Position numbers and translations under genes: made by a program. From Lysobacter luteus (GTDB lineage Bacteria > Pseudomonadota > Gammaproteobacteria > Xanthomonadales > Xanthomonadaceae), in the NCBI RefSeq assembly GCF_907164845.1, contig NZ_OU015430.1, positions 734,001-798,000 of the forward strand: a stretch of 64,000 nt of DNA, in the 5' to 3' direction. Within the stretch, counting starts at the first letter, position 1, and each line of letters begins with the position of its first letter. The notes beneath the pieces are model-generated. The model was not told where the DNA came from, made no database searches, and saw nothing but the letters and a program-made list of their open reading frames with translations. Positions 1 through 64,000 of this stretch are shown one piece after another.

Positions 1-1114
1 ACTGGTTGGCCTGCGCCAGCATCGCGGTACCGGCCTGCTGCAGGATCTGCGTGCGCGACAGGTTGGCGGTCTCCTTGGCGTAGTCGGCGTCCATGATCCG
101 GCTGCGGGCGGCCGACAGGTTCTCCGAACCGGTCTGCAGGTTGGTCACGACCGAGGAGAAGCGGTTCTGGATAGCACCCAGGTCAGCGCGGGCGTCGTTG
201 ACGGCCTTCAGTGCACCGTCCATCGCAAGCATGGCGTTGTCGGCACCTTCGACGGTGGAGATGTCGAGATCGGCGAAGCCGGTCTGCGTGGCGTTGGGCG
301 TGCCAGTGGTGGTGCCAGCCGTGATGCCGGTCATGTTCGAGATGTTGGCCAGTCGCAGGGTCTGGTCGGTCGAAGTGATCGTGCCGTCAGCAGCCATGGA
401 CACGTTGGCAAGCGCAGCCTCATTCTCCGGGAGTGCCTTGGCAGCGTTGAAAGCAGTCTGGAGATTGGCCGCGGTTGCATTGCCTGCACCAGCCGCCGTG
501 GCAATTGTCACGCCGTTGATGTCGATCGATGCAACTACATCAGAGTCGGTAACAGCCGGAGCATCAGTGGTCTGAGTGTAGGTAGCATCAGCCTTTACCC
601 ACGTGCCCAGTGCGTTGGCACTGGCATTGGCGATGTTGGCGATGTCGATCGTCTCGCCCTGGTTGGCGCCCACTTGGAACGACTGCGCGGTGAAGCTGCC
701 GTCCAGCAGCTTGGTGCCGTTGAAGTTGGTGGTCTCGGCGACGCGGCCGATCTCGGACTTCAGCTGGTCGACTTCCTTCTGCAGCGCCTGGCGGTCATCG
801 GCCGAGTTGGTCGCGTTGCGCGACTGCACGGCCAGCTCACGGATGCGCTGCAGGTTGTTGCCGATCTCGCCCAGCGCGCCTTCGGCGGTCTGTGCCAGCG
901 AGATGCCGTCGTTGGCGTTGCGGGCCGCCTGGTCCATGCCGCGGATCTGCGTGGTGAAGCGCTGCGAGATCGCGAGGCCGGCGGCGTCGTCCTTCGCGCT
1001 GTTGATGCGCAGGCCCGAGGACAGGCGCTGGATGGTGGTGCCGAGGTCGGCGCTGTTGGTGCTCAGGTTGCGCTGCGCGTTGAGCGACATCACGTTGGTA
1101 TTGATGACAGACAT
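1..1114 (-). CDS. fliC: Flagellin FliC (3' end outside the window)
   Basis: Structural subunit of the flagellar filament, exported by the flagellar type III apparatus. The visible 371 residues start MSVINTNVMSLNAQRNL and carry the conserved N-terminal D0/D1 helices (SSGLRINSAKDDAAGLAI about residues 35-53), a variable centre rich in Ala/Thr, and the C-terminal D1/D0 helix (ARSRIMDADYAKET, then LSRTQILQQAGTAMLAQANQ) at the window edge. Only about the last ten residues, usually ending in SLLR, are missing. The start at 1114 has an AGGAGA ribosome site 7 bases upstream. It lies downstream of flgL in the same direction but has its own sigma-28 promoter, as expected for a late gene. Identification is secure. 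Confidence 0.97.
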   Translation of the reverse strand, partial: MSVINTNVMSLNAQRNLSTNSADLGTTIQRLSSGLRINSAKDDAAGLAISQRFTTQIRGMDQAARNANDGISLAQTAEGALGEIGNNLQRIRELAVQSRNATNSADDRQALQKEVDQLKSEIGRVAETTNFNGTKLLDGSFTAQSFQVGANQGETIDIANIANASANALGTWVKADATYTQTTDAPAVTDSDVVASIDINGVTIATAAGAGNATAANLQTAFNAAKALPENEAALANVSMAADGTITSTDQTLRLANISNMTGITAGTTTGTPNATQTGFADLDISTVEGADNAMLAMDGALKAVNDARADLGAIQNRFSSVVTNLQTGSENLSAARSRIMDADYAKETANLSRTQILQQAGTAMLAQANQ

Positions 1115-1207
1115 TTGAAGGTCTCCTGGATTCGGAAGTCCGGCGTTTCGCGCCGGGTGGCGTCGCAGGGGCTTGCCGTGATCCGGTCCTGTCCGCTGCT
1201 GAGAAAG

Positions 1208-1234
1208 GTATCGGCGGTGTCTTGTCAAGCTTTA
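1208..1234 (-). promoter_or_regulatory. Sigma-28 (FliA) promoter of fliC
   Basis: On the minus strand the sequence reads TAAA-N15-GCCGATAC, matching the FliA consensus TAAA-N15-GCCGATAA with one terminal difference. It ends about 93 bases before the fliC ATG. Sigma-28 control of flagellin is established in related bacteria; use of this exact site is inferred from the match. Confidence 0.9.
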
Positions 1235-1255
1235 GCGCTTTCGCACTTTTTTCTG

Positions 1256-2449
1256 TTACAGGCGGTTGAACAGCGACAGGCCCTGGATGCGCACCGTCAC
1301 CTGCTGCGCGGCCTGCAGGGCGGTGAGCTGCATCGCGAAGCGGCTGGCCGCCTCGGCGTAGTCGGTGTCACGCAGGTCCGACAGCGTGCTTTCCAGTGCG
1401 AGTGCGGTGGCGCTGCGGCTCTCGGCGGCGTGGTCGAGCGTGGACAGACGTGCGCCGGTGTCCGCGCGTGCCGCCAGCAGGTGCTCCTGCGCGGTGGCCA
1501 GGTCGCCAAGTCCCGCGGTCAATAGGTTGGTGCGGCGTGCGTTGTCCGCGGGGCTGCCGTCGGGGGCTTCCAGTGCGTCGGCCAGGCCGTCGAGGGTGGC
1601 GAAGATGTCGCGTTCGCTGGCGCGCTCGACCGTGAAGCGGTCGCCGGCCACCGGCTCGCCGCGCAGTTCCATCTGCACGCCGCCGGCGGTGATGGTCTGG
1701 CCGCTCTGCCATTGGCCGGTGCCGATCTCGGCACCGCCTGCATCGAGCACGCGGTACTGGTCGCTTCCGGTGAATTCGACGGTGACGCCAGCGCCGTTCC
1801 AGCTGGCGTGGTCGGTCACGCTGGCCGAGGCCAGCAGCACCGTGCCGGTGTTGGATGCGCCGGCGCTGCCGCGCACGATGCCGTCACCAGTGGGCACGCG
1901 GAGGAACAGCGCGCTGCCCGGATCGGTGTCGGCGACCGCTAGGTCGGGTGCGACGTCGACGTCATTGCGGCCGGCGTCGCCGGCATAGGTCACGGTGCCG
2001 CCGTTGTCGGCAAACGGCACCACGCCGTCGCGCGTGCCCGCGAACAGGGCGCGGCCGGCGCCGTCGCCGCGGTTGCCGATCGCGATCATTTCGGCACGCA
2101 ACTGGCGCATCTCGATCGCGATCAGCCGGCGGTCCTGGCCCGACAGCGTGGGTGTGTTGGCGCGGATCACCAGCTCCCGCGCGCGGACCAGCTGGTCGCC
2201 GGCGTCCGCCAGCGCGTTCTCCTGCAGGCCCAGCCGGCGCTCCAGGTGGGCGCTGCTCTTGTCGAACTGCTCTAGCGAGGACACGGCATGATCGAGCCGT
2301 TGCGCGTTGGAGAACGCGGCAGGGTCGTCGGCGGCGGTGACCAGCTTGCTGCCGGTGGTCATCTGCTGCTGGGTTTTCGCCATGGCCTGCTGCTTCTGCA
2401 ACATGCCCTGCAGGCCCTGGTTGTGGATCTGCGCGGTGGAAAGTCTCAT
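1256..2449 (-). CDS. flgL: Flagellar hook-filament junction protein FlgL (HAP3)
   Basis: Second junction protein between hook and filament, placed after FlgK and before flagellin. The 397-residue product begins MRLSTAQIHNQGLQGMLQ and has the flagellin-like N-terminal helix with TGSKLVTAADDPAAFSNAQRL (about residues 32-52). It also has a flagellin-like C-terminal helix (YAEAASRFAMQLTALQAAQQV) ending LSLFNRL, and a beta-rich central insert. Length fits FlgL proteins with the larger central domain. It follows flgK by 20 bases, the last gene of the flgB-L unit. Confidence rests on both terminal motifs and on position. Confidence 0.95.
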   Translation of the reverse strand: MRLSTAQIHNQGLQGMLQKQQAMAKTQQQMTTGSKLVTAADDPAAFSNAQRLDHAVSSLEQFDKSSAHLERRLGLQENALADAGDQLVRARELVIRANTPTLSGQDRRLIAIEMRQLRAEMIAIGNRGDGAGRALFAGTRDGVVPFADNGGTVTYAGDAGRNDVDVAPDLAVADTDPGSALFLRVPTGDGIVRGSAGASNTGTVLLASASVTDHASWNGAGVTVEFTGSDQYRVLDAGGAEIGTGQWQSGQTITAGGVQMELRGEPVAGDRFTVERASERDIFATLDGLADALEAPDGSPADNARRTNLLTAGLGDLATAQEHLLAARADTGARLSTLDHAAESRSATALALESTLSDLRDTDYAEAASRFAMQLTALQAAQQVTVRIQGLSLFNRL

Positions 2450-2469
2450 GCGGTGCTCCGGGTTCGGCC

Positions 2470-4347
2470 TCAGCGCACCGCGCCGAGCAGGGTCTGGAAC
2501 ATGTCGTCGGCGGTCTTGATGATCTGCGCAGCGGCCTGGTAAGCCTGCTGGTAACGCAGCAGGTCGGCGGCTTCCTCGTCGAGGTTCACGCCCGACACCG
2601 ACTCGCGCTCGGCGATCACCTGGGCGTGGATCGCGTCCTGAGCTTCCAGGCTGAGACCGGCGTGGCGTGCCTCGCTGCCGGCGCGGCCGGTGAGTTGCGA
2701 CAGTCCGGCCGTGAGACCGACGCTGCCGCCGTCGAGCACGCCCTGCGTGTCGATTGCCGCCAGGCCGCGCGCGTTGCCGTTGTCGGACGAGCGCGGTGGC
2801 GTGCGCGCGAGGCTGAAGCGGTCGCCCGCGGCCGGCGTGCCGTCCAGTGCGAGCGACCAGCCATCGCCGGCCACCGGCGTACCGGCGGTCCAGGCGAACG
2901 GGCCAGCGCCGTCGACGGTGTACTGGGTCGAATCGATGAACTCGACCGTGGCGCCGGCGAAACCGGCGAACGTCGCAGCGTCGGTGATGCGGGCCGCGCC
3001 GCCGGTCGCGTTGCCGACGTTGGCGGGGTCGACGCTGGCCTGCAGCGGACGGGCCGCGGCGACGCCGAGCGGATCGTCGAGCACCACCTGCAACCCGCCT
3101 GCTGCGCCTGAGGTGGGGCGCAGCGAGAAGCGGTCGCCGTTGGCCGGCGTGCCGCCGACCACCAGCTCGACACCGTCGACCACCAGCGGGTCGGCCGCGG
3201 TGCCGCTGCCGGTCATCGGCACGGACTCGCTGCTGCCGGCGCGGGTCGCGCTCCAGCTGCCGCCTTCAAAGCGCAGCACCAGGTCGTGGCCCTTGAGCGC
3301 GCCGACATCGCCGATGCCCGCCTGCAGGGTGGCGCTGCCGGTGTTGGCCGCGTGCCGGTCGACCCGCGGTGCCGGCAACGCGAACATGTCGCTGCCCGGG
3401 GCGCCGTTGTAATCCACGCCGGCGCGCTGGGCCTGGTTGAAGCTGTCGGCGAAGGCGACCGCCACCCGGCCAAGCTCGGCCCGCATCGGGTCGAGCACGC
3501 GGCCGCGGAACTCGAGCAGGCCGCCGATCTCGCCGCTCACCGCGGACGCCGGCAGCGGCACCGCGCCATTGGGGCTGTCGAGCGCCAGCTGCAGGCGATC
3601 GGGGCGGAACGGGTCGGGCGCGGTCGACAGCGCCATCGCCTTGTTGCCGAGCACCATGGCCTGGCCACCGCCGGTGAACACATTGACCGCGCCGTTGTCC
3701 TGCTCGACCGTTTCGGCGCCGACCAGCGCGGCGAGCTTCTCGATCCGCGCCGCGCGCTGGTCGAGCAGGCCGGGCGTGGCATTGCCACCGGCGGCCACGA
3801 TCTGCTGGTTGAGCGAAGCGATCTCGCTGGCGTACTTGTTGGCGGCGGCCACCTGCGACTCGATGCGCACGTCGACCTCGTCACCGATGGTCGCCATCTG
3901 CGCATCCATCGATCGCCAGCGCGCGGCGAGCTGTTCGCCCGAGGCGAGCAGCTGGCTCCGCGCGGACGTGGAGGTCGGTTCTGCCACCACGCCCTCGGCG
4001 GCGGCGAAGAACGCGGACCACGGCGCGCCCAGGCTGGTGGCGGAGTCCGACATCAGGCTGTCGACGCGCGAGGAGAGCGACGAGAGCTGCTGCAGGCGGC
4101 CGAGTTCGCCGCTGCTGTCGACCTGGCGCGCGAACACGAGACCGTCCGCCAGCCGCTGCAGGCGGGCGACGTTGACGCCGCCGCCGACGGTGCCGGCGCC
4201 GAGCGTCTCGCCCGGGCGCGACTCCATCTCGACCCGCTGGCGGCTGTAGCCGGGCGTCGCGGCATTGGCGACGTTGTTGCCGACGGTGGCGAGCGCGCGC
4301 TGGAAGGCGAGCAGGGCGGAACTACCGGTGGACAGCATGCCGCTCAT
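2470..4347 (-). CDS. flgK: Flagellar hook-associated protein FlgK (HAP1)
   Basis: First hook-filament junction protein. The 625-residue protein starts MSGMLSTGSSALLAFQRALATVGNN, with the rod/hook-family N-terminal motif VGNNVANAATPGYSRQRVEM (about 22-41). It ends with the matching C-terminal domain (SGVNLDEEAADLLRYQQAYQAAAQIIKTADDMFQTLL). The middle (about 340-530) is a large Gly/Ala-rich beta region with repeated 'PANGDRFSL/PAAGDRFSL' turns. The start sits 2 bases after the flgJ stop, so translation is probably coupled. Length is within the usual 550-650 range. Confidence 0.96.
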   Translation of the reverse strand: MSGMLSTGSSALLAFQRALATVGNNVANAATPGYSRQRVEMESRPGETLGAGTVGGGVNVARLQRLADGLVFARQVDSSGELGRLQQLSSLSSRVDSLMSDSATSLGAPWSAFFAAAEGVVAEPTSTSARSQLLASGEQLAARWRSMDAQMATIGDEVDVRIESQVAAANKYASEIASLNQQIVAAGGNATPGLLDQRAARIEKLAALVGAETVEQDNGAVNVFTGGGQAMVLGNKAMALSTAPDPFRPDRLQLALDSPNGAVPLPASAVSGEIGGLLEFRGRVLDPMRAELGRVAVAFADSFNQAQRAGVDYNGAPGSDMFALPAPRVDRHAANTGSATLQAGIGDVGALKGHDLVLRFEGGSWSATRAGSSESVPMTGSGTAADPLVVDGVELVVGGTPANGDRFSLRPTSGAAGGLQVVLDDPLGVAAARPLQASVDPANVGNATGGAARITDAATFAGFAGATVEFIDSTQYTVDGAGPFAWTAGTPVAGDGWSLALDGTPAAGDRFSLARTPPRSSDNGNARGLAAIDTQGVLDGGSVGLTAGLSQLTGRAGSEARHAGLSLEAQDAIHAQVIAERESVSGVNLDEEAADLLRYQQAYQAAAQIIKTADDMFQTLLGAVR

Positions 4348-4349
4348 GG

Positions 4350-5438
4350 TCAGCCTCGCGGTTTGGCGCCGGTTGCGGCGGCGTAGGCGGATGTGGGGGT
4401 ATCGCGTGCAGGCGCGGCGCGGGCGACGGCCTGGTCGCGGCCGGTGTCGAGGCCAGACAGCGCACGTTCGAGCGTCGGACCATTGGCGATCGCGGTGATC
4501 TTGGCCGCGTACGACGGGTCGGTCGCGTAGCCGGCGCGTTGCAGCGCACTGGCGAATCCGCGGGTGTCGTCACCGGCGGCCAGCGCACCGGAGTAGCGCT
4601 GCTTGCGCATCAGCCGGGCGTAGTCCTGGAAGCTTTCGTGGATCGACCCGTACGCGCGGAAATCGTCACGCTGGTTCCGCCGTACGCCGCCGATGAACTC
4701 GTGCGTGGCCGACGCGACCTTCGCTCCGTTCCAGCCGGTGGCCTTGATGCCGAACAGGTTGTGCGAACCGTCGCCGCCGACCAGGCGCCGGCCCCAGCCG
4801 GTCTCGAGCGCGGCCTGCGCGACCAGCGCCTTCGCCGGCACACCGAGCTCGGCGGCCGTGCGCTGCGCATGCGGCCAGATCGACCTTACGAACGCCTCGG
4901 GACTGCTGGAATCGAGCCTGGCGCTCGGGTCGGCGGGCCTGTCGTACGCGCCATGGTCTACCGGCGGTGCGACGGCCGGTGCCGGTAGCGGTGCGAATGC
5001 GCCGAGCGAGACGCCGCTGCGGGTCGGCGCCAGCGTGAGCCCGCCAGCGCCCGCCGACGGCAATCCGGTCATGGTTTGCGGCGAGGCGGACAGCGGCATC
5101 GCCATCGGCAGTTCGCGGGTGAGCGGCAGGCCGCCGGGCACGCTGTTGAACGTCGCCTCGACCGTGCCGCCGCCCTGGTCGCGCTCGAGCTGGCGCACGA
5201 TCATCGGTGACAGTCCGAGCCCCTGGCCCTTCGCCAGCTCCTTGGCGAGCTGCTGGTCATGCATCTCGCGATAGGTCGTGTTGTCGCCCAGCATCGGGTC
5301 GCCGAAGCTCGTGCTGCGCATCGACTTGAGCATCATCTGTGCGAACTGCGTCTCCAGCTCGCGCGCAGCCTCGCGCAGCCGCTCCCGTGAGGGCCCGGCT
5401 GCGTCGAGTGGCATCGCGGTGGCGGATTGCAGGTGCAT
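4350..5438 (-). CDS. flgJ: FlgJ: rod-capping protein with peptidoglycan hydrolase domain
   Basis: Bifunctional periplasmic protein. The N-terminal domain (about residues 20-85) caps the growing rod. The C-terminal glucosaminidase-type domain (about 178-330) opens the peptidoglycan so the rod can pass. A Pro/Ala/Gly-rich linker (about 95-175) joins them. The catalytic-region motif AQAALETGWGRRLVGG places the likely catalytic Glu near residue 212, and a second conserved block reads SHNLFGIKATGWNG. This is the two-domain form typical of gammaproteobacteria rather than the one-domain form of alphaproteobacteria. It lies between flgI and flgK with 9-base and 2-base gaps. Confidence 0.95.
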   Translation of the reverse strand: MHLQSATAMPLDAAGPSRERLREAARELETQFAQMMLKSMRSTSFGDPMLGDNTTYREMHDQQLAKELAKGQGLGLSPMIVRQLERDQGGGTVEATFNSVPGGLPLTRELPMAMPLSASPQTMTGLPSAGAGGLTLAPTRSGVSLGAFAPLPAPAVAPPVDHGAYDRPADPSARLDSSSPEAFVRSIWPHAQRTAAELGVPAKALVAQAALETGWGRRLVGGDGSHNLFGIKATGWNGAKVASATHEFIGGVRRNQRDDFRAYGSIHESFQDYARLMRKQRYSGALAAGDDTRGFASALQRAGYATDPSYAAKITAIANGPTLERALSGLDTGRDQAVARAAPARDTPTSAYAAATGAKPRG

Positions 5439-5447
5439 GGACGTGGC

Positions 5448-6542
5448 TCAGATCACCTCGAGCTCGGCGCGCAGGGCACCGGCGCGCTTGAGCGCTTCCA
5501 GGATCGCGACGATGTCGCCCGGCGCGGCGCCGACGGCGTTGACCGCCTGCACGATGGCCTGCAGCGATGCGCCCTGCAGCACGAACATCCGGTTGCCGGA
5601 CTCGGTGACCTCGATCGACGACTGCGGCGCGACCACCGTGGCACCGTTGCCGAACGGCGCGGGCTGGCTGATCTGGCTGCCTTCGACCACCGAGACGGTC
5701 AGAGAGCCGTGCGAGACCGCGGCCGGCAGCACGCTGACCTCGCCGCCCATCACCACCGTGCCGGTGCGGGCATTGACGATGACCTTGGACGGCGCCGTGC
5801 CCGGGTTGATCTCCAGGCTTTCCAGCCGCGACAGGAACGCGATGCGGTCGCCGGCCGGCGGCGCGACCTCGATGGTGACGCCGTCCACCGCGTGCGCGCG
5901 GCCGGGGCCGAACGCCGCGTCGATCGCCGAGACGATGCGCGCGGCGGTGGTGAAGTCGAACTCGTGCAGGTTCAGCGTGACCGAACCGCCCGGCGCCGCC
6001 CCCGGCACCGCACGCTCGACCACCGCGCCGTTGGGGATGGTGCCGGAATTGGGCGCGTTGACCGAGATCCGCGAACCGTCCCGGCCGGACGCGCCGAAGC
6101 CACTGACCATCAGGCTGCCCTGCGCGATCGCGTAGACCTGGCCGTCGGCACCCTTCAGCGGCGCCATCAGCAGGCTGCCACCGCGCAGCGAACCGGCGTT
6201 GCCGATCGAGCTGACGGTGATGTCGATGGTCTGCCCGGGCTTGGCGTGCGGCGGCAGTTCGGCGTGGATCGCAACGGCCGCGACGTTCTTGAGCTGCGGG
6301 TTGACCCCCGGCGGGATGCTGACGCCGAGCTGGTCGAGCATGGTCTTCAGGCTCTGCACGGTGAACGGCGTCTGGCTGGTGCGGTCGCCGCTACCGTCCA
6401 GGCCGACCACCAGGCCGTAGCCGACCAGCGGGTTGCCGCGGACGCCGGCCACCTGGGCCAGGTCCTTGATGCGTTCGGCCGCGGCCGGTGGGCTGGCGAG
6501 CGCCAGGCCGAGCGGGATGAGGAGGGCGATGAGCAGGCGCAT
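5448..6542 (-). CDS. flgI: Flagellar P-ring protein FlgI
   Basis: Forms the periplasmic P-ring bushing around the rod in the peptidoglycan layer. The 364-residue precursor has a Sec signal peptide ([22 protein letters not shown], cleavage near residue 22). It is followed by the family signature [31 protein letters not shown] (about 23-53) and the conserved C-terminal stretch [31 protein letters not shown]. Length matches the family. It follows flgH closely and its ring assembly depends on the FlgA chaperone encoded at 12909-13595. Confidence 0.97.
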
Positions 6543-6563
6543 GGAGTGGGTCTCGGCGTGCTG

Positions 6564-7292
6564 TCAGTAAGGGAAGGCGGCGGAGTTGAAGAACCGGCCA
6601 AGCCAGCCCATCGCGTTGGAGCGCGCCAGCGTGCCGCGACCGCCATAGACGATCCGGGCATTGCCGACGCGGTCGGAGGTGATGCGGTTGTCGGGACCGA
6701 TATCGGCGCTGCGCACGATTCCTTGAACCTGCACCAGCTCGTCGCCCTGGTTCAGGCGCATGCGTTTCTCGCCGGCCACCAGCAGGTTGCCGTTGCCCAG
6801 CTGCTCCACGACGGTGACGGTGATCTCGCCGTCCAGCCGGTTGCTCTGGGTGGAGTTGCCGGCGCCGGCGAAGTCGCGGCCGGCTTCGACCTCGGCCTGC
6901 AGGATCGACTGGCCCTTGTAGGTGACCGGCACGCCGGCGATGACCGGGGCGCCCAGGCTCATGCCCGAGTCCTTCGTGACCGAGGTCTGCGCGACCGAGC
7001 GCGCCGACGTCGACTCGACCAGCACGATGGTCAGCAGGTCGCCGGGATAGCGGGCCTTGTTGTCCTCGAACAGGCTCAGGCCGCGGCTCTGGCCGGCGCC
7101 GCTGGCGGCGTAGATCGAGCCGCTTGCCGGCATCGCGGCGACGGCGCCAGTGGCCGTCGTGACCGCCGCCGCCGGCGCGCCGACTGCCGCGCCCGCGGCT
7201 GGCGTCATGGGTTCGAAGGGCCGGACGTCGCCGACGATGCTGGCGCAGCCGGCGAGGGGAAGCAGCAGGGCGGCGAGGATCAGGCGCGTCAT
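6564..7292 (-). CDS. flgH: Flagellar L-ring lipoprotein FlgH
   Basis: Outer-membrane L-ring subunit. The product (242 residues from the ATG at 7292) has a lipoprotein signal peptide with lipobox LAGC, so Cys16 is the likely lipidated residue. The FlgH core includes SLFEDNKARYPGDLLTIVLVES and the C-terminal VRSADIGPDNRITSDRVGNARIVYGG. An in-frame GTG at 7298 would add two residues and overlap the flgG stop. I prefer the ATG because it still overlaps the flgG end closely and gives a standard signal peptide. A Pro/Ala-rich spacer (about 30-50) follows the lipid anchor. Confidence 0.96.
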   Translation of the reverse strand: MTRLILAALLLPLAGCASIVGDVRPFEPMTPAAGAAVGAPAAAVTTATGAVAAMPASGSIYAASGAGQSRGLSLFEDNKARYPGDLLTIVLVESTSARSVAQTSVTKDSGMSLGAPVIAGVPVTYKGQSILQAEVEAGRDFAGAGNSTQSNRLDGEITVTVVEQLGNGNLLVAGEKRMRLNQGDELVQVQGIVRSADIGPDNRITSDRVGNARIVYGGRGTLARSNAMGWLGRFFNSAAFPY

Positions 7293-7294
7293 GG

Positions 7295-8080
7295 TCACAG
7301 GTTCTGGTTGAGGAAGCCGAGCATCTGGTCGACCGTGGAGATCGCCTTGGCGTTGGTCTCGTAGGCGCGCTGGGTCTCGATCATCGACACGAGCTCTTCC
7401 ACCGTGTTGACGTTGGACGACTCCAGCGAGCCCTGCGCCAGCAGGCCGATGCCGCCGGTGCCGGGACCGCCGACCTGGGCCGGGCCGCTGGCGCCGGTTT
7501 CCACGAAGAGGTTGCCGCCCTTGGCCTGCAGGCCAGCGGGATTGACGAAGTCGGCCAGGGTCAGTGCGCCGACCTGCACCGCCTCGGGCTCGCCGGCCAC
7601 CTGCACGCTGACGGTGCCGTCGGCGGCGATGGTCACGCTCTGCGCACCCTCGGGGAACTGCAGGCCCGGCTGCACCGGGTAACCGGAGTTGGTGACGAGC
7701 TCGCCGTTGGCGTTGATCTGGAAGCTGCCGTCACGCGTATAGGCGGGGCTGCCGTCGGGCATCAGCACCTCGAAGAAGCCGCGGCCGTTGATCGCCACGT
7801 CCAGCGCGTTGCCAGTCTGCGACAGGTTGCCCTGGGTGAACTGCTTGGCGGTCGCGGCGACGCGCACGCCGGTACCGGTCGACAGGCCGGACGGCAGCTG
7901 GGTCTGCTCGCTGGACGCGCCGCCGGGCTGGCGGACGGTCTGGTACAGCAGGTCCTCGAAGCTGGCGCGGTCGCGCTTGAAGCCGGTGGTGTTGGTGTTG
8001 GCGAGGTTGTTGGAGATGACCGCCATGCGCGTCTGCTGCGCATCGAGGCCGGTCTTGGCGATCCACAGAGCCTGGGTCAT
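7295..8080 (-). CDS. flgG: Flagellar distal rod protein FlgG
   Basis: Main component of the distal rod. The 261 residues begin [47 protein letters not shown], the standard FlgG opening, and end with the rod C-terminal motif [29 protein letters not shown]. Length equals the canonical FlgG. A GGAGG ribosome site lies 8 bases before the start. The gene is followed by flgH with overlapping ends and preceded by flgF, the usual operon order. Confidence 0.97.
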
Positions 8081-8110
8081 GGCGGGGTACCTCCGGTGTC
8101 AGTCAAAAAG

Positions 8111-8860
8111 TCAGCGCGAAGACAGCAGGGAATTGCTGGCACGGGCGCTCTCGTCACCGCTCTGCAAGACCCGTACCTGCATCTCGAACTGGCGGGAGAG
8201 CTGGATCATCGAAACCAGCATCGACGTCGCGTCGACGTTGCTGGATTCCAGCGCGCCGGCGGTCAGGACGTTGCCGGCGGCGGGCGGCGCGGGGTCGGCG
8301 CCGGCGGGCATCCGCATCAGACCGTCGTCGCCACGGACCAGCTGGTCGGTGCGGGCCTCGACCACCTGCAGGCGGCCGGCCTCGGCGAGGGTGGACGGCG
8401 GCTGGCCGAGCGGGACGACCGAGATCGTGCCGTCGCCGCCGATCAGCATCGACTCGTTGGGTGGCACCGCCACCGGCGCGCCGCCCTGGTCGAGCACCGG
8501 CAGGCCGCTGGCAGTGGTCAGCAGGCCGTTGGCGGTCAGTTGCAGGTTGCCGGCGCGGGTGTATGCCACGCCGCCATCCGGCGCCTGCACCGCGAGCCAT
8601 CGGTCCTGGTGCAATGCAATGTCGGTGGCGTTGCCGGTCTGGTTGATCGCGCCCGGCGCCGCGCTGACGCCGAGCGTGCGATGGCTCGCGGCCACGCGGG
8701 AGTCGAAACCCTCGCCCTGCACCGGCGCGGCGACGGTGCCGCTGAGCGTGGCCTGGAAGCCGACCGTGTTGGCGTTGGCGAGGTTGTGCGACACCGACGC
8801 CTGCGCCTTCAGTGTGGCGCTGGCGCCGGTCATCGCAACGTAGAGGGCTCGATCGATCAT
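8111..8860 (-). CDS. flgF: Flagellar proximal rod protein FlgF
   Basis: Proximal rod subunit. The 249-residue product begins MIDRALYVAMTGASATLKAQASVSHNLANANTVGFQA (rod-family N-terminus) and contains the FlgE/F/G beta domain (YTRAGNLQLTANGLLTTASGLPVL). It ends with SSNVDATSMLVSMIQLSRQFEMQVRVLQ. Length is typical of FlgF. A palindromic repeat separates it from flgE, but no separate promoter is evident. Confidence 0.96.
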   Translation of the reverse strand: MIDRALYVAMTGASATLKAQASVSHNLANANTVGFQATLSGTVAAPVQGEGFDSRVAASHRTLGVSAAPGAINQTGNATDIALHQDRWLAVQAPDGGVAYTRAGNLQLTANGLLTTASGLPVLDQGGAPVAVPPNESMLIGGDGTISVVPLGQPPSTLAEAGRLQVVEARTDQLVRGDDGLMRMPAGADPAPPAAGNVLTAGALESSNVDATSMLVSMIQLSRQFEMQVRVLQSGDESARASNSLLSSR

Positions 8861-8894
8861 GGGGTTCGCTCCGGCTGGGTGGAGGCGGTGCCCG

Positions 8895-8970
8895 GTTGTA
8901 GGAGCGACGTCAGTCGCGACCCGCCGGGCCTGGGCGATATCCGGGTCGCGACTTACGTCGCTCCTACAAC
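8895..8970. repeat. GTAGGAGCGAC-type palindromic repeat (REP-like)
   Basis: Two 29-base arms (8895-8923 and 8942-8970) are reverse complements with one mismatch and are separated by 18 bases. Each arm holds GTAGGAGCGACGT and GTCGCGACCCG. This matches the style of dispersed REP elements seen between genes in Xanthomonas, Stenotrophomonas and Lysobacter. It lies between flgF and flgE and could fold into a stable RNA hairpin inside the flagellar transcript. It is the only copy I see in this window. Confidence 0.85.
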
Positions 8971-8980
8971 GTCACCGGCC

Positions 8981-10201
8981 TCAGCGGATGTTGATCACCG
9001 TCTGGGTGATCTGGTCCTGGGTCGAGATCATCTGCGCGTTGGCCTGGAAGTTGCGCTGCGCGGTGATCATGTTCACCAGCTGCTCGGTCAGGTCGACGTT
9101 GGACGCTTCCAGCGCGCCGCCCTGGATCATTCCCAGGTCGGACGTGCCGGCGGCGCCGCGCAGCGGCTGGCCGGATTCGAAGGTCTCGGCCCAGCCGTTG
9201 TCGCCAAGCGGCTGCAGGCCCTGCGGGTTGCTGAAGCTGGTCATCGCCACCTGGCCGAGCGCGGTGGACACGCCGTTGGTGTACTGCGCGGTGACCACGC
9301 CGGTGGCCGAGACCTCGATGCCGGTCAGCCGGCCGGTCGCGTGGCCGTCCTGGACGAGCTCGGAGACGTTGAACGATTCGCCGTACTGGGTCGAGCCGCC
9401 GAGGTCGAGGCCGACCACGAGCGGCGCGGCGCCGTTGCCCGGGTCATGGGCGGGCAGGGCGACCAGGCCGTTGGCCGGCACCTGCAGCTCGCCGGTGTCG
9501 GAGTACTGCAGCGTCGCCGGCGCACCGACCGCGGTGCCGTCGATGGACGCATGCACCTGCCACTCGTTCGGGTTGGCGGTCTTGACGAAGTGCAGCTGCT
9601 GCGTGTGCGAGGCACCGAGCGAGTCGTACACGGTCAGCGAGGTGGTGTGGTTGTAGCTGGTCGGGTCGTTCGGATCGAACGGCGCGATGACCGGCGGGGC
9701 GGCGTCGGCGGGCAGGTTGCTGCCGACATGCACCTCGCCGGTCGCGCGCGGCGCCGCGTCGCCGGTGGCCAGCTGCAGGTCGCTCAGGCGGCCGGTGTCG
9801 AAACCCACGCCCGAGGCGTTGGGCATGTAGACCTGCAGGCGGTGGCCGGACGGATTGACGACGAAGCCGTCGCGGTCGGCGCCGAAGTTGCCGGCGCGCG
9901 AGTACACCGTCGCGCCCTGGTTCGACAGGGTGAAGAAACCCTTGCCGCTGATCGCCAGGTCGAGCGCCTTGCCGCTGAATTCGACGTTGCCCTGGTTGAA
10001 CTGCTGGGCGACCTGGTTGAGCCGGACGCCGGCGCCAATGGCGTTCCTGGACAAGCCGTAGGCCGACACCGGGAACACGTCGCCGAACTCGGCACGCGAC
10101 TGCTTGAAGCCGGTGGTGTTGGCGTTGGCGATGTTGTTGGAGGTGACGTTGAGGTCGGCGGTAGCCGCGTTCATGCCACTGAGCGAGATGCGAAAACTCA
10201 T
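8981..10201 (-). CDS. flgE: Flagellar hook protein FlgE
   Basis: Subunit of the flagellar hook. The start at 10201 gives MSFRISLSGMNAATADLNVTSNNIANANTTGFKQSRAEFGDVF, the canonical FlgE N-terminus. The open frame continues upstream, but that extension is Pro/Arg/Ser-rich and looks like read-through of non-coding sequence. The 406-residue protein has the FlgE beta domains (DSLGASHTQQLHFVKTANPNEWQVH about 220-245) and the C-terminal rod/hook motif SNVDLTEQLVNMITAQRNFQANAQMISTQ. Hook length control through flgD and a hook-length protein is outside what the sequence shows. Confidence 0.96.
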   Translation of the reverse strand: MSFRISLSGMNAATADLNVTSNNIANANTTGFKQSRAEFGDVFPVSAYGLSRNAIGAGVRLNQVAQQFNQGNVEFSGKALDLAISGKGFFTLSNQGATVYSRAGNFGADRDGFVVNPSGHRLQVYMPNASGVGFDTGRLSDLQLATGDAAPRATGEVHVGSNLPADAAPPVIAPFDPNDPTSYNHTTSLTVYDSLGASHTQQLHFVKTANPNEWQVHASIDGTAVGAPATLQYSDTGELQVPANGLVALPAHDPGNGAAPLVVGLDLGGSTQYGESFNVSELVQDGHATGRLTGIEVSATGVVTAQYTNGVSTALGQVAMTSFSNPQGLQPLGDNGWAETFESGQPLRGAAGTSDLGMIQGGALEASNVDLTEQLVNMITAQRNFQANAQMISTQDQITQTVINIR

Positions 10202-10274
10202 GCGGGTGCTCCAGTCGGGCGAATCGGGTGGTGGTGGGTGCGGCCTGGCCGCGTCCGGATGGCGGGAATGGGTG

Positions 10275-10943
10275 TCAGCCGATCCGGCGGATCGCGCCGA
10301 GCGGATGGCTGCCGAGGCCGGCGAGGTTGAGCACCAGGCCCTGCGGTTCGATCGAGACGCTGTCGATGCGGGCGGCGACGCCGACCGCGAGCGACTCGGT
10401 GTCCTCGCCACCGCCGGAGGTCGCGCGGATGCTGTAACGGCCGGCAGCCGCGGGGTCGCCGTTGTCATCGCGGCCGTCCCACTCCCACGCCACGCCGCCG
10501 GCGGCATCGGCCTGCACGGTCGTGCGGCGCACGGTGGCGCCGGAGGCATCGACGATCTCGACCTGGAGGGTGCCCGCGCGGGTGGCGGCGATCTCGCCGC
10601 GTACCCCGGCACCGGCGGCCAGCTCGACCGTGTCGGTTTCGATCAGCGCTTCGCGGCCAACCAGCGCGGCGGCGCGCAAAGTCTGGTCGGACTCCATCAC
10701 CGAGGCCACCGACGACAGCGCGCCCTGCATCTTGTCGATGCCCTGCACGGTCGAGAACTGCGCGAGCTGGCCGAGGAACTCGGCGTTCTGCAGCGGCTTG
10801 AGCGGGTCCTGGTTCTTGAGCTGCTCGGTCATGAGCCGAAGGAAGTCGGCCTGGCCGAGCGAGGTGTCGCGTGCGGGTGCCTGCGAAGCGAGGCCCAGCG
10901 AGCCCCACGGGTTCTCCAGGCTGGTGCCGGGGATGGTGCTCAT
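10275..10943 (-). CDS. flgD: Flagellar hook cap / scaffolding protein FlgD
   Basis: Caps the growing hook so FlgE can polymerise, and is absent from the finished flagellum. The 222-residue protein has the N-terminal signature TSLGQADFLRLMTEQLKNQDPLKPLQNAEFLGQLAQFSTVQGIDKMQ (about 28-75). A C-terminal FlgD Ig-like/tudor region contains GVAWEWDGRDDNGDPAAAGRYSI (about 145-167). Length fits the family. It sits between flgC and flgE with short gaps. Confidence 0.95.
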   Translation of the reverse strand: MSTIPGTSLENPWGSLGLASQAPARDTSLGQADFLRLMTEQLKNQDPLKPLQNAEFLGQLAQFSTVQGIDKMQGALSSVASVMESDQTLRAAALVGREALIETDTVELAAGAGVRGEIAATRAGTLQVEIVDASGATVRRTTVQADAAGGVAWEWDGRDDNGDPAAAGRYSIRATSGGGEDTESLAVGVAARIDSVSIEPQGLVLNLAGLGSHPLGAIRRIG

Positions 10944-10971
10944 GGCGTGGTGTCCTTCATCGCGGTCGGGC

Positions 10972-11379
10972 TCACTTGCCCATGTTCAGGGTCGCGGTGG
11001 CCAGTTCCTTGGCGGTGTTGAACACCTCCACGTTGGCCTGGTAGCTGCGCGAGGCGGAGATCAGGTCGACCATCTGCGCGACCGGGTCGATGTCGGGCGC
11101 GTAGACGTAGCCGTCGCCATCGGCCAACGGGTGGCCGGGCTCGTAGCGCTTGATCGGCGCGGCGGTGCTGTCGACCACCTCGGTGACCCGCACGCCCGAC
11201 AGCGCCGGGTCGCCCGAAACCGCCTGGGCGGTGAACACCGGATGCTTGGGTTGGTACACGGCGTCGGGGCTGCCCGACACGGTGTCGGCGTTGGCCAGGT
11301 TGCTGGCGACGGTGCTCAGGCGCACCGACTGGGCGTTCATCGCCGAGCCGGCGACGTCGAAGATCGGGAGCGTGCTCAT
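10972..11379 (-). CDS. flgC: Flagellar proximal rod protein FlgC
   Basis: Proximal rod component of 135 residues, the usual FlgC size. It begins MSTLPIFDVAGSAMNAQSVRLSTVASNLANADTVSG and contains the FlgC-specific YVYAPDIDPVAQMVDLISASRSYQANVEVFNTAKELATATL C-terminus. It follows flgB after 11 bases and precedes flgD. Confidence 0.97.
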   Translation of the reverse strand: MSTLPIFDVAGSAMNAQSVRLSTVASNLANADTVSGSPDAVYQPKHPVFTAQAVSGDPALSGVRVTEVVDSTAAPIKRYEPGHPLADGDGYVYAPDIDPVAQMVDLISASRSYQANVEVFNTAKELATATLNMGK

Positions 11380-11390
11380 CGGTCCGCCTC

Positions 11391-11759
11391 CTACTGCCCG
11401 GTGATCGCGGTCAACATCCCGCGCACCTTGGCCTCGACGAACGACAGTGACGCGCGGTACTCCAGCGACGCCTGCGCGAACGCGGCCTTGGCGCGCTCGC
11501 CGTCGACGGTGTTGCCGTCCAGGCTGGGCTGGAGGGAGGCGGGCGCGTACTGCGACGCGGCCACCGCGGTGTCGATGGCGTCACCGGGGCCGGCCGGCTG
11601 CAATGCGGCGCGCAGCGCGGTCTGGAAGTCCAGGTCCTGCGCCTTGAAGCCGGGCGTATCGGCATTGGCGATGTTGCCGGCAAGCAATTGCAGCCGCTGC
11701 TCGCGCAGGGCCAGCGCAGTGCCGTGGATGCCAAGGAACGATGAATCGAGCGAAGGCAT
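11391..11759 (-). CDS. flgB: Flagellar proximal rod protein FlgB
   Basis: Innermost proximal rod protein and first gene of the flgB-L unit. I start it at the ATG at 11759 (MPSLDSSFLGIHGTALALREQRLQLLAGNIANADTPGFKAQDLDF). A GGAGGG ribosome site lies about 7 bases upstream. A start at 11783 would translate through that site and add eight atypical residues. The resulting 122 residues match normal FlgB length. A sigma-54 site lies about 34-49 bases upstream. Confidence 0.95.
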   Translation of the reverse strand: MPSLDSSFLGIHGTALALREQRLQLLAGNIANADTPGFKAQDLDFQTALRAALQPAGPGDAIDTAVAASQYAPASLQPSLDGNTVDGERAKAAFAQASLEYRASLSFVEAKVRGMLTAITGQ

Positions 11760-11792
11760 GGGCGCCCTCCGGGTCTGGTTCACCCGGGATCA

Positions 11793-11808
11793 GGCAAGCG
11801 CCGTGCCA
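11793..11808 (-). promoter_or_regulatory. Sigma-54 (RpoN) promoter of the flgB operon
   Basis: On the minus strand the sequence is TGGCACG-N4-TTGCC, an essentially perfect match to the RpoN consensus TGGCAC-N5-TTGC. It sits 34-49 bases before the flgB start and directly after cheV. RpoN with an FleQ/FlrC-type activator drives middle flagellar genes in related bacteria. The activator is not in this window. Confidence 0.92.
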
Positions 11809-11849
11809 CGACGTGGTTTCGAGCGGACCGCGCGGCCCCGGGCGAGGCG

Positions 11850-12779
11850 CTAGGCCGCGCGCTGCAGCGCCGTCATCCGCACCCCAATGCGTTGCGCCAG
11901 CTCGTGCTCGGAGTACTTGGGCACGAAGTCGTCGGCGCCGACGCGCTCCACCATGGCGTGGTTGAACACGCCCGACAGGGAGGTGTGCAGCAGCACGTAA
12001 AGGCCGCGCAGGGCCGGGCTGCGCCGGATTTCCGTCGTCAGCGTGTAGCCGTCCATCGCCGGCATTTCGATGTCGGAGATGACCATCGCGTAGCGGTCGC
12101 CCGGCGAACGGCCGCCCTCGGCCATCTGCTGCAGGTGCTCCAGCGCCTGGCGGCCGTCCGAGAGCAGCGTGGCACCCAGGCCGAGCTGCTCCAGCACCTG
12201 CCGGATCTGGTTGCGGGCGACGCGGGAGTCGTCGACCACCAGTACTTCATGCGGCACCCCGGGGGTGTGCGGCAGCGCGCTGATGCCGGTGGCATCGCTG
12301 GCACGCGGGGCCGACTCGGCCAACACGCTTTCAACGTCCACCAGCTGGATCAGCTCGCCCTGGTGGCGGGTGACGCCGGTCAGGTAATGGGCGTCGCCGC
12401 CCAGGTCCGGCGGCGGCTGGATGTCCTCGACCGCGATATTGACGATGCGCTCCACTCCGGACACCAGGAAGCCCTGCACCGTGCGGTTGAACTCGGTGAC
12501 GACCAGGTAGCTGGGCTCGGCGCCGTCATGGGCGTGCCCGATCGCACGAGCCAGGTCGAGCACCGCCACGGTCCGGCCGCGCACGTCGGCGGCACCGGCA
12601 AACGCGGAGGGAAGCTGCGGCAGGGTGAACAGCGGCGGCCGCGGGATGACCTCCTGCACCTTGAACACGTTCACGCCAAAAAGCTGACGCGTGCCCAGTC
12701 GGAACAGCAGCAGCGCCAGCCGGTTGTGGCCGGCCAGGCGGGTACGTTGGTCGATGCGGTCCAGCAGGTCACGGCTCAT
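11850..12779 (-). CDS. cheV: CheV-type chemotaxis coupling protein (CheW domain plus receiver)
   Basis: Couples chemoreceptors to CheA and adapts through a phosphorylatable receiver. The start MSRDLLDRIDQRTRLAGHNRLALLLFRLG at 12779 matches CheV proteins; the longer open frame upstream is non-coding. Residues about 20-155 form a CheW-like domain (LFGVNVFKVQEVI, GAADVRGRTVAVLDLARAIG). Residues about 170-300 form a receiver with paired acidic residues in VLVVDDSRVARNQI, phospho-acceptor Asp in MVISDIEMPAMDG, and Lys in DFVPKYSE. Its position before flgB matches Pseudomonas and Xanthomonas, but the cheR that often separates them is absent. Confidence 0.93.
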   Translation of the reverse strand: MSRDLLDRIDQRTRLAGHNRLALLLFRLGTRQLFGVNVFKVQEVIPRPPLFTLPQLPSAFAGAADVRGRTVAVLDLARAIGHAHDGAEPSYLVVTEFNRTVQGFLVSGVERIVNIAVEDIQPPPDLGGDAHYLTGVTRHQGELIQLVDVESVLAESAPRASDATGISALPHTPGVPHEVLVVDDSRVARNQIRQVLEQLGLGATLLSDGRQALEHLQQMAEGGRSPGDRYAMVISDIEMPAMDGYTLTTEIRRSPALRGLYVLLHTSLSGVFNHAMVERVGADDFVPKYSEHELAQRIGVRMTALQRAA

Positions 12780-12786
12780 GGCGAGG

Positions 12787-12813
12787 TTGTCGGCCGTGCC
12801 TGGTGGTTCTTGA
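12787..12813 (-). promoter_or_regulatory. Possible sigma-28 promoter of cheV
   Basis: The minus strand reads TCAA-N15-GCCGACAA, two differences from the FliA consensus TAAA-N15-GCCGATAA with exact spacing. The -10 element ends 8 bases before the cheV ATG, so transcripts from it would be almost leaderless. That makes the call weaker than the other flagellar promoters here. Confidence 0.5.
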
Positions 12814-12859
12814 GCGGCGGATCCCGGTGGCGGAGGGCGGGGCGGTCGCACCGTGGGCG

Positions 12860-12875
12860 CGGCACGCTGCTTGCC
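12860..12875 (+). promoter_or_regulatory. Sigma-54 promoter of flgA
   Basis: The plus strand reads CGGCACG-N4-TTGCC, one base from the RpoN consensus TGGCACG-N4-TTGC, ending 34 bases before the flgA start. With the flgB site it gives the flg block a pair of divergent RpoN promoters flanking cheV. Confidence 0.85.
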
Positions 12876-12908
12876 TGTGTCCCGGCGTATCCCTCTCCGG
12901 AGTCCACC

Positions 12909-13595
12909 GTGCGGCAGTTGTTCCTGCCATTGCTGGTCCTGCCCGTGCTCGCGGTCAGCCTGCTCGTCCTGGCCCTGTACAGCGGGCCCGTGTCGGCGGC
13001 GGGACCGGTCACCCCGCCCGCGGCGATCCGGGCCGCGGCCATCGCCGCGGTCGGCGGCACCGCCGCAAACGCGGAAGCGTCGGTCGACCCCAACCTCAGG
13101 ATGGCCGCGTGCTCGTCGCCGTTGCAGGCCGTGCCGACCAGCGCCCGGGTGGTGCACGTCCGCTGCCCGGACCAGCCGGGCTGGCAGCTCTACGTGCCGG
13201 TGCAGGTGCGTGATGTGGAGCAGGTGCTGGTGGTGACCGGGCCGGTGCAGGCCGGCGAGACCATCACCGCCGACATGCTGGCCATGCGCCGGCGCGACAT
13301 GGCCGGCGCCGGTGACGGCTTCGCCGATGCGGCGGCGCTGGTCGGCCAGACCGCCAACCGCAGCCTTGCCCCTGGTGCCGCGCCGACTGCCGACGACGTG
13401 GTCGAAGGCCCGATGCTGCGCCGCGGCGACCCGGTCGTGCTGGTCTCGCGGGCCGGCGGCATCGAGGTCCGGGTGGCGGGGCGCGCGCTGGGGCGGGCCG
13501 CCCGGGGCGGGGCCATATCGGTTGAAAACCTGCAATCGCGCCGCATCGTCCGCGGCCGGGTGGTAGGGGCTGGCGTGGTCGAGGTCATGCGTTGA
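12909..13595 (+). CDS. flgA: FlgA: P-ring assembly chaperone
   Basis: Periplasmic chaperone needed for FlgI to assemble the P-ring. I choose the GTG at 12909, preceded by CCGGAG, because it starts a clean Sec signal peptide (about residues 1-30, cleavage after GPVSAA). The mature part has two cysteines and the SAF/FlgA C-terminal domain (about 108-228: VLVVTGPVQAGETITADMLAMRRRDM, GDPVVLVSRAGGIEVRVAGRALGRA). The 228-residue length fits. It is divergent from cheV and has its own sigma-54 site. Confidence 0.93.
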   Translation: MRQLFLPLLVLPVLAVSLLVLALYSGPVSAAGPVTPPAAIRAAAIAAVGGTAANAEASVDPNLRMAACSSPLQAVPTSARVVHVRCPDQPGWQLYVPVQVRDVEQVLVVTGPVQAGETITADMLAMRRRDMAGAGDGFADAAALVGQTANRSLAPGAAPTADDVVEGPMLRRGDPVVLVSRAGGIEVRVAGRALGRAARGGAISVENLQSRRIVRGRVVGAGVVEVMR

Positions 13596-13601
13596 GGCGG
13601 C

Positions 13602-13628
13602 TAAAGTTCGTCCCCGGGGCGCCGTTAC
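13602..13628 (+). promoter_or_regulatory. Sigma-28 promoter of flgM-flgN-kinase
   Basis: TAAA-N15-GCCGTTAC lies 7 bases after the flgA stop and 31 bases before the flgM start. Spacing is exact and the -10 differs from GCCGATAA at two positions. FlgM is known to be feedback-expressed from FliA promoters in several bacteria. Read-through from flgA could add early expression. Confidence 0.8.
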
Positions 13629-13659
13629 CGGGTCTGACCGAGCCACCAGGAGCATTTCC

Positions 13660-13968
13660 ATGACGACCAAGATCGACGGCGCAGGCCCGCCCGTGCGCCC
13701 CGCAGAGCTGGCATCGACCGCCGCCACCGCCGTGCGTGCGGGCGAGGAGCGTTCCGCCCCGGTGGCCGCGCGGCCGCCGGCCGACAGCGTCCGCCTGACC
13801 GGCGAGGCTGAGGGTCTGCAGGCCATGCAGCGTGAACTCGGCGCACCCGGCATCGACCTGGCCCGCGTCAACGAGGTCCGTGCCGCCTTGGCCGATGGCA
13901 GCTACCGGATCGACCCGCAGCAGATCGCCACCCGCATGCTGGCGCTCGAGAGCGAGCTGGGCCAGTGA
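13660..13968 (+). CDS. flgM: Anti-sigma-28 factor FlgM
   Basis: Binds and inhibits FliA until the hook is complete, then is exported. The 102-residue acidic-helical protein has the FlgM C-terminal signature (GIDLARVNEVRAALADGSYRIDPQQIATRMLALESELG, about 64-101), with a disordered Ala/Pro-rich N-terminus including DSVRLTGEAE. Start ATG follows CCAGGAGC. It overlaps flgN by 4 bases. Confidence 0.95.
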   Translation: MTTKIDGAGPPVRPAELASTAATAVRAGEERSAPVAARPPADSVRLTGEAEGLQAMQRELGAPGIDLARVNEVRAALADGSYRIDPQQIATRMLALESELGQ

Positions 13969-14330
13969 ACCCCTCGGTCGCACAGCCGGTGACGGCCCCG
14001 GCGGCCGACCCGCTCGACACGCTCGAGCAGGCCCTGCAGGCCGAACGCCAGGCGCTGCTCTCGCACGACGTCGATGCGCTGCTGGATTCCACCCAGGCCA
14101 AGCTGCGCGCGCTGCGGCTGGTCGAATCGCAGCCGTTGCGCGGTAACGACCCGGCCCGGGTCAGCGCGCTGAGCGAGCTCAACCGTGCCAATTCGATCCT
14201 GCTGGCCCGCCGCCGCCGTGAGGTGAATTGGGCCCTCCGCCACCTGGGCCGCGTCGAATCGACGGGCGTGTACGATGCCGGTGGGCAATCGGGCGCACGT
14301 CCGCAGGTGCGCTGCCTCGGAGTGGGATGA
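13965..14330 (+). CDS. flgN: Flagellar export chaperone FlgN
   Basis: Cytoplasmic chaperone for FlgK and FlgL. The 121-residue product starts at a GTG that overlaps the flgM stop, and reads DTLEQALQAERQALLSHDVDALLDSTQAKLRALRLVESQP, the helical FlgN-type core. Sequence conservation in FlgN is low, so position directly after flgM carries much of the call. Its stop overlaps the next start as ATGA, implying coupled translation with the histidine kinase. Confidence 0.88.
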   Translation: MNPSVAQPVTAPAADPLDTLEQALQAERQALLSHDVDALLDSTQAKLRALRLVESQPLRGNDPARVSALSELNRANSILLARRRREVNWALRHLGRVESTGVYDAGGQSGARPQVRCLGVG

Positions 14331-15592
14331 GCGAACAACCCGGAACAACCGCGCCTGACGGCGACTGGATGATCGACCTGCCCTGGGCGCTGGCCGCCCT
14401 CGACACCGCGGTGGCGCTGGTCGACGGCGACGGCCGCGTGATCCACGCCAACGACGCCGCACGCTCACTCGCCTTGCGGCTGGACCCGTCCGCCACCCCC
14501 GAACGCCTGCTGGCGCTGACCACCACCGACGCCGCCTGGCAGGCCGCGCGGCGCGACGGCCAGTGGACCGCCGAGGTCGCGATCGACGACCCGTCGATGG
14601 TGCTCGAGGTCAAGCTCTACAGCGGCCCGGAAGGCCGGGCCGACCGCCGCTTTGCGACCTTCAGCGACGTCTCCGCCCGTTCGGTGCGCGAGGGCGAGCT
14701 GCAGCAGCGCCACGACGAGTTGCAACGCACCTACCGGCGCCTTGCCGGTGCGCAGGAGCAGTTGCTGCAGTCCGAGAAGATGGCCTCGATCGGCCAGCTC
14801 GCCGCCGGCGTCGCCCACGAGATCAACAACCCCATCGGCTACGTCCACTCCAACCTCGGCACGCTGCAGGAGTACACCGCCGCGCTGATGGCATTGATCG
14901 AGGGCTACGCCAATGCGCTGGCTGCCGACGACCCCGCATCCGCCCGCGAGACGATCCGCGGCATGCGCGAGCGGCTCGATTTCGATTTCATCTCCGGCGA
15001 CCTGCCACAACTGCTGGCGGAGTCGCGCGAGGGCATCGAGCGGGTCACCAAGATCGTGCAGGACCTGAAGGACTTCTCGCGGGTCGGGCGCGACGAGCCG
15101 ATGCGGCCGTCCGACCTGGAGCGCGGGCTGGAGTCGACCCTCAACATCGTCTGGAACGACCTCAAGTACAAGGTCCGGATCGAGAAGCACTACGGCACGC
15201 TGCCGCTGGTCGAATGCCACGCCTCCGAGATCAACCAGGTGCTGATGAACCTGCTGATCAACGCCGGCCAGGCCATCGGCGAGCGCGGCACGATCAGCCT
15301 GGCGACCGGCAGCGAGGACGACGAAGCCTGGATCACGATTTCCGACAGCGGCTGCGGCATCCCGGAGGAGGCGCTGCAGAAGATCTTCGATCCGTTCTTC
15401 ACCACCAAGCCGATCGGCCGTGGCACCGGCCTGGGGCTGGCGATCTGCTACAGCATCGTGGCCAAGCACCATGGCCGCATCGAGGTGTCCAGCCGGGTGG
15501 GCGCAGGCACCACGTTCCGGATGGTGCTGCCGGTGCGTCAGCCGGCGTCCGTCGGCGGATCCGACGCGCCGGCCGCAACGCCCGAAGGCTAG
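14327..15592 (+). CDS. Soluble PAS-type sensor histidine kinase, co-transcribed with flgMN
   Basis: A 421-residue cytoplasmic kinase without transmembrane segments. Residues about 18-115 form a PAS-like domain. Residues about 118-150 form a coiled coil ([25 protein letters not shown]). The H box [18 protein letters not shown] has the phospho-accepting His near 164, and an NtrB-like HATPase domain follows ([50 protein letters not shown]). The start at 14327 overlaps flgN; an upstream in-frame start would encode Pro/Arg-rich read-through. Sharing the flgM promoter suggests a flagellar or chemotaxis role. The intact receiver of the convergent gene (15589-17322) is a plausible partner, which is inference. 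Confidence 0.9.
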
Positions 15593-17322
15593 TACGCCGG
15601 CTCGCCGGCCGCGCGCCGCTCGTAGGCGCGGAACGCGGCGTGGATGTGCTCGCGCAGTTCCTCGTCGTTCCACGGCTTGGTCAGGAACCGGTAGATCGCA
15701 CCTCGGTTGATCGCCTCGGTGATGGTGGCCACGTCGGTATAGCCGGAGAGCACCATGCGGATGGTGTCCGGGTGCAGGTCGCGCACGCGGCCGAGGAATT
15801 CGGTGCCGCTCATGTCCGGCATGCGCTGGTCGGAGACGATGACCTGCACCGTGTTGCTGGCCAGCAGGTCGAACGCCTGGCGCACGCTGTTGGCGGTCAG
15901 GATGGTGTAGCCGTCGCGGCGGAACAGGCGGACCAGCGAGCGCAGCACGTTCTCCTCGTCGTCGAGCAGCAGCAGGGTGCGCTCCGGGCGGGTCGCGGCG
16001 AACGCGCTGGGCAGCAGGAACCGCTTGCGCACCAGTTCGTCGAGCTGGTCGGCCGGCAAGGGCTCGCTGAAAATGTAGCCTTGGAAGAAGTCGCAGTGGT
16101 TGCGGCGCAGGAACCCGAGCTCGCCCTCGTTCTCGACGCCCTTGGCGGTGACCTTCATGCCCAGCCGGTGGCCCATCGCGATGATGCCGCGCACGATGGC
16201 GGCGCTGCGCGTATCGCTGGCGACGTTGCGGATGAAGCTGCGGTCGATCTTCAGCCGGTCCAGCGGGTACTGCGCCAATGCGGCGAAGCTCAGCCCGCCG
16301 AGGCCGAAATCCTGCACGGTCAGGGTCGCGCCCAGGGCCTGCAGGCCCTTGAGCGTGTCGAACACCTGGCGCGCGTCGAGTGCCAGCACGTTCTCGGAGA
16401 TCTCGAACTCCATCGCGCTGCCCGGTACGCCGTGGCGGTGCAGCAGCTCGCCGATCCGGTCGGTGCAGTCGCCCTGGGCCAGCATCGAGCCGGCCAGGTG
16501 GACCGACATGCCGAGGTAGTCGAGACCCTGCGCGCGCCAGTCGGCCAGTTGCCGGACCGCTGTCTCGGTGACCCACTCGCCCAGCCGCGCCGACAGGCCG
16601 ACGCGCTCGACGATGTCCATGAAGCGGTTCGGCCGCAGCAGTCCGGTGTCGGTCTGCCAGCGCAGCAGCGCGCCGAAGCCGGTCAGGCCGCCATCGCTGG
16701 CGCTCACCAACGGCTGGTAAACGAGCCGGAACTCGTCCTTGTCCAGCGCCTCCACCAGCCGTCCGGCAAAGCCGTCGCCGGTGGGCGGGCGGGCAGGACG
16801 GCTGGAATAGTGGCCGACTGCGTCGAGGCCTTCCTCCTTGACCCGACGCAGCGCCTGCTCGGCCTTGGCCAGCAGGCTGGCGGCGTCGTGCGCGTGGTCG
16901 GGGTAGACCGCGATGCCGATCGAGATCGTCATCGGCAGGGTGTAGGGCGGGATCGACAACGGGATCTCGAGCGCGTCGCGCAGGCGCTCGGCCAGGCCGG
17001 CGCCGTCGAGCTCGTTGTCTCGGTAGCCCAGCCCGGCGATGAACTCGTCGCTGTTGAGCCGCCACAGCCATGCATCCGAGGGGATCGCCTTGCGCAAACG
17101 CTGGGCGACCGCCGCCAGGGCCTGGTCGCCGATGTCCTCGCCCATGTTCGCGTTGATCGAACGGAACATGTCGATGTCGATGTGCAGCAGCGCCACCCGC
17201 CGCTTGGTGGCACCGGCCGCGGCCAGCGCCGTGGCCAGGTTGGGCCCGTTGGCGCCCAGCCGGTAGACCCCGGTCACGGGGTCGGTGGCGATGCTCCCGA
17301 AATCGTCATAACGCTGCGACAT
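15589..17322 (-). CDS. Degenerate GGDEF-EAL protein with C-terminal receiver domain
   Basis: A 577-residue protein with order GGDEF (about 10-165), EAL (about 185-430), receiver (about 447-570). The cyclase motif GG[DE]EF reads NSDEF. In the EAL domain the signature Glu is Gly (GFGALLRW), the metal-binding DD pair reads QD (VQDFGLGG), and AEGVE reads AKGVE. KIDRSFI and the Glu of FEISEN remain. Catalysis by either domain is therefore unlikely. The receiver looks active: LLLLDDEEN, SDQRMPDMSG, LSGYTD and LTKPWND. A GTG at 17328 is an alternative start. It follows the M28 peptidase gene by 9 bases, and its stop shares CTAG with the convergent kinase. Likely a c-di-GMP-binding or scaffold output protein; function unproven. 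Confidence 0.88.
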   Translation of the reverse strand: MSQRYDDFGSIATDPVTGVYRLGANGPNLATALAAAGATKRRVALLHIDIDMFRSINANMGEDIGDQALAAVAQRLRKAIPSDAWLWRLNSDEFIAGLGYRDNELDGAGLAERLRDALEIPLSIPPYTLPMTISIGIAVYPDHAHDAASLLAKAEQALRRVKEEGLDAVGHYSSRPARPPTGDGFAGRLVEALDKDEFRLVYQPLVSASDGGLTGFGALLRWQTDTGLLRPNRFMDIVERVGLSARLGEWVTETAVRQLADWRAQGLDYLGMSVHLAGSMLAQGDCTDRIGELLHRHGVPGSAMEFEISENVLALDARQVFDTLKGLQALGATLTVQDFGLGGLSFAALAQYPLDRLKIDRSFIRNVASDTRSAAIVRGIIAMGHRLGMKVTAKGVENEGELGFLRRNHCDFFQGYIFSEPLPADQLDELVRKRFLLPSAFAATRPERTLLLLDDEENVLRSLVRLFRRDGYTILTANSVRQAFDLLASNTVQVIVSDQRMPDMSGTEFLGRVRDLHPDTIRMVLSGYTDVATITEAINRGAIYRFLTKPWNDEELREHIHAAFRAYERRAAGEPAY

Positions 17323-17331
17323 GCCCACAGC

Positions 17332-18774
17332 TTACTTGCCGTCGGTCGCTCCGTCGGCCTGCACGCCGCTGCCGAAGTCGCCTTCCGCTGAAGCGGCCAG
17401 GTAGGCGAACACCGCATAGGCGGCGACGTTCTGCGCCAGCGCCGCCGGGTCGATCTTGTCGAAGGTGTCGTCCGGGGTGTGGTGCAGGTCGAAGTAGTCG
17501 CTGCCGTCCTGCGCCAGTCGGGCCCAGGCCAGGCCCTGCGCGGCGAACGGGCTGATGTCCGGTCCCGGGCCGCCCGCGTCGCCGGCGTACTCGATGCCCA
17601 GCGGTGCTAGCACCTCGGCGATCTGCTTCACGGCGTCCTGGGCGTACTCCGGTGCGCCGGTGCTGATGGCGTAGATGCGGCCGGCGCCGAAGTCGCTCTC
17701 GGCGGCGATCTGGTGCCGGCGAACCTCTTCGGCGTACTTCTCCGCGTACGCCTTGCCGCCCCACAGGCCCTGTTCCTCATTGGCGAAGGCGACCACGCGG
17801 ATCGTGCGAGCGGGCGCGGTCGGCAGGTCGCCGATCAGCTTGCCCGCGGCCATGGTCAGGCCGACGCCGGCACCATCGTCCACGGCGCCGGTACCCAGGT
17901 CCCACGAGTCCAGGTGGCCGCCGATCAGCACGACCTCCTGGGGCCTGCTGCTGCCGGTGATCTCGCCGATGACGTTGTGGCTGGTCGCCTCGCCATCCCA
18001 GCCGCAGTCCAGCGCCATGCGCACCGTCACCGGCTTGCCAAGCGCCAGCAGGCGGGTGAGCTGGTCGGCGTCGGGGACCGACAGCGCGGCCGCCGGAATC
18101 GGTTCCAGGCCGTCGTCGAAGCGGGTGATGCCGGTGTGCGGATTGCGGTGCGAATCGGTGCCTGCCGAACGCATCAGGTAGCCGGCGGCGCCCGCCCGGA
18201 TTGCCGCCGACGGGCCGCCACTGCGTACGCGCGAGCCCGGGCCATAGCCACTGCCGTCGCGGGCGCGCTCCATCCGGTAATCGATGAAGGCGATCTTGCC
18301 CGCAAGCGACCCTGCGGGTGCAGCCTGCAACGCGGCCAGGTCGGCGAAGCGTACGACCTCTGCCTCGACGGTGCCGCCGGGGCTGCCGCCCAGCGCGGTC
18401 AGGGTCAGCGGCTGGGCATGGCGCCCGACCACCTGGCCACTCTCGCTGCGGCGCACCCACTTGGGGAAGGTGACCGGTTCCAGCCACACCTTGTCGTAGC
18501 CCAGCGCCTCGAACTTCGCCTTGGCCCATTCGACCGCGCGCGCGTCGGCCTCGCTGCCGGCCAGTCGTGGGCCGACCTCTGTCGTCAGTGATTCGGTGAT
18601 GCGGTAGCCCAGGTCGCTGGCCAGGGCGGTCTCGCGCAGTTGCGTCGCGGTGTCGACGGCCTGCTCCGGGATCCGGGTCTGCGCGCCGGCCGGCGCCGAC
18701 AGGGCCAGCAGCAGGGAGGCGGCCAGGCCGGTTCCCAGTACCTTGGTTCCAAGCACGGTCGATATCGCGCGCAT
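17332..18774 (-). CDS. Secreted M28-family zinc aminopeptidase
   Basis: Exported metallopeptidase of 480 residues. The start at 18774 is preceded by AGGAGA and gives a Sec signal peptide (MRAISTVLGTKVLGTGLAASLLLALSAPAGAQ in parts, cleavage near residue 32). An upstream in-frame start at 18855 lacks such support. A PA-domain-like insert lies around 130-240. The M28 zinc site is visible as GGHLDSWDLGTGAVDDGAG (His, bridging Asp), ANEEQGL (Glu/Glu), ESDFGAG (Asp) and FDLHHTPDDT (His). Likely periplasmic or extracellular aminopeptidase similar to plasma glutamate carboxypeptidase-like enzymes. It precedes the GGDEF-EAL-REC gene closely, which may be operon packing rather than shared function. Confidence 0.9.
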   Translation of the reverse strand: MRAISTVLGTKVLGTGLAASLLLALSAPAGAQTRIPEQAVDTATQLRETALASDLGYRITESLTTEVGPRLAGSEADARAVEWAKAKFEALGYDKVWLEPVTFPKWVRRSESGQVVGRHAQPLTLTALGGSPGGTVEAEVVRFADLAALQAAPAGSLAGKIAFIDYRMERARDGSGYGPGSRVRSGGPSAAIRAGAAGYLMRSAGTDSHRNPHTGITRFDDGLEPIPAAALSVPDADQLTRLLALGKPVTVRMALDCGWDGEATSHNVIGEITGSSRPQEVVLIGGHLDSWDLGTGAVDDGAGVGLTMAAGKLIGDLPTAPARTIRVVAFANEEQGLWGGKAYAEKYAEEVRRHQIAAESDFGAGRIYAISTGAPEYAQDAVKQIAEVLAPLGIEYAGDAGGPGPDISPFAAQGLAWARLAQDGSDYFDLHHTPDDTFDKIDPAALAQNVAAYAVFAYLAASAEGDFGSGVQADGATDGK

Positions 18775-18891
18775 CAGGTCTCCTGCAGGGCCCAGGCCCA
18801 AAAAGAACGAAGCCACGAGCGTAACAACTCGCGGCTTCGGCTTGGGGTGCCTCAAGTCACGCGGCGTTTGCCGCGCTTGGCAGTTCGGCGG

Positions 18892-19311
18892 TCAGAGCCC
18901 GGGACGCTTGAGCGAATCGCGGATCTCGCGCAGCAGCAGGACTTCCTCGGCGGGGGCGGCCGGCGCGGCTTCGGCCGGCGGGTTCATCCGGTTGTAGGCC
19001 TTGATGACCATGAAGATCACGAAGGCGATCAACAGGAAGTCGATGATCGTCTGGATGAAGGCGCCATAGGTGATCACCGGGGCAGCGGCTTCCTGCGCGG
19101 CGGCCAGGGTGGCGTAATCATTCCCGTCCAGCGCGACGAACAGCTGGGAGAAATCCACCCCGCCCATCGCCATGCCGACGACCGGCATGATGATGCCGTC
19201 GACCAGTGCGGTGACGATCTTGCCGAACGCGGCGCCGATGACCACCGCGACCGCCAGGTCGAGGACGTTGCCACGGTTGATGAACGCTTTGAACTCGCTG
19301 ACCAGGCTCAT
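18892..19311 (-). CDS. mscL: Large-conductance mechanosensitive channel MscL
   Basis: Inner-membrane channel that opens under membrane tension to protect against osmotic downshock. The 139 residues begin [43 protein letters not shown], the TM1 pore helix signature. TM2 is [20 protein letters not shown] (about 88-107), followed by an Ala/Pro linker and the charged C-terminal helix [14 protein letters not shown]. Length is normal. It is transcribed alone, as usual. Confidence 0.98.
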
Positions 19312-19340
19312 GCCGATCCCCTCGATGGATAACGGCGCGA

Positions 19341-20075
19341 CTATAACCCGCTGTCGGCCGCCGCCACCCGCCCGTGCAGTTCCACCACGCCGTCCAGGCT
19401 GGCGACGTAGGCGTCGCCGGGCTGCAGCGGCCCAACCCCGGCTGGGGTGCCCATGAACACCAGGTCGCCCGCCTTCAGGGCGAACAGGCGCGAGAGCTCG
19501 TGGAGGATGTCCGGGACATCCCAGATCAGGTCGGACAGCGCGCCGTGCTGGCGCACCTCGTCGTTGACCCGCAGGGTCAGCGTGCGGCTGGAGAGGTCAC
19601 CGACCTCGGCGACGGGAACCAGCTCGCTGACCGGCGCGGAATGGTCGAACGCCTTGCCGATATCCCAGGGCAGGCCCTTGGCCTTGGCGGCCGACTGCAG
19701 GTCGCGCCGGGTGAGGTCGAGCCCGATCGCGTAGCCGTGCACCATCGCACCGGCCGCGTCGCGGTCGACCAGGCCTGCCGGCGCATCGGCGCCCAGGGCA
19801 ACCACCAGTTCCACCTCGTGGTGCAGCTCCCCGGTGCCGCGCGGGTAGGGCACCACGCCGTCCAGCACGACCGCGTCCGCCGGCTTGCAGAAGAACACCG
19901 GGTGGCCGCGCTCCGCCCTGGAGGCAGGCGCCGCGGCGCCCATCTCACGGGCGTGGTCGGCGAAGTTGCGGCCGACGCAGTAGATGCGCCGGACCGGGAA
20001 GGTGTCGCCCGCTGCGGAACGGATCCGCAGGCGCGTCGGCGGCGTCGCCGCGATCACGTCGGTCATGGGTTTCAT
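19341..20075 (-). CDS. Fumarylacetoacetate hydrolase-family protein
   Basis: A 244-residue single-domain FAH enzyme, acting on a C-C bond in a beta-diketo acid or decarboxylating oxaloacetate. Motifs include [16 protein letters not shown] (N-terminal), [11 protein letters not shown] (metal-binding Glu pair), [25 protein letters not shown], and [19 protein letters not shown]. This form resembles acylpyruvase/fumarylpyruvate hydrolase YcgM-like proteins. Specific substrate cannot be read from sequence. Starts at 20075 and 20066 are both possible; the frame also extends to 20105 with unsupported residues. Confidence 0.88.
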
Positions 20076-20118
20076 GTCGGTTGATTGGCCGCCACGCGCG
20101 GCCACGTAGGACAGCGCC

Positions 20119-20412
20119 TCAGCGCGTCAGGACCGGCTTGCCGACGATGCGGTACTCGGCATCCACCACCCGTCGACCGCCCGGCCGCTTGTCCAGCTTG
20201 CCGCGACCGCGCCAGGCCTTGAACAGCAGCCCCCCGACCAGCATCGCCGCACCCAGCGCCACCGAGAACATCACCAGCAGGGCCAGCAGGCCCAAGCCGA
20301 TCACCCCCAGCACGAAACGCAGGGCGCGATGGCGCGGTTTGCGCGGCTCGAACGCCGAGCGCATGCGGGACTGGAACTGGTGGCTGTCGAAACGGAAGCT
20401 GGAACTGATCAT
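20119..20412 (-). CDS. Small membrane protein of unknown function
   Basis: A 97-residue protein I do not recognise. It has a charged N-terminus (MISSSFRFDSHQFQSRMR), a Pro/Arg stretch, then a long hydrophobic span (about 31-63, VLGVIGLGLLALLVMFSVALGAAMLVGGLL). A basic cytoplasmic tail contains KAWRGRGKLDKRPGGRRVVDAEYRIV. The span is long enough for one or two membrane helices. It is followed by the FAH-family gene on the same strand and is divergent from the Rieske gene. Confidence 0.65.
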   Translation of the reverse strand: MISSSFRFDSHQFQSRMRSAFEPRKPRHRALRFVLGVIGLGLLALLVMFSVALGAAMLVGGLLFKAWRGRGKLDKRPGGRRVVDAEYRIVGKPVLTR

Positions 20413-20546
20413 CGATACGGTCGTGACACAATGCGGCGCAACGCCGGACGACCCAGTATCGGCGGTGGCAGGGCGGGGATTGTGAGAACTTCGTTAAAAA
20501 CCCAGCATGGGAAGTGTGACAGGGTCGTGAAGACGGGCATCCCGTC

Positions 20547-20879
20547 GTGAGTGGCGGCCCGCTGGTCACGCTCGACCAACTGGCCGATGGCGGCTTCGGC
20601 GAGACCGAGGCCACGGTCGATGGCGACACCGAATCGATCGTGATCTATCGCGACGGCGACCGCGTGCGCGCCTGGATGAACGTGTGCCCGCATGCGGGCC
20701 GACGGCTCGACTGGGCGCCGGGGCAGTTCCTAAAGAGTCGCGAGGGGCTGCTGGTGTGCGCGGCCCACGGCGCCAGTTTCGAACTGCAGGGCGGCGAATG
20801 CGTCGGCGGTCCGTGCCGGGGCGAGTCGCTGCGGCCGGTGGCGGTGGAGATCCGCGACGGTGCGGTCTGGCTGGCCTGA
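20547..20879 (+). CDS. Rieske [2Fe-2S] ferredoxin-like protein
   Basis: A 110-residue protein made of a single Rieske domain. Cluster ligands are visible as C47-P-H49 (NVCPHAGRRLDW) and C71-A-A-H74 (LLVCAAHGASFEL), the CxH...CxxH pattern of Rieske ferredoxins. There is no signal peptide, so it is cytoplasmic. It resembles the NirD/BphF-like electron-transfer type, but no oxygenase or reductase partner is adjacent. The start is a GTG with only a weak ribosome site, and no better upstream start is in frame. Confidence 0.85.
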   Translation: MSGGPLVTLDQLADGGFGETEATVDGDTESIVIYRDGDRVRAWMNVCPHAGRRLDWAPGQFLKSREGLLVCAAHGASFELQGGECVGGPCRGESLRPVAVEIRDGAVWLA

Positions 20880-20882
20880 GCC

Positions 20883-22721
20883 TCAGAACAACAGGTTCAC
20901 CATCAGCACCGCGATCAGCGCGTAGGCCAGCGACAGCGGCGCACCCACCTTCCACAGCTCCTTGCCGGTGTAGCCCGCCGGCCCGGTGATCATCGAGATG
21001 ACCGGGTTCGACGCGGTCATGAAGTTGTTGGACGCTGACAGTGCGACCACCAATGCGAAGGCGGTCGGGTTGCCGCCTGCGGCGAGGGCGATGTTGATCG
21101 CCAGCGGCACCATGACGATCGCCGCGCCGACATGGCTGATCACCAGCGAAAACGCGGTGGTCAGCAAACCCAGTGCGAGTTGCAGCAGCCAGCGCGGGGT
21201 GGCACCCGGCATCTGTTCGATCGTGTGGCCGGCCACCCAGGCCGCCGCGCCGCTGGAGTCCATCGCCCAGCCCAGCGGGATCAGGCAGGCCATCAGGAAC
21301 ACGGTCTTCCAGTTGATCGCCGAGTACGCCTCGTCGATGTGGATGACGCCGGCGATCAGCATGCCGGCAACGCCGGTCATCAGCGCGATCGACACCGGCA
21401 GCCGCGACGACAGCGCAAGCAGCATCGCCACGCCGAAGATGCCCAGCGCCAGCTTGAGCTTGTGCGGGCGCTGCTCGCCCTTGGGGTAGTCGGTGACCAC
21501 CACCAGGTCCTTGCCCTTGGCCGCGTCGGCCAGGTCGGTCCAGATGCTGTGCAGTACCAGCATGTCGCCGGCGCGCAGGGGCACGTCGCGCACGTTCTCG
21601 CGCATGACCGTCTTGTCGCGGTTGACCGCCAGCAGGCTCAACCCGAGTTGCTTGCGCAACTGGAGGTCGCGCCCGGTCTTGCCGATGAACTTCGAGGTGG
21701 CCGGGATCACCGCCTCGGAGATGCCGGCGCGGCTCGGGTTGAACAGGTCGCCGAAGTTCCGCAGCCGCGTGCTCAGGCGGAGCATCTGGTTCTGCGCGAA
21801 ATCGCCGACCTGGCGGCGCGAGCCCATGGCGCCGATCACGCTGCCGACCCAGATCCGGGCGTCCGCCGGTGGCGACAGCCGCGCCTCCTCCTTGGTCTTG
21901 AGCGCGAGGATCAGGGGCGCGTTGTGCAGCGCCTCGGCCTCGCCCAGCGACATCCCTACCAGCGGGCTGTCGGCGGTCACGGTCAGCTCGTAGACGTCGC
22001 CGTCGATGCCGTAGGCGTTGGCGAAGTAACTCTGGGTTCGCGCCGGGGTGACACCCTTGCCTTCCTCCTCGTGCAGCCGGCGGTTGCCGAAGAAACGGAA
22101 GTACAGCAGCGAGGTCGCCAGCAGCGCGGCGCCGATCGGCAGCGGCGCGAACATCTTCAGCGGCTCGATGGTGGCCGCGCCCGAGGGCAGGTTGCTGTTG
22201 GCCTGCAGCAACAGGTCGTTGAGCATGATCAGCGGCGAGTTGCCGACCATGGTCAGCGAACTGCCCATCACGATCGCGGTGGCCAGCGGCAGCAGCAGCC
22301 GCGGCAGGGTGAGCCCCGTGCGCGAGGACAACCGCGAGGCCACCGGCAGGTACAGCGCCATCACCGACGGGTTCTGCATCACCGACGAGTTGATGCCCGC
22401 GATCGCGCCGGTCAGCAGCAGCAATCGCTGCTCGACCCCGTGGGCGCGCCGCAGCAGCCAGCCGGCCAGGCGGTTGAGCGCGCCGGTGCGGTCCAGCCCG
22501 GCGCCCAGGATCATCGTCGCGATGATGCTCATGACCGCGTTTGAGGAGAAGCCGTTGAAGATCTCCTCCGGTGCGACCAGCCCCGAGAGGCCCAGCAGCA
22601 CCAGCACGACCAGCGCGACCACGTCGGCGCGGATGCGCTCGAACAGGAACATCACCATCGTGAAGCCCACCAGCCCGAGGACGAGCTTCATGTCGGTGGT
22701 GAGCGTCAGCGCGGTTTCCAT
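20883..22721 (-). CDS. SLC13/DASS-type membrane transporter with RCK_C domains
   Basis: A 612-residue inner-membrane permease of the divalent anion/sodium symporter type. Multiple hydrophobic helices lie at about 10-200 and 400-612, with family motifs GINSSVMQNPSVMALYLPVASRL, ATAIVMGSSLTMVGNSPLIML and, in the second half, VISHVGAAIVMVPLAINIAL. Between them (about 215-390) lie two soluble TrkA-C/RCK_C-like domains (ELTVTADSPLVGMSLGEAEALHNAPLIL and FIGKTGRDLQLRKQLGLSLLAVNRDK). Substrate could be sulfate, a dicarboxylate or citrate and cannot be decided here. It lies tail-to-tail with the Rieske gene. Confidence 0.85.
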   Translation of the reverse strand: METALTLTTDMKLVLGLVGFTMVMFLFERIRADVVALVVLVLLGLSGLVAPEEIFNGFSSNAVMSIIATMILGAGLDRTGALNRLAGWLLRRAHGVEQRLLLLTGAIAGINSSVMQNPSVMALYLPVASRLSSRTGLTLPRLLLPLATAIVMGSSLTMVGNSPLIMLNDLLLQANSNLPSGAATIEPLKMFAPLPIGAALLATSLLYFRFFGNRRLHEEEGKGVTPARTQSYFANAYGIDGDVYELTVTADSPLVGMSLGEAEALHNAPLILALKTKEEARLSPPADARIWVGSVIGAMGSRRQVGDFAQNQMLRLSTRLRNFGDLFNPSRAGISEAVIPATSKFIGKTGRDLQLRKQLGLSLLAVNRDKTVMRENVRDVPLRAGDMLVLHSIWTDLADAAKGKDLVVVTDYPKGEQRPHKLKLALGIFGVAMLLALSSRLPVSIALMTGVAGMLIAGVIHIDEAYSAINWKTVFLMACLIPLGWAMDSSGAAAWVAGHTIEQMPGATPRWLLQLALGLLTTAFSLVISHVGAAIVMVPLAINIALAAGGNPTAFALVVALSASNNFMTASNPVISMITGPAGYTGKELWKVGAPLSLAYALIAVLMVNLLF

Positions 22722-22733
22722 GCCCGGGGTCGG

Positions 22734-23507
22734 CTACTCGTCTTGGGTCGGCGACTCCTGGGGAGCGGTCGCGGACGGCTTGTCGTACAGCAGGTCCCAG
22801 ACACCGTGGCCCAGTTTCTGGCCGCGCGTCTCGAAATGCGTCTGCGGGCGCCATTCCGGCCGCGGTACCGAACCGCGCGGACCGGCGCGGTTTGCGATGC
22901 CTGCGGTTGCGTCGAGCACATCCCACATCTGCTCGGCATAGTCCTGCCAATCGGTGGCGAGGTGCAAGCGCCCGCCGGGCGCGAGCTTGCGCACCAGCAG
23001 CGCGGCGAACGCGGGCTGGACCAGCCGGCGCTTGTTGTGCCGCTTCTTGTGCCATGGATCCGGGAAGTAGATGCGGACCTCGTCGAGGCTGGCGTCGGCG
23101 ACCTCGTTGTCGAGCACCTCGACCGCGTCGTGGTGGTAGACCCGCACGTTGGCGGCGTCGTCGGCGGCCAGTGCGTTGAGCAGACGGCCGACGCCGGGGG
23201 CGTGCACCTCGATACCGATCAGGTCGCGCGCCTTGTCGTGCTGCGCGGCGAAGCGCAGCGCCTCGCCGTTGCCGAACCCGATCTCCAGCACGCGCGGCAC
23301 ACTGCGGCCGAAGATCGCGTCGTAATCGCGCGGCTGGCCCTCGTAGTCGATGCCGTAGCGCGCCCATTGCTGGTCGAATGCGCGCTGCTGCGCCGGGGTG
23401 AACCGGCCCTGGCGCAGCACGAAGCTGCGCACCTGGCGGTGGCCCTGGGTGACGGTGAACGGCTTGGGCGGAGCGGTCCTGCCGGACGGGTGTTCGCTGT
23501 CGCCCAT
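22734..23507 (-). CDS. trmB: tRNA (guanine-N7)-methyltransferase TrmB
   Basis: Methylates G46 of tRNAs using S-adenosylmethionine. The 257-residue protein starts at 23507 ([19 protein letters not shown]), overlapping the thiG stop as TGATG. The longer frame upstream reads through thiG. SAM-binding motif [12 protein letters not shown] (about 70-81) and the TrmB signature [22 protein letters not shown] are clear, as is [13 protein letters not shown]. The order thiS-thiG-trmB is typical of Xanthomonadaceae and other gammaproteobacteria. Confidence 0.95.
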
Positions 23508-24298
23508 CAGCCGATCAGGCCGTCCACCGGGCTGGACGCGCTGGCGAAGCGCTTGCGCGGGATGCGGCCTGCACGGAAGGCGGCGCGGCCGGCCTCGACC
23601 GCCAGCTTCATCGCGTGCGCCATCAGGACCGGGTCCTTCGCGCCGGCGATCGCGGTGTTCATCAGCACCCCGTCGCAGCCCAGCTCCATCGCGATGGCCG
23701 CGTCGGAGGCGGTGCCGACGCCGGCGTCGACGATGATCGGCACCTTGGCGTTCTCGACGATCTCGATCAGGTTCCACTTGTTCTGGATGCCCAGCCCGGA
23801 GCCGATCGGCGCGGCCAGCGGCATCACCGCGACGCAGCCGATCTCCTCCAGCCGCCTGGCCAGCAGCGGGTCGTCGGAGGTGTAGACCATCACGTCGAAG
23901 CCGTCGGCCACCAGGGTCTCGGCGGCTGCCAGGGTCTGCACCACATCGGGGTACAGCGTGCGCTGGTCGCCGAGTACCTCGAGCTTGACCAGGTTGTGGC
24001 CGTCCAGCAGTTCGCGCGCGAGCCGGCACGTGCGCACGGCGTCGTCGGCGGTGTAGCAGCCGGCGGTGTTGGGCAGGATGGTGAACCGGTCCGGCGGCAG
24101 CACGTCGAGCAGGTTCGGCTCGCCGGGGTTCTGGCCGATGTTGCTGCGGCGGATCGCGACGGTGACGATCTCCGCGCCGGCGGCCTCGGTGGCGCGGCGG
24201 GTTTCGTCCAGGTCCCTGAACTTGCCGGTGCCGGTGAGCAGGCGCGAGGCGTAGGTCTTGCCCGCGATGACGAGGGAATCGTTGGGAGCGTTGGTCAT
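23507..24298 (-). CDS. thiG: Thiazole synthase ThiG
   Basis: Builds the thiazole phosphate of thiamine from deoxyxylulose phosphate, a glycine-derived imine and ThiS-thiocarboxylate. The 263-residue TIM-barrel starts at 24298 ([27 protein letters not shown]). Conserved blocks are [48 protein letters not shown] (Schiff-base Lys region), [15 protein letters not shown] and [17 protein letters not shown]. It lies 22 bases downstream of thiS. No TPP riboswitch is visible ahead of the pair. Confidence 0.97.
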
Positions 24299-24320
24299 CC
24301 GGGGATTATCGCACCGCGGC

Positions 24321-24521
24321 TCAGCCACCGCCGAGCGCGTGCACGATCTCGACCCGGTCGCCATCGGCCAGCGCGTGCTCCCCGTGGCGGCTGCGGGGGA
24401 CGATCGCGCCGTTGACCTCCACCGCGACCCGGCGCTCGGCCAAGTGCTCGGCCACGAGCAGGGCGGTGACGGTCAGCGGGGTCGGGAAGGTGCGGGGTTC
24501 GCCATTGAGGGTGATGTCCAT
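24321..24521 (-). CDS. thiS: Sulfur carrier protein ThiS
   Basis: Ubiquitin-fold sulfur carrier that donates sulfur to the thiazole ring. The 66-residue product starts at 24521 ([22 protein letters not shown]) and ends ALGGG. The C-terminal Gly-Gly is adenylated and thiocarboxylated. It has the ThiS features [15 protein letters not shown] and [13 protein letters not shown]. The open frame upstream of 24521 is not supported. It is the first gene of thiS-thiG-trmB. Confidence 0.95.
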
Positions 24522-24704
24522 CCGCGCATTGTCCCGCGACCGGTGCGCGCGGGCCAGCGGGGTGGTGGTCCAGCCTGCGCCGTGCGGGATAGGCCACGCC
24601 CGGCAGGACCGACGGCGCTTGTCGGGCGCCCGGGGCCGTGATTGGATGCAGGCCATTCGCCGGCGCATGTCGCGCCGGCTTGCCGCCACCGCAGGAGCAC
24701 CCCG

Positions 24705-26573
24705 ATGAAACCAGCCCGCACCCTACTCGCCGTCGCCCTTGCACTGGCGGCCGCACCGGCTTTCGCCCAGGTCAGCCCGGCAGCCAACGATTCGCCGTAT
24801 TCGCAGACGGTGTTCTTCGGCGACAGCCTGACCGATTCGGGGCACTTCCGGCCGGCGCTGGTGCAGGTGGCCGGTCCGCAGGCGGCGATCCTGGGTCGGT
24901 TCACCACCAACCCGTGGCTGGTCTGGTCTGAATACCTGGCCGACTTCTACGGCACCGGCGCCGCCTCCGACAACCAGGGCGGTAGCAATTACGCGGTCGG
25001 TGGCGCGCGCGCCGGCGAGGACAGCTCGGCGACGCTGGCGCCCGGCTTCACGCTGCCGGTGCCGTCCATGACGACCCAGGTGGCCAACTACCTGGCCGCG
25101 ACCGGCGGTGTCGCCGACCCGAACGCGCTTTACACGGTCTGGGGCGGCAACAACGATGTGTTTGCGGCGGTCGCGACGGCCGCGGCCGGTGGCAACCCGG
25201 CGCCGGTGATCGGCGCCGCGGTGGCGGCCGAGGTCACCGCGGTCGGCACGCTGCAGGCGGCCGGCGCGCAGTACGTGCTGGTGCCGACCATCCCCGACAT
25301 CGGCCTGACCCCCGGCTTCCGTGCGCAAGGCCCGGCGGCGCAGGCGGCCGGCACCCAGCTGTCGGCCGCCTATAACGACGCATTGTTCGATGCTTTCGCC
25401 CAAGCCGGACTGCGGGTGATCCCGCTGGACACCTTCCATCTGTTCCAGGAAGTCGCGGCCGATCCGGCGGCGTTCGGTTTCAGCAACATCACCGGCACCG
25501 CGTGCCAGCCGCAGATCACCTCGCAGTCGCTGACGTGCAACCCCAACACCTATGTCACCCCCGGCGCCACCACCAGCTACGCGTTCGCCGACGGCGTGCA
25601 CCCCTCCGGTGGCGCGCACGAGGTGATTGCCGACTACGCGGTGTCGGTGCTGGAAGCGCCACGCCAGGTGGCGGTCCTGCCGAACTCGGCGGCGATGACC
25701 GGCCGCGCGCGGGCGGACCGCGTCGCCGCGCAGCTGGCGGTGCCGGCCGGGGGCGAGGGCGCGCGCTGGTGGGCCGACGTGCGCGGCGACTTCCAGCGCT
25801 ACGACCACGGCCGCGTGTACGACGGTGCCGGCCCGGCGCTGACCGTCGGCGTCGACTGGCGCCGTGGCGCGCTGACCTTCGGTGCATTCGGTGGCTACGG
25901 CCAGCAGCAGCATGACTGGGGCAACCGTGGCGGCAGTTTCGACCAGAGCGAGGCGAGCGTCGGCGCGTACCTGGCATGGATGTCCGAGGCGGGCGGCTGG
26001 ATCAACGCGCAGGCCAGCTTCAGCCAGCTGGGCTTCGACATCGAGCGCAACGCCAACCTCGGCCAGGCGACCCGCGTGCACCACGCCGACGTCGACGGCG
26101 ACAACATGAGCGTCGGCCTCAACGCCGGCTGGGAGTTCGGCGACGGCGCCGTCCGCCACGGCCCGGTGATCGGCGTGCTGGCCCAGCAGATCGACATCGA
26201 CGGGTTTGCCGAGAGCGAACCGGCACTGTCTACCTCGCTGGCTTATCCGGAGCAGACCTTCGACTCGATGATCGCGAGCGCCGGTTGGCAGGTGCGTTAC
26301 GACGGCGGCCACTTCCAGCCTTACGCGCGCCTGACCGTCGACCGGGAGCTCGAGGACTATCCGGAGCAGGCGTTCGCGCGGCTGCAGTCGATGCCCGGCA
26401 CGACCGATTACGCGGTGCCCGGCGTGGCGTTCGACGACAACTACGGCAGCCTGATGTTCGGCGCGCGCACGCAGCTGTTCGGCCTGGACGCCAACCTTGG
26501 CAGCAGCCTCACGGTCAACCAGACCGGCGGACACCACGCGACGGTGTTCGCGACCGTCGGCAGCCGGTTCTGA
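24705..26573 (+). CDS. GDSL-family autotransporter esterase/lipase
   Basis: A 622-residue secreted esterase of the EstA type. Residues 1-21 are a Sec signal peptide (cleavage after PAFA). A GDSL hydrolase domain (about 33-315) follows, with nucleophile Ser41 in FFGDSLTDSG, the block III Asn in TVWGGNNDVF, and catalytic Asp296/His299 in FADGVHPSGGAHE. A C-terminal autotransporter beta-barrel (about 345-622) ends with aromatic residue Phe (VFATVGSRF), the outer-membrane assembly signal. The hydrolase is therefore probably displayed on the cell surface. It is a single-gene unit with a hairpin just downstream. Confidence 0.93.
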   Translation: MKPARTLLAVALALAAAPAFAQVSPAANDSPYSQTVFFGDSLTDSGHFRPALVQVAGPQAAILGRFTTNPWLVWSEYLADFYGTGAASDNQGGSNYAVGGARAGEDSSATLAPGFTLPVPSMTTQVANYLAATGGVADPNALYTVWGGNNDVFAAVATAAAGGNPAPVIGAAVAAEVTAVGTLQAAGAQYVLVPTIPDIGLTPGFRAQGPAAQAAGTQLSAAYNDALFDAFAQAGLRVIPLDTFHLFQEVAADPAAFGFSNITGTACQPQITSQSLTCNPNTYVTPGATTSYAFADGVHPSGGAHEVIADYAVSVLEAPRQVAVLPNSAAMTGRARADRVAAQLAVPAGGEGARWWADVRGDFQRYDHGRVYDGAGPALTVGVDWRRGALTFGAFGGYGQQQHDWGNRGGSFDQSEASVGAYLAWMSEAGGWINAQASFSQLGFDIERNANLGQATRVHHADVDGDNMSVGLNAGWEFGDGAVRHGPVIGVLAQQIDIDGFAESEPALSTSLAYPEQTFDSMIASAGWQVRYDGGHFQPYARLTVDRELEDYPEQAFARLQSMPGTTDYAVPGVAFDDNYGSLMFGARTQLFGLDANLGSSLTVNQTGGHHATVFATVGSRF

Positions 26574-26581
26574 GGGCCGCT

Positions 26582-26609
26582 ACCCGCCGGCGCGCGATCG
26601 CCGGCGGGT
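26582..26609 (+). terminator. GC hairpin after the GDSL esterase gene
   Basis: Eleven-base arms (26582-26592 and 26599-26609, ACCCGCCGGCG and its complement) around a 6-base loop, starting 9 bases after the stop. The following sequence is GCTTCCTG, not a T run, so termination is plausible but weak. Confidence 0.5.
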
Positions 26610-26650
26610 GCTTCCTGTCGCGCCCCCGCTGGCTGTAGACTTCCGCCCAT

Positions 26651-26724
26651 GCGGGTGTAGTTCAATGGTAGAACTTCAGCTTCCCAAGCTGATAGCGTGG
26701 GTTCGATTCCCATCACCCGCTCCA
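26651..26724 (+). tRNA. tRNA-Gly with anticodon CCC
   Basis: A 74-base tRNA including an encoded CCA. The acceptor stem GCGGGTG (26651-26657) pairs with CACCCGC (26714-26720), followed by the discriminator T and CCA. The anticodon arm is TCAGC-TTCCCAA-GCTGA, giving anticodon CCC, which reads GGG. The T arm is GGGTTCGATTCCC-like. It is isolated between the GDSL gene and rimB. Confidence 0.96.
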
Positions 26725-26815
26725 AATTCCACGGCGGCCCCGCTCTCAGGACGGGGTCGCCGTTTTCGTTCCGGCCCCCGGCACCGCCGGTCCCAGCCCG
26801 CCGCGGAGGCGACAG

Positions 26816-27301
26816 ATGTCGATGCCATCGAAAGTCGTGCTGGGCTGGCGCGAGTGGGTGGCGCTGCCCACGCTGGGCGTGGGGGCGATCCGCGCCAAGA
26901 TCGACAGCGGGGCGCGCAGCTCGGCGCTGCACGTGGATGACCAGTGGCGCTTCAGCGAGCGCGGCGCCCCGTGGGTGGGATTCCGGCTGACCCCGGCGCA
27001 TGCAGGGGAGGCGATCGAGTGCACGGCGCCGGTGGTCGACGAGCGCACCGTGGTCGACTCGGGCGGGCACGGCACCCTGAGGGTCTTCATCCGTACCACG
27101 TTGCGCGTGGCCGGGGTCGAGCGCGAGATCGACATCAACCTGACCCGGCGCCACGGCATGGCGTTCCCGATGCTGCTGGGCCGCACCGCGATGGTGAAAG
27201 CCTTCACGGTCGATCCGGCACGCTCGTTCCTGCACGGCCGCGCCGGACCTCCGGTGCGCCTCCACGTTGTTTCCCCCGACCCTGCCCGGCCGCACCCATG
27301 A
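26816..27301 (+). CDS. rimB: RimB-like retropepsin-family protease (ATP-dependent zinc protease family)
   Basis: A 161-residue cytoplasmic protein of the family annotated as 'ATP-dependent zinc protease', which has a retropepsin-like fold. The aspartic-protease-like motif is [16 protein letters not shown] (about 26-41). The second half holds [49 protein letters not shown] ribosome site precedes the start. Its stop overlaps the rimK start as ATGA. In Pseudomonas, RimB forms a unit with RimA and RimK and modulates RimK; rimA is not present next to it here. Symbol assigned from family plus linkage. Confidence 0.85.
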
Positions 27302-28209
27302 AGCTCGCGATCCTGTCGCGCAACACCAAGCTGTACTCCACCCGGCGCCTGGTCGAGGCGGCCCGCGAGCAGGGCCACACGGTCCGTACGCTGGACCCGC
27401 TGCGCTGCTACATGCGCATCGCCAGCGACGGGTTCGCGATGCACTACAAGGGGCAGTCGATCTCCGGCTACCACGCGGTCATCCCACGCATCGGCGCCTC
27501 GGTTACGCGCTACGGCACCGCGGTGCTGCGCCAGTTCGAGCTGATGGGCAGCTTCACTCCCAACTCCTCCGACGCGATCCTGCGCGCACGCGACAAGCTG
27601 CGCAGCCACCAGTTGCTGGCCGCGCAGGGGATCGGCATGCCGGCCACGGTCTTTGGCGACAACCCGGACGACACCGCTGACCTGCTGTCGATGCTCGGCC
27701 CGCCACCGCATGTCATCAAGCTCAACGAGGGCACCCAGGGCGCCGGGGTGATGCTGACCGAGAAGCTGTCGGCGTCGAAGGGCGTCATCGAGGCCCTGCG
27801 GGGGCTGTATGCGCAGTTCCTGGTGCAGGAATTCATCCCCGAGGCCAAGGGCGCCGACCTGCGTTGTTTCGTCGTGGGCGGCAAGGTGGTTGCAGCGATG
27901 AAACGCCAAGCCCCCAAGGGTGACTTCCGCTCCAACCTGCATCGTGGCGGAAGCGCCCGTGGCGCCAAGGCGACCCTGGCGGAGCAGGATGCCGCCATCC
28001 GTGCCGCGCGCGTGCTGGGCCTGGGGGTTGCGGGCGTCGACCTGATCCGCTCCAACCGGGGGCCGCTGGTGCTGGAGGTCAACGCGTCGCCGGGACTGGA
28101 GGGGATCGAGGACGCGACCGGTGTGGACGTGGCCGGCGCGATCGTGGAGTACGTGGCCGAACGCCACCGGCGACGGATGTCCAAGCGTGCAGCTGCGAAA
28201 GACAAGTAA
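27298..28209 (+). CDS. rimK: RimK: ribosomal protein S6-L-glutamate ligase
   Basis: ATP-grasp ligase that adds glutamate residues to the C-terminus of ribosomal protein S6. The 303-residue protein starts at 27298 ([27 protein letters not shown]). It shows the RimK N-domain ([23 protein letters not shown]), the ATP-grasp core ([42 protein letters not shown]) and the metal-binding end [17 protein letters not shown]. Length and motifs match E. coli RimK. In Pseudomonas its activity responds to c-di-GMP. Translation is coupled to rimB. Confidence 0.95.
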
Positions 28210-28580
28210 TTGATTTTGCATGCAATGTGCCACCATCCGGGGGCGGGTCGACGCCGCTTAACGGCCCTTTAATCGCCCCGGGGGTAGCCTTCTCCAAACC
28301 GCAGCTTTGCCCGTCACCGGTGTCGATGGCACAGCCACCCAAACCGGGAAGCCCGCAGGTCGCGGTATCGGGGCAACACCCTTTGACCCAGGCGCGGTGG
28401 CTCCGCGCCTGGGTTTTTTATCGCGCGTGTTGCATTGCCGACGGTTCCATCACGCGGCGCCGGGGCATGCTGCTGCGGCGCGCGCTCTGGCAGAATCCGT
28501 TGGATCGTCGACGTTGCGCCCCTCACACCCATGCCCGATCGACCGCTCCCGGCCGGCCGGGCAACGAACCGGAAGGCACG
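28210..28580 (+). other. Intergenic region between rimK and the response regulator, with a strong terminator
   Basis: The 371 bases hold no credible coding sequence. A TTGATT element at 28210-28215 and TTTAAT at 28268-28273 could be promoter parts. The stretch from about 28275 to 28420 is followed by a perfect terminator (28386-28419). It could be a small RNA, a 3' tail of the rimB-rimK mRNA, or an attenuator leader for the two-component genes. I could not match it to a known riboswitch family. After the terminator, about 160 bases remain before the regulator start, enough for a separate promoter. Confidence 0.5.
28386..28419 (+). terminator. Strong intrinsic terminator
   Basis: Perfect 12-base stem ACCCAGGCGCGG / CCGCGCCTGGGT with 5-base loop TGGCT, followed directly by a T run. 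It points in the rimK-to-regulator direction. Confidence 0.9.
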
Positions 28581-29264
28581 ATGCGCATTCTCGTCATTGA
28601 AGACAACCAGGACATTGCCGCCAATCTGGGCGACTTCCTCGAAGACCGCGGCCACACCGTCGATTTCGCCGCCGACGGCATCACCGGCCTGCACCTGGCG
28701 GTCGTCCATGACTTCGATGCGATCGTCCTCGACCTCAACCTGCCCGGGCTCGACGGCCTGGAGGTCTGCCGGAAGCTGCGCAACGAGGCGCGCAAGCAGA
28801 CCCCGGTGCTCATGCTGACCGCACGTGACAGCCTGGACAACAAGCTGGCGGGCTTCGAGTCGGGCGCCGACGACTACCTGATCAAGCCGTTCGCGCTGCA
28901 GGAGGTGGAGGTCCGGCTCAACGCGCTGTCGCGCCGCGGCCGCGGGGTGCAGACCCGCGTGCTCAACGCCGCCGACCTCGAATACAACCTCGACACACTG
29001 GAGGTGCGCCGGCAGGGCAAGCTGCTGCAGCTCAACCCGACCGCGCTGAAGATCCTGCAGGCGCTGATGGAAGCGTCGCCGGCGGTGGTCACCCGGCAGG
29101 AGCTGGAAACCCGGGTCTGGGGCGAGGAATTGCCCGACTCCGACTCGCTGCGCGTGCACATCCATGGCCTGCGCGCCGTGGTCGACAAGCCGTTCGAGAC
29201 CAACCTGATCCAGACCCGCCATGGCATCGGTTACCGGATCGCCGAGCTCGATGGCGGAACCTGA
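28581..29264 (+). CDS. OmpR/PhoB-family response regulator
   Basis: A 227-residue DNA-binding regulator. The receiver (1-115) has acidic pocket residues in VIEDNQD, phospho-acceptor Asp51 in IVLDLNLPGLDG, and Lys in DYLIKPFAL. The winged-helix output domain (about 130-222) reads LNPTALKILQALMEASPAVVTRQELETRVWGEE and RVHIHGLRAVVDKPFETNLIQTRHGIGYRI. The start at 28581 follows GGAAG. Genes very like this one occur next to kinases in Xanthomonas, but I do not assign a name. It overlaps the kinase gene by 14 bases. Confidence 0.93.
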   Translation: MRILVIEDNQDIAANLGDFLEDRGHTVDFAADGITGLHLAVVHDFDAIVLDLNLPGLDGLEVCRKLRNEARKQTPVLMLTARDSLDNKLAGFESGADDYLIKPFALQEVEVRLNALSRRGRGVQTRVLNAADLEYNLDTLEVRRQGKLLQLNPTALKILQALMEASPAVVTRQELETRVWGEELPDSDSLRVHIHGLRAVVDKPFETNLIQTRHGIGYRIAELDGGT

Positions 29265-30606
29265 GGCAGCCGAGGGCGCGACGCCGTCGGCCCGTCGGGG
29301 GAAGCGCTACCGGCGGCAGCTGCGCAGCCGCATCATTCTCGCGTTCGTGCTGCTGGGCTTCGGCCTGACGGCGTTGTTCGCGTGGGCGACCAACTGGACC
29401 CGCAGCCGAGTCGAGAACCAGCTGGTCGAGGAGATGATGAATCGCAACATCTCCGAGGCGGCGCGCCAGTTCGAACTCGACCCTGCCAACCCCGAGTTTC
29501 CAGTCGATCAGATCCGTGCGTTCGTCTACACGCCCGACAAGTTCGACTCGGTCAGGGTGAACCGTCCCGAGTGGTACGGGTTGTCTGATGGGATCGTCGG
29601 CATGACCGGCGTGGATCCCGAGACCGGCGAGGAGTTCGCCTACAAGCTCGCGGTGCGCAAGACCCCCGAGGCCTGGTTCTACCTGGCCTACGACATGACG
29701 CAGACGGTGCGCGCCGAGCAGCAGTTCAACCGGGCCATCTACGGCTCGGTGTTCCTGTTCACCCTGCTGTCGCTGCTGGTCGGCTGGTGGGCCGCGTCAC
29801 GCGTGATGAGTCCGGTGTCGGAACTGGCGCTGCGGCTCAAGCAGTCGGGGCGAAGTTCCGAGCCGGAGTCGCTGGCGGCGCATTTTCCCGACGATGAGGT
29901 CGGCCAGCTGGCCGAGGCGCTGGACGACTATGCCGCGCGGCTGACCGAAGTGGTGCAGCGCGACCGCGAGTTCAATGCCGACGTCAGCCACGAATTGCGC
30001 ACGCCGCTGTCGGTGATCAAGGGCGCGGCAGAGCTGCTGCTGTCGCGCCCGGACATCGACGACAAGACCCGTGCCCGCGTGCATCGCATCCAGCGCGCCG
30101 AGCAGCAGTGCACCGACCTGATCAGCGCGTTGCTGCTACTGTCACGCAACGAGCGTGGCCACGGCGCCACGGACGTGGCGAAGATCGCCGAGCAGCTGCT
30201 CGACGTGCACCGCACCCAGGTCGTCGGCAAGTCGCTCGAGCTGCGGATGGAGGGCGAGCGCGGCCTGGTCGTGGACGCGCCCGAAGCCGCGGTGGCGGTC
30301 GCGCTCGGCAACCTGATCGGCAACGCGGTCAAGTACACGCTCGAAGGCGAGGTGGTGGTGCGACTGCTGCCGCGCGCGGTGGAGGTGGTCGACTCGGGCC
30401 CCGGCCTGAGCGAGGAGGATGCCGCCCAGCTGTTCCAGCGTGGTTATCGCGGCACCCACGCGGGGCATACCCAGGGCGGCGGCATCGGACTGTCGATCGT
30501 GCGTCGGCTGTGCGACCTCTACGGCTGGGACGTGCGGGTCCGGCCTGGCGAGGTACGGGGGGTGGTTGCGACCTTGACCTTCGACCGCGCGGGAGCCGGT
30601 GGCTGA
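29251..30606 (+). CDS. Membrane sensor histidine kinase paired with the preceding regulator
   Basis: A 451-residue inner-membrane kinase. TM1 (about 27-48) and TM2 (about 163-182) enclose a periplasmic sensor of about 115 residues, followed by a HAMP-like segment (about 183-240). The HisKA domain has FNADVSHELRTPLSVIKGAAE with His247. The HATPase domain has GNLIGNAVKYT (N box), VVDSGPGL (G1) and GGGIGLSIVRRL (G2). The start at 29251 lies inside the regulator gene end, indicating coupled translation; an earlier start at 29221 would lengthen that overlap. The signal sensed is unknown. Confidence 0.92.
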   Translation: MAEPEAAEGATPSARRGKRYRRQLRSRIILAFVLLGFGLTALFAWATNWTRSRVENQLVEEMMNRNISEAARQFELDPANPEFPVDQIRAFVYTPDKFDSVRVNRPEWYGLSDGIVGMTGVDPETGEEFAYKLAVRKTPEAWFYLAYDMTQTVRAEQQFNRAIYGSVFLFTLLSLLVGWWAASRVMSPVSELALRLKQSGRSSEPESLAAHFPDDEVGQLAEALDDYAARLTEVVQRDREFNADVSHELRTPLSVIKGAAELLLSRPDIDDKTRARVHRIQRAEQQCTDLISALLLLSRNERGHGATDVAKIAEQLLDVHRTQVVGKSLELRMEGERGLVVDAPEAAVAVALGNLIGNAVKYTLEGEVVVRLLPRAVEVVDSGPGLSEEDAAQLFQRGYRGTHAGHTQGGGIGLSIVRRLCDLYGWDVRVRPGEVRGVVATLTFDRAGAGG

Positions 30607-30622
30607 GCCGGCCCGCGCACGC

Positions 30623-31540
30623 TCAGGCGTCCAGCGGTTCCAACCAGCGATGGCGGTCGGGCGTGGAACCGTCGAACAATCCGAAGAACAATTCCTGCAG
30701 CCGGCGCGTCACCGGGCCGGGCTTGCCGGCGCCGACCTGTCGACCATCGACCGAACGGATCGGGGTGATCTCGGCCGCGGTGCCGCACATGAACAGCTCG
30801 TCGCACAGGTACAGGTATTCGCGCGGCAGGTCCCGCTCGACCACCTCGATGCCGGCGTCGCGCGCCAGCCGGATGAGCGAGTCGCGGGTGATGCCGTTGA
30901 GGAGCGCGGCGCTCACCGGCGTCGTGTGCAGGGTGCCGTTGAAGACGAGGAACAGGTTTTCGCCGGCGCCTTCCGACAACAGTCCCGTCGAGGCCAGCGC
31001 GATGCCTTCGCCAAAGCCCAGCCGGCGCGCCTCGCGGGCGACGAGCTGGCCCGACAGGTAGTTGCCGCCGGCCTTTGCACCGGCCGGGATGGTGTTGGGG
31101 GCAAACCGCTGCCAGCTGGACACGCAGGCGTCGATGCCGGTTTCCAGCGCCCCCGGCCCGAGGTAGGGGCCCATGAACCACGCGCCCACCGACATTTCGA
31201 CCGGCGTATCGGCCGACAGCCCGAAACCCCCGAGGCCGCGGAACGCGAACGGGCGCAGGTAGGCGCGGGTCAGGCCATTGCGGCGGACCACCTCGCGGCA
31301 GGCCGCGTTGATCTCGTCCAGCCCGTAGGGCATCGGCATTTCATAGATCCGCGCCGAGGCGTAGAGCCGGGTGTTGTGGTCGGTCAGACGGAAGATCGCC
31401 GGGCCGGACGGAGTCTCGTAACAACGGATGCCTTCGAACACCGACGAGCCGTAATGGAGCGCGTGCGCCATCACGTGGGTCGTTGCTTCTTCCCAGCGCT
31501 TGATCGCGCCGTTGTGCCAGATCCATTCGGGGTACTGCAT
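30623..31540 (-). CDS. ilvE: Branched-chain amino acid aminotransferase
   Basis: PLP enzyme that interconverts Leu, Ile and Val with their 2-oxo acids. The 305-residue protein matches fold-type IV class: MQYPEWIWHNGAIKRWEEATTHVMAHALHYGSSVFEGIRCYET, LRPFAFRG, and the PLP Lys156 in AGAKAGGNYLSGQLVAREA. Further motifs are EGAGENLFLVFNG and ELFMCGTAAEITPI. Length is typical. It converges with the kinase gene, with a 16-base gap. Confidence 0.95.
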   Translation of the reverse strand: MQYPEWIWHNGAIKRWEEATTHVMAHALHYGSSVFEGIRCYETPSGPAIFRLTDHNTRLYASARIYEMPMPYGLDEINAACREVVRRNGLTRAYLRPFAFRGLGGFGLSADTPVEMSVGAWFMGPYLGPGALETGIDACVSSWQRFAPNTIPAGAKAGGNYLSGQLVAREARRLGFGEGIALASTGLLSEGAGENLFLVFNGTLHTTPVSAALLNGITRDSLIRLARDAGIEVVERDLPREYLYLCDELFMCGTAAEITPIRSVDGRQVGAGKPGPVTRRLQELFFGLFDGSTPDRHRWLEPLDA

Positions 31541-31594
31541 GCCGGTCTTCCGCGGGAGGTCGGGTCATTGTGCCCGCAGCCCGCCGCGGAGTGC

Positions 31595-32251
31595 TCAGCC
31601 CCGGATCCAGAGGCAGCCGAAATGCTCGTGCAACTGGAACACGGTCTCGGCCGGCGTGGTGCCATCCTCGAGGGTCTGCACCAGCCGGAGGGCGACCGGC
31701 CGCGCCGGCGGCGCGTGGTAGTCCAGCGGATCAGGCGGCAGCGTGGCTACCTCGGCCGCGGCAGTGTCGATTGCCGGCGGTGCAGTCGAAGTCCGGCCGT
31801 CCGCCGAGGGGATCGCGGCATGGGCCAGCTGCACGCCGCTCCACGACTCCGCGCGCGCCGGCAGCACCGGCACGATGTCCACCAGTGGACGCCGGACCAC
31901 TTCGTCGAGGCGGTCCATCGTCGAATACCCGTTGCGACCCGACATGCCCGCCCAGTGGTAGACGTTGGCCAACCGGTTGGCATCGCGCGCATCGATCGCC
32001 GTCGACATCTCGAACATGAGGTCCTGCAGGTTCCGCGCGCAGCCGCCGCGGTAGACCCGCCGGTTGCCGGGCAGGGTGGAAGAGGCGGGTCGCTCCACCG
32101 CGCCGACGCTGGCGCAGGCCCGGTCGGTGTAGACAGGAGTGCCGTCCGGTTGGACGCACGCGCGGGTCTGCGCCGACGCCGGAGATGCCGTCAGCAGGGC
32201 GGGAGGTGCCAGCAATGTCGCCAGCAGCAGGGACAGGAAGATGCGGGTCAT
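31595..32251 (-). CDS. Secreted protein of unknown function (paralogue A)
   Basis: A 218-residue exported protein. A Sec signal peptide (about 1-28, cleavage after ASPASA) is followed by a DUF4124-like motif RACVQPDGTPVYTDRACASVGA (about 30-51). Then comes GCARNLQDLMFEMSTAIDARDANRLANVYHWAGMSGRNGYSTMDRLDEVVRRPL in segments, and a C-terminal FGCLWIRG. The next gene upstream has the same layout, including the two-Cys 'C-x-PDG-YTD-x-AC' block, the 'RDANRLANVYHWAG' block and a final Cys-aromatic end. The pair probably arose by tandem duplication. Function unknown; four conserved Cys suggest periplasmic disulfides. Confidence 0.75.
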   Translation of the reverse strand: MTRIFLSLLLATLLAPPALLTASPASAQTRACVQPDGTPVYTDRACASVGAVERPASSTLPGNRRVYRGGCARNLQDLMFEMSTAIDARDANRLANVYHWAGMSGRNGYSTMDRLDEVVRRPLVDIVPVLPARAESWSGVQLAHAAIPSADGRTSTAPPAIDTAAAEVATLPPDPLDYHAPPARPVALRLVQTLEDGTTPAETVFQLHEHFGCLWIRG

Positions 32252-32331
32252 CCCCGGAGCCTACCCCGGTGTGAAGGCCGGGTGAAAGGGACTCTGTCGG
32301 TTTTGCGGGGACAGGTCGCGTTTTGGCGCAC

Positions 32332-32961
32332 TCAGAACCGGACGAAATAGCAACCCTGGTAGCGCTGGACTTTCAGGTCCTGGACCCGCTGGCTGCCGCC
32401 CTGTTCGAACACCAGTTGCATGATGCCGACACTGCCGTCGGCCACGCTGCCGGAGGCGTCGGCGTAGAGGCCGCCGCCGATGCGGGCGTCGAAGAACCTG
32501 GTATCCCAGAGCATCTGGTCGGAGAGACGCCCGAGACGTTCCATGACCGACTGGGCCTGGTCATTCCCGAGGCCCACCCAGTGGTAGCTCTCGGCGATAC
32601 GGTTGACATCGCCCAGCCCCCACGAGCCGTGCAGGTCCATTGCCAGCTGGGTGGGCGAACGGGCGCAGCCGCTGGCCGCCGAGCGGCGTGCGGTGACCGC
32701 TGGGCGTGGACCATTGGGTGCGATCAGGGACGAGCTGTCGCTGTCCGCGGAACCACCATCGAACACCAGGCGGTTGACCAGCTCGCCCGACATCGGCGCC
32801 GCTTCCGCGCCAAACGCGGCGCAGGCCTTGTCGGTGTAGATCGCTGTTCCATCCGGCGCCAGGCAGCGCTGGATGCCGGCACTCTGCGCCGGCGCGTTGC
32901 ACGGCATCGCCGAGGCGGCCAGCACGGCGGCGGCCAGGGCACTGAAGGGGAGTCTGTTCAT
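32332..32961 (-). CDS. Secreted protein of unknown function (paralogue B)
   Basis: A 209-residue exported protein, starting at 32961 (MNRLPFSALAAAVLAASAMPCNAPAQ, signal peptide). It shares its architecture with the downstream gene at 31595-32251: IQRCLAPDGTAIYTDKACAAFGA (DUF4124-like), then GCARSPTQLAMDLHGSWGLGDVNRIAESYHWVGLGN in segments, and a Cys-aromatic end GCYFVRF. A longer frame to 33054 would place non-signal residues before the signal peptide. No function is recognised. The conserved 'N-R-(L/I)-A-x-x-YHW-(A/V)-G' block is the best handle for homology searches. Confidence 0.75.
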   Translation of the reverse strand: MNRLPFSALAAAVLAASAMPCNAPAQSAGIQRCLAPDGTAIYTDKACAAFGAEAAPMSGELVNRLVFDGGSADSDSSSLIAPNGPRPAVTARRSAASGCARSPTQLAMDLHGSWGLGDVNRIAESYHWVGLGNDQAQSVMERLGRLSDQMLWDTRFFDARIGGGLYADASGSVADGSVGIMQLVFEQGGSQRVQDLKVQRYQGCYFVRF

Positions 32962-33066
32962 GGCGGCGGGGCACTGCGGGGGTGACCGCCATGCTCCGCC
33001 GGGTATCGTCAACGCCTTGTGGCAGAAGGGCTTGCGGGCTGAACCGCTTGCCAACCCGCGCTGAAC

Positions 33067-33891
33067 TCAACCCAACCGGGACAGTACGTTCAGCGTCGGT
33101 TTCGCCAGGTTCAACGTGTAGAAGTGCAGCGCCGGCGCGCCGCCATCCACCAGCCGGCGGCACAGCTGGGCGACCACTTCCGCGCCGAACTCACGGACGC
33201 TGGTGGAATCGTCGCCATAGGACTGCATGCGTTGGGCGATCCAGCGCGGGATCTCGGCGCCGCACATGTCCGAAAACCGCCGGATCTGGCTGAAGTTCGA
33301 GATCGGCATGATCCCCGGCACGACCGGGATTTCGACACCGGCCGCGCGGATGTCGTCGACAAAGCGGAAGTACGCATCGGCGTTGTAGAAGTACTGGGTG
33401 ATCGCCCCGTTGGCGCCCGCGCGCACCTTGCGGACGAAGTGCTCCAGGTCGGCACGCGAGTCGCGCGCCTGCGGGTGCATCTCGGGGTAGGCGGCCACTT
33501 CGATGTGGAAGTGGTCACCGGTTTCGGCGCGGATGAACTCGACCAGCTCGCTCGCGTAGCGCAGGTCGCCCGGGCTGACCATGCCCGACGGCAGGTCGCC
33601 CCGCAGCGTCACCAGGCGCTTGGCGCCGAGCGCGCGGTAGAGCTTCAGCAGGCCGCGGATCTCCTCCCTCGAGCCGCCCATGCACGTGATGTGTGGCGCC
33701 GCGTCGTAGCCGTGCTGGCCACGCAGGCGCTGGATCGACTCGGGCGTGTGGCTGAGGGTGGAGCCGCCGGCGCCGAAGGTCACGCTGACGTAGTCGGGCG
33801 CGTGGTCGCGCAGCCGCGCCGCGGTGCGGTCCAGCTGCGAACGCTGCTCCTCGGTCTTGGGCGGATAGAACTCGAAGCTGATGGGGACCAT
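33067..33891 (-). CDS. metF: 5,10-methylenetetrahydrofolate reductase MetF
   Basis: Flavoenzyme that makes 5-methyl-THF for methionine synthesis. The 274-residue TIM barrel starts at 33891 (MVPISFEFYPPKTEEQ, with the catalytic Glu in the FEFYPPK motif). Further motifs are YVSVTFGAGGST, HITCMGGSREEI, LVTLRGDLP, GANGAITQYFYNADAYFRF and VPGIMPISNFSQIRRFSDMCGAEIP. Length fits. An imperfect palindrome shared with metK overlaps the likely -10 region upstream. Confidence 0.96.
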   Translation of the reverse strand: MVPISFEFYPPKTEEQRSQLDRTAARLRDHAPDYVSVTFGAGGSTLSHTPESIQRLRGQHGYDAAPHITCMGGSREEIRGLLKLYRALGAKRLVTLRGDLPSGMVSPGDLRYASELVEFIRAETGDHFHIEVAAYPEMHPQARDSRADLEHFVRKVRAGANGAITQYFYNADAYFRFVDDIRAAGVEIPVVPGIMPISNFSQIRRFSDMCGAEIPRWIAQRMQSYGDDSTSVREFGAEVVAQLCRRLVDGGAPALHFYTLNLAKPTLNVLSRLG

Positions 33892-33922
33892 GGGCGGGCG
33901 CCGACGATTGGATCGACGCAAT

Positions 33923-33942
33923 ATATCGCTTCATCGGGATGA
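33923..33942. promoter_or_regulatory. Candidate operator of metF (shared with metK)
   Basis: ATATCGCTTCATCGGGATGA on the plus strand agrees with the metK-upstream element (36883-36902) at 14 of 20 positions, with outer halves of the ATATC...GGAT type. It overlaps TATATT (minus strand, 33920-33925), a plausible -10, about 32 bases before the metF start. An SAM-cycle repressor such as the ArsR-family SahR is one candidate, but no such gene is in this window. Confidence 0.45.
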
Positions 33943-33981
33943 ATGGAAATGGGTCGGCGACCACATGACTGGCGCAAACAA

Positions 33982-34005
33982 AAACGGGCGCCGAAGCGCC
34001 CGTTT
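33982..34005 (-). terminator. Intrinsic terminator of ahcY
   Basis: On the minus strand AAACGGGCGC-TTCG-GCGCCCGTTT followed by TTG, with a 10-base perfect stem and a stable UUCG tetraloop, 24 bases after the ahcY stop. Because of its symmetry it may work on both strands. Confidence 0.85.
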
Positions 34006-34028
34006 CCATGGATCCCTGTTCCGCCGAC

Positions 34029-35477
34029 TCAGTAGCGGTAGTGGTCCGGCTTGTACGGCCCCTCGACCGCGACGCCGAGGTACTTCGCCTGCTCGTCGGT
34101 CAGCGTGGTGAGCTTCACGCCGATCTTCTCCAGGTGCAGGCGCGCAACTTCCTCGTCGAGCCGCTTCGGCAGCAGGTACACCTGCTTGCCGTAGCTCTCC
34201 TTGTTGGCCCACAGGTCGATCTGGGCGAGCGTCTGGTTGGCGAACGAGTTCGACATCACGAAGCTGGGATGGCCGGTCGCGCAACCCAGGTTGACCAGTC
34301 GGCCTTCGGCGAGCAGGAAGATCGAGTTGCCGTTGGCGAAGGTGAACTTGTCGACCTGCGGCTTGATGTTGGTCCGGGCCACGTCCTTCAGGGCGTACAG
34401 CGCATCGACCTGGATCTCGTTGTCGAAGTGGCCGATGTTGCAGACGATGGCCTGGTCCTTCATCGCCTGCATGTGCTGCACGGTGATGATGTCCTTGTTG
34501 CCGGTGGTGGTGACATAGATGTCGCCGCGGCCCAGGGTGCTTTCGATGGTGTTGACCTCGAAGCCTTCCATCGCCGCCTGCAGCGCGCAGATCGGGTCGA
34601 TCTCGGTGACCACTACGCGCGCGCCGTAGGCACGCATCGACGCCGCGCAGCCCTTGCCGACGTCGCCGTAGCCACACACCACCACGACCTTGCCGGCGAG
34701 CATCACATCCATCGCACGCTTGAGGCCGTCGGCCAGCGACTCGCGGCAGCCGTACAGGTTGTCGAACTTGGACTTGGTGACCGAGTCGTTGACGTTGATC
34801 GCCGGGATCAGCAGCTTGCCCTGCTCGGCGAGCTGGTACAGGCGGTGGACGCCGGTGGTGGTCTCCTCGGAGACACCCTTCCAGTCACGCACGACGGTGG
34901 TCCAGAAACCGCGGCGCTCGGTGTGCACGCGCTTGAGCAGGTTCTTGATGACCTGCTCCTCGTGGCTGCCCGAGGCGCTGTTGACCCAGGACTCGTCGCC
35001 CTGTTCGAGCTCATAGCCCTTGTGGATCAACAGGGTCACGTCGCCACCGTCGTCGACCACCAGCTGCGGTCCGAGGTAGCCGCCGTTGCCATCGGGGAAG
35101 CTCAGCGCCTCCAGGGTGCAGTCCCAGTACTCCTCCAGCGTCTCGCCCTTCCAGGCGAACACCGGGGTGCCGGTGGCGGCGATGGCCGCGGCGGCGTGGT
35201 CCTGGGTCGAGAAGATATTGCACGATGCCCAGCGCACGTCGCCGCCGATGTCCTTGAGCGTCTCGATCAGGACCGCGGTCTGGATGGTCATGTGCAGCGA
35301 GCCGGTCACGCGCACGCCCTTGAGCGGGGCCTCGGACGCGTACTTGCGGCGGATCGACATCAGGCCAGGCATCTCGTGCTCGGCGATGTCGATTTCCTTG
35401 CGGCCGTAGTCGGCCAGCGAGATGTCGGCGATCTTGTAGTCGCCATCCATCGAAAAGGTCTTGGTTACAGCGTTCAT
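34029..35477 (-). CDS. ahcY: S-adenosylhomocysteine hydrolase
   Basis: NAD-dependent enzyme that splits S-adenosylhomocysteine into adenosine and homocysteine, clearing the inhibitory by-product of methylation. Start at 35477 gives [25 protein letters not shown] and 482 residues. Motifs include [51 protein letters not shown]-binding [13 protein letters not shown], and the C-terminal KPDHYRY. The frame extends to 35531, but the SAH riboswitch occupies that region. It is of the longer bacterial type with an insert relative to the human enzyme. Confidence 0.97.
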
Positions 35478-35532
35478 GGATGAAGCTCCGGTCATGGCCC
35501 CGGTCCGTTGCGGTGGGGCGGTTGAAAGCAAC

Positions 35533-35610
35533 CGGGCGCCGTTCTGGGTGGACCCCGCCGAGCCTGGCCGCGCTCTTCAGCGTCGCGGTCGCAGCGCCCC
35601 TCGGCGGGAC
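35533..35610 (-). promoter_or_regulatory. S-adenosylhomocysteine (SAH) riboswitch controlling ahcY
   Basis: On the minus strand the 5' part is CCCGCCGAGGGGCGCTGCG. It is followed by a P2-type hairpin and the conserved GGCCAGGCTCGGCGGG, which closes P1 (CCGCCGAG with CTCGGCGG). A downstream AACGGCGCCC pairs with GGGCGC as the pseudoknot. This is the layout of the SAH riboswitch known from upstream of ahcY in proteobacteria. A -10 TAGAAT (35620-35625) would start transcription just before the aptamer. SAH binding is known to raise ahcY expression. Confidence 0.93.
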
Positions 35611-35628
35611 AGGGATGGGATTCTATCG

Positions 35629-35654
35629 CGGCCCTCCCCGGACGAGGAGGGCCG
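35629..35654 (-). terminator. Hairpin after metK
   Basis: Nine-base arms CGGCCCTCC / GGAGGGCCG around an 8-base loop, starting 10 bases after the metK stop on the minus strand. No clean T run follows (CGATAGAAT, which doubles as the ahcY -10), so it may slow or partly end metK transcripts. Confidence 0.55.
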
Positions 35655-35663
35655 TGTGGCGCC

Positions 35664-36875
35664 TTACTTCAGCTTGGCGGCCTTGCGCAGCTCTTCGGCG
35701 CGGTCCGTCCTCTCCCACGAGAATGCGGTCGCGTTGTGGGTGACGCCGGCCGAGTCGGTGTAGCTCAGCTCCTTCGGCTTGCGGCCGAAGTGGCCGTACG
35801 CGGCGGTCGACTGGTACACCGGGTGCACCAGGTCGAGCATCTTGATGATGCCGTACGGGCGCAGGTCGAAGTGCTTGCGGATCAGCTTCTCGATCTGCTC
35901 GTCGGGGATGCGACCGGTGCCGAACGTGGTGACGGAGATCGAGGTCGGCTCGGCGACGCCGATGGCGTAGCTGACCTGCACTTCGCAACGGTCGGCCAGG
36001 CCGGCGGCAACCACGTTCTTGGCGACGTAGCGCGCGGCGTAGGCGGCCGAGCGGTCAACCTTGGACGGATCCTTGCCGGAGAACGCACCACCGCCGTGGC
36101 GGGCCCAGCCACCGTAGGTGTCGACGATGATCTTGCGGCCGGTCAGGCCGCAGTCGCCCACCGGGCCGCCGATCTCGAACTTGCCGGTCGGGTTGATGTG
36201 GAACTTGGTGCCCTTGTGCAGCCACTTGGCCGGCAGCACGGGCTTGAGGATCTCCTCGCGCACCGCCTCGATCAGGTCCTTCTGCTTGATGCCCGGGGCG
36301 TGCTGGGTCGACAGCACCACCGCGTCGATGGCGGTTGCCTTGCCACCCTCGTAGCGCAGAGTCACCTGGCTCTTGGCGTCCGGGCGCAGCCACGGCAGCG
36401 GCGAGTTGCGCTTCTTGCGGATCCTGGCCTGCTGCTCGACCAGCCGGTGCGAAAGGTGGATCGCGGCCGGCATGTAGCTTTCGGTCTCGTTGGTGGCGTA
36501 GCCGAACATCAGGCCCTGGTCGCCAGCGCCCATCTCCTCGGGCTTGCGGCGGTCCACGCCCTGCGCGATGTGCGGGCTCTGCTTGCCGATGAGGTTGAGC
36601 ACGCCGCAGGTCGCGCCGTCGAAGCCGACGTCGCTGGAGTCATACCCGATGTCGAGGATCACCTTGCGCGTCAGCGCCTCCAGGTCGATCCAGGCGCTGG
36701 TGGTGATCTCGCCGGCGACGATCGCCACGCCGGTCTTGACCATGGTCTCGCAGGCTACGCGGGCGCGCTTGTCCTGGGTCAGGATCGCGTCGAGCACGGC
36801 ATCGGAGATCTGGTCGGCGATCTTGTCCGGGTGCCCTTCGGACACGGACTCGGAGGTGAAGAGGTAGCTCGACAT
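35664..36875 (-). CDS. metK: S-adenosylmethionine synthetase MetK
   Basis: Makes SAM from methionine and ATP. The 403-residue protein begins [29 protein letters not shown]. It carries [16 protein letters not shown], the SAM-synthetase signature [27 protein letters not shown], and the C-terminal [15 protein letters not shown]. Length is slightly longer than E. coli (384), as in other Xanthomonadaceae. It lies upstream of ahcY but each gene appears to have its own promoter. The likely -10 TATGAT lies at 36917-36922. Confidence 0.98.
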
Positions 36876-36882
36876 CGGCGCT

Positions 36883-36902
36883 ATATCCTTGCATTCGGAT
36901 AA
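36883..36902. promoter_or_regulatory. Candidate operator of metK (shared with metF)
   Basis: ATATCCTTGCATTCGGATAA on the plus strand is an imperfect palindrome (TATCC...GGATA) located 8-27 bases before the metK start. It overlaps the ribosome site and lies just downstream of the TATGAT -10. It resembles the metF-upstream element. A repressor bound here could block transcription or initiation. The assignment is by shared sequence only. Confidence 0.5.
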
Positions 36903-37012
36903 AAGGATGGGCGCGAATCATACAGAGTCCGCCCGCACCGCGCATTGTGCCCGCTCGGGGGTATGCCTGCGGTTAAGGTGCCGCGGCTGTCCAGGCGACG
37001 TAGCATTCGCCG

Positions 37013-38083
37013 ATGGACTCCATCACCCAGATCCTGCTCGGTGGCGCGGTCGCCGCCGCCATCGCGCCGGCCGGGCACCGCCGCGCAGCGCTGCTGGCGG
37101 GCGCGGCGCTGGGCACGCTGCCCGACCTCGACGTGCTGCCGATCAGCCTGCTGACCGACAACCCGGTCGAGCGCATGACCTGGCACCGCGGCGTCAGCCA
37201 CTCGCTGTTGGTGCTGCCGTTCGTCGCGTGGGCGATATGGACCTGGTGCCGGAGCCGTGGCGGGCGGGTGGCGCAGGCGCCGCGCCGGTGGTTCTGGGCG
37301 ATCCAGCTGGCGCTGCTGACCCACCCGCTGCTGGATGCCTTCACTGTCTACGGCACGCAACTGCTGTGGCCGTTCGCGGCACGGCCGGCGATGTGGTCCA
37401 GCGTGTTCATCATCGACCCGCTGTACACGGTGTGGCTGCTGGTAGGCGTTGGGGTGGCGGCGATCGCCGGCGAGCGGCGGATCAGCCAGCAGGTGCTGGT
37501 CGGCGGGCTCGTGCTCAGCACGATGTACCTGGGCGCCTCGCAGGTGGCCAAGTGGCAGGTCGAGCGGGTGGCGGCGGATTCGCTGGCGGCGATGAACCTG
37601 GCGGACGCGCCGCGCTTCTCGGTGCCGACCCCGTTCAACATCCTGCTCTGGCGGGTCGTGGCGATGACGCCGGAGGGCTTCGTCGAGGGCGAGCGCTCAC
37701 TGGTCGCCGACCGGGGGGCGATGCACTTCCGCGAGTACCGGACCGACGTGAAGGCGCTCGCGGCCGTGTACGAGTATCCGGCGGTGCAGCGGCTGACCTG
37801 GTTCAACCGCGGCTTCATGAAGGCCGAGCGGCGCGATGGCGAGCTGGTGCTGAGCGACCTGCGGATGGGGTCGGAACCGGACTATTCGTTCCGCTTCGTG
37901 GTCGCCCGCGATGACGGCGCGGGCTGGCGCGAGGTGCCGCCGCGCCAGTTGCAGTGGCCGTGGCAGGCGAGCCGGCGGCTGTCGGCGATGTGGCAGCGCA
38001 TCTGGACCCCGAACGGGATGCTCGAACCGGCCAGGCCGGCCGGCGACACCGAGCCGCAGTCCACCGTCCGGGCCGATCAGTAG
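37013..38083 (+). CDS. YdjM/YbcI-like membrane-bound metal-dependent hydrolase
   Basis: A 356-residue inner-membrane protein. The N-terminal half has the YdjM-family pattern MDSITQILLGGAVAAAIAP, LLAGAALGTLPDLDVLPI (acidic pair) and MTWHRGVSHSLLVLP (His pair), then THPLLDAFTVYGTQLLWPF. These His/Asp residues are typical of the putative metal site. Hydrophobic helices lie at about 9-42, 67-82, 95-115 and 135-175. The C-terminal half (about 185-345) is soluble. Family function is poorly known. It is divergent from metK. Confidence 0.82.
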   Translation: MDSITQILLGGAVAAAIAPAGHRRAALLAGAALGTLPDLDVLPISLLTDNPVERMTWHRGVSHSLLVLPFVAWAIWTWCRSRGGRVAQAPRRWFWAIQLALLTHPLLDAFTVYGTQLLWPFAARPAMWSSVFIIDPLYTVWLLVGVGVAAIAGERRISQQVLVGGLVLSTMYLGASQVAKWQVERVAADSLAAMNLADAPRFSVPTPFNILLWRVVAMTPEGFVEGERSLVADRGAMHFREYRTDVKALAAVYEYPAVQRLTWFNRGFMKAERRDGELVLSDLRMGSEPDYSFRFVVARDDGAGWREVPPRQLQWPWQASRRLSAMWQRIWTPNGMLEPARPAGDTEPQSTVRADQ

Positions 38084-38910
38084 ACGACGGCGCGTGCCTG
38101 CACGAACGAGAAGAAGAACACCGCGTTCGGGTCGTTCTGCACTTGGCGCATCTCCGCGCGCACGCCCTCGACCACTTCGGGGGTGACCTTGCCAGCCGCG
38201 ACCAGCTGGTCGGCCGCCGAGAGCAACAGCTCCTCCCAGAAGGCGATCATGGTCTTGCGGCGCGCCGGCTCGCGGTTGTCGAAGTGGAAGGTCTTCACTT
38301 CGGTGGTGACGTCGTGGAAGCCACCGGCCAGCAGCAGGTTGCCGAGCTTGGCGCCGACGAACGGGTCACCGCCACTGTCGATCTGGAAGTCGTTGAACGC
38401 CATCCAGTAGCGCCAGGTGTTGGGCGAGTACGGGTCGAGCAGGAACGAGGCATTCATGACCTCGGTGACGTACACGACCGAACCGGGCTGCAGCACCCGG
38501 CGGACTTCGCTGAGCGCACGCGCCGGCGCCGGCACATGCTCGAGTACCCAGCACAGGAAGGCGGCGTCGAAGCTGCGTGGCTCGAACGGCAGGTCGGTCG
38601 CATCGGCCTCGTGCAGTGCGTAGCGGCCGTCCAGCCACGGCCGGCTGCCGAGGTTCTGGCGGGCGGCGGCGACCTGCGCGGTGTTGAGATCGACGCAGGT
38701 CACGTGCAGGTCGGGGAAGCGGCGCAGCAGGATCTCGGTCTGGGCACCCACGCCGCTGCCGACCTCGAGCAGGCGGGTCGCGCCGGCGTAGTCGATGTTG
38801 CGGAAGATCGTGGATTCGGCGAGCCGCGCCTGCTTCATCAGGCGCGCCTGCTCGGTCGGCGAGAAGCCGTGCAGGTAGGGGAAGTCGGTAGCGGTGCAGG
38901 AGTCGGTCAT
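38077..38910 (-). CDS. SAM-dependent methyltransferase, substrate unknown
   Basis: A 277-residue class I methyltransferase. Start at 38910 (MTDSCTATDFPYLHGFSPTEQARLMKQARLAE). SAM-binding motif I is RLLEVGSGVGAQTEILLRRFP (about 46-66), with VTCVDLNTAQVAAARQN (motif II) and FDAAFLCWVLEHVPAPARALSEVRRVL (motif IV region). The C-terminal part (NDFQIDSGGDPFVGAKLGNLLLAGGF) resembles ubiquinone/polyketide-type methyltransferases, but the substrate is undecided. It overlaps the convergent YdjM-like gene by 7 bases and follows dusB by 19 bases. Confidence 0.85.
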   Translation of the reverse strand: MTDSCTATDFPYLHGFSPTEQARLMKQARLAESTIFRNIDYAGATRLLEVGSGVGAQTEILLRRFPDLHVTCVDLNTAQVAAARQNLGSRPWLDGRYALHEADATDLPFEPRSFDAAFLCWVLEHVPAPARALSEVRRVLQPGSVVYVTEVMNASFLLDPYSPNTWRYWMAFNDFQIDSGGDPFVGAKLGNLLLAGGFHDVTTEVKTFHFDNREPARRKTMIAFWEELLLSAADQLVAAGKVTPEVVEGVRAEMRQVQNDPNAVFFFSFVQARAVVY

Positions 38911-38929
38911 GTCGGTTCCACGGCGCCGC

Positions 38930-39928
38930 TCAGGCGGCAACGGGCAGGTCGGGGGCGACGCCCGCGACGAGGGCATCGAAGTAGTCGGCGGTCAGGCGCA
39001 ATTGTGCGTCGGCGGTCTCGGCGCGGTTGACCACCGCGCGGAACGCGGCGTTCTCGGGGCGGTCCCTGGCGTACCAGCCCAGATGCTTGCGGGCGATGCG
39101 CACACCGGACGGTTCGCCGTAGAAATCGTGCAGGTGGCGCAGGTGGCCGAGCAGGATGTCGCGGACCTCGGCCAGCGACGGCTCCGGTAGTCCGGTGCCG
39201 GTGTCGAGGTAATGGGCGATCTCCCGGAAGATCCACGGCCGTCCCTGCGCGGCGCGGCCGACCAGCACCGCGTCGCAGCCGGTGTAATCCAGTACCTCGC
39301 GGGCCTTGCGCGGGGAGTCGACATCGCCGTTGGCCATCACCGGGATCGACAGTGCCGCCTTGACCTCGGCGATCGTGTCGTACTCGGCCAGGCCTTTGTA
39401 TTGCTGGTCGCGCGTGCGGCCATGCACCGCGAGCGCGGCGATGCCGGCCGCCTCGGCAATCCGGGCGATCTCCAGCGCGTTGCGGTGGCCGGCGGCCCAG
39501 CCGGTGCGGATCTTCAGCGTCACCGGCACGTCGACCGCGTTGACCACGGCATCGAGGATGTCGGCGACCAGCGCCGGTTCGCGCATCAGCGCCGAGCCTG
39601 CCCAGGCGTTGCAGACCTTCTTGGCCGGGCAGCCCATGTTGATGTCGATGATCTGCGCGCCGTTGTCGACGTTGTGGCGGGCGGCGTCGGCCATGACTTG
39701 CGGGACGGTCCCGGCGATCTGCACGCTGACCGGCGCCGGCTCGCCGGCGTGGTCCATCCGGTGGCGCGACTTGGCGGTGCCCCAGAAGCGCGGGTCGGAC
39801 GTGGTCATCTCCGACACGCACAGACCGGCGCCTAGGCGCTTGCACAGCACCCGGAAGGGCTTGTCGGTGACGCCCGCCATCGGCGCGAGGACCACCGCGG
39901 GCTCAATGGTGTGGGGACCGATCCGCAT
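38930..39928 (-). CDS. dusB: tRNA-dihydrouridine synthase DusB
   Basis: FMN enzyme that reduces uridine in the D-loop of tRNA. The 332-residue TIM barrel shows VVLAPMAGVTDKPFRVLCKRLGAGLCVSEM, the catalytic-Cys region DINMGCPAKKVCNAWAGSALM, HGRTRDQQYKG, IPVMANGDVDSPRKA and VLVGRAAQGRPWIF. These fit DusB rather than DusA or DusC. In many gammaproteobacteria dusB precedes fis; here the following gene is a methyltransferase instead. Confidence 0.93.
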   Translation of the reverse strand: MRIGPHTIEPAVVLAPMAGVTDKPFRVLCKRLGAGLCVSEMTTSDPRFWGTAKSRHRMDHAGEPAPVSVQIAGTVPQVMADAARHNVDNGAQIIDINMGCPAKKVCNAWAGSALMREPALVADILDAVVNAVDVPVTLKIRTGWAAGHRNALEIARIAEAAGIAALAVHGRTRDQQYKGLAEYDTIAEVKAALSIPVMANGDVDSPRKAREVLDYTGCDAVLVGRAAQGRPWIFREIAHYLDTGTGLPEPSLAEVRDILLGHLRHLHDFYGEPSGVRIARKHLGWYARDRPENAAFRAVVNRAETADAQLRLTADYFDALVAGVAPDLPVAA

Positions 39929-39955
39929 CCGCGCAGTTTACCGGCCCGGGATGTA

Positions 39956-41089
39956 TCAGCGCTTGCCCCGGCGCCGGCGCCAGAACAGGAAACCGGTCAC
40001 CAGCAGGAAGGCCGGCAACAGGCCGGCGGCTACGGTCGCCCATCGGTAGGCGGGCCCGCCGACGGAACCGATGTGCAGCGGGTAGATCGCCTCGGTCATG
40101 CGGGCGCCGGGGCGCTGGCCGGTGGCGTCGTGCACCGCCAGCACGCGCGTGCCGGCGCGGTTCACATGGACCAGGCTTCGGCCGTTGGGATGCCATTCGC
40201 CGGCGTTGCGCGCACGGAACGACACCACGTCGGATCCGGGCTCGGGGGCGCCGGTGCGGGTCAGGCGCGCATCGGGCAGGGCGGTTCCCGCCAGCGCGAG
40301 CACGCGCGACCAGTCGATCGGGCGGTCGGCGTCCAGCGCGAGTTCGGGCGGCGTGGGCATGGCATCACCACCGAACGCGCCGGTCAGCACCGCGCGGAAC
40401 CCGGCGTGGTAGATCATGCCGACGCCGGTCAGCGTGGCCAGCAACAGTAGCGGCAACAACAGCACCCCGCTGCTGCGGTGCCAGGTCAGCCAGCGGCGCA
40501 CCGGCGGGCCGCGGTGCATCCTGAGTTGCGCGAGCAGCCGCCCGGCCTTGGGCCACCACAGGTACAGCCCGGTCAGCAGCAGCCCGACCGCGATCCAGCC
40601 GACGATGCCGAGCAACTCCTTGCCCAGCGCGCCGCCTAGCAGTTCGATATGGAAGTCGTGCAGCCACAAGAGCCAGTCGTCGTCGGTGCTGCGCATCAGC
40701 AGCAGGTCGCCGGTGGCCGGATCGAAGTAGCCGCGCCGGCCATCGCCGAAGTAGCCCTGCCACGTCGGCACGCCGTCGGGTTCGGGCAGGTGGACGCTGC
40801 CGAGGCCTTCGGGCGACCACTGATCGAAGATGCGCGCCAACACGGCGCCGTCGGCCCGCGGTTCGTGCCCGGCAAGCTGCGGGTGCTGCCATTGCAGCAT
40901 GTCGTCATGGAGGACCAGCACGCTGCCCGACAGCCCCACCAGCGCGAACACGGTGCCCGCCAGCAGGCCGACCCACAGATGCAGCCACGAGAGCATCGCG
41001 CGCAGCCTGTGCCGCACCGCGACCGCCTTCGCCGCAGGGGCGGGGGCGGGGCTGGCGGGGGTCACCGGAAGGCTGGCGCGGGTCTGCAT
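39956..41089 (-). CDS. PepSY-domain inner-membrane protein (PiuB-like)
   Basis: A 377-residue membrane protein starting at 41089 ([25 protein letters not shown]). TM1 (LHLWVGLLAGTVFALVGLSGSVLVLHDD, about 37-64) begins with the PepSY-TM motif. Further TMs lie near 155-178, 200-225 and 345-365. Conserved His residues occur in LSWLHLW, WLHDFHIELLGG, WHRSSGVLLLP and PLHIGSVGG, fitting a heme- or iron-associated reductase-like role proposed for the family. It starts 7 bases after the TonB receptor gene, so it is an operon partner in iron uptake, possibly releasing iron from the siderophore; that role is inference. Confidence 0.88.
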   Translation of the reverse strand: MQTRASLPVTPASPAPAPAAKAVAVRHRLRAMLSWLHLWVGLLAGTVFALVGLSGSVLVLHDDMLQWQHPQLAGHEPRADGAVLARIFDQWSPEGLGSVHLPEPDGVPTWQGYFGDGRRGYFDPATGDLLLMRSTDDDWLLWLHDFHIELLGGALGKELLGIVGWIAVGLLLTGLYLWWPKAGRLLAQLRMHRGPPVRRWLTWHRSSGVLLLPLLLLATLTGVGMIYHAGFRAVLTGAFGGDAMPTPPELALDADRPIDWSRVLALAGTALPDARLTRTGAPEPGSDVVSFRARNAGEWHPNGRSLVHVNRAGTRVLAVHDATGQRPGARMTEAIYPLHIGSVGGPAYRWATVAAGLLPAFLLVTGFLFWRRRRGKR

Positions 41090-41096
41090 CGGACGC

Positions 41097-43202
41097 TCAG
41101 AAGCGGTGCGACCAGCTCGCGCTGAACACCCGGCCGCGGCCGGCGAAGTAGTCCTCGTCGCTTGGGCGGATCTGCGAGCTGTAGTGGATGTACTGGCGGT
41201 CCAACACGTTCTCGATGCCCACTGCCAGCGTGCCCACCGGAAGGCCGACGTTGGCCTGCAGGTCGAAGGTGGTGTAGCCCTCGAACCGGCTGTCGACGAC
41301 GCCGCGGGTCTCGAACGCGCGGTCCTCCGAATGGCTGGCCTGCACACGAGTGGACAGGCCCGGCAGCCACTGGTGCTGCCAGTAGGCGGTCATCCGGTCC
41401 GGCGAGATGTTGGCGCCGGGCAGGTCGCTGTCGAGGACGCCGTCGGCGTTGCTGTCGTAGTGGCCGTCGGCCTGCGCGTAGGCCAGGCCGACGCGCGCGG
41501 CATCGTTGACCCGGAAGCCGACGCTGCCCTCGAAGCCCTCGATCTCCGTCGCCTCGCGCTTGACCTCGTAACTGCCGGTGGCGGTGTTGAATGCAAGCCG
41601 CGACCCGAAGTCGGAATCCGAACGATAGGCCGCCAGGTGGACCAGCCAGCGGCCATCGTCGTAGTCGAGGCCAACCTCGCGGTTGTCGGCGATCACAGGC
41701 GTCAGCGACACCAGGGTGTCGACGCTCTGGCCGGGTTCGTCGACCGCGCGCAGCACCCGGCCGATGTCGGCGACGCTGTAGCCCTCCGCGTACGAGGCGT
41801 AGAAGCTCAGCGCGGCGGTGGCTTCCCAGACCACGCCGAAGTTGGGCAGGGTTTCGCTGAAGTCGGGGCTGCCGCCCTGCACCGACTGCGCGCCGTACTG
41901 CGGCAGGGTCACGAAGTCGTCGACCTCGAGTTTGGCCCGCTCGTGGCGGACGCCACCGGTGAACAGCAGCGGGCCGAGGCGGTACTCGGCCTGCAGCAGC
42001 GGCGAGAGGCTCTGGTACGTGGTCGGCGGCACCCAGCCCAGGTCGCTGGCCAGCTGGCGTTGTTCGGTGGTGTCGCGGATGAGGTCCAGCCCCAGCGTCA
42101 GCCGGAGCGGCAGGTCGGCGATGTATCCGCGCGTCCAGGTGAACTTGCCACCGAGCTTCTCGGCATTGATCTGCGACTGGTCGTACCAGACCTCGTCGCT
42201 CCCGGTGTTGAAGAAGTCGACATAGGCGTTGCTGCCGTAACGGCCTTCGAAACGGGTCCAGAACAGCTGGCCTTGGAACTGGCCGCCCGCGAGGTCGTGG
42301 TCGCGGTAGTCCAGGCTGGCCGAGCGGGAGTCGTTACGCGGAGGCTCCAAGGGCTGGTCACCGCGCGTGGCGGTGGCCGGAACGCCGAGCCGGTAGTCGC
42401 CGTCGACCACGGCGTAGTGGCCTTCGCCTTCCAGCCGATAATGGCTGGCGGTCAGCTGGAGCCGCCGCTGGTCGTCGATCGCCCAGCCCGCCTTCGCGAA
42501 CAGATTGCGGCTATTGGCGTCCATCAGGTCGCCCTGCACCGGCTCGGGCGCGATCGGATTGCCGTCGGCATCGTAGTACAGGCCTTCCTGCGCGTAGGAG
42601 AGGCCACCCACGAAGTCGAGTGCACCCTGCGCGGTGCCGAAGAGGTACGAAGCGCGATAGCCGGCGCCGTCGTCCTCGCGGGGCATCGCGGTGTTCGCGC
42701 CGATGGTGACCTCATGGAAGCGCGCGCCATCCTCGCGGGGCGCCCGCTTGGTGATGATGTTGATGATGCCGCCCGATGCGCCGATGCCTTGCAGGGCGTT
42801 GGCCCCGTGGATCACCTCGATGCGCTCGATCATCGCCGGGTCGATGGTGTGCGCGTCGCGCGAGCCGTCGCGCAGTGGGGTCGACTGCGGCACGCCGTCG
42901 ACCATGTAGAGCGGCTGCCGCCCGCGCACCGACTCGCCGGCACTCGTCATTTTCTGGCGCGAGGGCGCGAATGCCGGGATGAGGTTCGCGAGCACCTGCG
43001 ACAGGTCCTGGGTTACGGCCAGCTGTTGCTGCAGCTCCGCCTCGTCGATCACCGTGATCGTGTTGGGCAGCGCCGCCTCGGAGTTGGGGATTCGGCTGGT
43101 GCTGGCCGAGACGACCACGCGATCGAGGTCGGTTGCGTCCTGGGCGAGGACGGCCGGGCTGGCCGCGAGCAGGAGGGCCGAGACGAGGAGGGTGCGGGAC
43201 AT
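41097..43202 (-). CDS. TonB-dependent siderophore receptor
   Basis: A 701-residue outer-membrane receptor. Signal peptide MSRTLLVSALLLAASPAVLAQ (cleavage near 21). The plug domain (about 30-170) has PNTITVIDEAELQQQLAVTQDLSQVLANLIP, ESVRGRQPLYMVDGVPQSTPLRDGSRDAHTIDPAMIERIEVIHGANALQGIGASGGIINIITK in segments. A 22-strand barrel follows, ending VFSASWSHRF with terminal Phe. The start at 43202 is preferred; the frame extends to 43253 across a Fur-like site. The ligand is probably a ferric siderophore, but its identity is not readable. Confidence 0.93.
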   Translation of the reverse strand: MSRTLLVSALLLAASPAVLAQDATDLDRVVVSASTSRIPNSEAALPNTITVIDEAELQQQLAVTQDLSQVLANLIPAFAPSRQKMTSAGESVRGRQPLYMVDGVPQSTPLRDGSRDAHTIDPAMIERIEVIHGANALQGIGASGGIINIITKRAPREDGARFHEVTIGANTAMPREDDGAGYRASYLFGTAQGALDFVGGLSYAQEGLYYDADGNPIAPEPVQGDLMDANSRNLFAKAGWAIDDQRRLQLTASHYRLEGEGHYAVVDGDYRLGVPATATRGDQPLEPPRNDSRSASLDYRDHDLAGGQFQGQLFWTRFEGRYGSNAYVDFFNTGSDEVWYDQSQINAEKLGGKFTWTRGYIADLPLRLTLGLDLIRDTTEQRQLASDLGWVPPTTYQSLSPLLQAEYRLGPLLFTGGVRHERAKLEVDDFVTLPQYGAQSVQGGSPDFSETLPNFGVVWEATAALSFYASYAEGYSVADIGRVLRAVDEPGQSVDTLVSLTPVIADNREVGLDYDDGRWLVHLAAYRSDSDFGSRLAFNTATGSYEVKREATEIEGFEGSVGFRVNDAARVGLAYAQADGHYDSNADGVLDSDLPGANISPDRMTAYWQHQWLPGLSTRVQASHSEDRAFETRGVVDSRFEGYTTFDLQANVGLPVGTLAVGIENVLDRQYIHYSSQIRPSDEDYFAGRGRVFSASWSHRF

Positions 43203-43232
43203 AAGGGATCCGGGGAAACGCGAGCGGGGCAT

Positions 43233-43254
43233 GGTAATGGGAATCAGTCCCATT
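43233..43254. promoter_or_regulatory. Fur-like box upstream of the TonB receptor operon
   Basis: The centre AATGGGAATCAGTCCCATT (43236-43254) is a near-palindrome. Aligned to the Fur consensus GATAATGATAATCATTATC, positions 43233-43251 match at 13 of 19. It lies 31 bases before the receptor start, a normal operator position. Iron-responsive repression is inferred. Confidence 0.65.
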
Positions 43255-43291
43255 TACGAACCCGAGCTCACAGTCCGACGCCGCGAGATAG

Positions 43292-44239
43292 TTACAGATC
43301 GGCGAGGTGCGGCATGGCCGTCGCCGCGCCGGCGCTTTCGCAGGCCCGCGCGGCATAGAGGCTGGCAAAGCCGACGTGGACGTGGAATGGCGCCGCCGGG
43401 TGTGTCGCCCATGCAGCCGCCAGCGCCCCGTTGAAGGCATCGCCGGCGCCGGTGGTATCGATGGCGTCGGCTGGCACCGCGGGCACGCGATAGAACGCCG
43501 CGTCGTCGCCGCGAAGCATCCCGTCGGCATGCGACACCAGGCAACCACGCGCGCCGAGGGTCACCACCACCGTGCCGTGCGGCAGCAGCCGGCGGCACAG
43601 CCGATGCAGTTCGGCGTCGGCCATTCCCGCCACCGCCCCGGGTTCTACCGGCTCGCCGCAGTGGCGGGCGAGCTGGGCGGAGAATTCGGATTCGTTGGGC
43701 GTCAGGACATCGCACTGGGCCAGGAGGCCGGCCGGCAGATCGGCATCGGCCGGTGCGGGGTTGAGCAACGTCGGCACGCCTTCGTCGCGGGCCAGGTCGA
43801 AACCGGCAAGCACGGCGTCGACCGGCGATTCCAGCTGCGCCAACACCACCCGCGCATCGGCGAACACGTCACCCTGCGCCCGAACGTGGGCGGGTGTCAT
43901 GGCCGCGTTGGCGCCGGCACCGATGACGATGCTGTTGCGTCCTTCCCGGTCGACATAGATGCCGGCGGTGCCGGTGGGATGCGTGCTGGCGGCGTCGCGC
44001 AGGACGATGCCGTCGACGCTCGCCAGTGCGCGGGCCAGTTGTCCGCCGGCATCGGCGCCGAGCGCGCAGACGAAGGCGGTCACGGCCCCCGCGCGTGCGG
44101 CGGCGGTGGCCTGGTTGAAGCCCTTGCCGCCGGGGCCGGTGCGGTACTCGCCCTGGAGCGTCTCGCCGGCGCGTGGCAACACCGGCAACGACCACACGTG
44201 GTCGACGTTGAACGAGCCGATCACGACCACGGCGCTCAT
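43292..44239 (-). CDS. rbsK: Ribokinase
   Basis: PfkB-family sugar kinase of 315 residues that phosphorylates ribose. Motifs are VVVIGSFNVDHVWSLPVLPRAGETLQG and GPGGKGFNQATAAARAG (sugar binding). The C-terminal PfkB signature IDTTGAGDAFNGALAAA holds the catalytic Asp and anion hole. It follows nupC on the same strand after 13 bases. The pair suggests nucleoside import with use of the ribose, but no nucleoside hydrolase is in the window. Related PfkB kinases for deoxyribose or nucleosides cannot be excluded. Confidence 0.87.
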   Translation of the reverse strand: MSAVVVIGSFNVDHVWSLPVLPRAGETLQGEYRTGPGGKGFNQATAAARAGAVTAFVCALGADAGGQLARALASVDGIVLRDAASTHPTGTAGIYVDREGRNSIVIGAGANAAMTPAHVRAQGDVFADARVVLAQLESPVDAVLAGFDLARDEGVPTLLNPAPADADLPAGLLAQCDVLTPNESEFSAQLARHCGEPVEPGAVAGMADAELHRLCRRLLPHGTVVVTLGARGCLVSHADGMLRGDDAAFYRVPAVPADAIDTTGAGDAFNGALAAAWATHPAAPFHVHVGFASLYAARACESAGAATAMPHLADL

Positions 44240-44252
44240 CGGCGTGTCCCGG

Positions 44253-45551
44253 TCAGCCGCCGAGGCCGGTCAGCACGCCGGCGATCGTCGCGGTCATCAG
44301 GGTCGCGATGGTGCCGCCGAGCACGGCCCGCAGGCCGAAGCGGGCGAGGTCCTGGCGGCGGTCGGGCGCGAGCCCGCCGATGCCGCCGATCTGGATCGCG
44401 ATCGAACTGAAGTTGGCGAAGCCGCACAGCGCGTAGGTGGCGATCAGGCGGCCCTGGTCGGTCAACACCACGCCGGGGTTCTGCCCGTTCACGATCTCGG
44501 CCAGGTGCAGGTAGGCCACGAATTCGTTGAGCACGATCTTCTCGCCGATCAGGCCACCGACGACATTGGCGTCCTGCCACGGTACGCCGATCAGCCAGGC
44601 GACCGGCGACAGCACGTAACCCAGCAGGGTGGCCATGTCGGTCGGCTTGCCGAGCGCGGCCGACAAGCCGGTCACCTCGCCGATCCAGGTCAGCGGCCAG
44701 TTGATCAGGGCGATCAGGGCGATGAACGCCAGCAGCATCGCGCCGATGTTCAGGGCGAGCCGCAGGCCGTCACCCGCGCCGGCCGCGGCCGCGTCGATGA
44801 CGTTGCTGGTGGTCTTCTCGACCTCCATCTTGACCGTGCCGCGCGTCAGCGGCGTGCCGGTTTCGGGGATCAGCAGCTTGGCGACGACCATCGTCGCCGG
44901 CGCCGCCATGATCGACGCCGCCAGCAGGTGCTTGGCGTAGAACGCCTGCGCCACCGGGTCGCCGCCGCCGAGCATGCCGACGTAGGCCGCAAGCACGCCG
45001 CCGGCGATGTGCGCCATGCCGCCGATCATCATCGTGATCAGCTCGGACTCGGTCATCTTCGAGATGTACGGCCGCACCGTCAGCGGGGCTTCGGTCTGGC
45101 CGATGAAGACGCTGGCGCAGACGCTGGTGGTCTCCGCACCGGAGACCCGCATGACCTTGGTGATCGCCCACGCCATCGCGCGCACCACCGCCTGCATCAC
45201 CCCCAGGTGGTACAGCACGCTCATCAGCGAGGCGAAGAAGATGATGGTCGGCAACACCTGGAAGGCGAAGATGAAGCCGTAGGTCTCGACGTTCATCAGG
45301 CTGCCGAAGATGAACTCCGAGCCGGCATTGACGAACCCGAGCAGCTTCACGAAGCCGTTGCCGAGCGCGTCGAACACGTCGCGGCCGCCTGGCACCAGCA
45401 GCACCAGCGCGGCGAATCCGATCTGCAGGACGATGCCGGTCAGCACCAGCCGCCAGTCGACCGCCTTCTTGTGGTTGGAGAACAACCAGGCGATGCCGAC
45501 CAGCACCGCGAGACCAAACAGGCCGAAGGCGACCCGTGACAGACCTTCCAT
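44253..45551 (-). CDS. NupC-type concentrative nucleoside transporter
   Basis: A 432-residue inner-membrane symporter of the CNT family. About ten hydrophobic segments are visible. Family motifs include GFIFAFQVLPTIIFFASLMSVLYHLGVMQ, SGAETTSVCASVFIGQTEAPLTVRPYI, MTESELITMMIGGMAHIAGGVLAAYVGML, KIVLNEFVAYLHL and YALCGFANFSSIAIQIGGIGGLAP. These match nucleoside-binding regions of CNT proteins. Likely proton- or sodium-driven import of nucleosides. First gene of a two-gene unit with the ribokinase. Confidence 0.92.
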   Translation of the reverse strand: MEGLSRVAFGLFGLAVLVGIAWLFSNHKKAVDWRLVLTGIVLQIGFAALVLLVPGGRDVFDALGNGFVKLLGFVNAGSEFIFGSLMNVETYGFIFAFQVLPTIIFFASLMSVLYHLGVMQAVVRAMAWAITKVMRVSGAETTSVCASVFIGQTEAPLTVRPYISKMTESELITMMIGGMAHIAGGVLAAYVGMLGGGDPVAQAFYAKHLLAASIMAAPATMVVAKLLIPETGTPLTRGTVKMEVEKTTSNVIDAAAAGAGDGLRLALNIGAMLLAFIALIALINWPLTWIGEVTGLSAALGKPTDMATLLGYVLSPVAWLIGVPWQDANVVGGLIGEKIVLNEFVAYLHLAEIVNGQNPGVVLTDQGRLIATYALCGFANFSSIAIQIGGIGGLAPDRRQDLARFGLRAVLGGTIATLMTATIAGVLTGLGG

Positions 45552-45651
45552 CCACTTCCCCTGCGGCCATTGCCGTGCTCGACCGCGCAGCGTAGGGCAG
45601 GCGGGCAGGGGCGGGCAACAATCCGCCGGTTCAGGTACCTCGCTGTGGCGC

Positions 45652-46785
45652 TCAGCCGTCGCGGGCGATCACCCGGTTGCGCCCCTCGCGCTTGGCCATC
45701 TTCAGGCGGCGGTCGGCCCGGCGCAGCAGGGTCGAGAGGTCGTGGCCGTCGTGCGGGCTCGCGGCCACGCCGGCGCTGAAGGTCAACCGCAGGGGCTCGA
45801 GGTTGCCGCGCTCGGGATCGAACGGGCGCTGGCCCAGCACGCGCCGGATCGCATCGACGCGCTCCCAGGCGGTGCCCAGCGGCTGCGGCATCACCAGTAC
45901 GAATTCCTCGCCCCCCAGGCGCACCAGTCGCTCGTTGCGCTCGGTCATGCCCTTGAGGACTTCGACCACATGGCGGATCGCCCGGTCGCCGGCATGGTGG
46001 CCGGCCTCGTCATTGATGCGGCTGAAGTGGTCCAGGTCGATCAGCGCCAGGCTGAGGCTGCCGTCCTCCTCGCTGGCTACCTCCAACAGCCGCGGCATGC
46101 GATGCAGCAGCCAGGTCCGGTTCGGCAGGCGCGTCAGGCCATCCGTGCCGGACATCTCGACCAACCGCTGCATCCGGTAGACCACGGTTGCCGTGATCAT
46201 CGTCGCGATCACCAGCAGCATCACCCGCTGTACCTGCGGGCCCGGGGTCACCGCCCCGTAGTCGCTGGACAGCAAGTGCTCGGGCGAGTCGGCGAAGGCG
46301 AACACAGCGGCGATGATCGCGCCGTACTGGAGTACGGCCAGCGCACCGGCGAACAAGGTCGTGCGACCGTCGCCGCGCAGGGCGGTCAGGACGATCGCCA
46401 GGAGGTAGCACCCCCACACCACCATGCTGTTGAGCGCGGCCGGCAGGTGGGCAAACGCCAGCACGATGAGCACGGCGGTGGTCGCGGTGACATCGAACGC
46501 GACCGTAGCAAACGACAGCCAGCGATAGCGACGCCGGCGCCGGGCCAGCTGCAGCCAGACCTGTGCGAAGACATTGACGAACACCGCGCCGCCCAGCCCG
46601 ATCAGGGTCTCGCGAACCGTGCCGCCGCTGACCGCGTTGGCAAGCGGAAGCACCAGCAACAGCGCGGCGATGACCACGCGCAGGCGTGCAACCAGCAGCT
46701 CGCCGCCCGCACCGACCTCGAGCATGACCTCGTCGGGTCGAGCCAGCACGGCGGCCAGGATCTCCCTTGCGCTTCGGCTTTCCAT
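45652..46785 (-). CDS. Membrane diguanylate cyclase with intact GGEEF
   Basis: A 377-residue protein with about six hydrophobic segments in residues 32-205 and a C-terminal GGDEF domain (about 213-375). The active site RLGGEEF is intact (GGEEF at 291-295), with DGLTRLPNR and ALIDLDHFSRINDEAGHHAGD. No RxxD inhibitory site is present at the usual spacing before GGEEF, so product feedback may be absent. The start at 46785 has GGGAGG just upstream; the frame extends 27 bases further without such a site. It likely makes c-di-GMP in response to an unknown membrane signal. Confidence 0.9.
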   Translation of the reverse strand: MESRSAREILAAVLARPDEVMLEVGAGGELLVARLRVVIAALLLVLPLANAVSGGTVRETLIGLGGAVFVNVFAQVWLQLARRRRRYRWLSFATVAFDVTATTAVLIVLAFAHLPAALNSMVVWGCYLLAIVLTALRGDGRTTLFAGALAVLQYGAIIAAVFAFADSPEHLLSSDYGAVTPGPQVQRVMLLVIATMITATVVYRMQRLVEMSGTDGLTRLPNRTWLLHRMPRLLEVASEEDGSLSLALIDLDHFSRINDEAGHHAGDRAIRHVVEVLKGMTERNERLVRLGGEEFVLVMPQPLGTAWERVDAIRRVLGQRPFDPERGNLEPLRLTFSAGVAASPHDGHDLSTLLRRADRRLKMAKREGRNRVIARDG

Positions 46786-46848
46786 GACCTCCCCTGCGTC
46801 CGGCCGCAGCATAGCGTGGCCCCTCGACGGGCGTCAGGCCCAAGGCCC

Positions 46849-47448
46849 TCAGCCGAATCCGCGCAGGGCCACCCAGCCGGCCAGCACGGCGAACACCGTC
46901 GCCGCGACATAGCGGGCGGCCTTCAGCGGCAGCCGGTCGGCGAAGCGGCTGCCGAGAAGCACCACCGGCACGTTGGCCAACAGCATCCCCACGGTGGTAC
47001 CGGCAATGACCTCCCACAACGGCTCGTACCGCGCCGCGAGCAGGACGGTGGCGACCTGGGTCTTGTCGCCGATCTCGGCGATGAAGAACGCGATGGTGGT
47101 GGCGATGAAGGCGCCCCGCCCGGGCAGCCCTGGTTCATCGTCGAGCGAATCGGGCTTCAGCGTCCACACCGCCACAGCCAGGAAGCTCGCGGCCACGACC
47201 CAGCGCAGGACTTCCGGACGCAGCCAGTCGGCGGCCAGCGCCCCCACCCAGGCCGCCAATGCATGGTTGAGGAGGGTGGCGACGAGGATGCCGGCGATGA
47301 TCGGCCATGGCCGGCGGAACCGCGCGGCCAGCAGCAGGGCGAGCAACTGGGTCTTGTCGCCGATCTCGGCCAACGCGACCGTGCCGGTGGACACGAGTGC
47401 GGCGGCAAGGGGAAGGGTATCGGGCAGCAGTGACTGCAACTGGGGCAT
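46849..47448 (-). CDS. GDT1/TMEM165-family Mn2+ exporter (MneA-like)
   Basis: A 199-residue inner-membrane protein with six predicted helices and the duplicated family motif: ALAEIGDKTQLLALLLAARF (about 25-44) and FFIAEIGDKTQVATVLLAARY (about 121-141). The start at 47448 (MPQLQSLLPDTLPL) follows a long leader; the upstream frame runs through the riboswitch. Proteins of this family export manganese in bacteria (MneA in Vibrio). The yybP-ykoY riboswitch upstream supports Mn2+ as substrate. Function is thus well supported by family and regulation together. Confidence 0.93.
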   Translation of the reverse strand: MPQLQSLLPDTLPLAAALVSTGTVALAEIGDKTQLLALLLAARFRRPWPIIAGILVATLLNHALAAWVGALAADWLRPEVLRWVVAASFLAVAVWTLKPDSLDDEPGLPGRGAFIATTIAFFIAEIGDKTQVATVLLAARYEPLWEVIAGTTVGMLLANVPVVLLGSRFADRLPLKAARYVAATVFAVLAGWVALRGFG

Positions 47449-47537
47449 TGGACGATCGGGGAGCCGGGCGGGCAGTCGGAAAGCGACCGCCGCGCGGCCC
47501 GGCCCCGGTGCCTGGGCACCCTGGGTCATTCGCACGA

Positions 47538-47661
47538 TGGTCGCCTTCGGTCTTGCCCCGGATCGACTGGCGATCCCCCATGCACCACGGCCTGCCGGCC
47601 AAGCGTGTTGATGCATGTCCCCGCGCGTTGCGCGGGTGGGCTACTCCCCGGAGGAAACAGC
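47538..47661 (-). promoter_or_regulatory. yybP-ykoY manganese riboswitch
   Basis: On the minus strand the leader starts CTCCGGGGAGTAGCCC, then a GC hairpin. Next comes GACATGCATCAACACGC with a long helix (GCATCAACAC...GTGGTGCAT), and it closes with GGGGCAAGACCGAAGG. GGGGAGTAG and GCAAGACC are the two conserved loops that form the Mn2+ site in this class. A -10 TACAAT (47668-47673) would start the transcript at about 47661. Mn2+ binding is known to turn on exporter genes. The aptamer ends about 90 bases before the start codon. Confidence 0.9.
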
Positions 47662-47762
47662 CCGCCCATTGTACGGGCGGCCGGACGCTGGAGCGAGCCG
47701 CCTGCGGCAATCGGGCTCGACCCCGGGCTTACACTGCGATCGTTCCCACCTGGAGTCCGTCC

Positions 47763-48731
47763 ATGCAGTACCGCCGCCTCGGCTCGTCCGGCCTGCAACT
47801 GTCCGCACTGTCGTTCGGCGCGTGGCTCACGTTCGGTGCCCAGGTCGGCCGCGGCACGGCGCGCGAACTCGTCGCGGCCGCGTGGGACCACGGCATCAAC
47901 TTCTTCGACAACGCCGAGAGCTACGCCAACGGCGAGGCCGAACGGGTCATGGGCGACGTCATCGCCGACCTGCGCCTGCCGCGCGACGGCTTCTGCGTGT
48001 CCAGCAAGGTGTTCTTCGGTTCGGTGGAGGCACCGCGGCCGACCCAGCGCGGGCTGTCGCGCAAGCACGTGACCGACGCCTGCCACGGCGCGCTTAAACG
48101 GCTGCGGGTAGACTACCTGGACCTGTTCTATTGCCATCGTCCCGATCCGGACACGCCGGTCGAGGAAACCGTGCGGACCATGGATGGCCTGGTCCGCCAG
48201 GGCAAGGTGATGTACTGGGGCACGTCCGAATGGTCGGCCGCGCAGATCCGCGAGGCGCACAAGGTCGCCCGCGCGCACCACCTCCAAGCGCCGACGATGG
48301 AACAGCCGCAGTACAACCTGCTGCACCGCGAACGGGTGGAGCTGGAGTACGCGCCGCTGTATGCCGAATACGGCATGGGCACCACGACGTGGTCGCCACT
48401 GGCCTCGGGCCTGTTGACCGGCCGTTACAACGACGGCGTGTCGGAGGACGGGCGATTCGGCGCACTCGGGCCGCACCTGCGCAAGACCATCGTCGGCGGG
48501 GAAAGCGAGCGCCGGCTCGAACGTGCGCGCCACTTCACCGCGCTGGCCAAGGAGCTGGACGTGCCACCCGCGCCGCTGGCGATAGCTTGGTGCCTGCGCA
48601 ACCCGCACGTGTCCAGCGTCATCCTCGGCGCCAGCCGGGTCGAGCAACTGCTCGAGAACCTGCGCGCCATCGAGCTGGTGGAGTCCATGGGCGACCCGGT
48701 GTGGGGGCGGGTGAGGGTCGCAGCAAACTGA
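47763..48731 (+). CDS. Aldo-keto reductase, potassium-channel beta-subunit type
   Basis: A 322-residue NADPH-dependent oxidoreductase starting MQYRRLGSSGLQLSALSFGAWLTFGAQVG. Catalytic tetrad residues appear in NFFDNAESYANGEAE (Asp, Tyr), SSKVFFG (Lys) and LDLFYCHRPDPDTPVEE (His). The cofactor end VSSVILGASRVEQLLENL and the motif MEQPQYNLLHRERVE are typical of the AKR6/Kv-beta-like group. Substrate unknown; related proteins detoxify aldehydes. It is transcribed away from the Mn2+ riboswitch gene, and its start lies about 100 bases from the riboswitch promoter. Confidence 0.92.
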   Translation: MQYRRLGSSGLQLSALSFGAWLTFGAQVGRGTARELVAAAWDHGINFFDNAESYANGEAERVMGDVIADLRLPRDGFCVSSKVFFGSVEAPRPTQRGLSRKHVTDACHGALKRLRVDYLDLFYCHRPDPDTPVEETVRTMDGLVRQGKVMYWGTSEWSAAQIREAHKVARAHHLQAPTMEQPQYNLLHRERVELEYAPLYAEYGMGTTTWSPLASGLLTGRYNDGVSEDGRFGALGPHLRKTIVGGESERRLERARHFTALAKELDVPPAPLAIAWCLRNPHVSSVILGASRVEQLLENLRAIELVESMGDPVWGRVRVAAN

Positions 48732-48752
48732 ATGTGCTTTGCGGGTTGCGCG

Positions 48753-48771
48753 TCTAATGCGAATCATTATC
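48753..48771. promoter_or_regulatory. Fur box upstream of hemP
   Basis: TCTAATGCGAATCATTATC matches the Fur consensus GATAATGATAATCATTATC at 15 of 19 positions. It ends 31 bases before the hemP start, as expected for an iron-repressed promoter. Confidence 0.85.
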
Positions 48772-48802
48772 ATCTAGCACTCCCGTCCCCGAGCACTGCG
48801 CA

Positions 48803-49036
48803 ATGGCCCTGCAAACCCTCAATCGGCCGCGTCTACTCCACCTGCCGATCCGGTCCGATGACCGGGCGCGTCCCGTCGCCCCAGTGCACCACGCCACGCA
48901 CCCCCCGGTCGCCGACGCGCGTCCGCTCGACAGCGGTGCGTTGCTGCGCGGCACCCGCGAGGTGCTGATCCGCCACGGCGGCGAGACCTACCGGTTGCGG
49001 CATACCCGCAACGACAAGCTGATCCTGACCAAGTAG
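48803..49036 (+). CDS. hemP: HemP/HmuP-family hemin uptake protein
   Basis: A 77-residue cytoplasmic protein. The conserved HemP part is C-terminal: ARPLDSGALLRGTREVLIRHGGETYRLRHTRNDKLILTK (about 39-77), with the family end R-T-x-x-x-KLILTK. The N-terminal 38 residues are Pro/Arg/His-rich and variable. HmuP in some bacteria is needed for expression of the heme receptor. Here it stands alone behind a Fur box with no heme receptor adjacent. Confidence 0.88.
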   Translation: MALQTLNRPRLLHLPIRSDDRARPVAPVHHATHPPVADARPLDSGALLRGTREVLIRHGGETYRLRHTRNDKLILTK

Positions 49037-49126
49037 CCACCGGGCGCGCTGGCCACCCGTACCGGCCACCCGCGCCGGCGCGCGCCGTGCCTATACTCCC
49101 CCTACGCATAACTTTGGGGATGTGGC

Positions 49127-50083
49127 ATGGGACTGGGGACGATGCTTGCGATCGTGCTGGTGTTCGCCGGCGTGGTGATGCTGTTCAAGGCGGTACGGAT
49201 GGTGCCGCAGGGCTACGAATGGACGGTCGAGGCCTTCGGCAAGTACACCCACACGCTGTCGCCGGGTCTCCACTTCCTGATCCCGGTCTACCAGGGGATC
49301 GGCCGCAAGATCAACATGATGGAGCAGGTACTGGAGGTCCCCAGCCAGGACGTGATCACCAAGGACAATGCGGTGGTCAAGGTCGACGGCGTCGTGTACT
49401 TCCAGGTACTCGACGCGGCCAAGGCGGCCTACGAGGTGGCACAGCTGGAGATCGCCACGCTCAACCTGGTGATGACCAACATCCGCACCTCGATCGGCTC
49501 GATGGACCTGGACGAGTCGCTGTCGCGCCGCGACGAGATCAACGCCAAGGTGCTTGCCGCGGTCGACCAGGCCACGCACCCGTGGGGACTGAAGGTCAAC
49601 CGCATCGAGCTCAAGGACATCGCCCCGCCGCGTGACCTGGTCGAGGCGATGGCACGGCAGATGAAGGCCGAGCGCGAGAAGCGCGCCAACATCCTGGAGG
49701 CCGAGGGCTTCCGCCAGGCGGAAATCCTCAAGGCCGAGGGCGAGAAGCAGAGCACGATCCTCGAAGCCGAGGGCGAGCGTGAGGCCGCGTTCCGCGAGGC
49801 CGAGGCGCGCGAGCGACTGGCCGAGGCCGAAGCCCGCGCGACGCAGATGGTGTCGGACGCCATCTCCGCTGGCAACGTACAGGCGATCAACTACTTCGTC
49901 GCGCAGAAGTACATCGAGGCGTTCAAGGCACTGGCCGAGGCGCCGAACCAGAAGTTCGTCCTGATGCCGATGGAATCGGCCGGCGTGATCGGCTCGATCG
50001 CCGGCATCGCCGACCTGGCCAAGGAAGCGCTCGACCGGCCGGCCGGTCCGCATGCCGTGGTCCCGCCGCGGACGGGGCGCTGA
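49127..50083 (+). CDS. SPFH/stomatin-family membrane protein (QmcA-like)
   Basis: A 318-residue protein anchored by an N-terminal helix (about 3-24, MLAIVLVFAGVVMLFKAV). The SPFH domain (about 25-200) holds VPQGYEWTVEAFGKYTHTLSPGLHFLIPV, DVITKDNAVVKVDGVVYFQV and NLVMTNIRTSIGSMDLDESLSRRDEIN. A long charged coiled coil follows (about 195-262, EAEGFRQAEILKAEGEKQ type repeats), then a flexible C-terminus. Such proteins form membrane microdomain scaffolds and pair with NfeD proteins, as here, 3 bases apart. The -10 TATACT (49092-49097) is a likely promoter element. Confidence 0.94.
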   Translation: MGLGTMLAIVLVFAGVVMLFKAVRMVPQGYEWTVEAFGKYTHTLSPGLHFLIPVYQGIGRKINMMEQVLEVPSQDVITKDNAVVKVDGVVYFQVLDAAKAAYEVAQLEIATLNLVMTNIRTSIGSMDLDESLSRRDEINAKVLAAVDQATHPWGLKVNRIELKDIAPPRDLVEAMARQMKAEREKRANILEAEGFRQAEILKAEGEKQSTILEAEGEREAAFREAEARERLAEAEARATQMVSDAISAGNVQAINYFVAQKYIEAFKALAEAPNQKFVLMPMESAGVIGSIAGIADLAKEALDRPAGPHAVVPPRTGR

Positions 50084-50086
50084 GCG

Positions 50087-50524
50087 ATGCGCTGGGACTG
50101 GCAAGCGGTGGCATGGGCGGCCATCGCGCTGCTGTTGTTCGCGGCCGAGACCCTTGCCCCGGGCGCCTTCATGTTGTGGCTCGGGTTCGCGGCAGCGGCG
50201 GTGTTCGTCCTGGTGTTGCTGTTCGACCTGCCGCTGCTCGCACAGGCGGTGGCTTTCGTCGTCCTCAGCTTCGCGTCGATCCAGATCTACCGCACCCGCT
50301 TCCGTGGTCGCGAGCGGGTGAGTGACCGGCCGACACTCAATCGTCGCACCGACGCCCTGGTCGGACGCGTCGTGCCGCTCGAGCAGGCGATCGTCTCCGG
50401 CCGCGGGCGCGTGCAGATCGCTGACGCCTACTGGGACGTCACCGGTCCCGAGCTGCCGGTGGGCACCGCCGTGCGCGTGGTCGGCAGCGACGGCATGACG
50501 TTGAAGGTCGAGCCCGCGACCTGA
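50087..50524 (+). CDS. NfeD-family membrane protein (YbbJ-like)
   Basis: A 145-residue partner of the SPFH protein. Hydrophobic segments occur at about 6-25, 26-46 and 48-66 (WQAVAWAAIALLLFAAETLAPGAFMLWLGFAAAAVFVLVLLFDLP in parts). The C-terminal OB-fold domain (about 80-145) reads LNRRTDALVGRVVPLEQAIVSGRGRVQIADAYWDVTGPELPVGTAVRVVGSDGMTLKVEP in segments. This short NfeD form lacks the ClpP-like protease domain of long NfeD. It forms an operon with the upstream SPFH gene. Confidence 0.93.
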   Translation: MRWDWQAVAWAAIALLLFAAETLAPGAFMLWLGFAAAAVFVLVLLFDLPLLAQAVAFVVLSFASIQIYRTRFRGRERVSDRPTLNRRTDALVGRVVPLEQAIVSGRGRVQIADAYWDVTGPELPVGTAVRVVGSDGMTLKVEPAT

Positions 50525-50604
50525 CACCGGACGCTTCCGTACGCCGGCGCCGCCACCGCGGCGCCGGTCTGGGATAATGCCCGCCCCACAACAGGCGCCG
50601 GACC

Positions 50605-51726
50605 ATGACCCAGAAGACCATCCTCAACGACAGCCACCGCGCCCTCGGCGCCAAGATGGTCGACTTCGGTGGCTGGGACATGCCGATCCACTACGGCTCC
50701 CAGATCGACGAACATCACGCGGTCCGCCAGGACGCGGGCATGTTCGACGTCTCCCACATGACCGTCGTCGACCTGAAGGGCGAGCGCGTGCGCGAGTTCC
50801 TGCGCAGGCTGGTGGCCAACTCGGTCGACAAGCTCACCAAGCCCGGCAAGGCGCTGTACACCTGCATGCTCGACGAGCAGGGCGGGGTGATCGACGATCT
50901 CATCATCTATTTCCTCGGCGAGGAGTTCTTCCGGCTGGTCGTCAATGCCGGCACCCGCGACAAGGACCTCGCGTGGATCGCCCGGCAGGCGGCGCCGTTC
51001 GGCGTCGAGGTGGTCGAGCGTGACGACCTCGGACTGGTGGCGGTCCAGGGCCCCAACGCACGCGACAAAGTGATCGGACTGTTGCGAGAGGAGGACCGCG
51101 CGTCGATCACCAAGCTTGGCCGCTTCGCCGCGCGCGACGCGCAGCTTGCCGACGGCACCGGCGTCTTCATCGCCCGCACCGGCTACACCGGTGAGGACGG
51201 GTTCGAGATCGTCGCGCCCGGTGACCGCACCGTCGCGCTGTGGGACGCGTTGCTGGCCGCCGGGGTGAAGCCGGCCGGCCTGGGCGCGCGTGACACCTTG
51301 CGGCTGGAAGCCGGGATGAACCTCTACGGCCAGGACATGGACGAGTCCGTGTCGCCGTACGAAGCCGCCCTCGGCTGGACCGTCTCCCTCGACGAGGGGC
51401 GCGGGTTCATCGGTCGCGAGGCGCTCGAGCGACAGAAGGCCGACGGCGCGCCGCGCCAGATGATCGCGCTGGTGATGGACGACAAGGGCGTGTTGCGCCA
51501 TGGCCAGAAGGTGCTGACCCCGAACGGCGAAGGCGAGATCCTGTCGGGCACGTTCTCGCCGACGCTTGGCAAGGCGATCGCCTTCGCCCGTGTGCCGGCC
51601 GGTGACATCCCGCTGGGCGCCGCCGCCAATGTGCGGGTCGACATCCGTGGCCGCGAGGTGCCGGTGCGCGTGGTCAAGTTCCCGTTCGTCCGGGAAGGCC
51701 AGCCGCAGGACGGCGTGCTGGCCTGA
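50605..51726 (+). CDS. gcvT: Glycine cleavage system T protein (aminomethyltransferase)
   Basis: Transfers the aminomethyl group from lipoyl-GcvH to tetrahydrofolate, releasing ammonia. The 373-residue protein shows [40 protein letters not shown] (N-terminal), [53 protein letters not shown] and the C-terminal [13 protein letters not shown]. Length is normal. gcvH follows after 93 bases; gcvP is not in the window. No glycine riboswitch is visible upstream. Confidence 0.97.
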
Positions 51727-51819
51727 CACGTCCCACCCCGGCGCGGCGCAGTCCACGCGCCGCGGCGCCTTCGCTACACTGTCCGCCCCTTTCCCACACC
51801 CGCAGCATCGGAGCATCCC

Positions 51820-52215
51820 ATGAGCGAGATCCCCGGCGACCTGAAGTTCCTGAAATCACACGAGTGGATCCGCGTCGAGGCCGACGGCAAGGCCACCATC
51901 GGTATCTCCGACCACGCGCAGGGCCTGCTGGGCGACCTGGTGTACGTCGAGCTCCCGGGCGTCGGTGACCGTGTCGAGGCCGGTACCGCGTGCGCGGTGG
52001 TGGAGTCGGTGAAGGCGGCGTCCGATGTCTACGCGCCGGTCAGCGGCACCGTGGTCGAAGTCAACGACGCACTCGGCGACAAGCCCGAGACCATCAACGA
52101 GGATGCGTTCGGCGAAGGCTGGCTCTTCACCCTGCAGATGGACGAGCCCGGACAGGTCAACGAGCTGCTCGACCCGGACGGCTATGCCGAGTTGCTCGAA
52201 GACGAAGACCACTGA
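51820..52215 (+). CDS. gcvH: Glycine cleavage system H protein
   Basis: Lipoyl carrier of the glycine cleavage system. The 131-residue protein begins [46 protein letters not shown]. Its lipoylated Lys65 lies in the motif [17 protein letters not shown]. The C-terminal [29 protein letters not shown] is typical. A terminator lies 44 bases downstream. Confidence 0.98.
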
Positions 52216-52259
52216 CGGGCGACCGTCATGCCCCGATCGGGGCAACGCGACACACATGG

Positions 52260-52289
52260 AAATCCGCGTCGGCAACGGCGCGGATTTTT
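52260..52289 (+). terminator. Intrinsic terminator of gcvH
   Basis: AAATCCGCG (52260-52268) pairs with CGCGGATTT (52279-52287), 10-base loop, followed by TTC. Nine-base stem ending in a T run of five. Confidence 0.85.
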
Positions 52290-52630
52290 CGTTGGCGGCG
52301 ATCCGTGCCAGTGAGTCGGCATGAAAATTCCCGCGCACTTTCGCCTTGTGCAATGCGAAACGGCTCGCACGGCGGGCGTTCTCCCGATATCGCTGGCTGG
52401 TCAAAAATTCGCCAGTGCGGTTTCGCGACGATTACGACCGGCTGCGCTGCGTGCGCGCAAGACCGCACTGCATGGCATGGCTGCAGACCGCGCTGCGCTT
52501 GGCTATCAGCGGCGCGTGCAAATGCCCGGGCATCCTGTTGATCGCAACGCAACCGGTTCGCGACGAAGCCGCGTCGACCAATGCGCCGCTGCTGTCGGGA
52601 AAACGGCAGGGCGAAGCGCGCGGGGACTTG

Positions 52631-52659
52631 TTGACACTATGAAAAACCGTGATTAGGTT
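52631..52659 (+). promoter_or_regulatory. Sigma-70-type promoter ahead of the histone-like gene or a small RNA
   Basis: Consensus -35 TTGACA (52631-52636), 17-base spacer, then -10 TAGGTT (52654-52659). A perfect palindrome GTTTCGCGAAAC (52657-52668) overlaps the -10 and start region and could be a regulator site. Transcripts would begin near 52666, giving a leader of about 350 bases to the histone-like gene, or a roughly 185-base RNA if the hairpin at 52822-52851 terminates. Confidence 0.6.
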
Positions 52660-52821
52660 TCGCGAAACAGCGTTACCCACGGAAGCGAGTGAGCAAAGTC
52701 AACGCGACAACGCGGGCAACAACACGGAACTCCGCCTGGATGGTCAAAACGGTGGACGCGGTGCTTCTGTCCCCGGTGGGTTCCAAACATCCGCAATCGC
52801 GAAACCTTCCCTTGCATGCAG

Positions 52822-52851
52822 CCCGGTCGGCCTTCGGCGGATCGGGTTTTT
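52822..52851 (+). terminator. Terminator-like hairpin in the leader region
   Basis: CCCGGTC (52822-52828) pairs with GATCGGG (52840-52846) with an inner GGCC-TTCG-type loop, followed by TTTTT. It lies 163 bases before the histone-like start. It may end a short RNA or act as an attenuator. Confidence 0.55.
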
Positions 52852-53013
52852 CTTTGCGCGCGACTCGCTTCGCCGGCGTGGCGGGCATGCAGGTGGAAGT
52901 GCGTGGATCCGCTCCGGCACCGGTGGTGTCGGCGGTTGGTCGCGGGGTCGCACCCCGCGACGTTTTGGTACTGGGCTGTACACCCCGATAGACCACTGAC
53001 GAGGAGCCATCTC

Positions 53014-53589
53014 ATGGCCACGAAGAAAGCTGCGAAGAAGAAGCCTGCCGCGAAGAAAGCGGCGAAGAAGACTGCGAAGCCGGCAGCCAAGAAGGCCGCC
53101 GCCAAGAAGACCGTGCGCAAGTCCGCGGCCAAGAAGGCGGTGAAGAAGCCGGCCGCCAAGAAGGCGACCGCGAAGAAGACCGCGAAGAAGGCAACCGCCA
53201 AGAAGACTGCAAAGAAGGCAACCGCCAAGAAGACCGCCAAGAAGGCAACCGCCAAGAAGTCGGTGAAGAAGACGGCCAAGAAGGCCACGGCGAAGAAGAC
53301 CGCGAAGAAGGCCGTGCGCAAACCGGCGGCCAAGAAGACCGCGAAGAAGACCGCCAAGAAGGCAGCTACCAAGAAGACCGCTGCCAAGAAGACCGCCAAG
53401 AAGGCGGCGACCAAGCGTCCAGCCGCGAAGAAGACCGCCAAGAAGGCGGCGACCAAGCGCCCGGCCGCCAAGAAGGCCGCCAAGGCACCGGCAGCGAAGA
53501 AGGCCACGGCCAAGAAGCCGACCCGTCGCGCCACCAAGAAGCAGCAGGCTCCGACCGCGATGCCGGCAACCCCGGCACCGATGATCTAA
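53014..53589 (+). CDS. Histone H1-like Lys/Ala-rich DNA-binding protein
   Basis: A 191-residue, highly basic, low-complexity protein resembling eukaryotic histone H1 tails and bacterial AlgP/Hc1-type proteins. It consists almost entirely of [20 protein letters not shown] and [12 protein letters not shown] repeats, without a folded domain. A short less basic tail ([15 protein letters not shown]) ends it. Start ATG follows GAGGAG. Such proteins bind DNA non-specifically and compact or regulate the nucleoid. Repeat number varies between strains in this type of gene, so length may be unstable. A strong terminator follows. Confidence 0.92.
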
Positions 53590-53616
53590 GCCACCCGATA
53601 CCGCAACACTGCAGTC

Positions 53617-53653
53617 AGCCCTTCCCCGCGGCCCAGGCGGGGGAGGGCTTTTT
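53617..53653 (+). terminator. Strong intrinsic terminator of the histone-like gene
   Basis: Thirteen-base stem (53617-53629 with 53637-53649, one G-T pair) followed by a run of five T, 27 bases after the stop. Confidence 0.92.
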
Positions 53654-53726
53654 CATTGGGGCCCGGCGATTGCGATCTGGACTGGATCGCGGGTTGCGGC
53701 GTCCCCGGATGGAACGCCGCCATGAC

Positions 53727-55148
53727 TCAGCGCGGTGCGGCGGTCGCCTCGGCGGCGCTGCTGCCGGGGGCGTTGCGCCCGTTCTCGGCGTACCAGGCGT
53801 GCTGGTTGAAATCGATGTCCAGCCAGGCCGTGGCGCTCGACGGAATCCCGACCGCGCGGTCGATCATCGTCGGCAGCAGCCCCGTCGGCACCGAGCTCTC
53901 ACCGTTCCACAGCACGGCGATGCCGAGATCCTGGTCGGGCAGCATCGCGATCATGCCGCGATAACCCTGCACGGCGCCGGCGTGGTAGACCAGCGGCCGG
54001 CCGGAATAGTTGTAGACCCGCCAGCCAAGCCCGTAGCCCGCGGAGTCGAGGCGGGCACGACGCCACGAGGAGCTGCGCGTCTGGTACGGGGTGTCGACCA
54101 GCGGCTTGTGCAGCGTGGCCAGCAGCGGCGCGGGAATGACGTCGGGGCGATGGCCGGTCTGGGCGATGAGCCACTGGGCCATGTCGCTGGCACTGGCATT
54201 GACGCCGGCGGCGGGTGCGACTTCGTAGTAGGTCGGCTTGGGCATGACCGAGACCCAGCCACCACGGCCGCGCACGTGCGGCTTGGCCCAGCGCGCGCTG
54301 GACTCGATGCCCTCGAGGCCGAGGCTGGCGTCGTTCATGCCCAGCGGCTTGAGCAGGCGGCTCTGCACTTCCTGGCTGTAGAAGTCGCCGGTGGTGGCGA
54401 ACACGATGTCGCCGATCAGGCTGAAGGCGACGTTCTGGTAGGCGTAGCAGGTGCCGGGCTGGCACTTGAGCGGTGCGCTGGAGAGCCGGCGGGTCAGGGT
54501 CCGGTAGTCGACGTAACGCTCAAGGTCGCGATCGAAGGCGTTGTGCGACAGACCAACGCGGTGGCTCAGCAGGTCGGCCACGGTGATCTGGCTGGCGGCG
54601 CCGGGCTGGCTCAGTTCGAACTCGGGCATGTAGTCGGTGAGCTTGCTGTCCCAGCGAAGGCGGCCGTCGGCCACCAGCAGGCCGGCCATGGTGCCGGCGA
54701 AGCCCTTGGATAGCGATGCGAGCCGGAACACGGTGTGCGAGTCGACCGGCTCCGCGTCGCTGACGTCGGTGATGCCGTAGCCGCGCGCGCTGAGAACCTT
54801 GCCGTCGTGGACGATCGCCATCGCCAGGCCGGGCACGCGCTGGTTGGCGACGATCTGCTGGGCCATCGCCTCGAACATGGCGACGTCGAAGTCGGGTGGC
54901 AGCGGCGGGGCGGCCGGCTTGACGCGTGCCGGCACCGGCGGCGCCTGTTGCGGCGTGCTGGTCGCGACCTGCACCGGCTGCGTGGCCGGGCCACGCAAGG
55001 AGGCCTCGACTTCGGATGAATCGGCCTGTGCGGTGTCGCTCCACGGAAGCGTGGTCTGCGCCGCCGAACCCAGCGTCAGCGTCAGCAGGAACGCGAGCGC
55101 ACCCAGACGCCCACCGATGCGAGGGAGCCGGTTCGCTTCGTCTTTCAT
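53727..55148 (-). CDS. Exported serine hydrolase of the beta-lactamase (class C/AmpC-like) family
   Basis: A 473-residue exported protein. An N-terminal hydrophobic signal (about 13-30) is followed by a Pro/Ala/Thr linker (about 50-85), then the beta-lactamase-fold domain. Catalytic motifs are S145-L-S-K148 (RLASLSKGF), YQN in CYAYQNVAFSLIGD, and HAG in LVYHAGAVQGYRGM. Disulfide-capable Cys flank KCQPGTCYAY. The family includes esterases, D-aminopeptidases and DD-peptidases as well as AmpC, so resistance function should not be assumed. It converges with the histone-like gene. Confidence 0.9.
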   Translation of the reverse strand: MKDEANRLPRIGGRLGALAFLLTLTLGSAAQTTLPWSDTAQADSSEVEASLRGPATQPVQVATSTPQQAPPVPARVKPAAPPLPPDFDVAMFEAMAQQIVANQRVPGLAMAIVHDGKVLSARGYGITDVSDAEPVDSHTVFRLASLSKGFAGTMAGLLVADGRLRWDSKLTDYMPEFELSQPGAASQITVADLLSHRVGLSHNAFDRDLERYVDYRTLTRRLSSAPLKCQPGTCYAYQNVAFSLIGDIVFATTGDFYSQEVQSRLLKPLGMNDASLGLEGIESSARWAKPHVRGRGGWVSVMPKPTYYEVAPAAGVNASASDMAQWLIAQTGHRPDVIPAPLLATLHKPLVDTPYQTRSSSWRRARLDSAGYGLGWRVYNYSGRPLVYHAGAVQGYRGMIAMLPDQDLGIAVLWNGESSVPTGLLPTMIDRAVGIPSSATAWLDIDFNQHAWYAENGRNAPGSSAAEATAAPR

Positions 55149-55219
55149 AGGTCGTCGCGCCTGCGTATGCTCGGGGTCCCCGGATCATAGCGCCGGTTTT
55201 CAGGGTTACGCGAGCAAAC

Positions 55220-55813
55220 ATGTTCAGCTTCCTGATTTTGTTGGGTTTGTTTCTCCTGTTCATGTTCTGGGGCGTGGGCCTCTACAACGGTCTGGTGACC
55301 GCCCGGAACGCCTACAGGAACGCCTTTGCCCAGATCGACGTGCAGCTGCAGCGCCGTTTCGAACTGATCCCGAACCTGGTCGAGACCGCCAAGGGTTACC
55401 TGACCCACGAGCGGGAAACCCTGGAAGCGGTGATGCAGGCGCGCGCGGCGGCGGTGTCGGGCCTGTCGGCGGCCAAGGCCAGTCCCGGCGACGCCACTGC
55501 CATGGCCCAGCTGGACGCGGGCGAGCGCCAACTCGAGGGTGCGCTCGGAAGGCTGATGATGGTGGCCGAGGCCTATCCGGACCTGAAGGCCAACCAGACC
55601 ATGGCGCAGCTGTCCGAAGAGCTGACCAGCACAGAGAACCGCGTGGCGTTTGCACGCCAGGCCTACAACGACGCGGTGATGGCCTACAACAACAAGCGCG
55701 AGGTATTCCCCTCGAGCCTGGTGGCGGGCAACTTCGGTTTTGCCCCGGCCGCGCCACTATCCCTGCCAACGGACCAGCCCGAAATGCGGCTGGCCCCGCA
55801 GGTGCGTTTCTGA
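55220..55813 (+). CDS. LemA-family membrane protein
   Basis: A 197-residue protein with an N-terminal transmembrane helix (MFSFLILLGLFLLFMFWGVGLYNGLV, about 2-22). The LemA signature follows: RNAYRNAFAQIDVQLQRRFELIPNLVETAKGYLTHERETLEAVMQARAAA, then LMMVAEAYPDLKANQTMAQLSEELTSTENRVAFARQAYNDAVMAYN, in segments. The ectodomain is helical. LemA genes commonly precede M48-type proteases, as here (42-base gap). The biochemical role is unclear. Confidence 0.93.
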   Translation: MFSFLILLGLFLLFMFWGVGLYNGLVTARNAYRNAFAQIDVQLQRRFELIPNLVETAKGYLTHERETLEAVMQARAAAVSGLSAAKASPGDATAMAQLDAGERQLEGALGRLMMVAEAYPDLKANQTMAQLSEELTSTENRVAFARQAYNDAVMAYNNKREVFPSSLVAGNFGFAPAAPLSLPTDQPEMRLAPQVRF

Positions 55814-55855
55814 CGCTTGGCATGGCGCCGCCCGCGCGGCACCGACATCCGTCCG

Positions 55856-57799
55856 ATGAACTTCTTTGAGCGCCAGGCGGCCGCGCGCCGCGCATCCGTT
55901 CGGCTGGTCGTGCTGTTTGCACTGGCCGTGGTCGCGGTCGTGCTCGCGGTGGATGCAATGGCCTGGGTGGTGAGCGGCGGAAGCGGCGGTGCGCTGGTAG
56001 TGGCGACGGTCCTGACCCTTGCGACGATCGGCCTGGGTTCGCTCTACCGGCTGGCGAGCCTGGGCGGGGGTGGCGAGGCGATTGCCGCGCAACTGGGTGG
56101 CACGCCGGTCGCGGCCGACACGACCGACCCCGAGTTGCGGCGCCTGCGCAACGTGGTCGAGGAGGTTGCCATTGCCTCGGGCGTACCGGTGCCGGGCGTG
56201 TACGTGCTCGACCACGAGGCGGGGATCAACGCCTTTGCTGCCGGCCACGCAGCGGCGGACGCGGTGGTGGCGGTCACCCGCGGGGCGCTCGAGCGGCTAA
56301 ACCGCGATGAGCTGCAGGGCGTGGTCGCCCACGAGTTCGCCCACATCCTCAATGGCGACATGCGGCTCAACCTGCGGCTGGTCGGGGTGCTGTTCGGGAT
56401 CTCGATGCTGGGGCTGATCGGCCGCCACGTGCTGGACTTCGGGCGCGTCGGCCTGCAGGGCCGCGGGCATCGTCGAGGCGCTGGCGTGGCGGTCGGCGTG
56501 ATGGTGGCCGCGGCGGCGATGATCGCGATCGGCTGGGTGGGGTTGCTGTTTGCCCGCCTGATCCGTGCCGGGGTCAGCCGACAGCGCGAGCGCCTGGCGG
56601 ACGCCAGCGCTGTGCAGTTCACCCGCCAGCCGGCCGGCCTGGCCGGTGCACTCAAGAAAATCGGTGGCCTGCCTGACGGGTCGGTGCTGGCTTCCACCGG
56701 CGATGCCGAGGAAGTCAGCCACATGCTGTTCGGCGACGGCCTGGGATTCGGCGGCCGCATGGCGGAATGGTTCGCCACCCATCCGCCGCTGGTCGAACGC
56801 ATCCAGGCGCTGGAGCCGTCTTTCAGCGACCGGCAACTGGCGTTGCTGTCCAGGCGCTGGAAGGACCAGCCGCCGCACGGGCTGGAGGAAGACCTGCACC
56901 TCGGCCTTGCCACCCACGACCCACTGCCACCCGCGCACGCCGAACGGGGCATCGTTGCCGGGCAGGTGTCCGCACACGTTGGCAATCCGGACGAAGACGA
57001 CCACCACCGCGCGGATGTCGTCATGGGTGAGCTGGGTGAACCGTTGCGCGCTCTCGCCCGTGACCGCGACCGGGCCATCGCGCTGGTGCTCGGTGTGCTG
57101 GTGGACCCGCGCACGGACGTGGCCCAACGGCAGCTGTTCGGCATCGCCGCGCGCCTGGGGGAAGCGGTCGCGACCGACGTGCGCGGACTGTACGAGCGCC
57201 ACCTTGCCCACCTGCACCCGATGCTGCGGCTGCCGTTGGTCGAACTGTCGTTCCCGGTGCTGCGCCGGCGTCCGCGTCCGCAACTGGAACTGCTGCTCGA
57301 CACGGTGGAAGCGATGTCGACCGCGGACGGCGAGGTGTCGCTGTTCGAGTACTGCCTGGGCCGGCTGCTGACCGTGCAGTTGCGCGAGTCCCTGGCGCCG
57401 GCACGCTATGCCAGTTTCGGCCGCCGCAAGCCGGGGACGCTCGTCGACGAGATCACCGTCCTGCTGACGGTTGCCGCGCATGCCGGCCATGCCGACGAGG
57501 TTTCGGCGCGCCATGCGTTCCTGGCCGGGATGCAGCACATCCTGCCGCACCACCAGGCCCGCTACCGGGCGCCGGCCCAGCCGGTACAGGCGCTCGAACA
57601 GGTGTGGCCATCGCTGGACCTGCTCCACCCGATGGCCAAGAAGCTGCTGGTCGAGGCCGTGACCATCGCGGCCAGCCACGACGGCCGTGTCAGCGTGGCC
57701 GAAGCCGAGCTGCTGCGGACCATCTGCGCGATCCTGCACTGTCCGCTGCCGCCACTGCTGGGCGCCGCGTACGGCCAGGCCGACCGGATCCGTCACTGA
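55856..57799 (+). CDS. M48-family membrane metalloprotease with long C-terminal TerB-like extension
   Basis: A 647-residue protein. Two N-terminal TM helices (about 14-40 and 44-64) precede the zinc protease domain. Its HExxH site is H159-E-F-A-H163 in VVAHEFAHILNGD, and the third ligand is probably Glu245 in RERLADASAV. Further TM segments lie at 172-190 and 208-236. HtpX-like proteases end near 300; here about 320 extra residues follow, with DGEVSLFEYCLGRLL and HDGRVSVAEAELLRTICAIL, which resemble repeated TerB-type acidic helical motifs. Start at 55856 (MNFFERQAAARRASVR). Operon partner of lemA; likely acts in membrane protein quality control. Confidence 0.88.
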   Translation: MNFFERQAAARRASVRLVVLFALAVVAVVLAVDAMAWVVSGGSGGALVVATVLTLATIGLGSLYRLASLGGGGEAIAAQLGGTPVAADTTDPELRRLRNVVEEVAIASGVPVPGVYVLDHEAGINAFAAGHAAADAVVAVTRGALERLNRDELQGVVAHEFAHILNGDMRLNLRLVGVLFGISMLGLIGRHVLDFGRVGLQGRGHRRGAGVAVGVMVAAAAMIAIGWVGLLFARLIRAGVSRQRERLADASAVQFTRQPAGLAGALKKIGGLPDGSVLASTGDAEEVSHMLFGDGLGFGGRMAEWFATHPPLVERIQALEPSFSDRQLALLSRRWKDQPPHGLEEDLHLGLATHDPLPPAHAERGIVAGQVSAHVGNPDEDDHHRADVVMGELGEPLRALARDRDRAIALVLGVLVDPRTDVAQRQLFGIAARLGEAVATDVRGLYERHLAHLHPMLRLPLVELSFPVLRRRPRPQLELLLDTVEAMSTADGEVSLFEYCLGRLLTVQLRESLAPARYASFGRRKPGTLVDEITVLLTVAAHAGHADEVSARHAFLAGMQHILPHHQARYRAPAQPVQALEQVWPSLDLLHPMAKKLLVEAVTIAASHDGRVSVAEAELLRTICAILHCPLPPLLGAAYGQADRIRH

Positions 57800-57851
57800 C
57801 AGCGCAAGCGCGTTCGGCTACCGTGCCGCATCGCTCGTCCCGCGGCCCGCC

Positions 57852-59192
57852 GTGACCTCCAACGTCTCCAACCTGCGCCGGTTCCGCGTGGCCCTGGCCG
57901 AGTCACCACCGCTGTGGTGGGCGCTGCTCTATTTCTTCTGCCTCCTGTGCGGCTACTACGTGCTGCGTCCGGTGCGCGACGCGATGGGCGCGTCCGGCGA
58001 CCCGGCCACGGTGTTCCCACGCTGGTTGGTCGACCTGGCGGCTAGCGCCGGCGTCGACCTGGGCGAGTACACCCTGCAGGTGCTTTTCAGCGCGGTGTTC
58101 GTGGCGATGGTGCTGCTGCAGCCGGTCTACGGCGCGCTGGTGGCGCGTTTTCCCAGGCGGGTGTTCCTGCCGCTGGTCTATCTCGTCTTCATCGCTTGCC
58201 TGCTCGGTTTCTACTGGCTGTTCGACACCGGCGTTTCGGGCCGTGGTGCGGCGTTCTACGTCTGGAGCGCGGTGTTCAACCTGTTCGCCGTGGCGGTGTT
58301 CTGGAGCTTCATGGCGGACGTGTTCGACAACGAGCACGCCAAGCGCCTCTACGGGTACATCGGCGCGGGCGGCACCATCGGTGCATTGGTCGGCCCGGCC
58401 ATCACCCGCTGGCTGGTCGGCCCGCTCGGGGTGGCGAACCTGTTGCTGGTGTCGGCCGGCTTCCTTGCGGTCTGCCTGCTGTGCATCCTGCGGCTGAGGC
58501 CCTGGGCGGCCCGCCGGGAACGCCGGCACGGTGTGCACGATGGCGAGCAGGCCATCGGCGGATCGGTGCTGGCGGGGCTCAGGCTGGTATGGCAGGAACC
58601 ACTGCTGCGGGCGCTCGCGGTGATGATGGTGTTCGGGGTCGGCGTCGGCACGTTGCTCTACAACGAGCAGGCCGCGATCGTCCGGGAGTTCCATCCGACG
58701 CCGGAAGCGGCGACGCGCTATTACGCCACCATCGACTGGGCGGTGAACGGCCTGACCCTGGTGATCCAGCTGTTCGTCACCCGTTGGCTGCTGCGCCGAC
58801 ACGGCGTGGCACCGGCATTGCTGCTGCCGGCATTCGCGATCCTGCTGGGCTACTGCGCGCTGGCCGCGTCGCCACTGCCGCTGCTGGTCGCGGTGGTGCA
58901 GGTGGCCACGCGCGCCGGCGAGTTCTCACTCGCCAAGCCCGGCCGGGAAACGCTGTACACCCGGGTCGATCGCGAGTCCCGCTACAAGGCCAAGGCGGTC
59001 ATCGATACCGTGGTGTACCGCGGTGGCGACCTGACGTTCGTGTGGGTGCACAAGCTGCTGTCGATATTCGGTACGACCGCGGTGTTCGCCACCGGCGTGC
59101 TGGTGGCGCTCGGGTTCCTCGGCGGCGCCTGGGGCGTGGTGCGGGCGCAGCGGCGGTTGCCCGGGGACGGACTGCACAACGACGCCGACTGA
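57852..59192 (+). CDS. MFS transporter related to NTP/NDP exchange (TLC-type) carriers
   Basis: A 446-residue inner-membrane protein with about twelve hydrophobic segments. The first cytoplasmic motif YYVLRPVRDAMGASGD resembles the 'LRPxRD' signature of TLC/Npt-type nucleotide carriers, and RLYGYIGAGGTIGALVGPAITRWL, LFVTRWLLRRHG and FSLAKPGRETLYTRVDRESRYKAKAVIDTVVYRGGD (in parts) fit that group. Free-living relatives encode such proteins with unknown substrates. The likely start is GTG 57852 (VTSNVSNLRRFRVALAESPP). The frame reaches back into the M48 gene end, but that part is read-through. Confidence 0.82.
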   Translation: MTSNVSNLRRFRVALAESPPLWWALLYFFCLLCGYYVLRPVRDAMGASGDPATVFPRWLVDLAASAGVDLGEYTLQVLFSAVFVAMVLLQPVYGALVARFPRRVFLPLVYLVFIACLLGFYWLFDTGVSGRGAAFYVWSAVFNLFAVAVFWSFMADVFDNEHAKRLYGYIGAGGTIGALVGPAITRWLVGPLGVANLLLVSAGFLAVCLLCILRLRPWAARRERRHGVHDGEQAIGGSVLAGLRLVWQEPLLRALAVMMVFGVGVGTLLYNEQAAIVREFHPTPEAATRYYATIDWAVNGLTLVIQLFVTRWLLRRHGVAPALLLPAFAILLGYCALAASPLPLLVAVVQVATRAGEFSLAKPGRETLYTRVDRESRYKAKAVIDTVVYRGGDLTFVWVHKLLSIFGTTAVFATGVLVALGFLGGAWGVVRAQRRLPGDGLHNDAD

Positions 59193-59218
59193 CGGCCGCC
59201 CGTTGGCGCAACAAGAAA

Positions 59219-59240
59219 GCGGCGGGCTCTCGCCCGCCGC
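59219..59240 (-). terminator. Intrinsic terminator of fadE
   Basis: Perfect 9-base stem GCGGCGGGC / GCCCGCCGC with a 4-base loop, followed on the minus strand by TTTCTTGTT. It lies 28 bases after the fadE stop. It may also stop the convergent transporter transcript. Confidence 0.85.
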
Positions 59241-59267
59241 CGTGTCAGCTTCGATGGCCGCGCCGGT

Positions 59268-61736
59268 TCAGGCGACTTCGCGGCGACCCTGCGACTCGTC
59301 CCGGTAGCCCGCCGAACGCAGCTCCGCGGGATCGAAATCGTCCACGCTGATGGTGTCGACCGTCATTGCGCGCAGCTCCTCGAGCTGGCGGCGCTCCTCG
59401 CCGGTGATCCAGCCTTCGCGCACGCCCTCGTCCAGCTGGGCGGTGAAGGTCAGGCCTTCGATGTCGCTGCCCTTGATCGCCTTCAGGAACTTGCGCTCGA
59501 CCGGCTCGGCGAGGATGACCGCCTGCAGGTAGCTGTTGATGCGACCGGCCGGGTTGGTCGGGCCCGGGGTGGTGAACACGCCCGTCGCCAGGCGGTCGCG
59601 CGCCTCGTTGGGCGACATCAGCAGCGAAGCGGCGCGGCGGCTCAGGCGGTCGCCCGGCGGGGTCGCCCGGCGGCCCAGCGGGAAGATCAGGGCCCACAGC
59701 AGCCAGCCGACCGGGCGCACCGGGAAGTTGCGCAACGCACCCGACAGCGCCACTTCAATCTTGTGCACGGCATTGAGCAGGGACCAGGCCAGCAGCGGGT
59801 GGTCGGTTTCCGGCCGGCCCTGGTCCTCGTAGCGCTTGAGCAGCGCACTGGCGATATAGAGCTGGCTGAGCACGTCGCCGAGGCGGCCCGACAGCGACTC
59901 CTTGAACTTCAGTTTGCCGCCGAGCAGCAGCATCGAGGTGTCCGCGCACAGCGCCAGCGCCGCCGAGTACCGGTTGAGCTTGCGGTAGTAGCGGCGCGTG
60001 TACGCGTCGCCCGGCGCCTTGCCGAAGCGAGCGGCGGTCAGGCCGAACCACAGCGAGCGCACGGCGTTGGAGATCGCAAAGCCGATGTGGCCGAACAGGT
60101 TGCGGTCGAACTCGCGGACGCGATCGTCCTCGTCCGGCAGCATCGCCGCCTTCATCTCCTTGAGCACCCACGGATGGCAGAGGATCGCGCCCTGTCCGAA
60201 GATCATCAGCGAACGGGTCATGATGTTCGCGCCCTCGACCGTGATCGCGATGGGCGAGGCCTGCCACGAGCGACCGAGGTAGTTGCGCGGCCCGAGGATG
60301 ATGCCCTTGCCGCCGTGGATGTCCATGGCGTCCTGCGCCACCTGGCGCCCGAGCTCGGTGCAGTGGTACTTGGAGATCGTCGACGGCACCGCCGGCAGCT
60401 CACCGCGCGCCACCGCGGCCGCGGAGGCCTCCGACAGGGCGCTGATGGTGTAGGCGTTGCCGGCAATGCGGGCCAGCGCTTCCTGCACGCCCTCGAAACG
60501 GCCGATCGACAGGCCGAACTGCTTGCGGATGCGCGCGTAGGCGCCGGTCACCACGGCGGCCAGCTTGGCGCCGCCGCTGGCGGTGGAGGGCAGGGTAATC
60601 GAGCGGCCGATCGACAGGCACTCCACCAGCATCTGCCAGCCCTTGCCCGCGTACGCCTCGCCACCGATCAGCTGGCTCAGCGGCAGGAACACTTCCTGAC
60701 CGCGCACCGGACCATTCTGGAACGGGCTGTTGAGTGGCATCGCGCGGCGCCCGACCTCGACCCCCGCGGTTTCCCGCGGCAGCAGGGCCAGGGTGATGCC
60801 GATGTCGCGCTTGTCGCCGAGCAGGCCATCCGGGTCGTACATGCGGAACGCCAGTCCGATCAGCGTGGCGACCGGTGCCAAGGTGATGTACCGCTTGTCG
60901 AAGGTCAGCTTGACGCCGACCACGTTCGCGCCGTTCCAGTCGCCCATGCAGACGACGCCGAAATCCGGGATCGAGGTAGCATCCGAGCCGGCCCACGGAC
61001 CGGTCAGCGCGAAGCAGGGCACCTCGCGGCCGTCGGCCAGGCGCGGCAGGTAGTGGTCCTTCTGTTCCTGGGTGCCGTAGTGCATCAACAGTTCGGCCGG
61101 ACCCAACGAGTTGGGCACGCCTACCGTGGAGCTGACCACCGAGGAGATCGACGCGAGCTTCTGGATGACCTTGTGGTTACCCAGTGCCGAAAAGCCCAGG
61201 CCGCCGTACTCCTTCGGCACGATCATTCCGAAGAAGCGGTTCTTCTTGATGAACTCCCACATCTCCGGCGGCAGGTCGGCGCGCACGTGGGTGATGTCCC
61301 AGTCGTCGGTCATCCGGCACAGCTCCTCGACCGGGCCGTCGAGGAACGCCTGCTCGTCGGCGGTGAGGGTCGGCGCCGGCTGGTCGAGCAGCACCTGCCA
61401 GTCGGGGCGGCCGGAGAACAGCTCGCCCTCGAAGCCGACCGTGCCGGCCTCGATTGCCGAGCGCTCGGTCTCCGACAGCGGTGGGAGGATCTTGGTGTAG
61501 AAGCCCAGCAGCGGGGTGCTGATGAAGGGCAGGCGGATCTGCGGCAGCAGCAGCGGCACCGCGATCAGCGCGGCGATGATGCCCGCCACCGCGGTGGCGA
61601 CGCCGTTGGCGCCCAGCAGCCAGCAGGCCACCAGTGCCACGGCGGTCAGCGCGGCCCAGACCGGCAGGCGCAGGCGGTGGTACGCGGAGAACGCGCCGAC
61701 CAGCAGGAATACGAGGAAGGGGACTGCAATGCTCAT
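59268..61736 (-). CDS. fadE: Acyl-CoA dehydrogenase FadE
   Basis: FAD enzyme for the first step of fatty acid beta-oxidation. The 822-residue protein is the long FadE form with N-terminal hydrophobic helices (about 3-70) for membrane association. The acyl-CoA dehydrogenase core (about 130-520) has FGMIVPKEYGGLGFSALGNHKVIQKLAS, CFALTGPWAGSDATSIPD, ARIRKQFGLSIGRFEGVQEALARIAG and ITVEGANIMTRSLMIFGQGAILCHPW. A C-terminal FadE-specific region ends near SQGRREVA. Length matches E. coli FadE (814). A divergent TetR gene lies 205 bases away. Confidence 0.95.
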   Translation of the reverse strand: MSIAVPFLVFLLVGAFSAYHRLRLPVWAALTAVALVACWLLGANGVATAVAGIIAALIAVPLLLPQIRLPFISTPLLGFYTKILPPLSETERSAIEAGTVGFEGELFSGRPDWQVLLDQPAPTLTADEQAFLDGPVEELCRMTDDWDITHVRADLPPEMWEFIKKNRFFGMIVPKEYGGLGFSALGNHKVIQKLASISSVVSSTVGVPNSLGPAELLMHYGTQEQKDHYLPRLADGREVPCFALTGPWAGSDATSIPDFGVVCMGDWNGANVVGVKLTFDKRYITLAPVATLIGLAFRMYDPDGLLGDKRDIGITLALLPRETAGVEVGRRAMPLNSPFQNGPVRGQEVFLPLSQLIGGEAYAGKGWQMLVECLSIGRSITLPSTASGGAKLAAVVTGAYARIRKQFGLSIGRFEGVQEALARIAGNAYTISALSEASAAAVARGELPAVPSTISKYHCTELGRQVAQDAMDIHGGKGIILGPRNYLGRSWQASPIAITVEGANIMTRSLMIFGQGAILCHPWVLKEMKAAMLPDEDDRVREFDRNLFGHIGFAISNAVRSLWFGLTAARFGKAPGDAYTRRYYRKLNRYSAALALCADTSMLLLGGKLKFKESLSGRLGDVLSQLYIASALLKRYEDQGRPETDHPLLAWSLLNAVHKIEVALSGALRNFPVRPVGWLLWALIFPLGRRATPPGDRLSRRAASLLMSPNEARDRLATGVFTTPGPTNPAGRINSYLQAVILAEPVERKFLKAIKGSDIEGLTFTAQLDEGVREGWITGEERRQLEELRAMTVDTISVDDFDPAELRSAGYRDESQGRREVA

Positions 61737-61814
61737 TTTGGCGCTCCGGCAGGGGTGCGACGACGGTGACAGGGTAATCGGCAGTCGGTGGACGGCGCGG
61801 CGATGGCGCCGTCC

Positions 61815-61834
61815 AACATACGGACGAGTATGGT
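61815..61834. promoter_or_regulatory. Candidate TetR operator between fadE and tetR-type gene
   Basis: Inverted repeat ACATAC-GGACGA-GTATGGT, with CATAC (61817-61821) and GTATG (61828-61832) as exact arms. It lies 79 bases before the fadE start and 108 bases before the regulator. Position and symmetry fit a TetR dimer site; binding is inferred. Confidence 0.6.
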
Positions 61835-61941
61835 AATATCGCGGGGCCGCGTCAACCCGACGACCCAGCGCATCGGTATGCCGTCGCAGGGGTCAATACG
61901 TTCCCCGTCGGTGGCGTACGGTTGCTACAATCGCCCCCCTG

Positions 61942-62541
61942 ATGACGACCATGCCCACGACCGCATCGCCCCGTCCGGAACGCAGTGGCCGCCTCAGCGC
62001 GGACGACTGGGGCCAGGCGGCACTCGACCTCATCGCCGAACAGGGCGTGGCCGCCGTGGCGGTCGAACCCCTCGCGCGCCGCCTTGGCGTAACGAAGGGC
62101 AGCTTCTACTGGCACTTCCCGTCGCGCGATGCCCTGCTCGTGGCCGCGCTGGAGCGCTGGGAGAAAGTCGAACAGGAAGAAGTGTTCGGCCAGCTCGAAG
62201 CGATCGCCGACCCCAGCCAGCGCCTGCGCGCGCTGTTCAACCTGGTCGCGCACGAATACAAGTCCCACGTCATCTATTCCGAGCTGCTCAAGGCGCTGGA
62301 CCATCCCGCCGTGCAGCCGGTGATCGGCCGCGTGTCCGACCGTCGCATGGAATACCTGACCGCCTCGTTCCGACAGGCCGGTCTGGGCCGCACCGATGCG
62401 CAGCACCGCGCCCGCCTGGCCTATGCCGCGTACATCGGCTTCCTGCAGCTCAACCTGCAACTGCATCAGGCGCGTCTGCAGCACGACGAGTTCGAGGCGT
62501 ACGTCGAGCACGTGATGGTGACGCTGATTCCTTCCCAGTGA
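61942..62541 (+). CDS. TetR-family transcriptional regulator
   Basis: A 199-residue regulator. The N-terminal helix-turn-helix domain (about 20-66) reads [51 protein letters not shown] in segments. The ligand domain follows (about 70-199). An extended -10 TGCTACAAT (61923-61931) lies so close to the ATG at 61942 that the mRNA has almost no leader; a second ATG at 61951 is possible. Divergence from fadE suggests it controls fatty acid degradation and senses an acyl-CoA, similar to PsrA/FadR-type TetR proteins. Confidence 0.9.
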
Positions 62542-62601
62542 ACGACCCCGGCGGTCGCGCACCAACGATTTCCGAAACCCACCGGCTGGAGGCCAATGCC
62601 G

Positions 62602-64000
62602 TGAATGCCATTTCCGAAGCTGTTCCCGTCGCCGCGACTGCCGGCAGCAAGCTCCAGGCGCTGAACGCCTGGGTCGCCGAGGTCGCCGCGCTGACCCGTC
62701 CGGACCAGGTCCACTGGTGCGACGGCAGCGACGCCGAGAACGCGGAACTGGTGCGCCGGATGGAAGCCGACGGCACCCTGATCCGGCTGAACGAGCAGAC
62801 CCATCCGGGCAGCTGGTTGCACCGTTCCAACCCCGACGACGTGGCACGCGTCGAGCACCTGACCTTCGTGTGCACCAGCGAGCGCGACGACGCCGGCCCG
62901 AACAACCACTGGCTGGCGCCGGCCGAGGCGCACGCGAAGATCGACGCGCTGTTCGACGGTTGCATGGAAGGGCGCACGATGTACGTGATCCCGTACTGCA
63001 TGGGACCGATCGACTCCCCGTTGTCGCGTTGCGGCGTGGAGATCACCGACAGCCCGTACGTGGTCGCCAACATGCGGATCATGACGCGCATGGGCGCGCC
63101 GGCGCTGGCGCGGATCGAGCGCGAGGGGAGCTTCGTCAAGGGTTTGCACTCCACTGGAGAGCTCGACCCTGACCGCCGTTTCATCATGCACTTCCCCGAG
63201 GAGCTGACGATCAAGTCGTACGGCTCGGGCTACGGCGGCAACGCGCTGCTGGGCAAGAAGTGCCACGCGCTGCGCATCGCCTCCTATCAGGCGCGATCGG
63301 AAGGCTGGCTGGCCGAGCACATGCTGATCCTGGGCATCACCAACCCGCAGGGCGAGACCCACCACATCGCCGCGGCGTTCCCATCGGCCTGCGGTAAGAC
63401 CAACCTGGCGATGCTGATCCCGCCGGAAGGCTACGTGCGCGACGGCTGGAAGATCACCACGGTCGGCGACGATATCTGCTGGATGCGTCCGGGCAAGGAC
63501 GGCCGCCTGTACGCGATCAATCCTGAAGCCGGCTTCTTCGGCGTCGCACCGGGCACGTCGAAGAAATCCAATCCCAACGCGCTTGCCTCGATCCAGGCCG
63601 AGACCATCTTCACCAACGTCGGCGTGACCGCCGACAACCAGCCGTGGTGGGAAGGCCTGGGCGAGGGCGAGCCGGTCACCGACTGGCGTGGCGAGCCGTA
63701 CGACGCCGCCAAGCGCCCGGCCGCGCACCCCAACTCGCGGTTCACCGTGTCGGCGCGGCGCTGCCCGAGCTACTCGCCCGAGGCCGAGAACCCCGAAGGC
63801 GTCCCGATCAGCGCGATCGTCTTCGGCGGCCGCCGTGCCTCGCTGGTGCCGCTGGTGTTCGAAGCGCGCGACTGGACCCACGGTGTGCTGGTCGGCGCGG
63901 CGATGGGTTCGGAGACCACCGCCGCCGCGACCGGTGCTGTCGGCGTGATGCGCCGCGACCCGATGGCGATGAAGCCGTTCTGCGGCTACAACTTCGCCGA
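62602..64000 (+). CDS. pckG: Phosphoenolpyruvate carboxykinase (GTP), 3' end outside the window
   Basis: GTP-dependent enzyme that converts oxaloacetate to phosphoenolpyruvate in gluconeogenesis. The first 466 codons are present, from a GTG at 62602 preceded by GGAGG. Motifs include [46 protein letters not shown] in segments, [19 protein letters not shown], the P-loop-like kinase motif [22 protein letters not shown], and [20 protein letters not shown]. The GTP type, rather than the ATP type of E. coli, is usual in Xanthomonadaceae. About 140 residues are missing at the C-terminus. Confidence 0.97.

Follow-up and report, generated by a model that had tools for sequence, protein, structure and literature searches.

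A RavR/PdeR orthologue of Lysobacter luteus and the apparent loss of its EAL metal site in a clade of flagellated relatives

The ravR gene and its neighbours

The window analysed here, a 64,000-nucleotide stretch of the Lysobacter luteus genome, carries on its reverse strand a gene for a ravR-like response regulator (15589..17328). The gene has a single open frame, 579 codons long, beginning with a GTG at 17328; an in-frame ATG lies two codons downstream, at 17322. A preliminary description of this DNA had given the span as 15589-17322. Its gene and open frame are confirmed, and its end point is the internal ATG. The 579-aa product, assigned from the ORF, Pfam, orthology and a tree, consists of a GGDEF domain (residues 14-167; 16828..17289; PF00990), a pseudo-EAL domain (residues 190-423; 16060..16761; PF00563), and a receiver domain, REC (residues 453-562; 15643..15972; PF00072), all encoded on the reverse strand and all above the Pfam cut-off. 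Among the 25 NCBIfam matches listed for the protein, none except the general GGDEF domain model is above cut-off. As the preliminary description had stated, the receiver is intact: D456, D457, D500, S528, and K551 are all present, and alignment of receiver residues predicts D500 (15829-15831, reverse strand) as the phosphorylated Asp. By its sequence, then, the protein appears to have the phospho-accepting receiver of RavR and PdeR.

Convergent with ravR lies a gene for a RavA/PdeK-like histidine kinase (14327..15592, forward strand; HisKA, HATPase_c), the orthologue of the kinase that adjoins Xanthomonas ravR, with 56-58% identity. Further along the forward strand are a flgN-like chaperone gene (13965..14330; PF05130 at E 3e-5, under the curated cut-off), flgM for the anti-sigma-28 factor (13660..13968; PF04316, TIGR03824), and flgA (12900..13595; PF13144, TIGR03170). 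The flgA start is an estimate; the ORF (11892-13595) exceeds the gene, and FlgA matches its C-terminal part only. A cheV-like CheW-REC gene occupies 11850..12850 on the reverse strand (PF01584, PF00072), again with an estimated start, its ORF running to 13871. These flagellar neighbours, flgN, flgM, flgA, cheV, and flgB-E, are as at the Xanthomonas RavR locus. On the other side, an M28-family peptidase gene (17332..18855, reverse strand; PF04389) adjoins ravR where Xanthomonas has ravS.

Sequence comparison identifies the protein as an orthologue of RavR of X. campestris (XCC1958) and PdeR of X. oryzae. Identity to a Xanthomonas RavR (locus L137) is 51% over residues 22-573, and across Xanthomonas it is 51-53% over nearly the entire length, with the same locus and a single tree. 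Pfam gives the GGDEF-EAL-REC order of RavR/PdeR. The preliminary description had considered a C-terminal receiver unusual; this must be withdrawn, since the receiver is always last in this family and GGDEF-EAL-REC is the normal order for RavR. The L137 locus matches the published numbering: RavR D496 when the protein is counted from Met2 of the frame, and RavS H500 and R656 when RavS is counted from Met6. Its RavR also carries GSDEM, the motif published for RavR.

X. campestris RavR is reported to have a degenerate GGDEF domain and an active EAL domain and to be a c-di-GMP phosphodiesterase; RavA is reported to phosphorylate it at D496, and receiver mutants to alter swimming (PMC6707612). PdeR is likewise described as a GGDEF/EAL/REC protein whose phosphodiesterase activity is triggered by PdeK; in X. 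oryzae its EAL domain is reported to bind the TriP receiver, and its polar localisation to need TriP (PMC6637768). The window protein thus has in common with RavR/PdeR the domain order, the convergent RavA/PdeK gene, the flagellar neighbourhood, the intact receiver, and a degenerate GGDEF domain. The loci differ in that ravS and the GGDEF-EAL gene sisP follow ravR in Xanthomonas and Stenotrophomonas (PMC9600515), whereas neither gene is at the window locus.

The EAL metal site across the family

The EAL-domain motifs of the window protein read G219-A-L, S275-V-H277, E309-I-S-E312, Q339-D340-F-G, K360-I-D, and A395-K396-G-V-E. The motif table bears out every motif previously read (NSDEF, GAL, QD, AKGVE) and adds a further change, SVNxS reading SVHLA, with H277 in place of Asn. 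The metal ligands of RocR are given as E175, N233, E265, D295, D296, and E352, and its substrate residues as Q161 and R179 (PMC7911125). In an alignment against these ligands, four of the six are replaced in the window EAL domain: E175 by G219 (16672-16674), N233 by H277 (16498-16500), D295 by Q339 (16312-16314), and E352 by K396 (16141-16143), all on the reverse strand. E265 (E309) and D296 (D340) are retained, as are both substrate residues (Q161 = Q205, R179 = R223). Xanthomonas RavR, which is reported active, keeps E175, N233, E265, and D295, whereas the window sequence lacks three of these, E175, N233, and D295. Because its metal ligands are lost, the protein would not share the phosphodiesterase activity of RavR/PdeR and probably falls outside the enzymatic subgroup, although it is an orthologue by descent.

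Of 297 genomes searched in the family, 138 gave a match of 500 bits or more. The alignment holds 96 distinct sequences, from all 43 genomes at 690 bits or more and 40 of the 95 at 500-690 bits, plus 7 sequences scoring under 500 bits and 6 additional named records. The Glu of the EAL motif is missing in 45 of the 96 and present in 51. In a quickly built tree, where several long branches including L140 drew warnings, a single branch separates the 45 rows from the rest, so that one change suffices (SH-aLRT 100). Named records among them include Lysobacter, Luteimonas, Vulcaniibacterium, and Thermomonas. Apparently, therefore, this sequence set records a single erasure of the EAL metal site, in a Lysobacter/Luteimonas/Thermomonas clade.

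The positions of E175, N233, and D295 are lost in all 45 clade rows and retained in all 51 others. What replaces them differs: S26 A12 G5 N2 at E175, H36 P7 Q1 Y1 at N233, and Q32 G4 A4 R2 M2 H1 at D295. At E352, the first Glu of AEGVE, the clade has K44 R1. The columns of E265, E268, D296, Q161, and R179 are unchanged in 45/45. Orthologues with the same residue losses, for which the preliminary description had suggested a search, thus exist, and the losses are not private to the window gene but a fixed trait of the clade. The five receiver residues are unchanged in 96/96.

In the 51 intact-EAL rows the columns of E175, N233, E265, and D295 are invariant, and the remaining two vary (D296: N26 D23 H1 S1; E352: N27 E16 H6 L1 Q1). 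The Xanthomonas L137 RavR and 26 further rows have Asn at both positions (LDNFG, ANGVE), and Xanthomonas RavR is published as active with its key residues conserved. Replacement of E352 therefore reaches beyond the clade to a RavR reported active (PMC6707612), and residue rules are fallible here. In another enzyme, TBD1265, activity is reported to be lost when the E352-equivalent Glu is changed (E703A, cited in PMC12943098). When the clade is set against the 33 rows in which E352 is Asn or His, 15 EAL positions have one residue in at least 90% of the clade and that residue in at most 10% of the 33 rows. K396 is among them, and loop 6 goes from DNFGTGDSS-like to QDFGLGGLS-like.

The GGDEF domain has changed far less. 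Its NSDEF signature (N92 onward; 17041-17055, reverse strand) departs from consensus at two glycines only. DEF is unchanged, and across the family Ser is found more often than any other residue at the second position (36/45 clade rows, 38/50 other rows). The earlier claim that both domains are degenerate therefore stands for the EAL domain, whose metal site is lost; for the GGDEF domain the degeneration is mild and largely ancestral in the RavR/PdeR family.

An AlphaFold2 model of the window protein has a mean pLDDT of 82.4 and a pTM of 0.50, so that the arrangement of the domains relative to one another is unreliable. Its best PDB match in Foldseek is the GGDEF-EAL portion of PA0575 (5m3c), and its EAL domain aligns with single EAL domains at target-normalised TM values up to 0.91 (5m1t_A). 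The fold is thus retained.

Nei-Gojobori estimates of dN/dS for 10 clade pairs are 0.018-0.212 for the pseudo-EAL domain, 0.026-0.200 for GGDEF, and 0.009-0.339 for REC, where the top value comes from a pair (L116/L113) with a dS of merely 0.087. Four intact-EAL pairs give 0.051-0.312 for GGDEF, 0.009-0.132 for EAL, and 0-0.035 for REC. The pseudo-EAL domain is under constraint, although its values taken together point to somewhat weaker constraint than in intact EAL domains. Averaged over columns, entropy within the clade is 0.94 for GGDEF, 0.91 for EAL, and 0.38 for REC.

Kinases, FsnR and flagellin in RavR-bearing genomes

The preliminary description had also asked whether orthologues keep the same neighbours. 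Among clade loci of at least 7.8 kb, an opposite-strand, convergent ravA and flgM both lie within the fetched stretch in 26/32. The exceptions are L125, with ravA only, and five Lysobacter loci whose genomes have RavA and flagellin genes elsewhere. At intact-EAL loci both genes are in the stretch in 38/51, and ravA is on the opposite strand in 42/51. An impression from short stretches, that some Lysobacter have RavR without flagella or RavA, was discarded when whole-genome searches found both flagellin and RavA. In most members of genus g45, ravR and ravA are about 2-14 kb apart, and the pair is retained (e.g. G105:C1:3364806-3379769). In four Burkholderiales stretches (L058, L059, L060, L061), a RavA-like kinase gene lies beside an intact-EAL GGDEF-EAL-REC gene on the same strand, and flgM is absent from these stretches; the pairing of RavA with a GGDEF-EAL-REC protein may predate the flagellar linkage.

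A link to motility, proposed in the preliminary description, gains from the flagellar neighbours and from the distribution of flagellin. In 80 genomes chosen from the 297, which are related and so are not 80 independent tests, flagellin is found in 55/55 with RavR at 500 bits or more and in 0/25 of the remainder (22 without RavR, 3 with a distant match). The three flagellin-negative genomes with a distant match (L170, L171, L172 in G167, G289, G224, all genus g51) have a GGDEF-EAL-REC protein at 357-383 bits and 38-39% identity, with intact EAL motifs and an adjoining RavA-like kinase. RavA is present at 433 bits or more in all 40 RavR-bearing genomes tested; in a 41st genome searched, G129, neither RavR nor RavA was found.

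A full-length RavS kinase with PAS-PAS was found neither beside ravR in the window, the window genome having a homologue of the kinase core elsewhere only, nor in any of the clade genomes tested, most of which have a kinase with the HisKA_3-HATPase core of RavS alone. In 8/8 aligned clade kinases, this core has the His and the Arg656-equivalent. The window genome has its RavS-core kinase at about 685.9-686.7 kb (G000:C1); the short membrane-anchored kinase with a RavS core in this genome (L177:9880-10746, reverse strand) adjoins, by sequence reading, chemotaxis-like genes (MCP-like, CheB, CheD, CheR). The same genome encodes an orthologue of the LuxR-type regulator FsnR (730,235-730,903), which lies 4 kb away from the flagellin gene (fliC).

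Both proteins were searched for in 48 RavR-bearing genomes, at cut-offs of at least 175 bits for the RavS core and at least 240 bits for FsnR. Both are present in 37/48, neither in 10/48, and the RavS core only in 1/48 (G161). Six of the ten genomes without either are from genus g51, and one of the ten, G007, has a completeness of only 72%. In these searches neither turned up in Lysobacter concretionis (L044), whose ravR sequence is matched in genome G201. In most genomes the RavS core and FsnR are thus either both present or both absent, and they behave as a unit; RavR is independent of this unit.

Possible modes of action and their meaning

The reading that best fits these results, and one that we consider probable, is that RavR of this clade is a RavA-phosphorylated, non-enzymatic flagellar regulator derived from a c-di-GMP phosphodiesterase response regulator. 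RavA, with the shortened RavS where it is kept, would phosphorylate D500 of the C-terminal receiver, and the phosphorylated receiver would alter its orientation and that of the pseudo-EAL domain towards one another or towards a partner. Expression of flagellar genes, or flagellar assembly, would then be tuned without hydrolysis of c-di-GMP; the EAL domain would relay phosphorylation to flagellar control by contact or by ligand-gated contact. The preliminary description had taken the protein to be probably a phospho-controlled c-di-GMP sensor or scaffold for motility; this is borne out in part, by the lost EAL metal site, the intact receiver and the link to motility, whereas sensing or scaffolding would be putative functions. 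In X. campestris, RavR without its EAL domain is reported to leave cells without flagella, and a null mutant to swim more (PMC6707612). A lineage without EAL activity would thus have had to rebalance its circuit, and this rebalancing may be visible in the shortening of RavS and in a RavS-FsnR branch that is optional. The window genome has 11 EAL domain matches above cut-off, so that the missing activity could be supplied by other phosphodiesterases.

It is possible, though we would lean against it, that the pseudo-EAL domain is a metal-free c-di-GMP receptor in which Lys396 replaces the metal ion, so that RavR integrates phosphorylation and c-di-GMP. The domain fits the pattern of degenerate receptors in the alignment, catalytic residues lost and substrate-contact residues kept: Q205, R223, E309, E312, and D340 are each present in 45/45 clade sequences, K396 is present in 44/45, with one Arg, and the EAL structures that Foldseek matches to the model, 5m1t_A at TM 0.91 (target-normalised) among them, include c-di-GMP complexes. 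LapD, which is reported to bind c-di-GMP, has Lys in its EAL motif (KVL; PMC3032553). Like LapD, FimX, and Filp as described, the window RavR has both domains degenerate and the substrate-contact Arg kept; unlike them, it has no transmembrane/HAMP or N-terminal REC-PAS part, its receiver is C-terminal, and its binding is putative. In X. oryzae pv. oryzicola, XOC_2102 and XOC_4190 are reported to have degenerate GGDEF and EAL domains and to be inactive and c-di-GMP-binding, and the RavR/PdeR homologue XOC_2393 is listed with them as REC-bearing GGDEF-EAL proteins (PMC4823724); the two share the double degeneration with the window RavR, but their motifs differ (QAF, QVL). Against a receptor, other positions are less well kept (Q416 is Leu in 5/45, K360 is Gln in 3/45, and P233 and F236 each give way to another residue in 7 rows), and a Lys within the former acidic cluster could be purely structural. 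The fuller proposal of a metal-free c-di-GMP pocket with K396 for the metal, in a RavA-driven, two-input flagellar switch whose RavS-FsnR branch is optional and lost as a whole, is speculative, and we would give it a modest chance.

RavR might instead be a pure phosphate sink, its phosphorylated form having no output of its own and simply draining phosphate from a RavS-type kinase, which would lower phosphorylated FsnR. RavR is reported to be such a sink for RavS in X. campestris (PMC6707612), competition between RavR and FsnR is reported in S. maltophilia (PMC9600515), and the window genome has both the RavS-core kinase, with its His and Arg656-equivalent, and an FsnR orthologue near fliC. 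However, the role of RavR is not solely to drain RavS, because RavR persists in the 10/48 genomes without RavS core and FsnR, and those tested keep RavA. Moreover, a bare receiver would be enough for a sink, with no need to conserve a 230-residue pseudo-EAL domain. As the whole of its function, this is unlikely. It is very improbable that the EAL domain has kept its phosphodiesterase activity by means of an unconventional metal site: the reported activity of Xanthomonas RavR despite Asn at D296 and E352 speaks for it, but the clade has lost three further ligands, and those three columns vary freely, hydrophobic or small residues included. Decay, the alternative named in the preliminary description, is scarcely credible despite the lost catalytic residues, an EAL dN/dS slightly above that of intact pairs, and intact-EAL orthologues in 51/96, since the frame is open in the 45 clade sequences used, the loss has a single origin and is fixed clade-wide, dN/dS is low, the receiver is invariant, and synteny is kept. 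From these sequences, the clade RavR appears to be a pseudo-phosphodiesterase that selection maintains, and its gene is not in decay.

The RavR/PdeR family, its GGDEF-EAL-REC order, and its degenerate GGDEF domain were already known. What appears to be new is the single loss of the EAL metal site in the Lysobacter/Luteimonas/Thermomonas clade (45/96 sequences); a limited search of the open-licence literature on RavR, Lysobacter, and degenerate EAL domains returned no description of a pseudo-EAL RavR. To annotate ravR as a c-di-GMP phosphodiesterase in Lysobacter-type genomes would probably be wrong. The loss is a dated case, from nature, of a characterised phosphodiesterase regulator turning into a pseudoenzyme, and living relatives still show the intermediate steps: E352 changed to Asn or His in the 33 rows on the Xanthomonas/Stenotrophomonas side, and the remaining site then lost in the Lysobacter clade. 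It also makes testable which of the published jobs of RavR, phosphodiesterase or phospho-acceptor, flagellated bacteria cannot lose. If the two-input reading is true, this lineage would have fixed an enzyme-dead RavR in nature.
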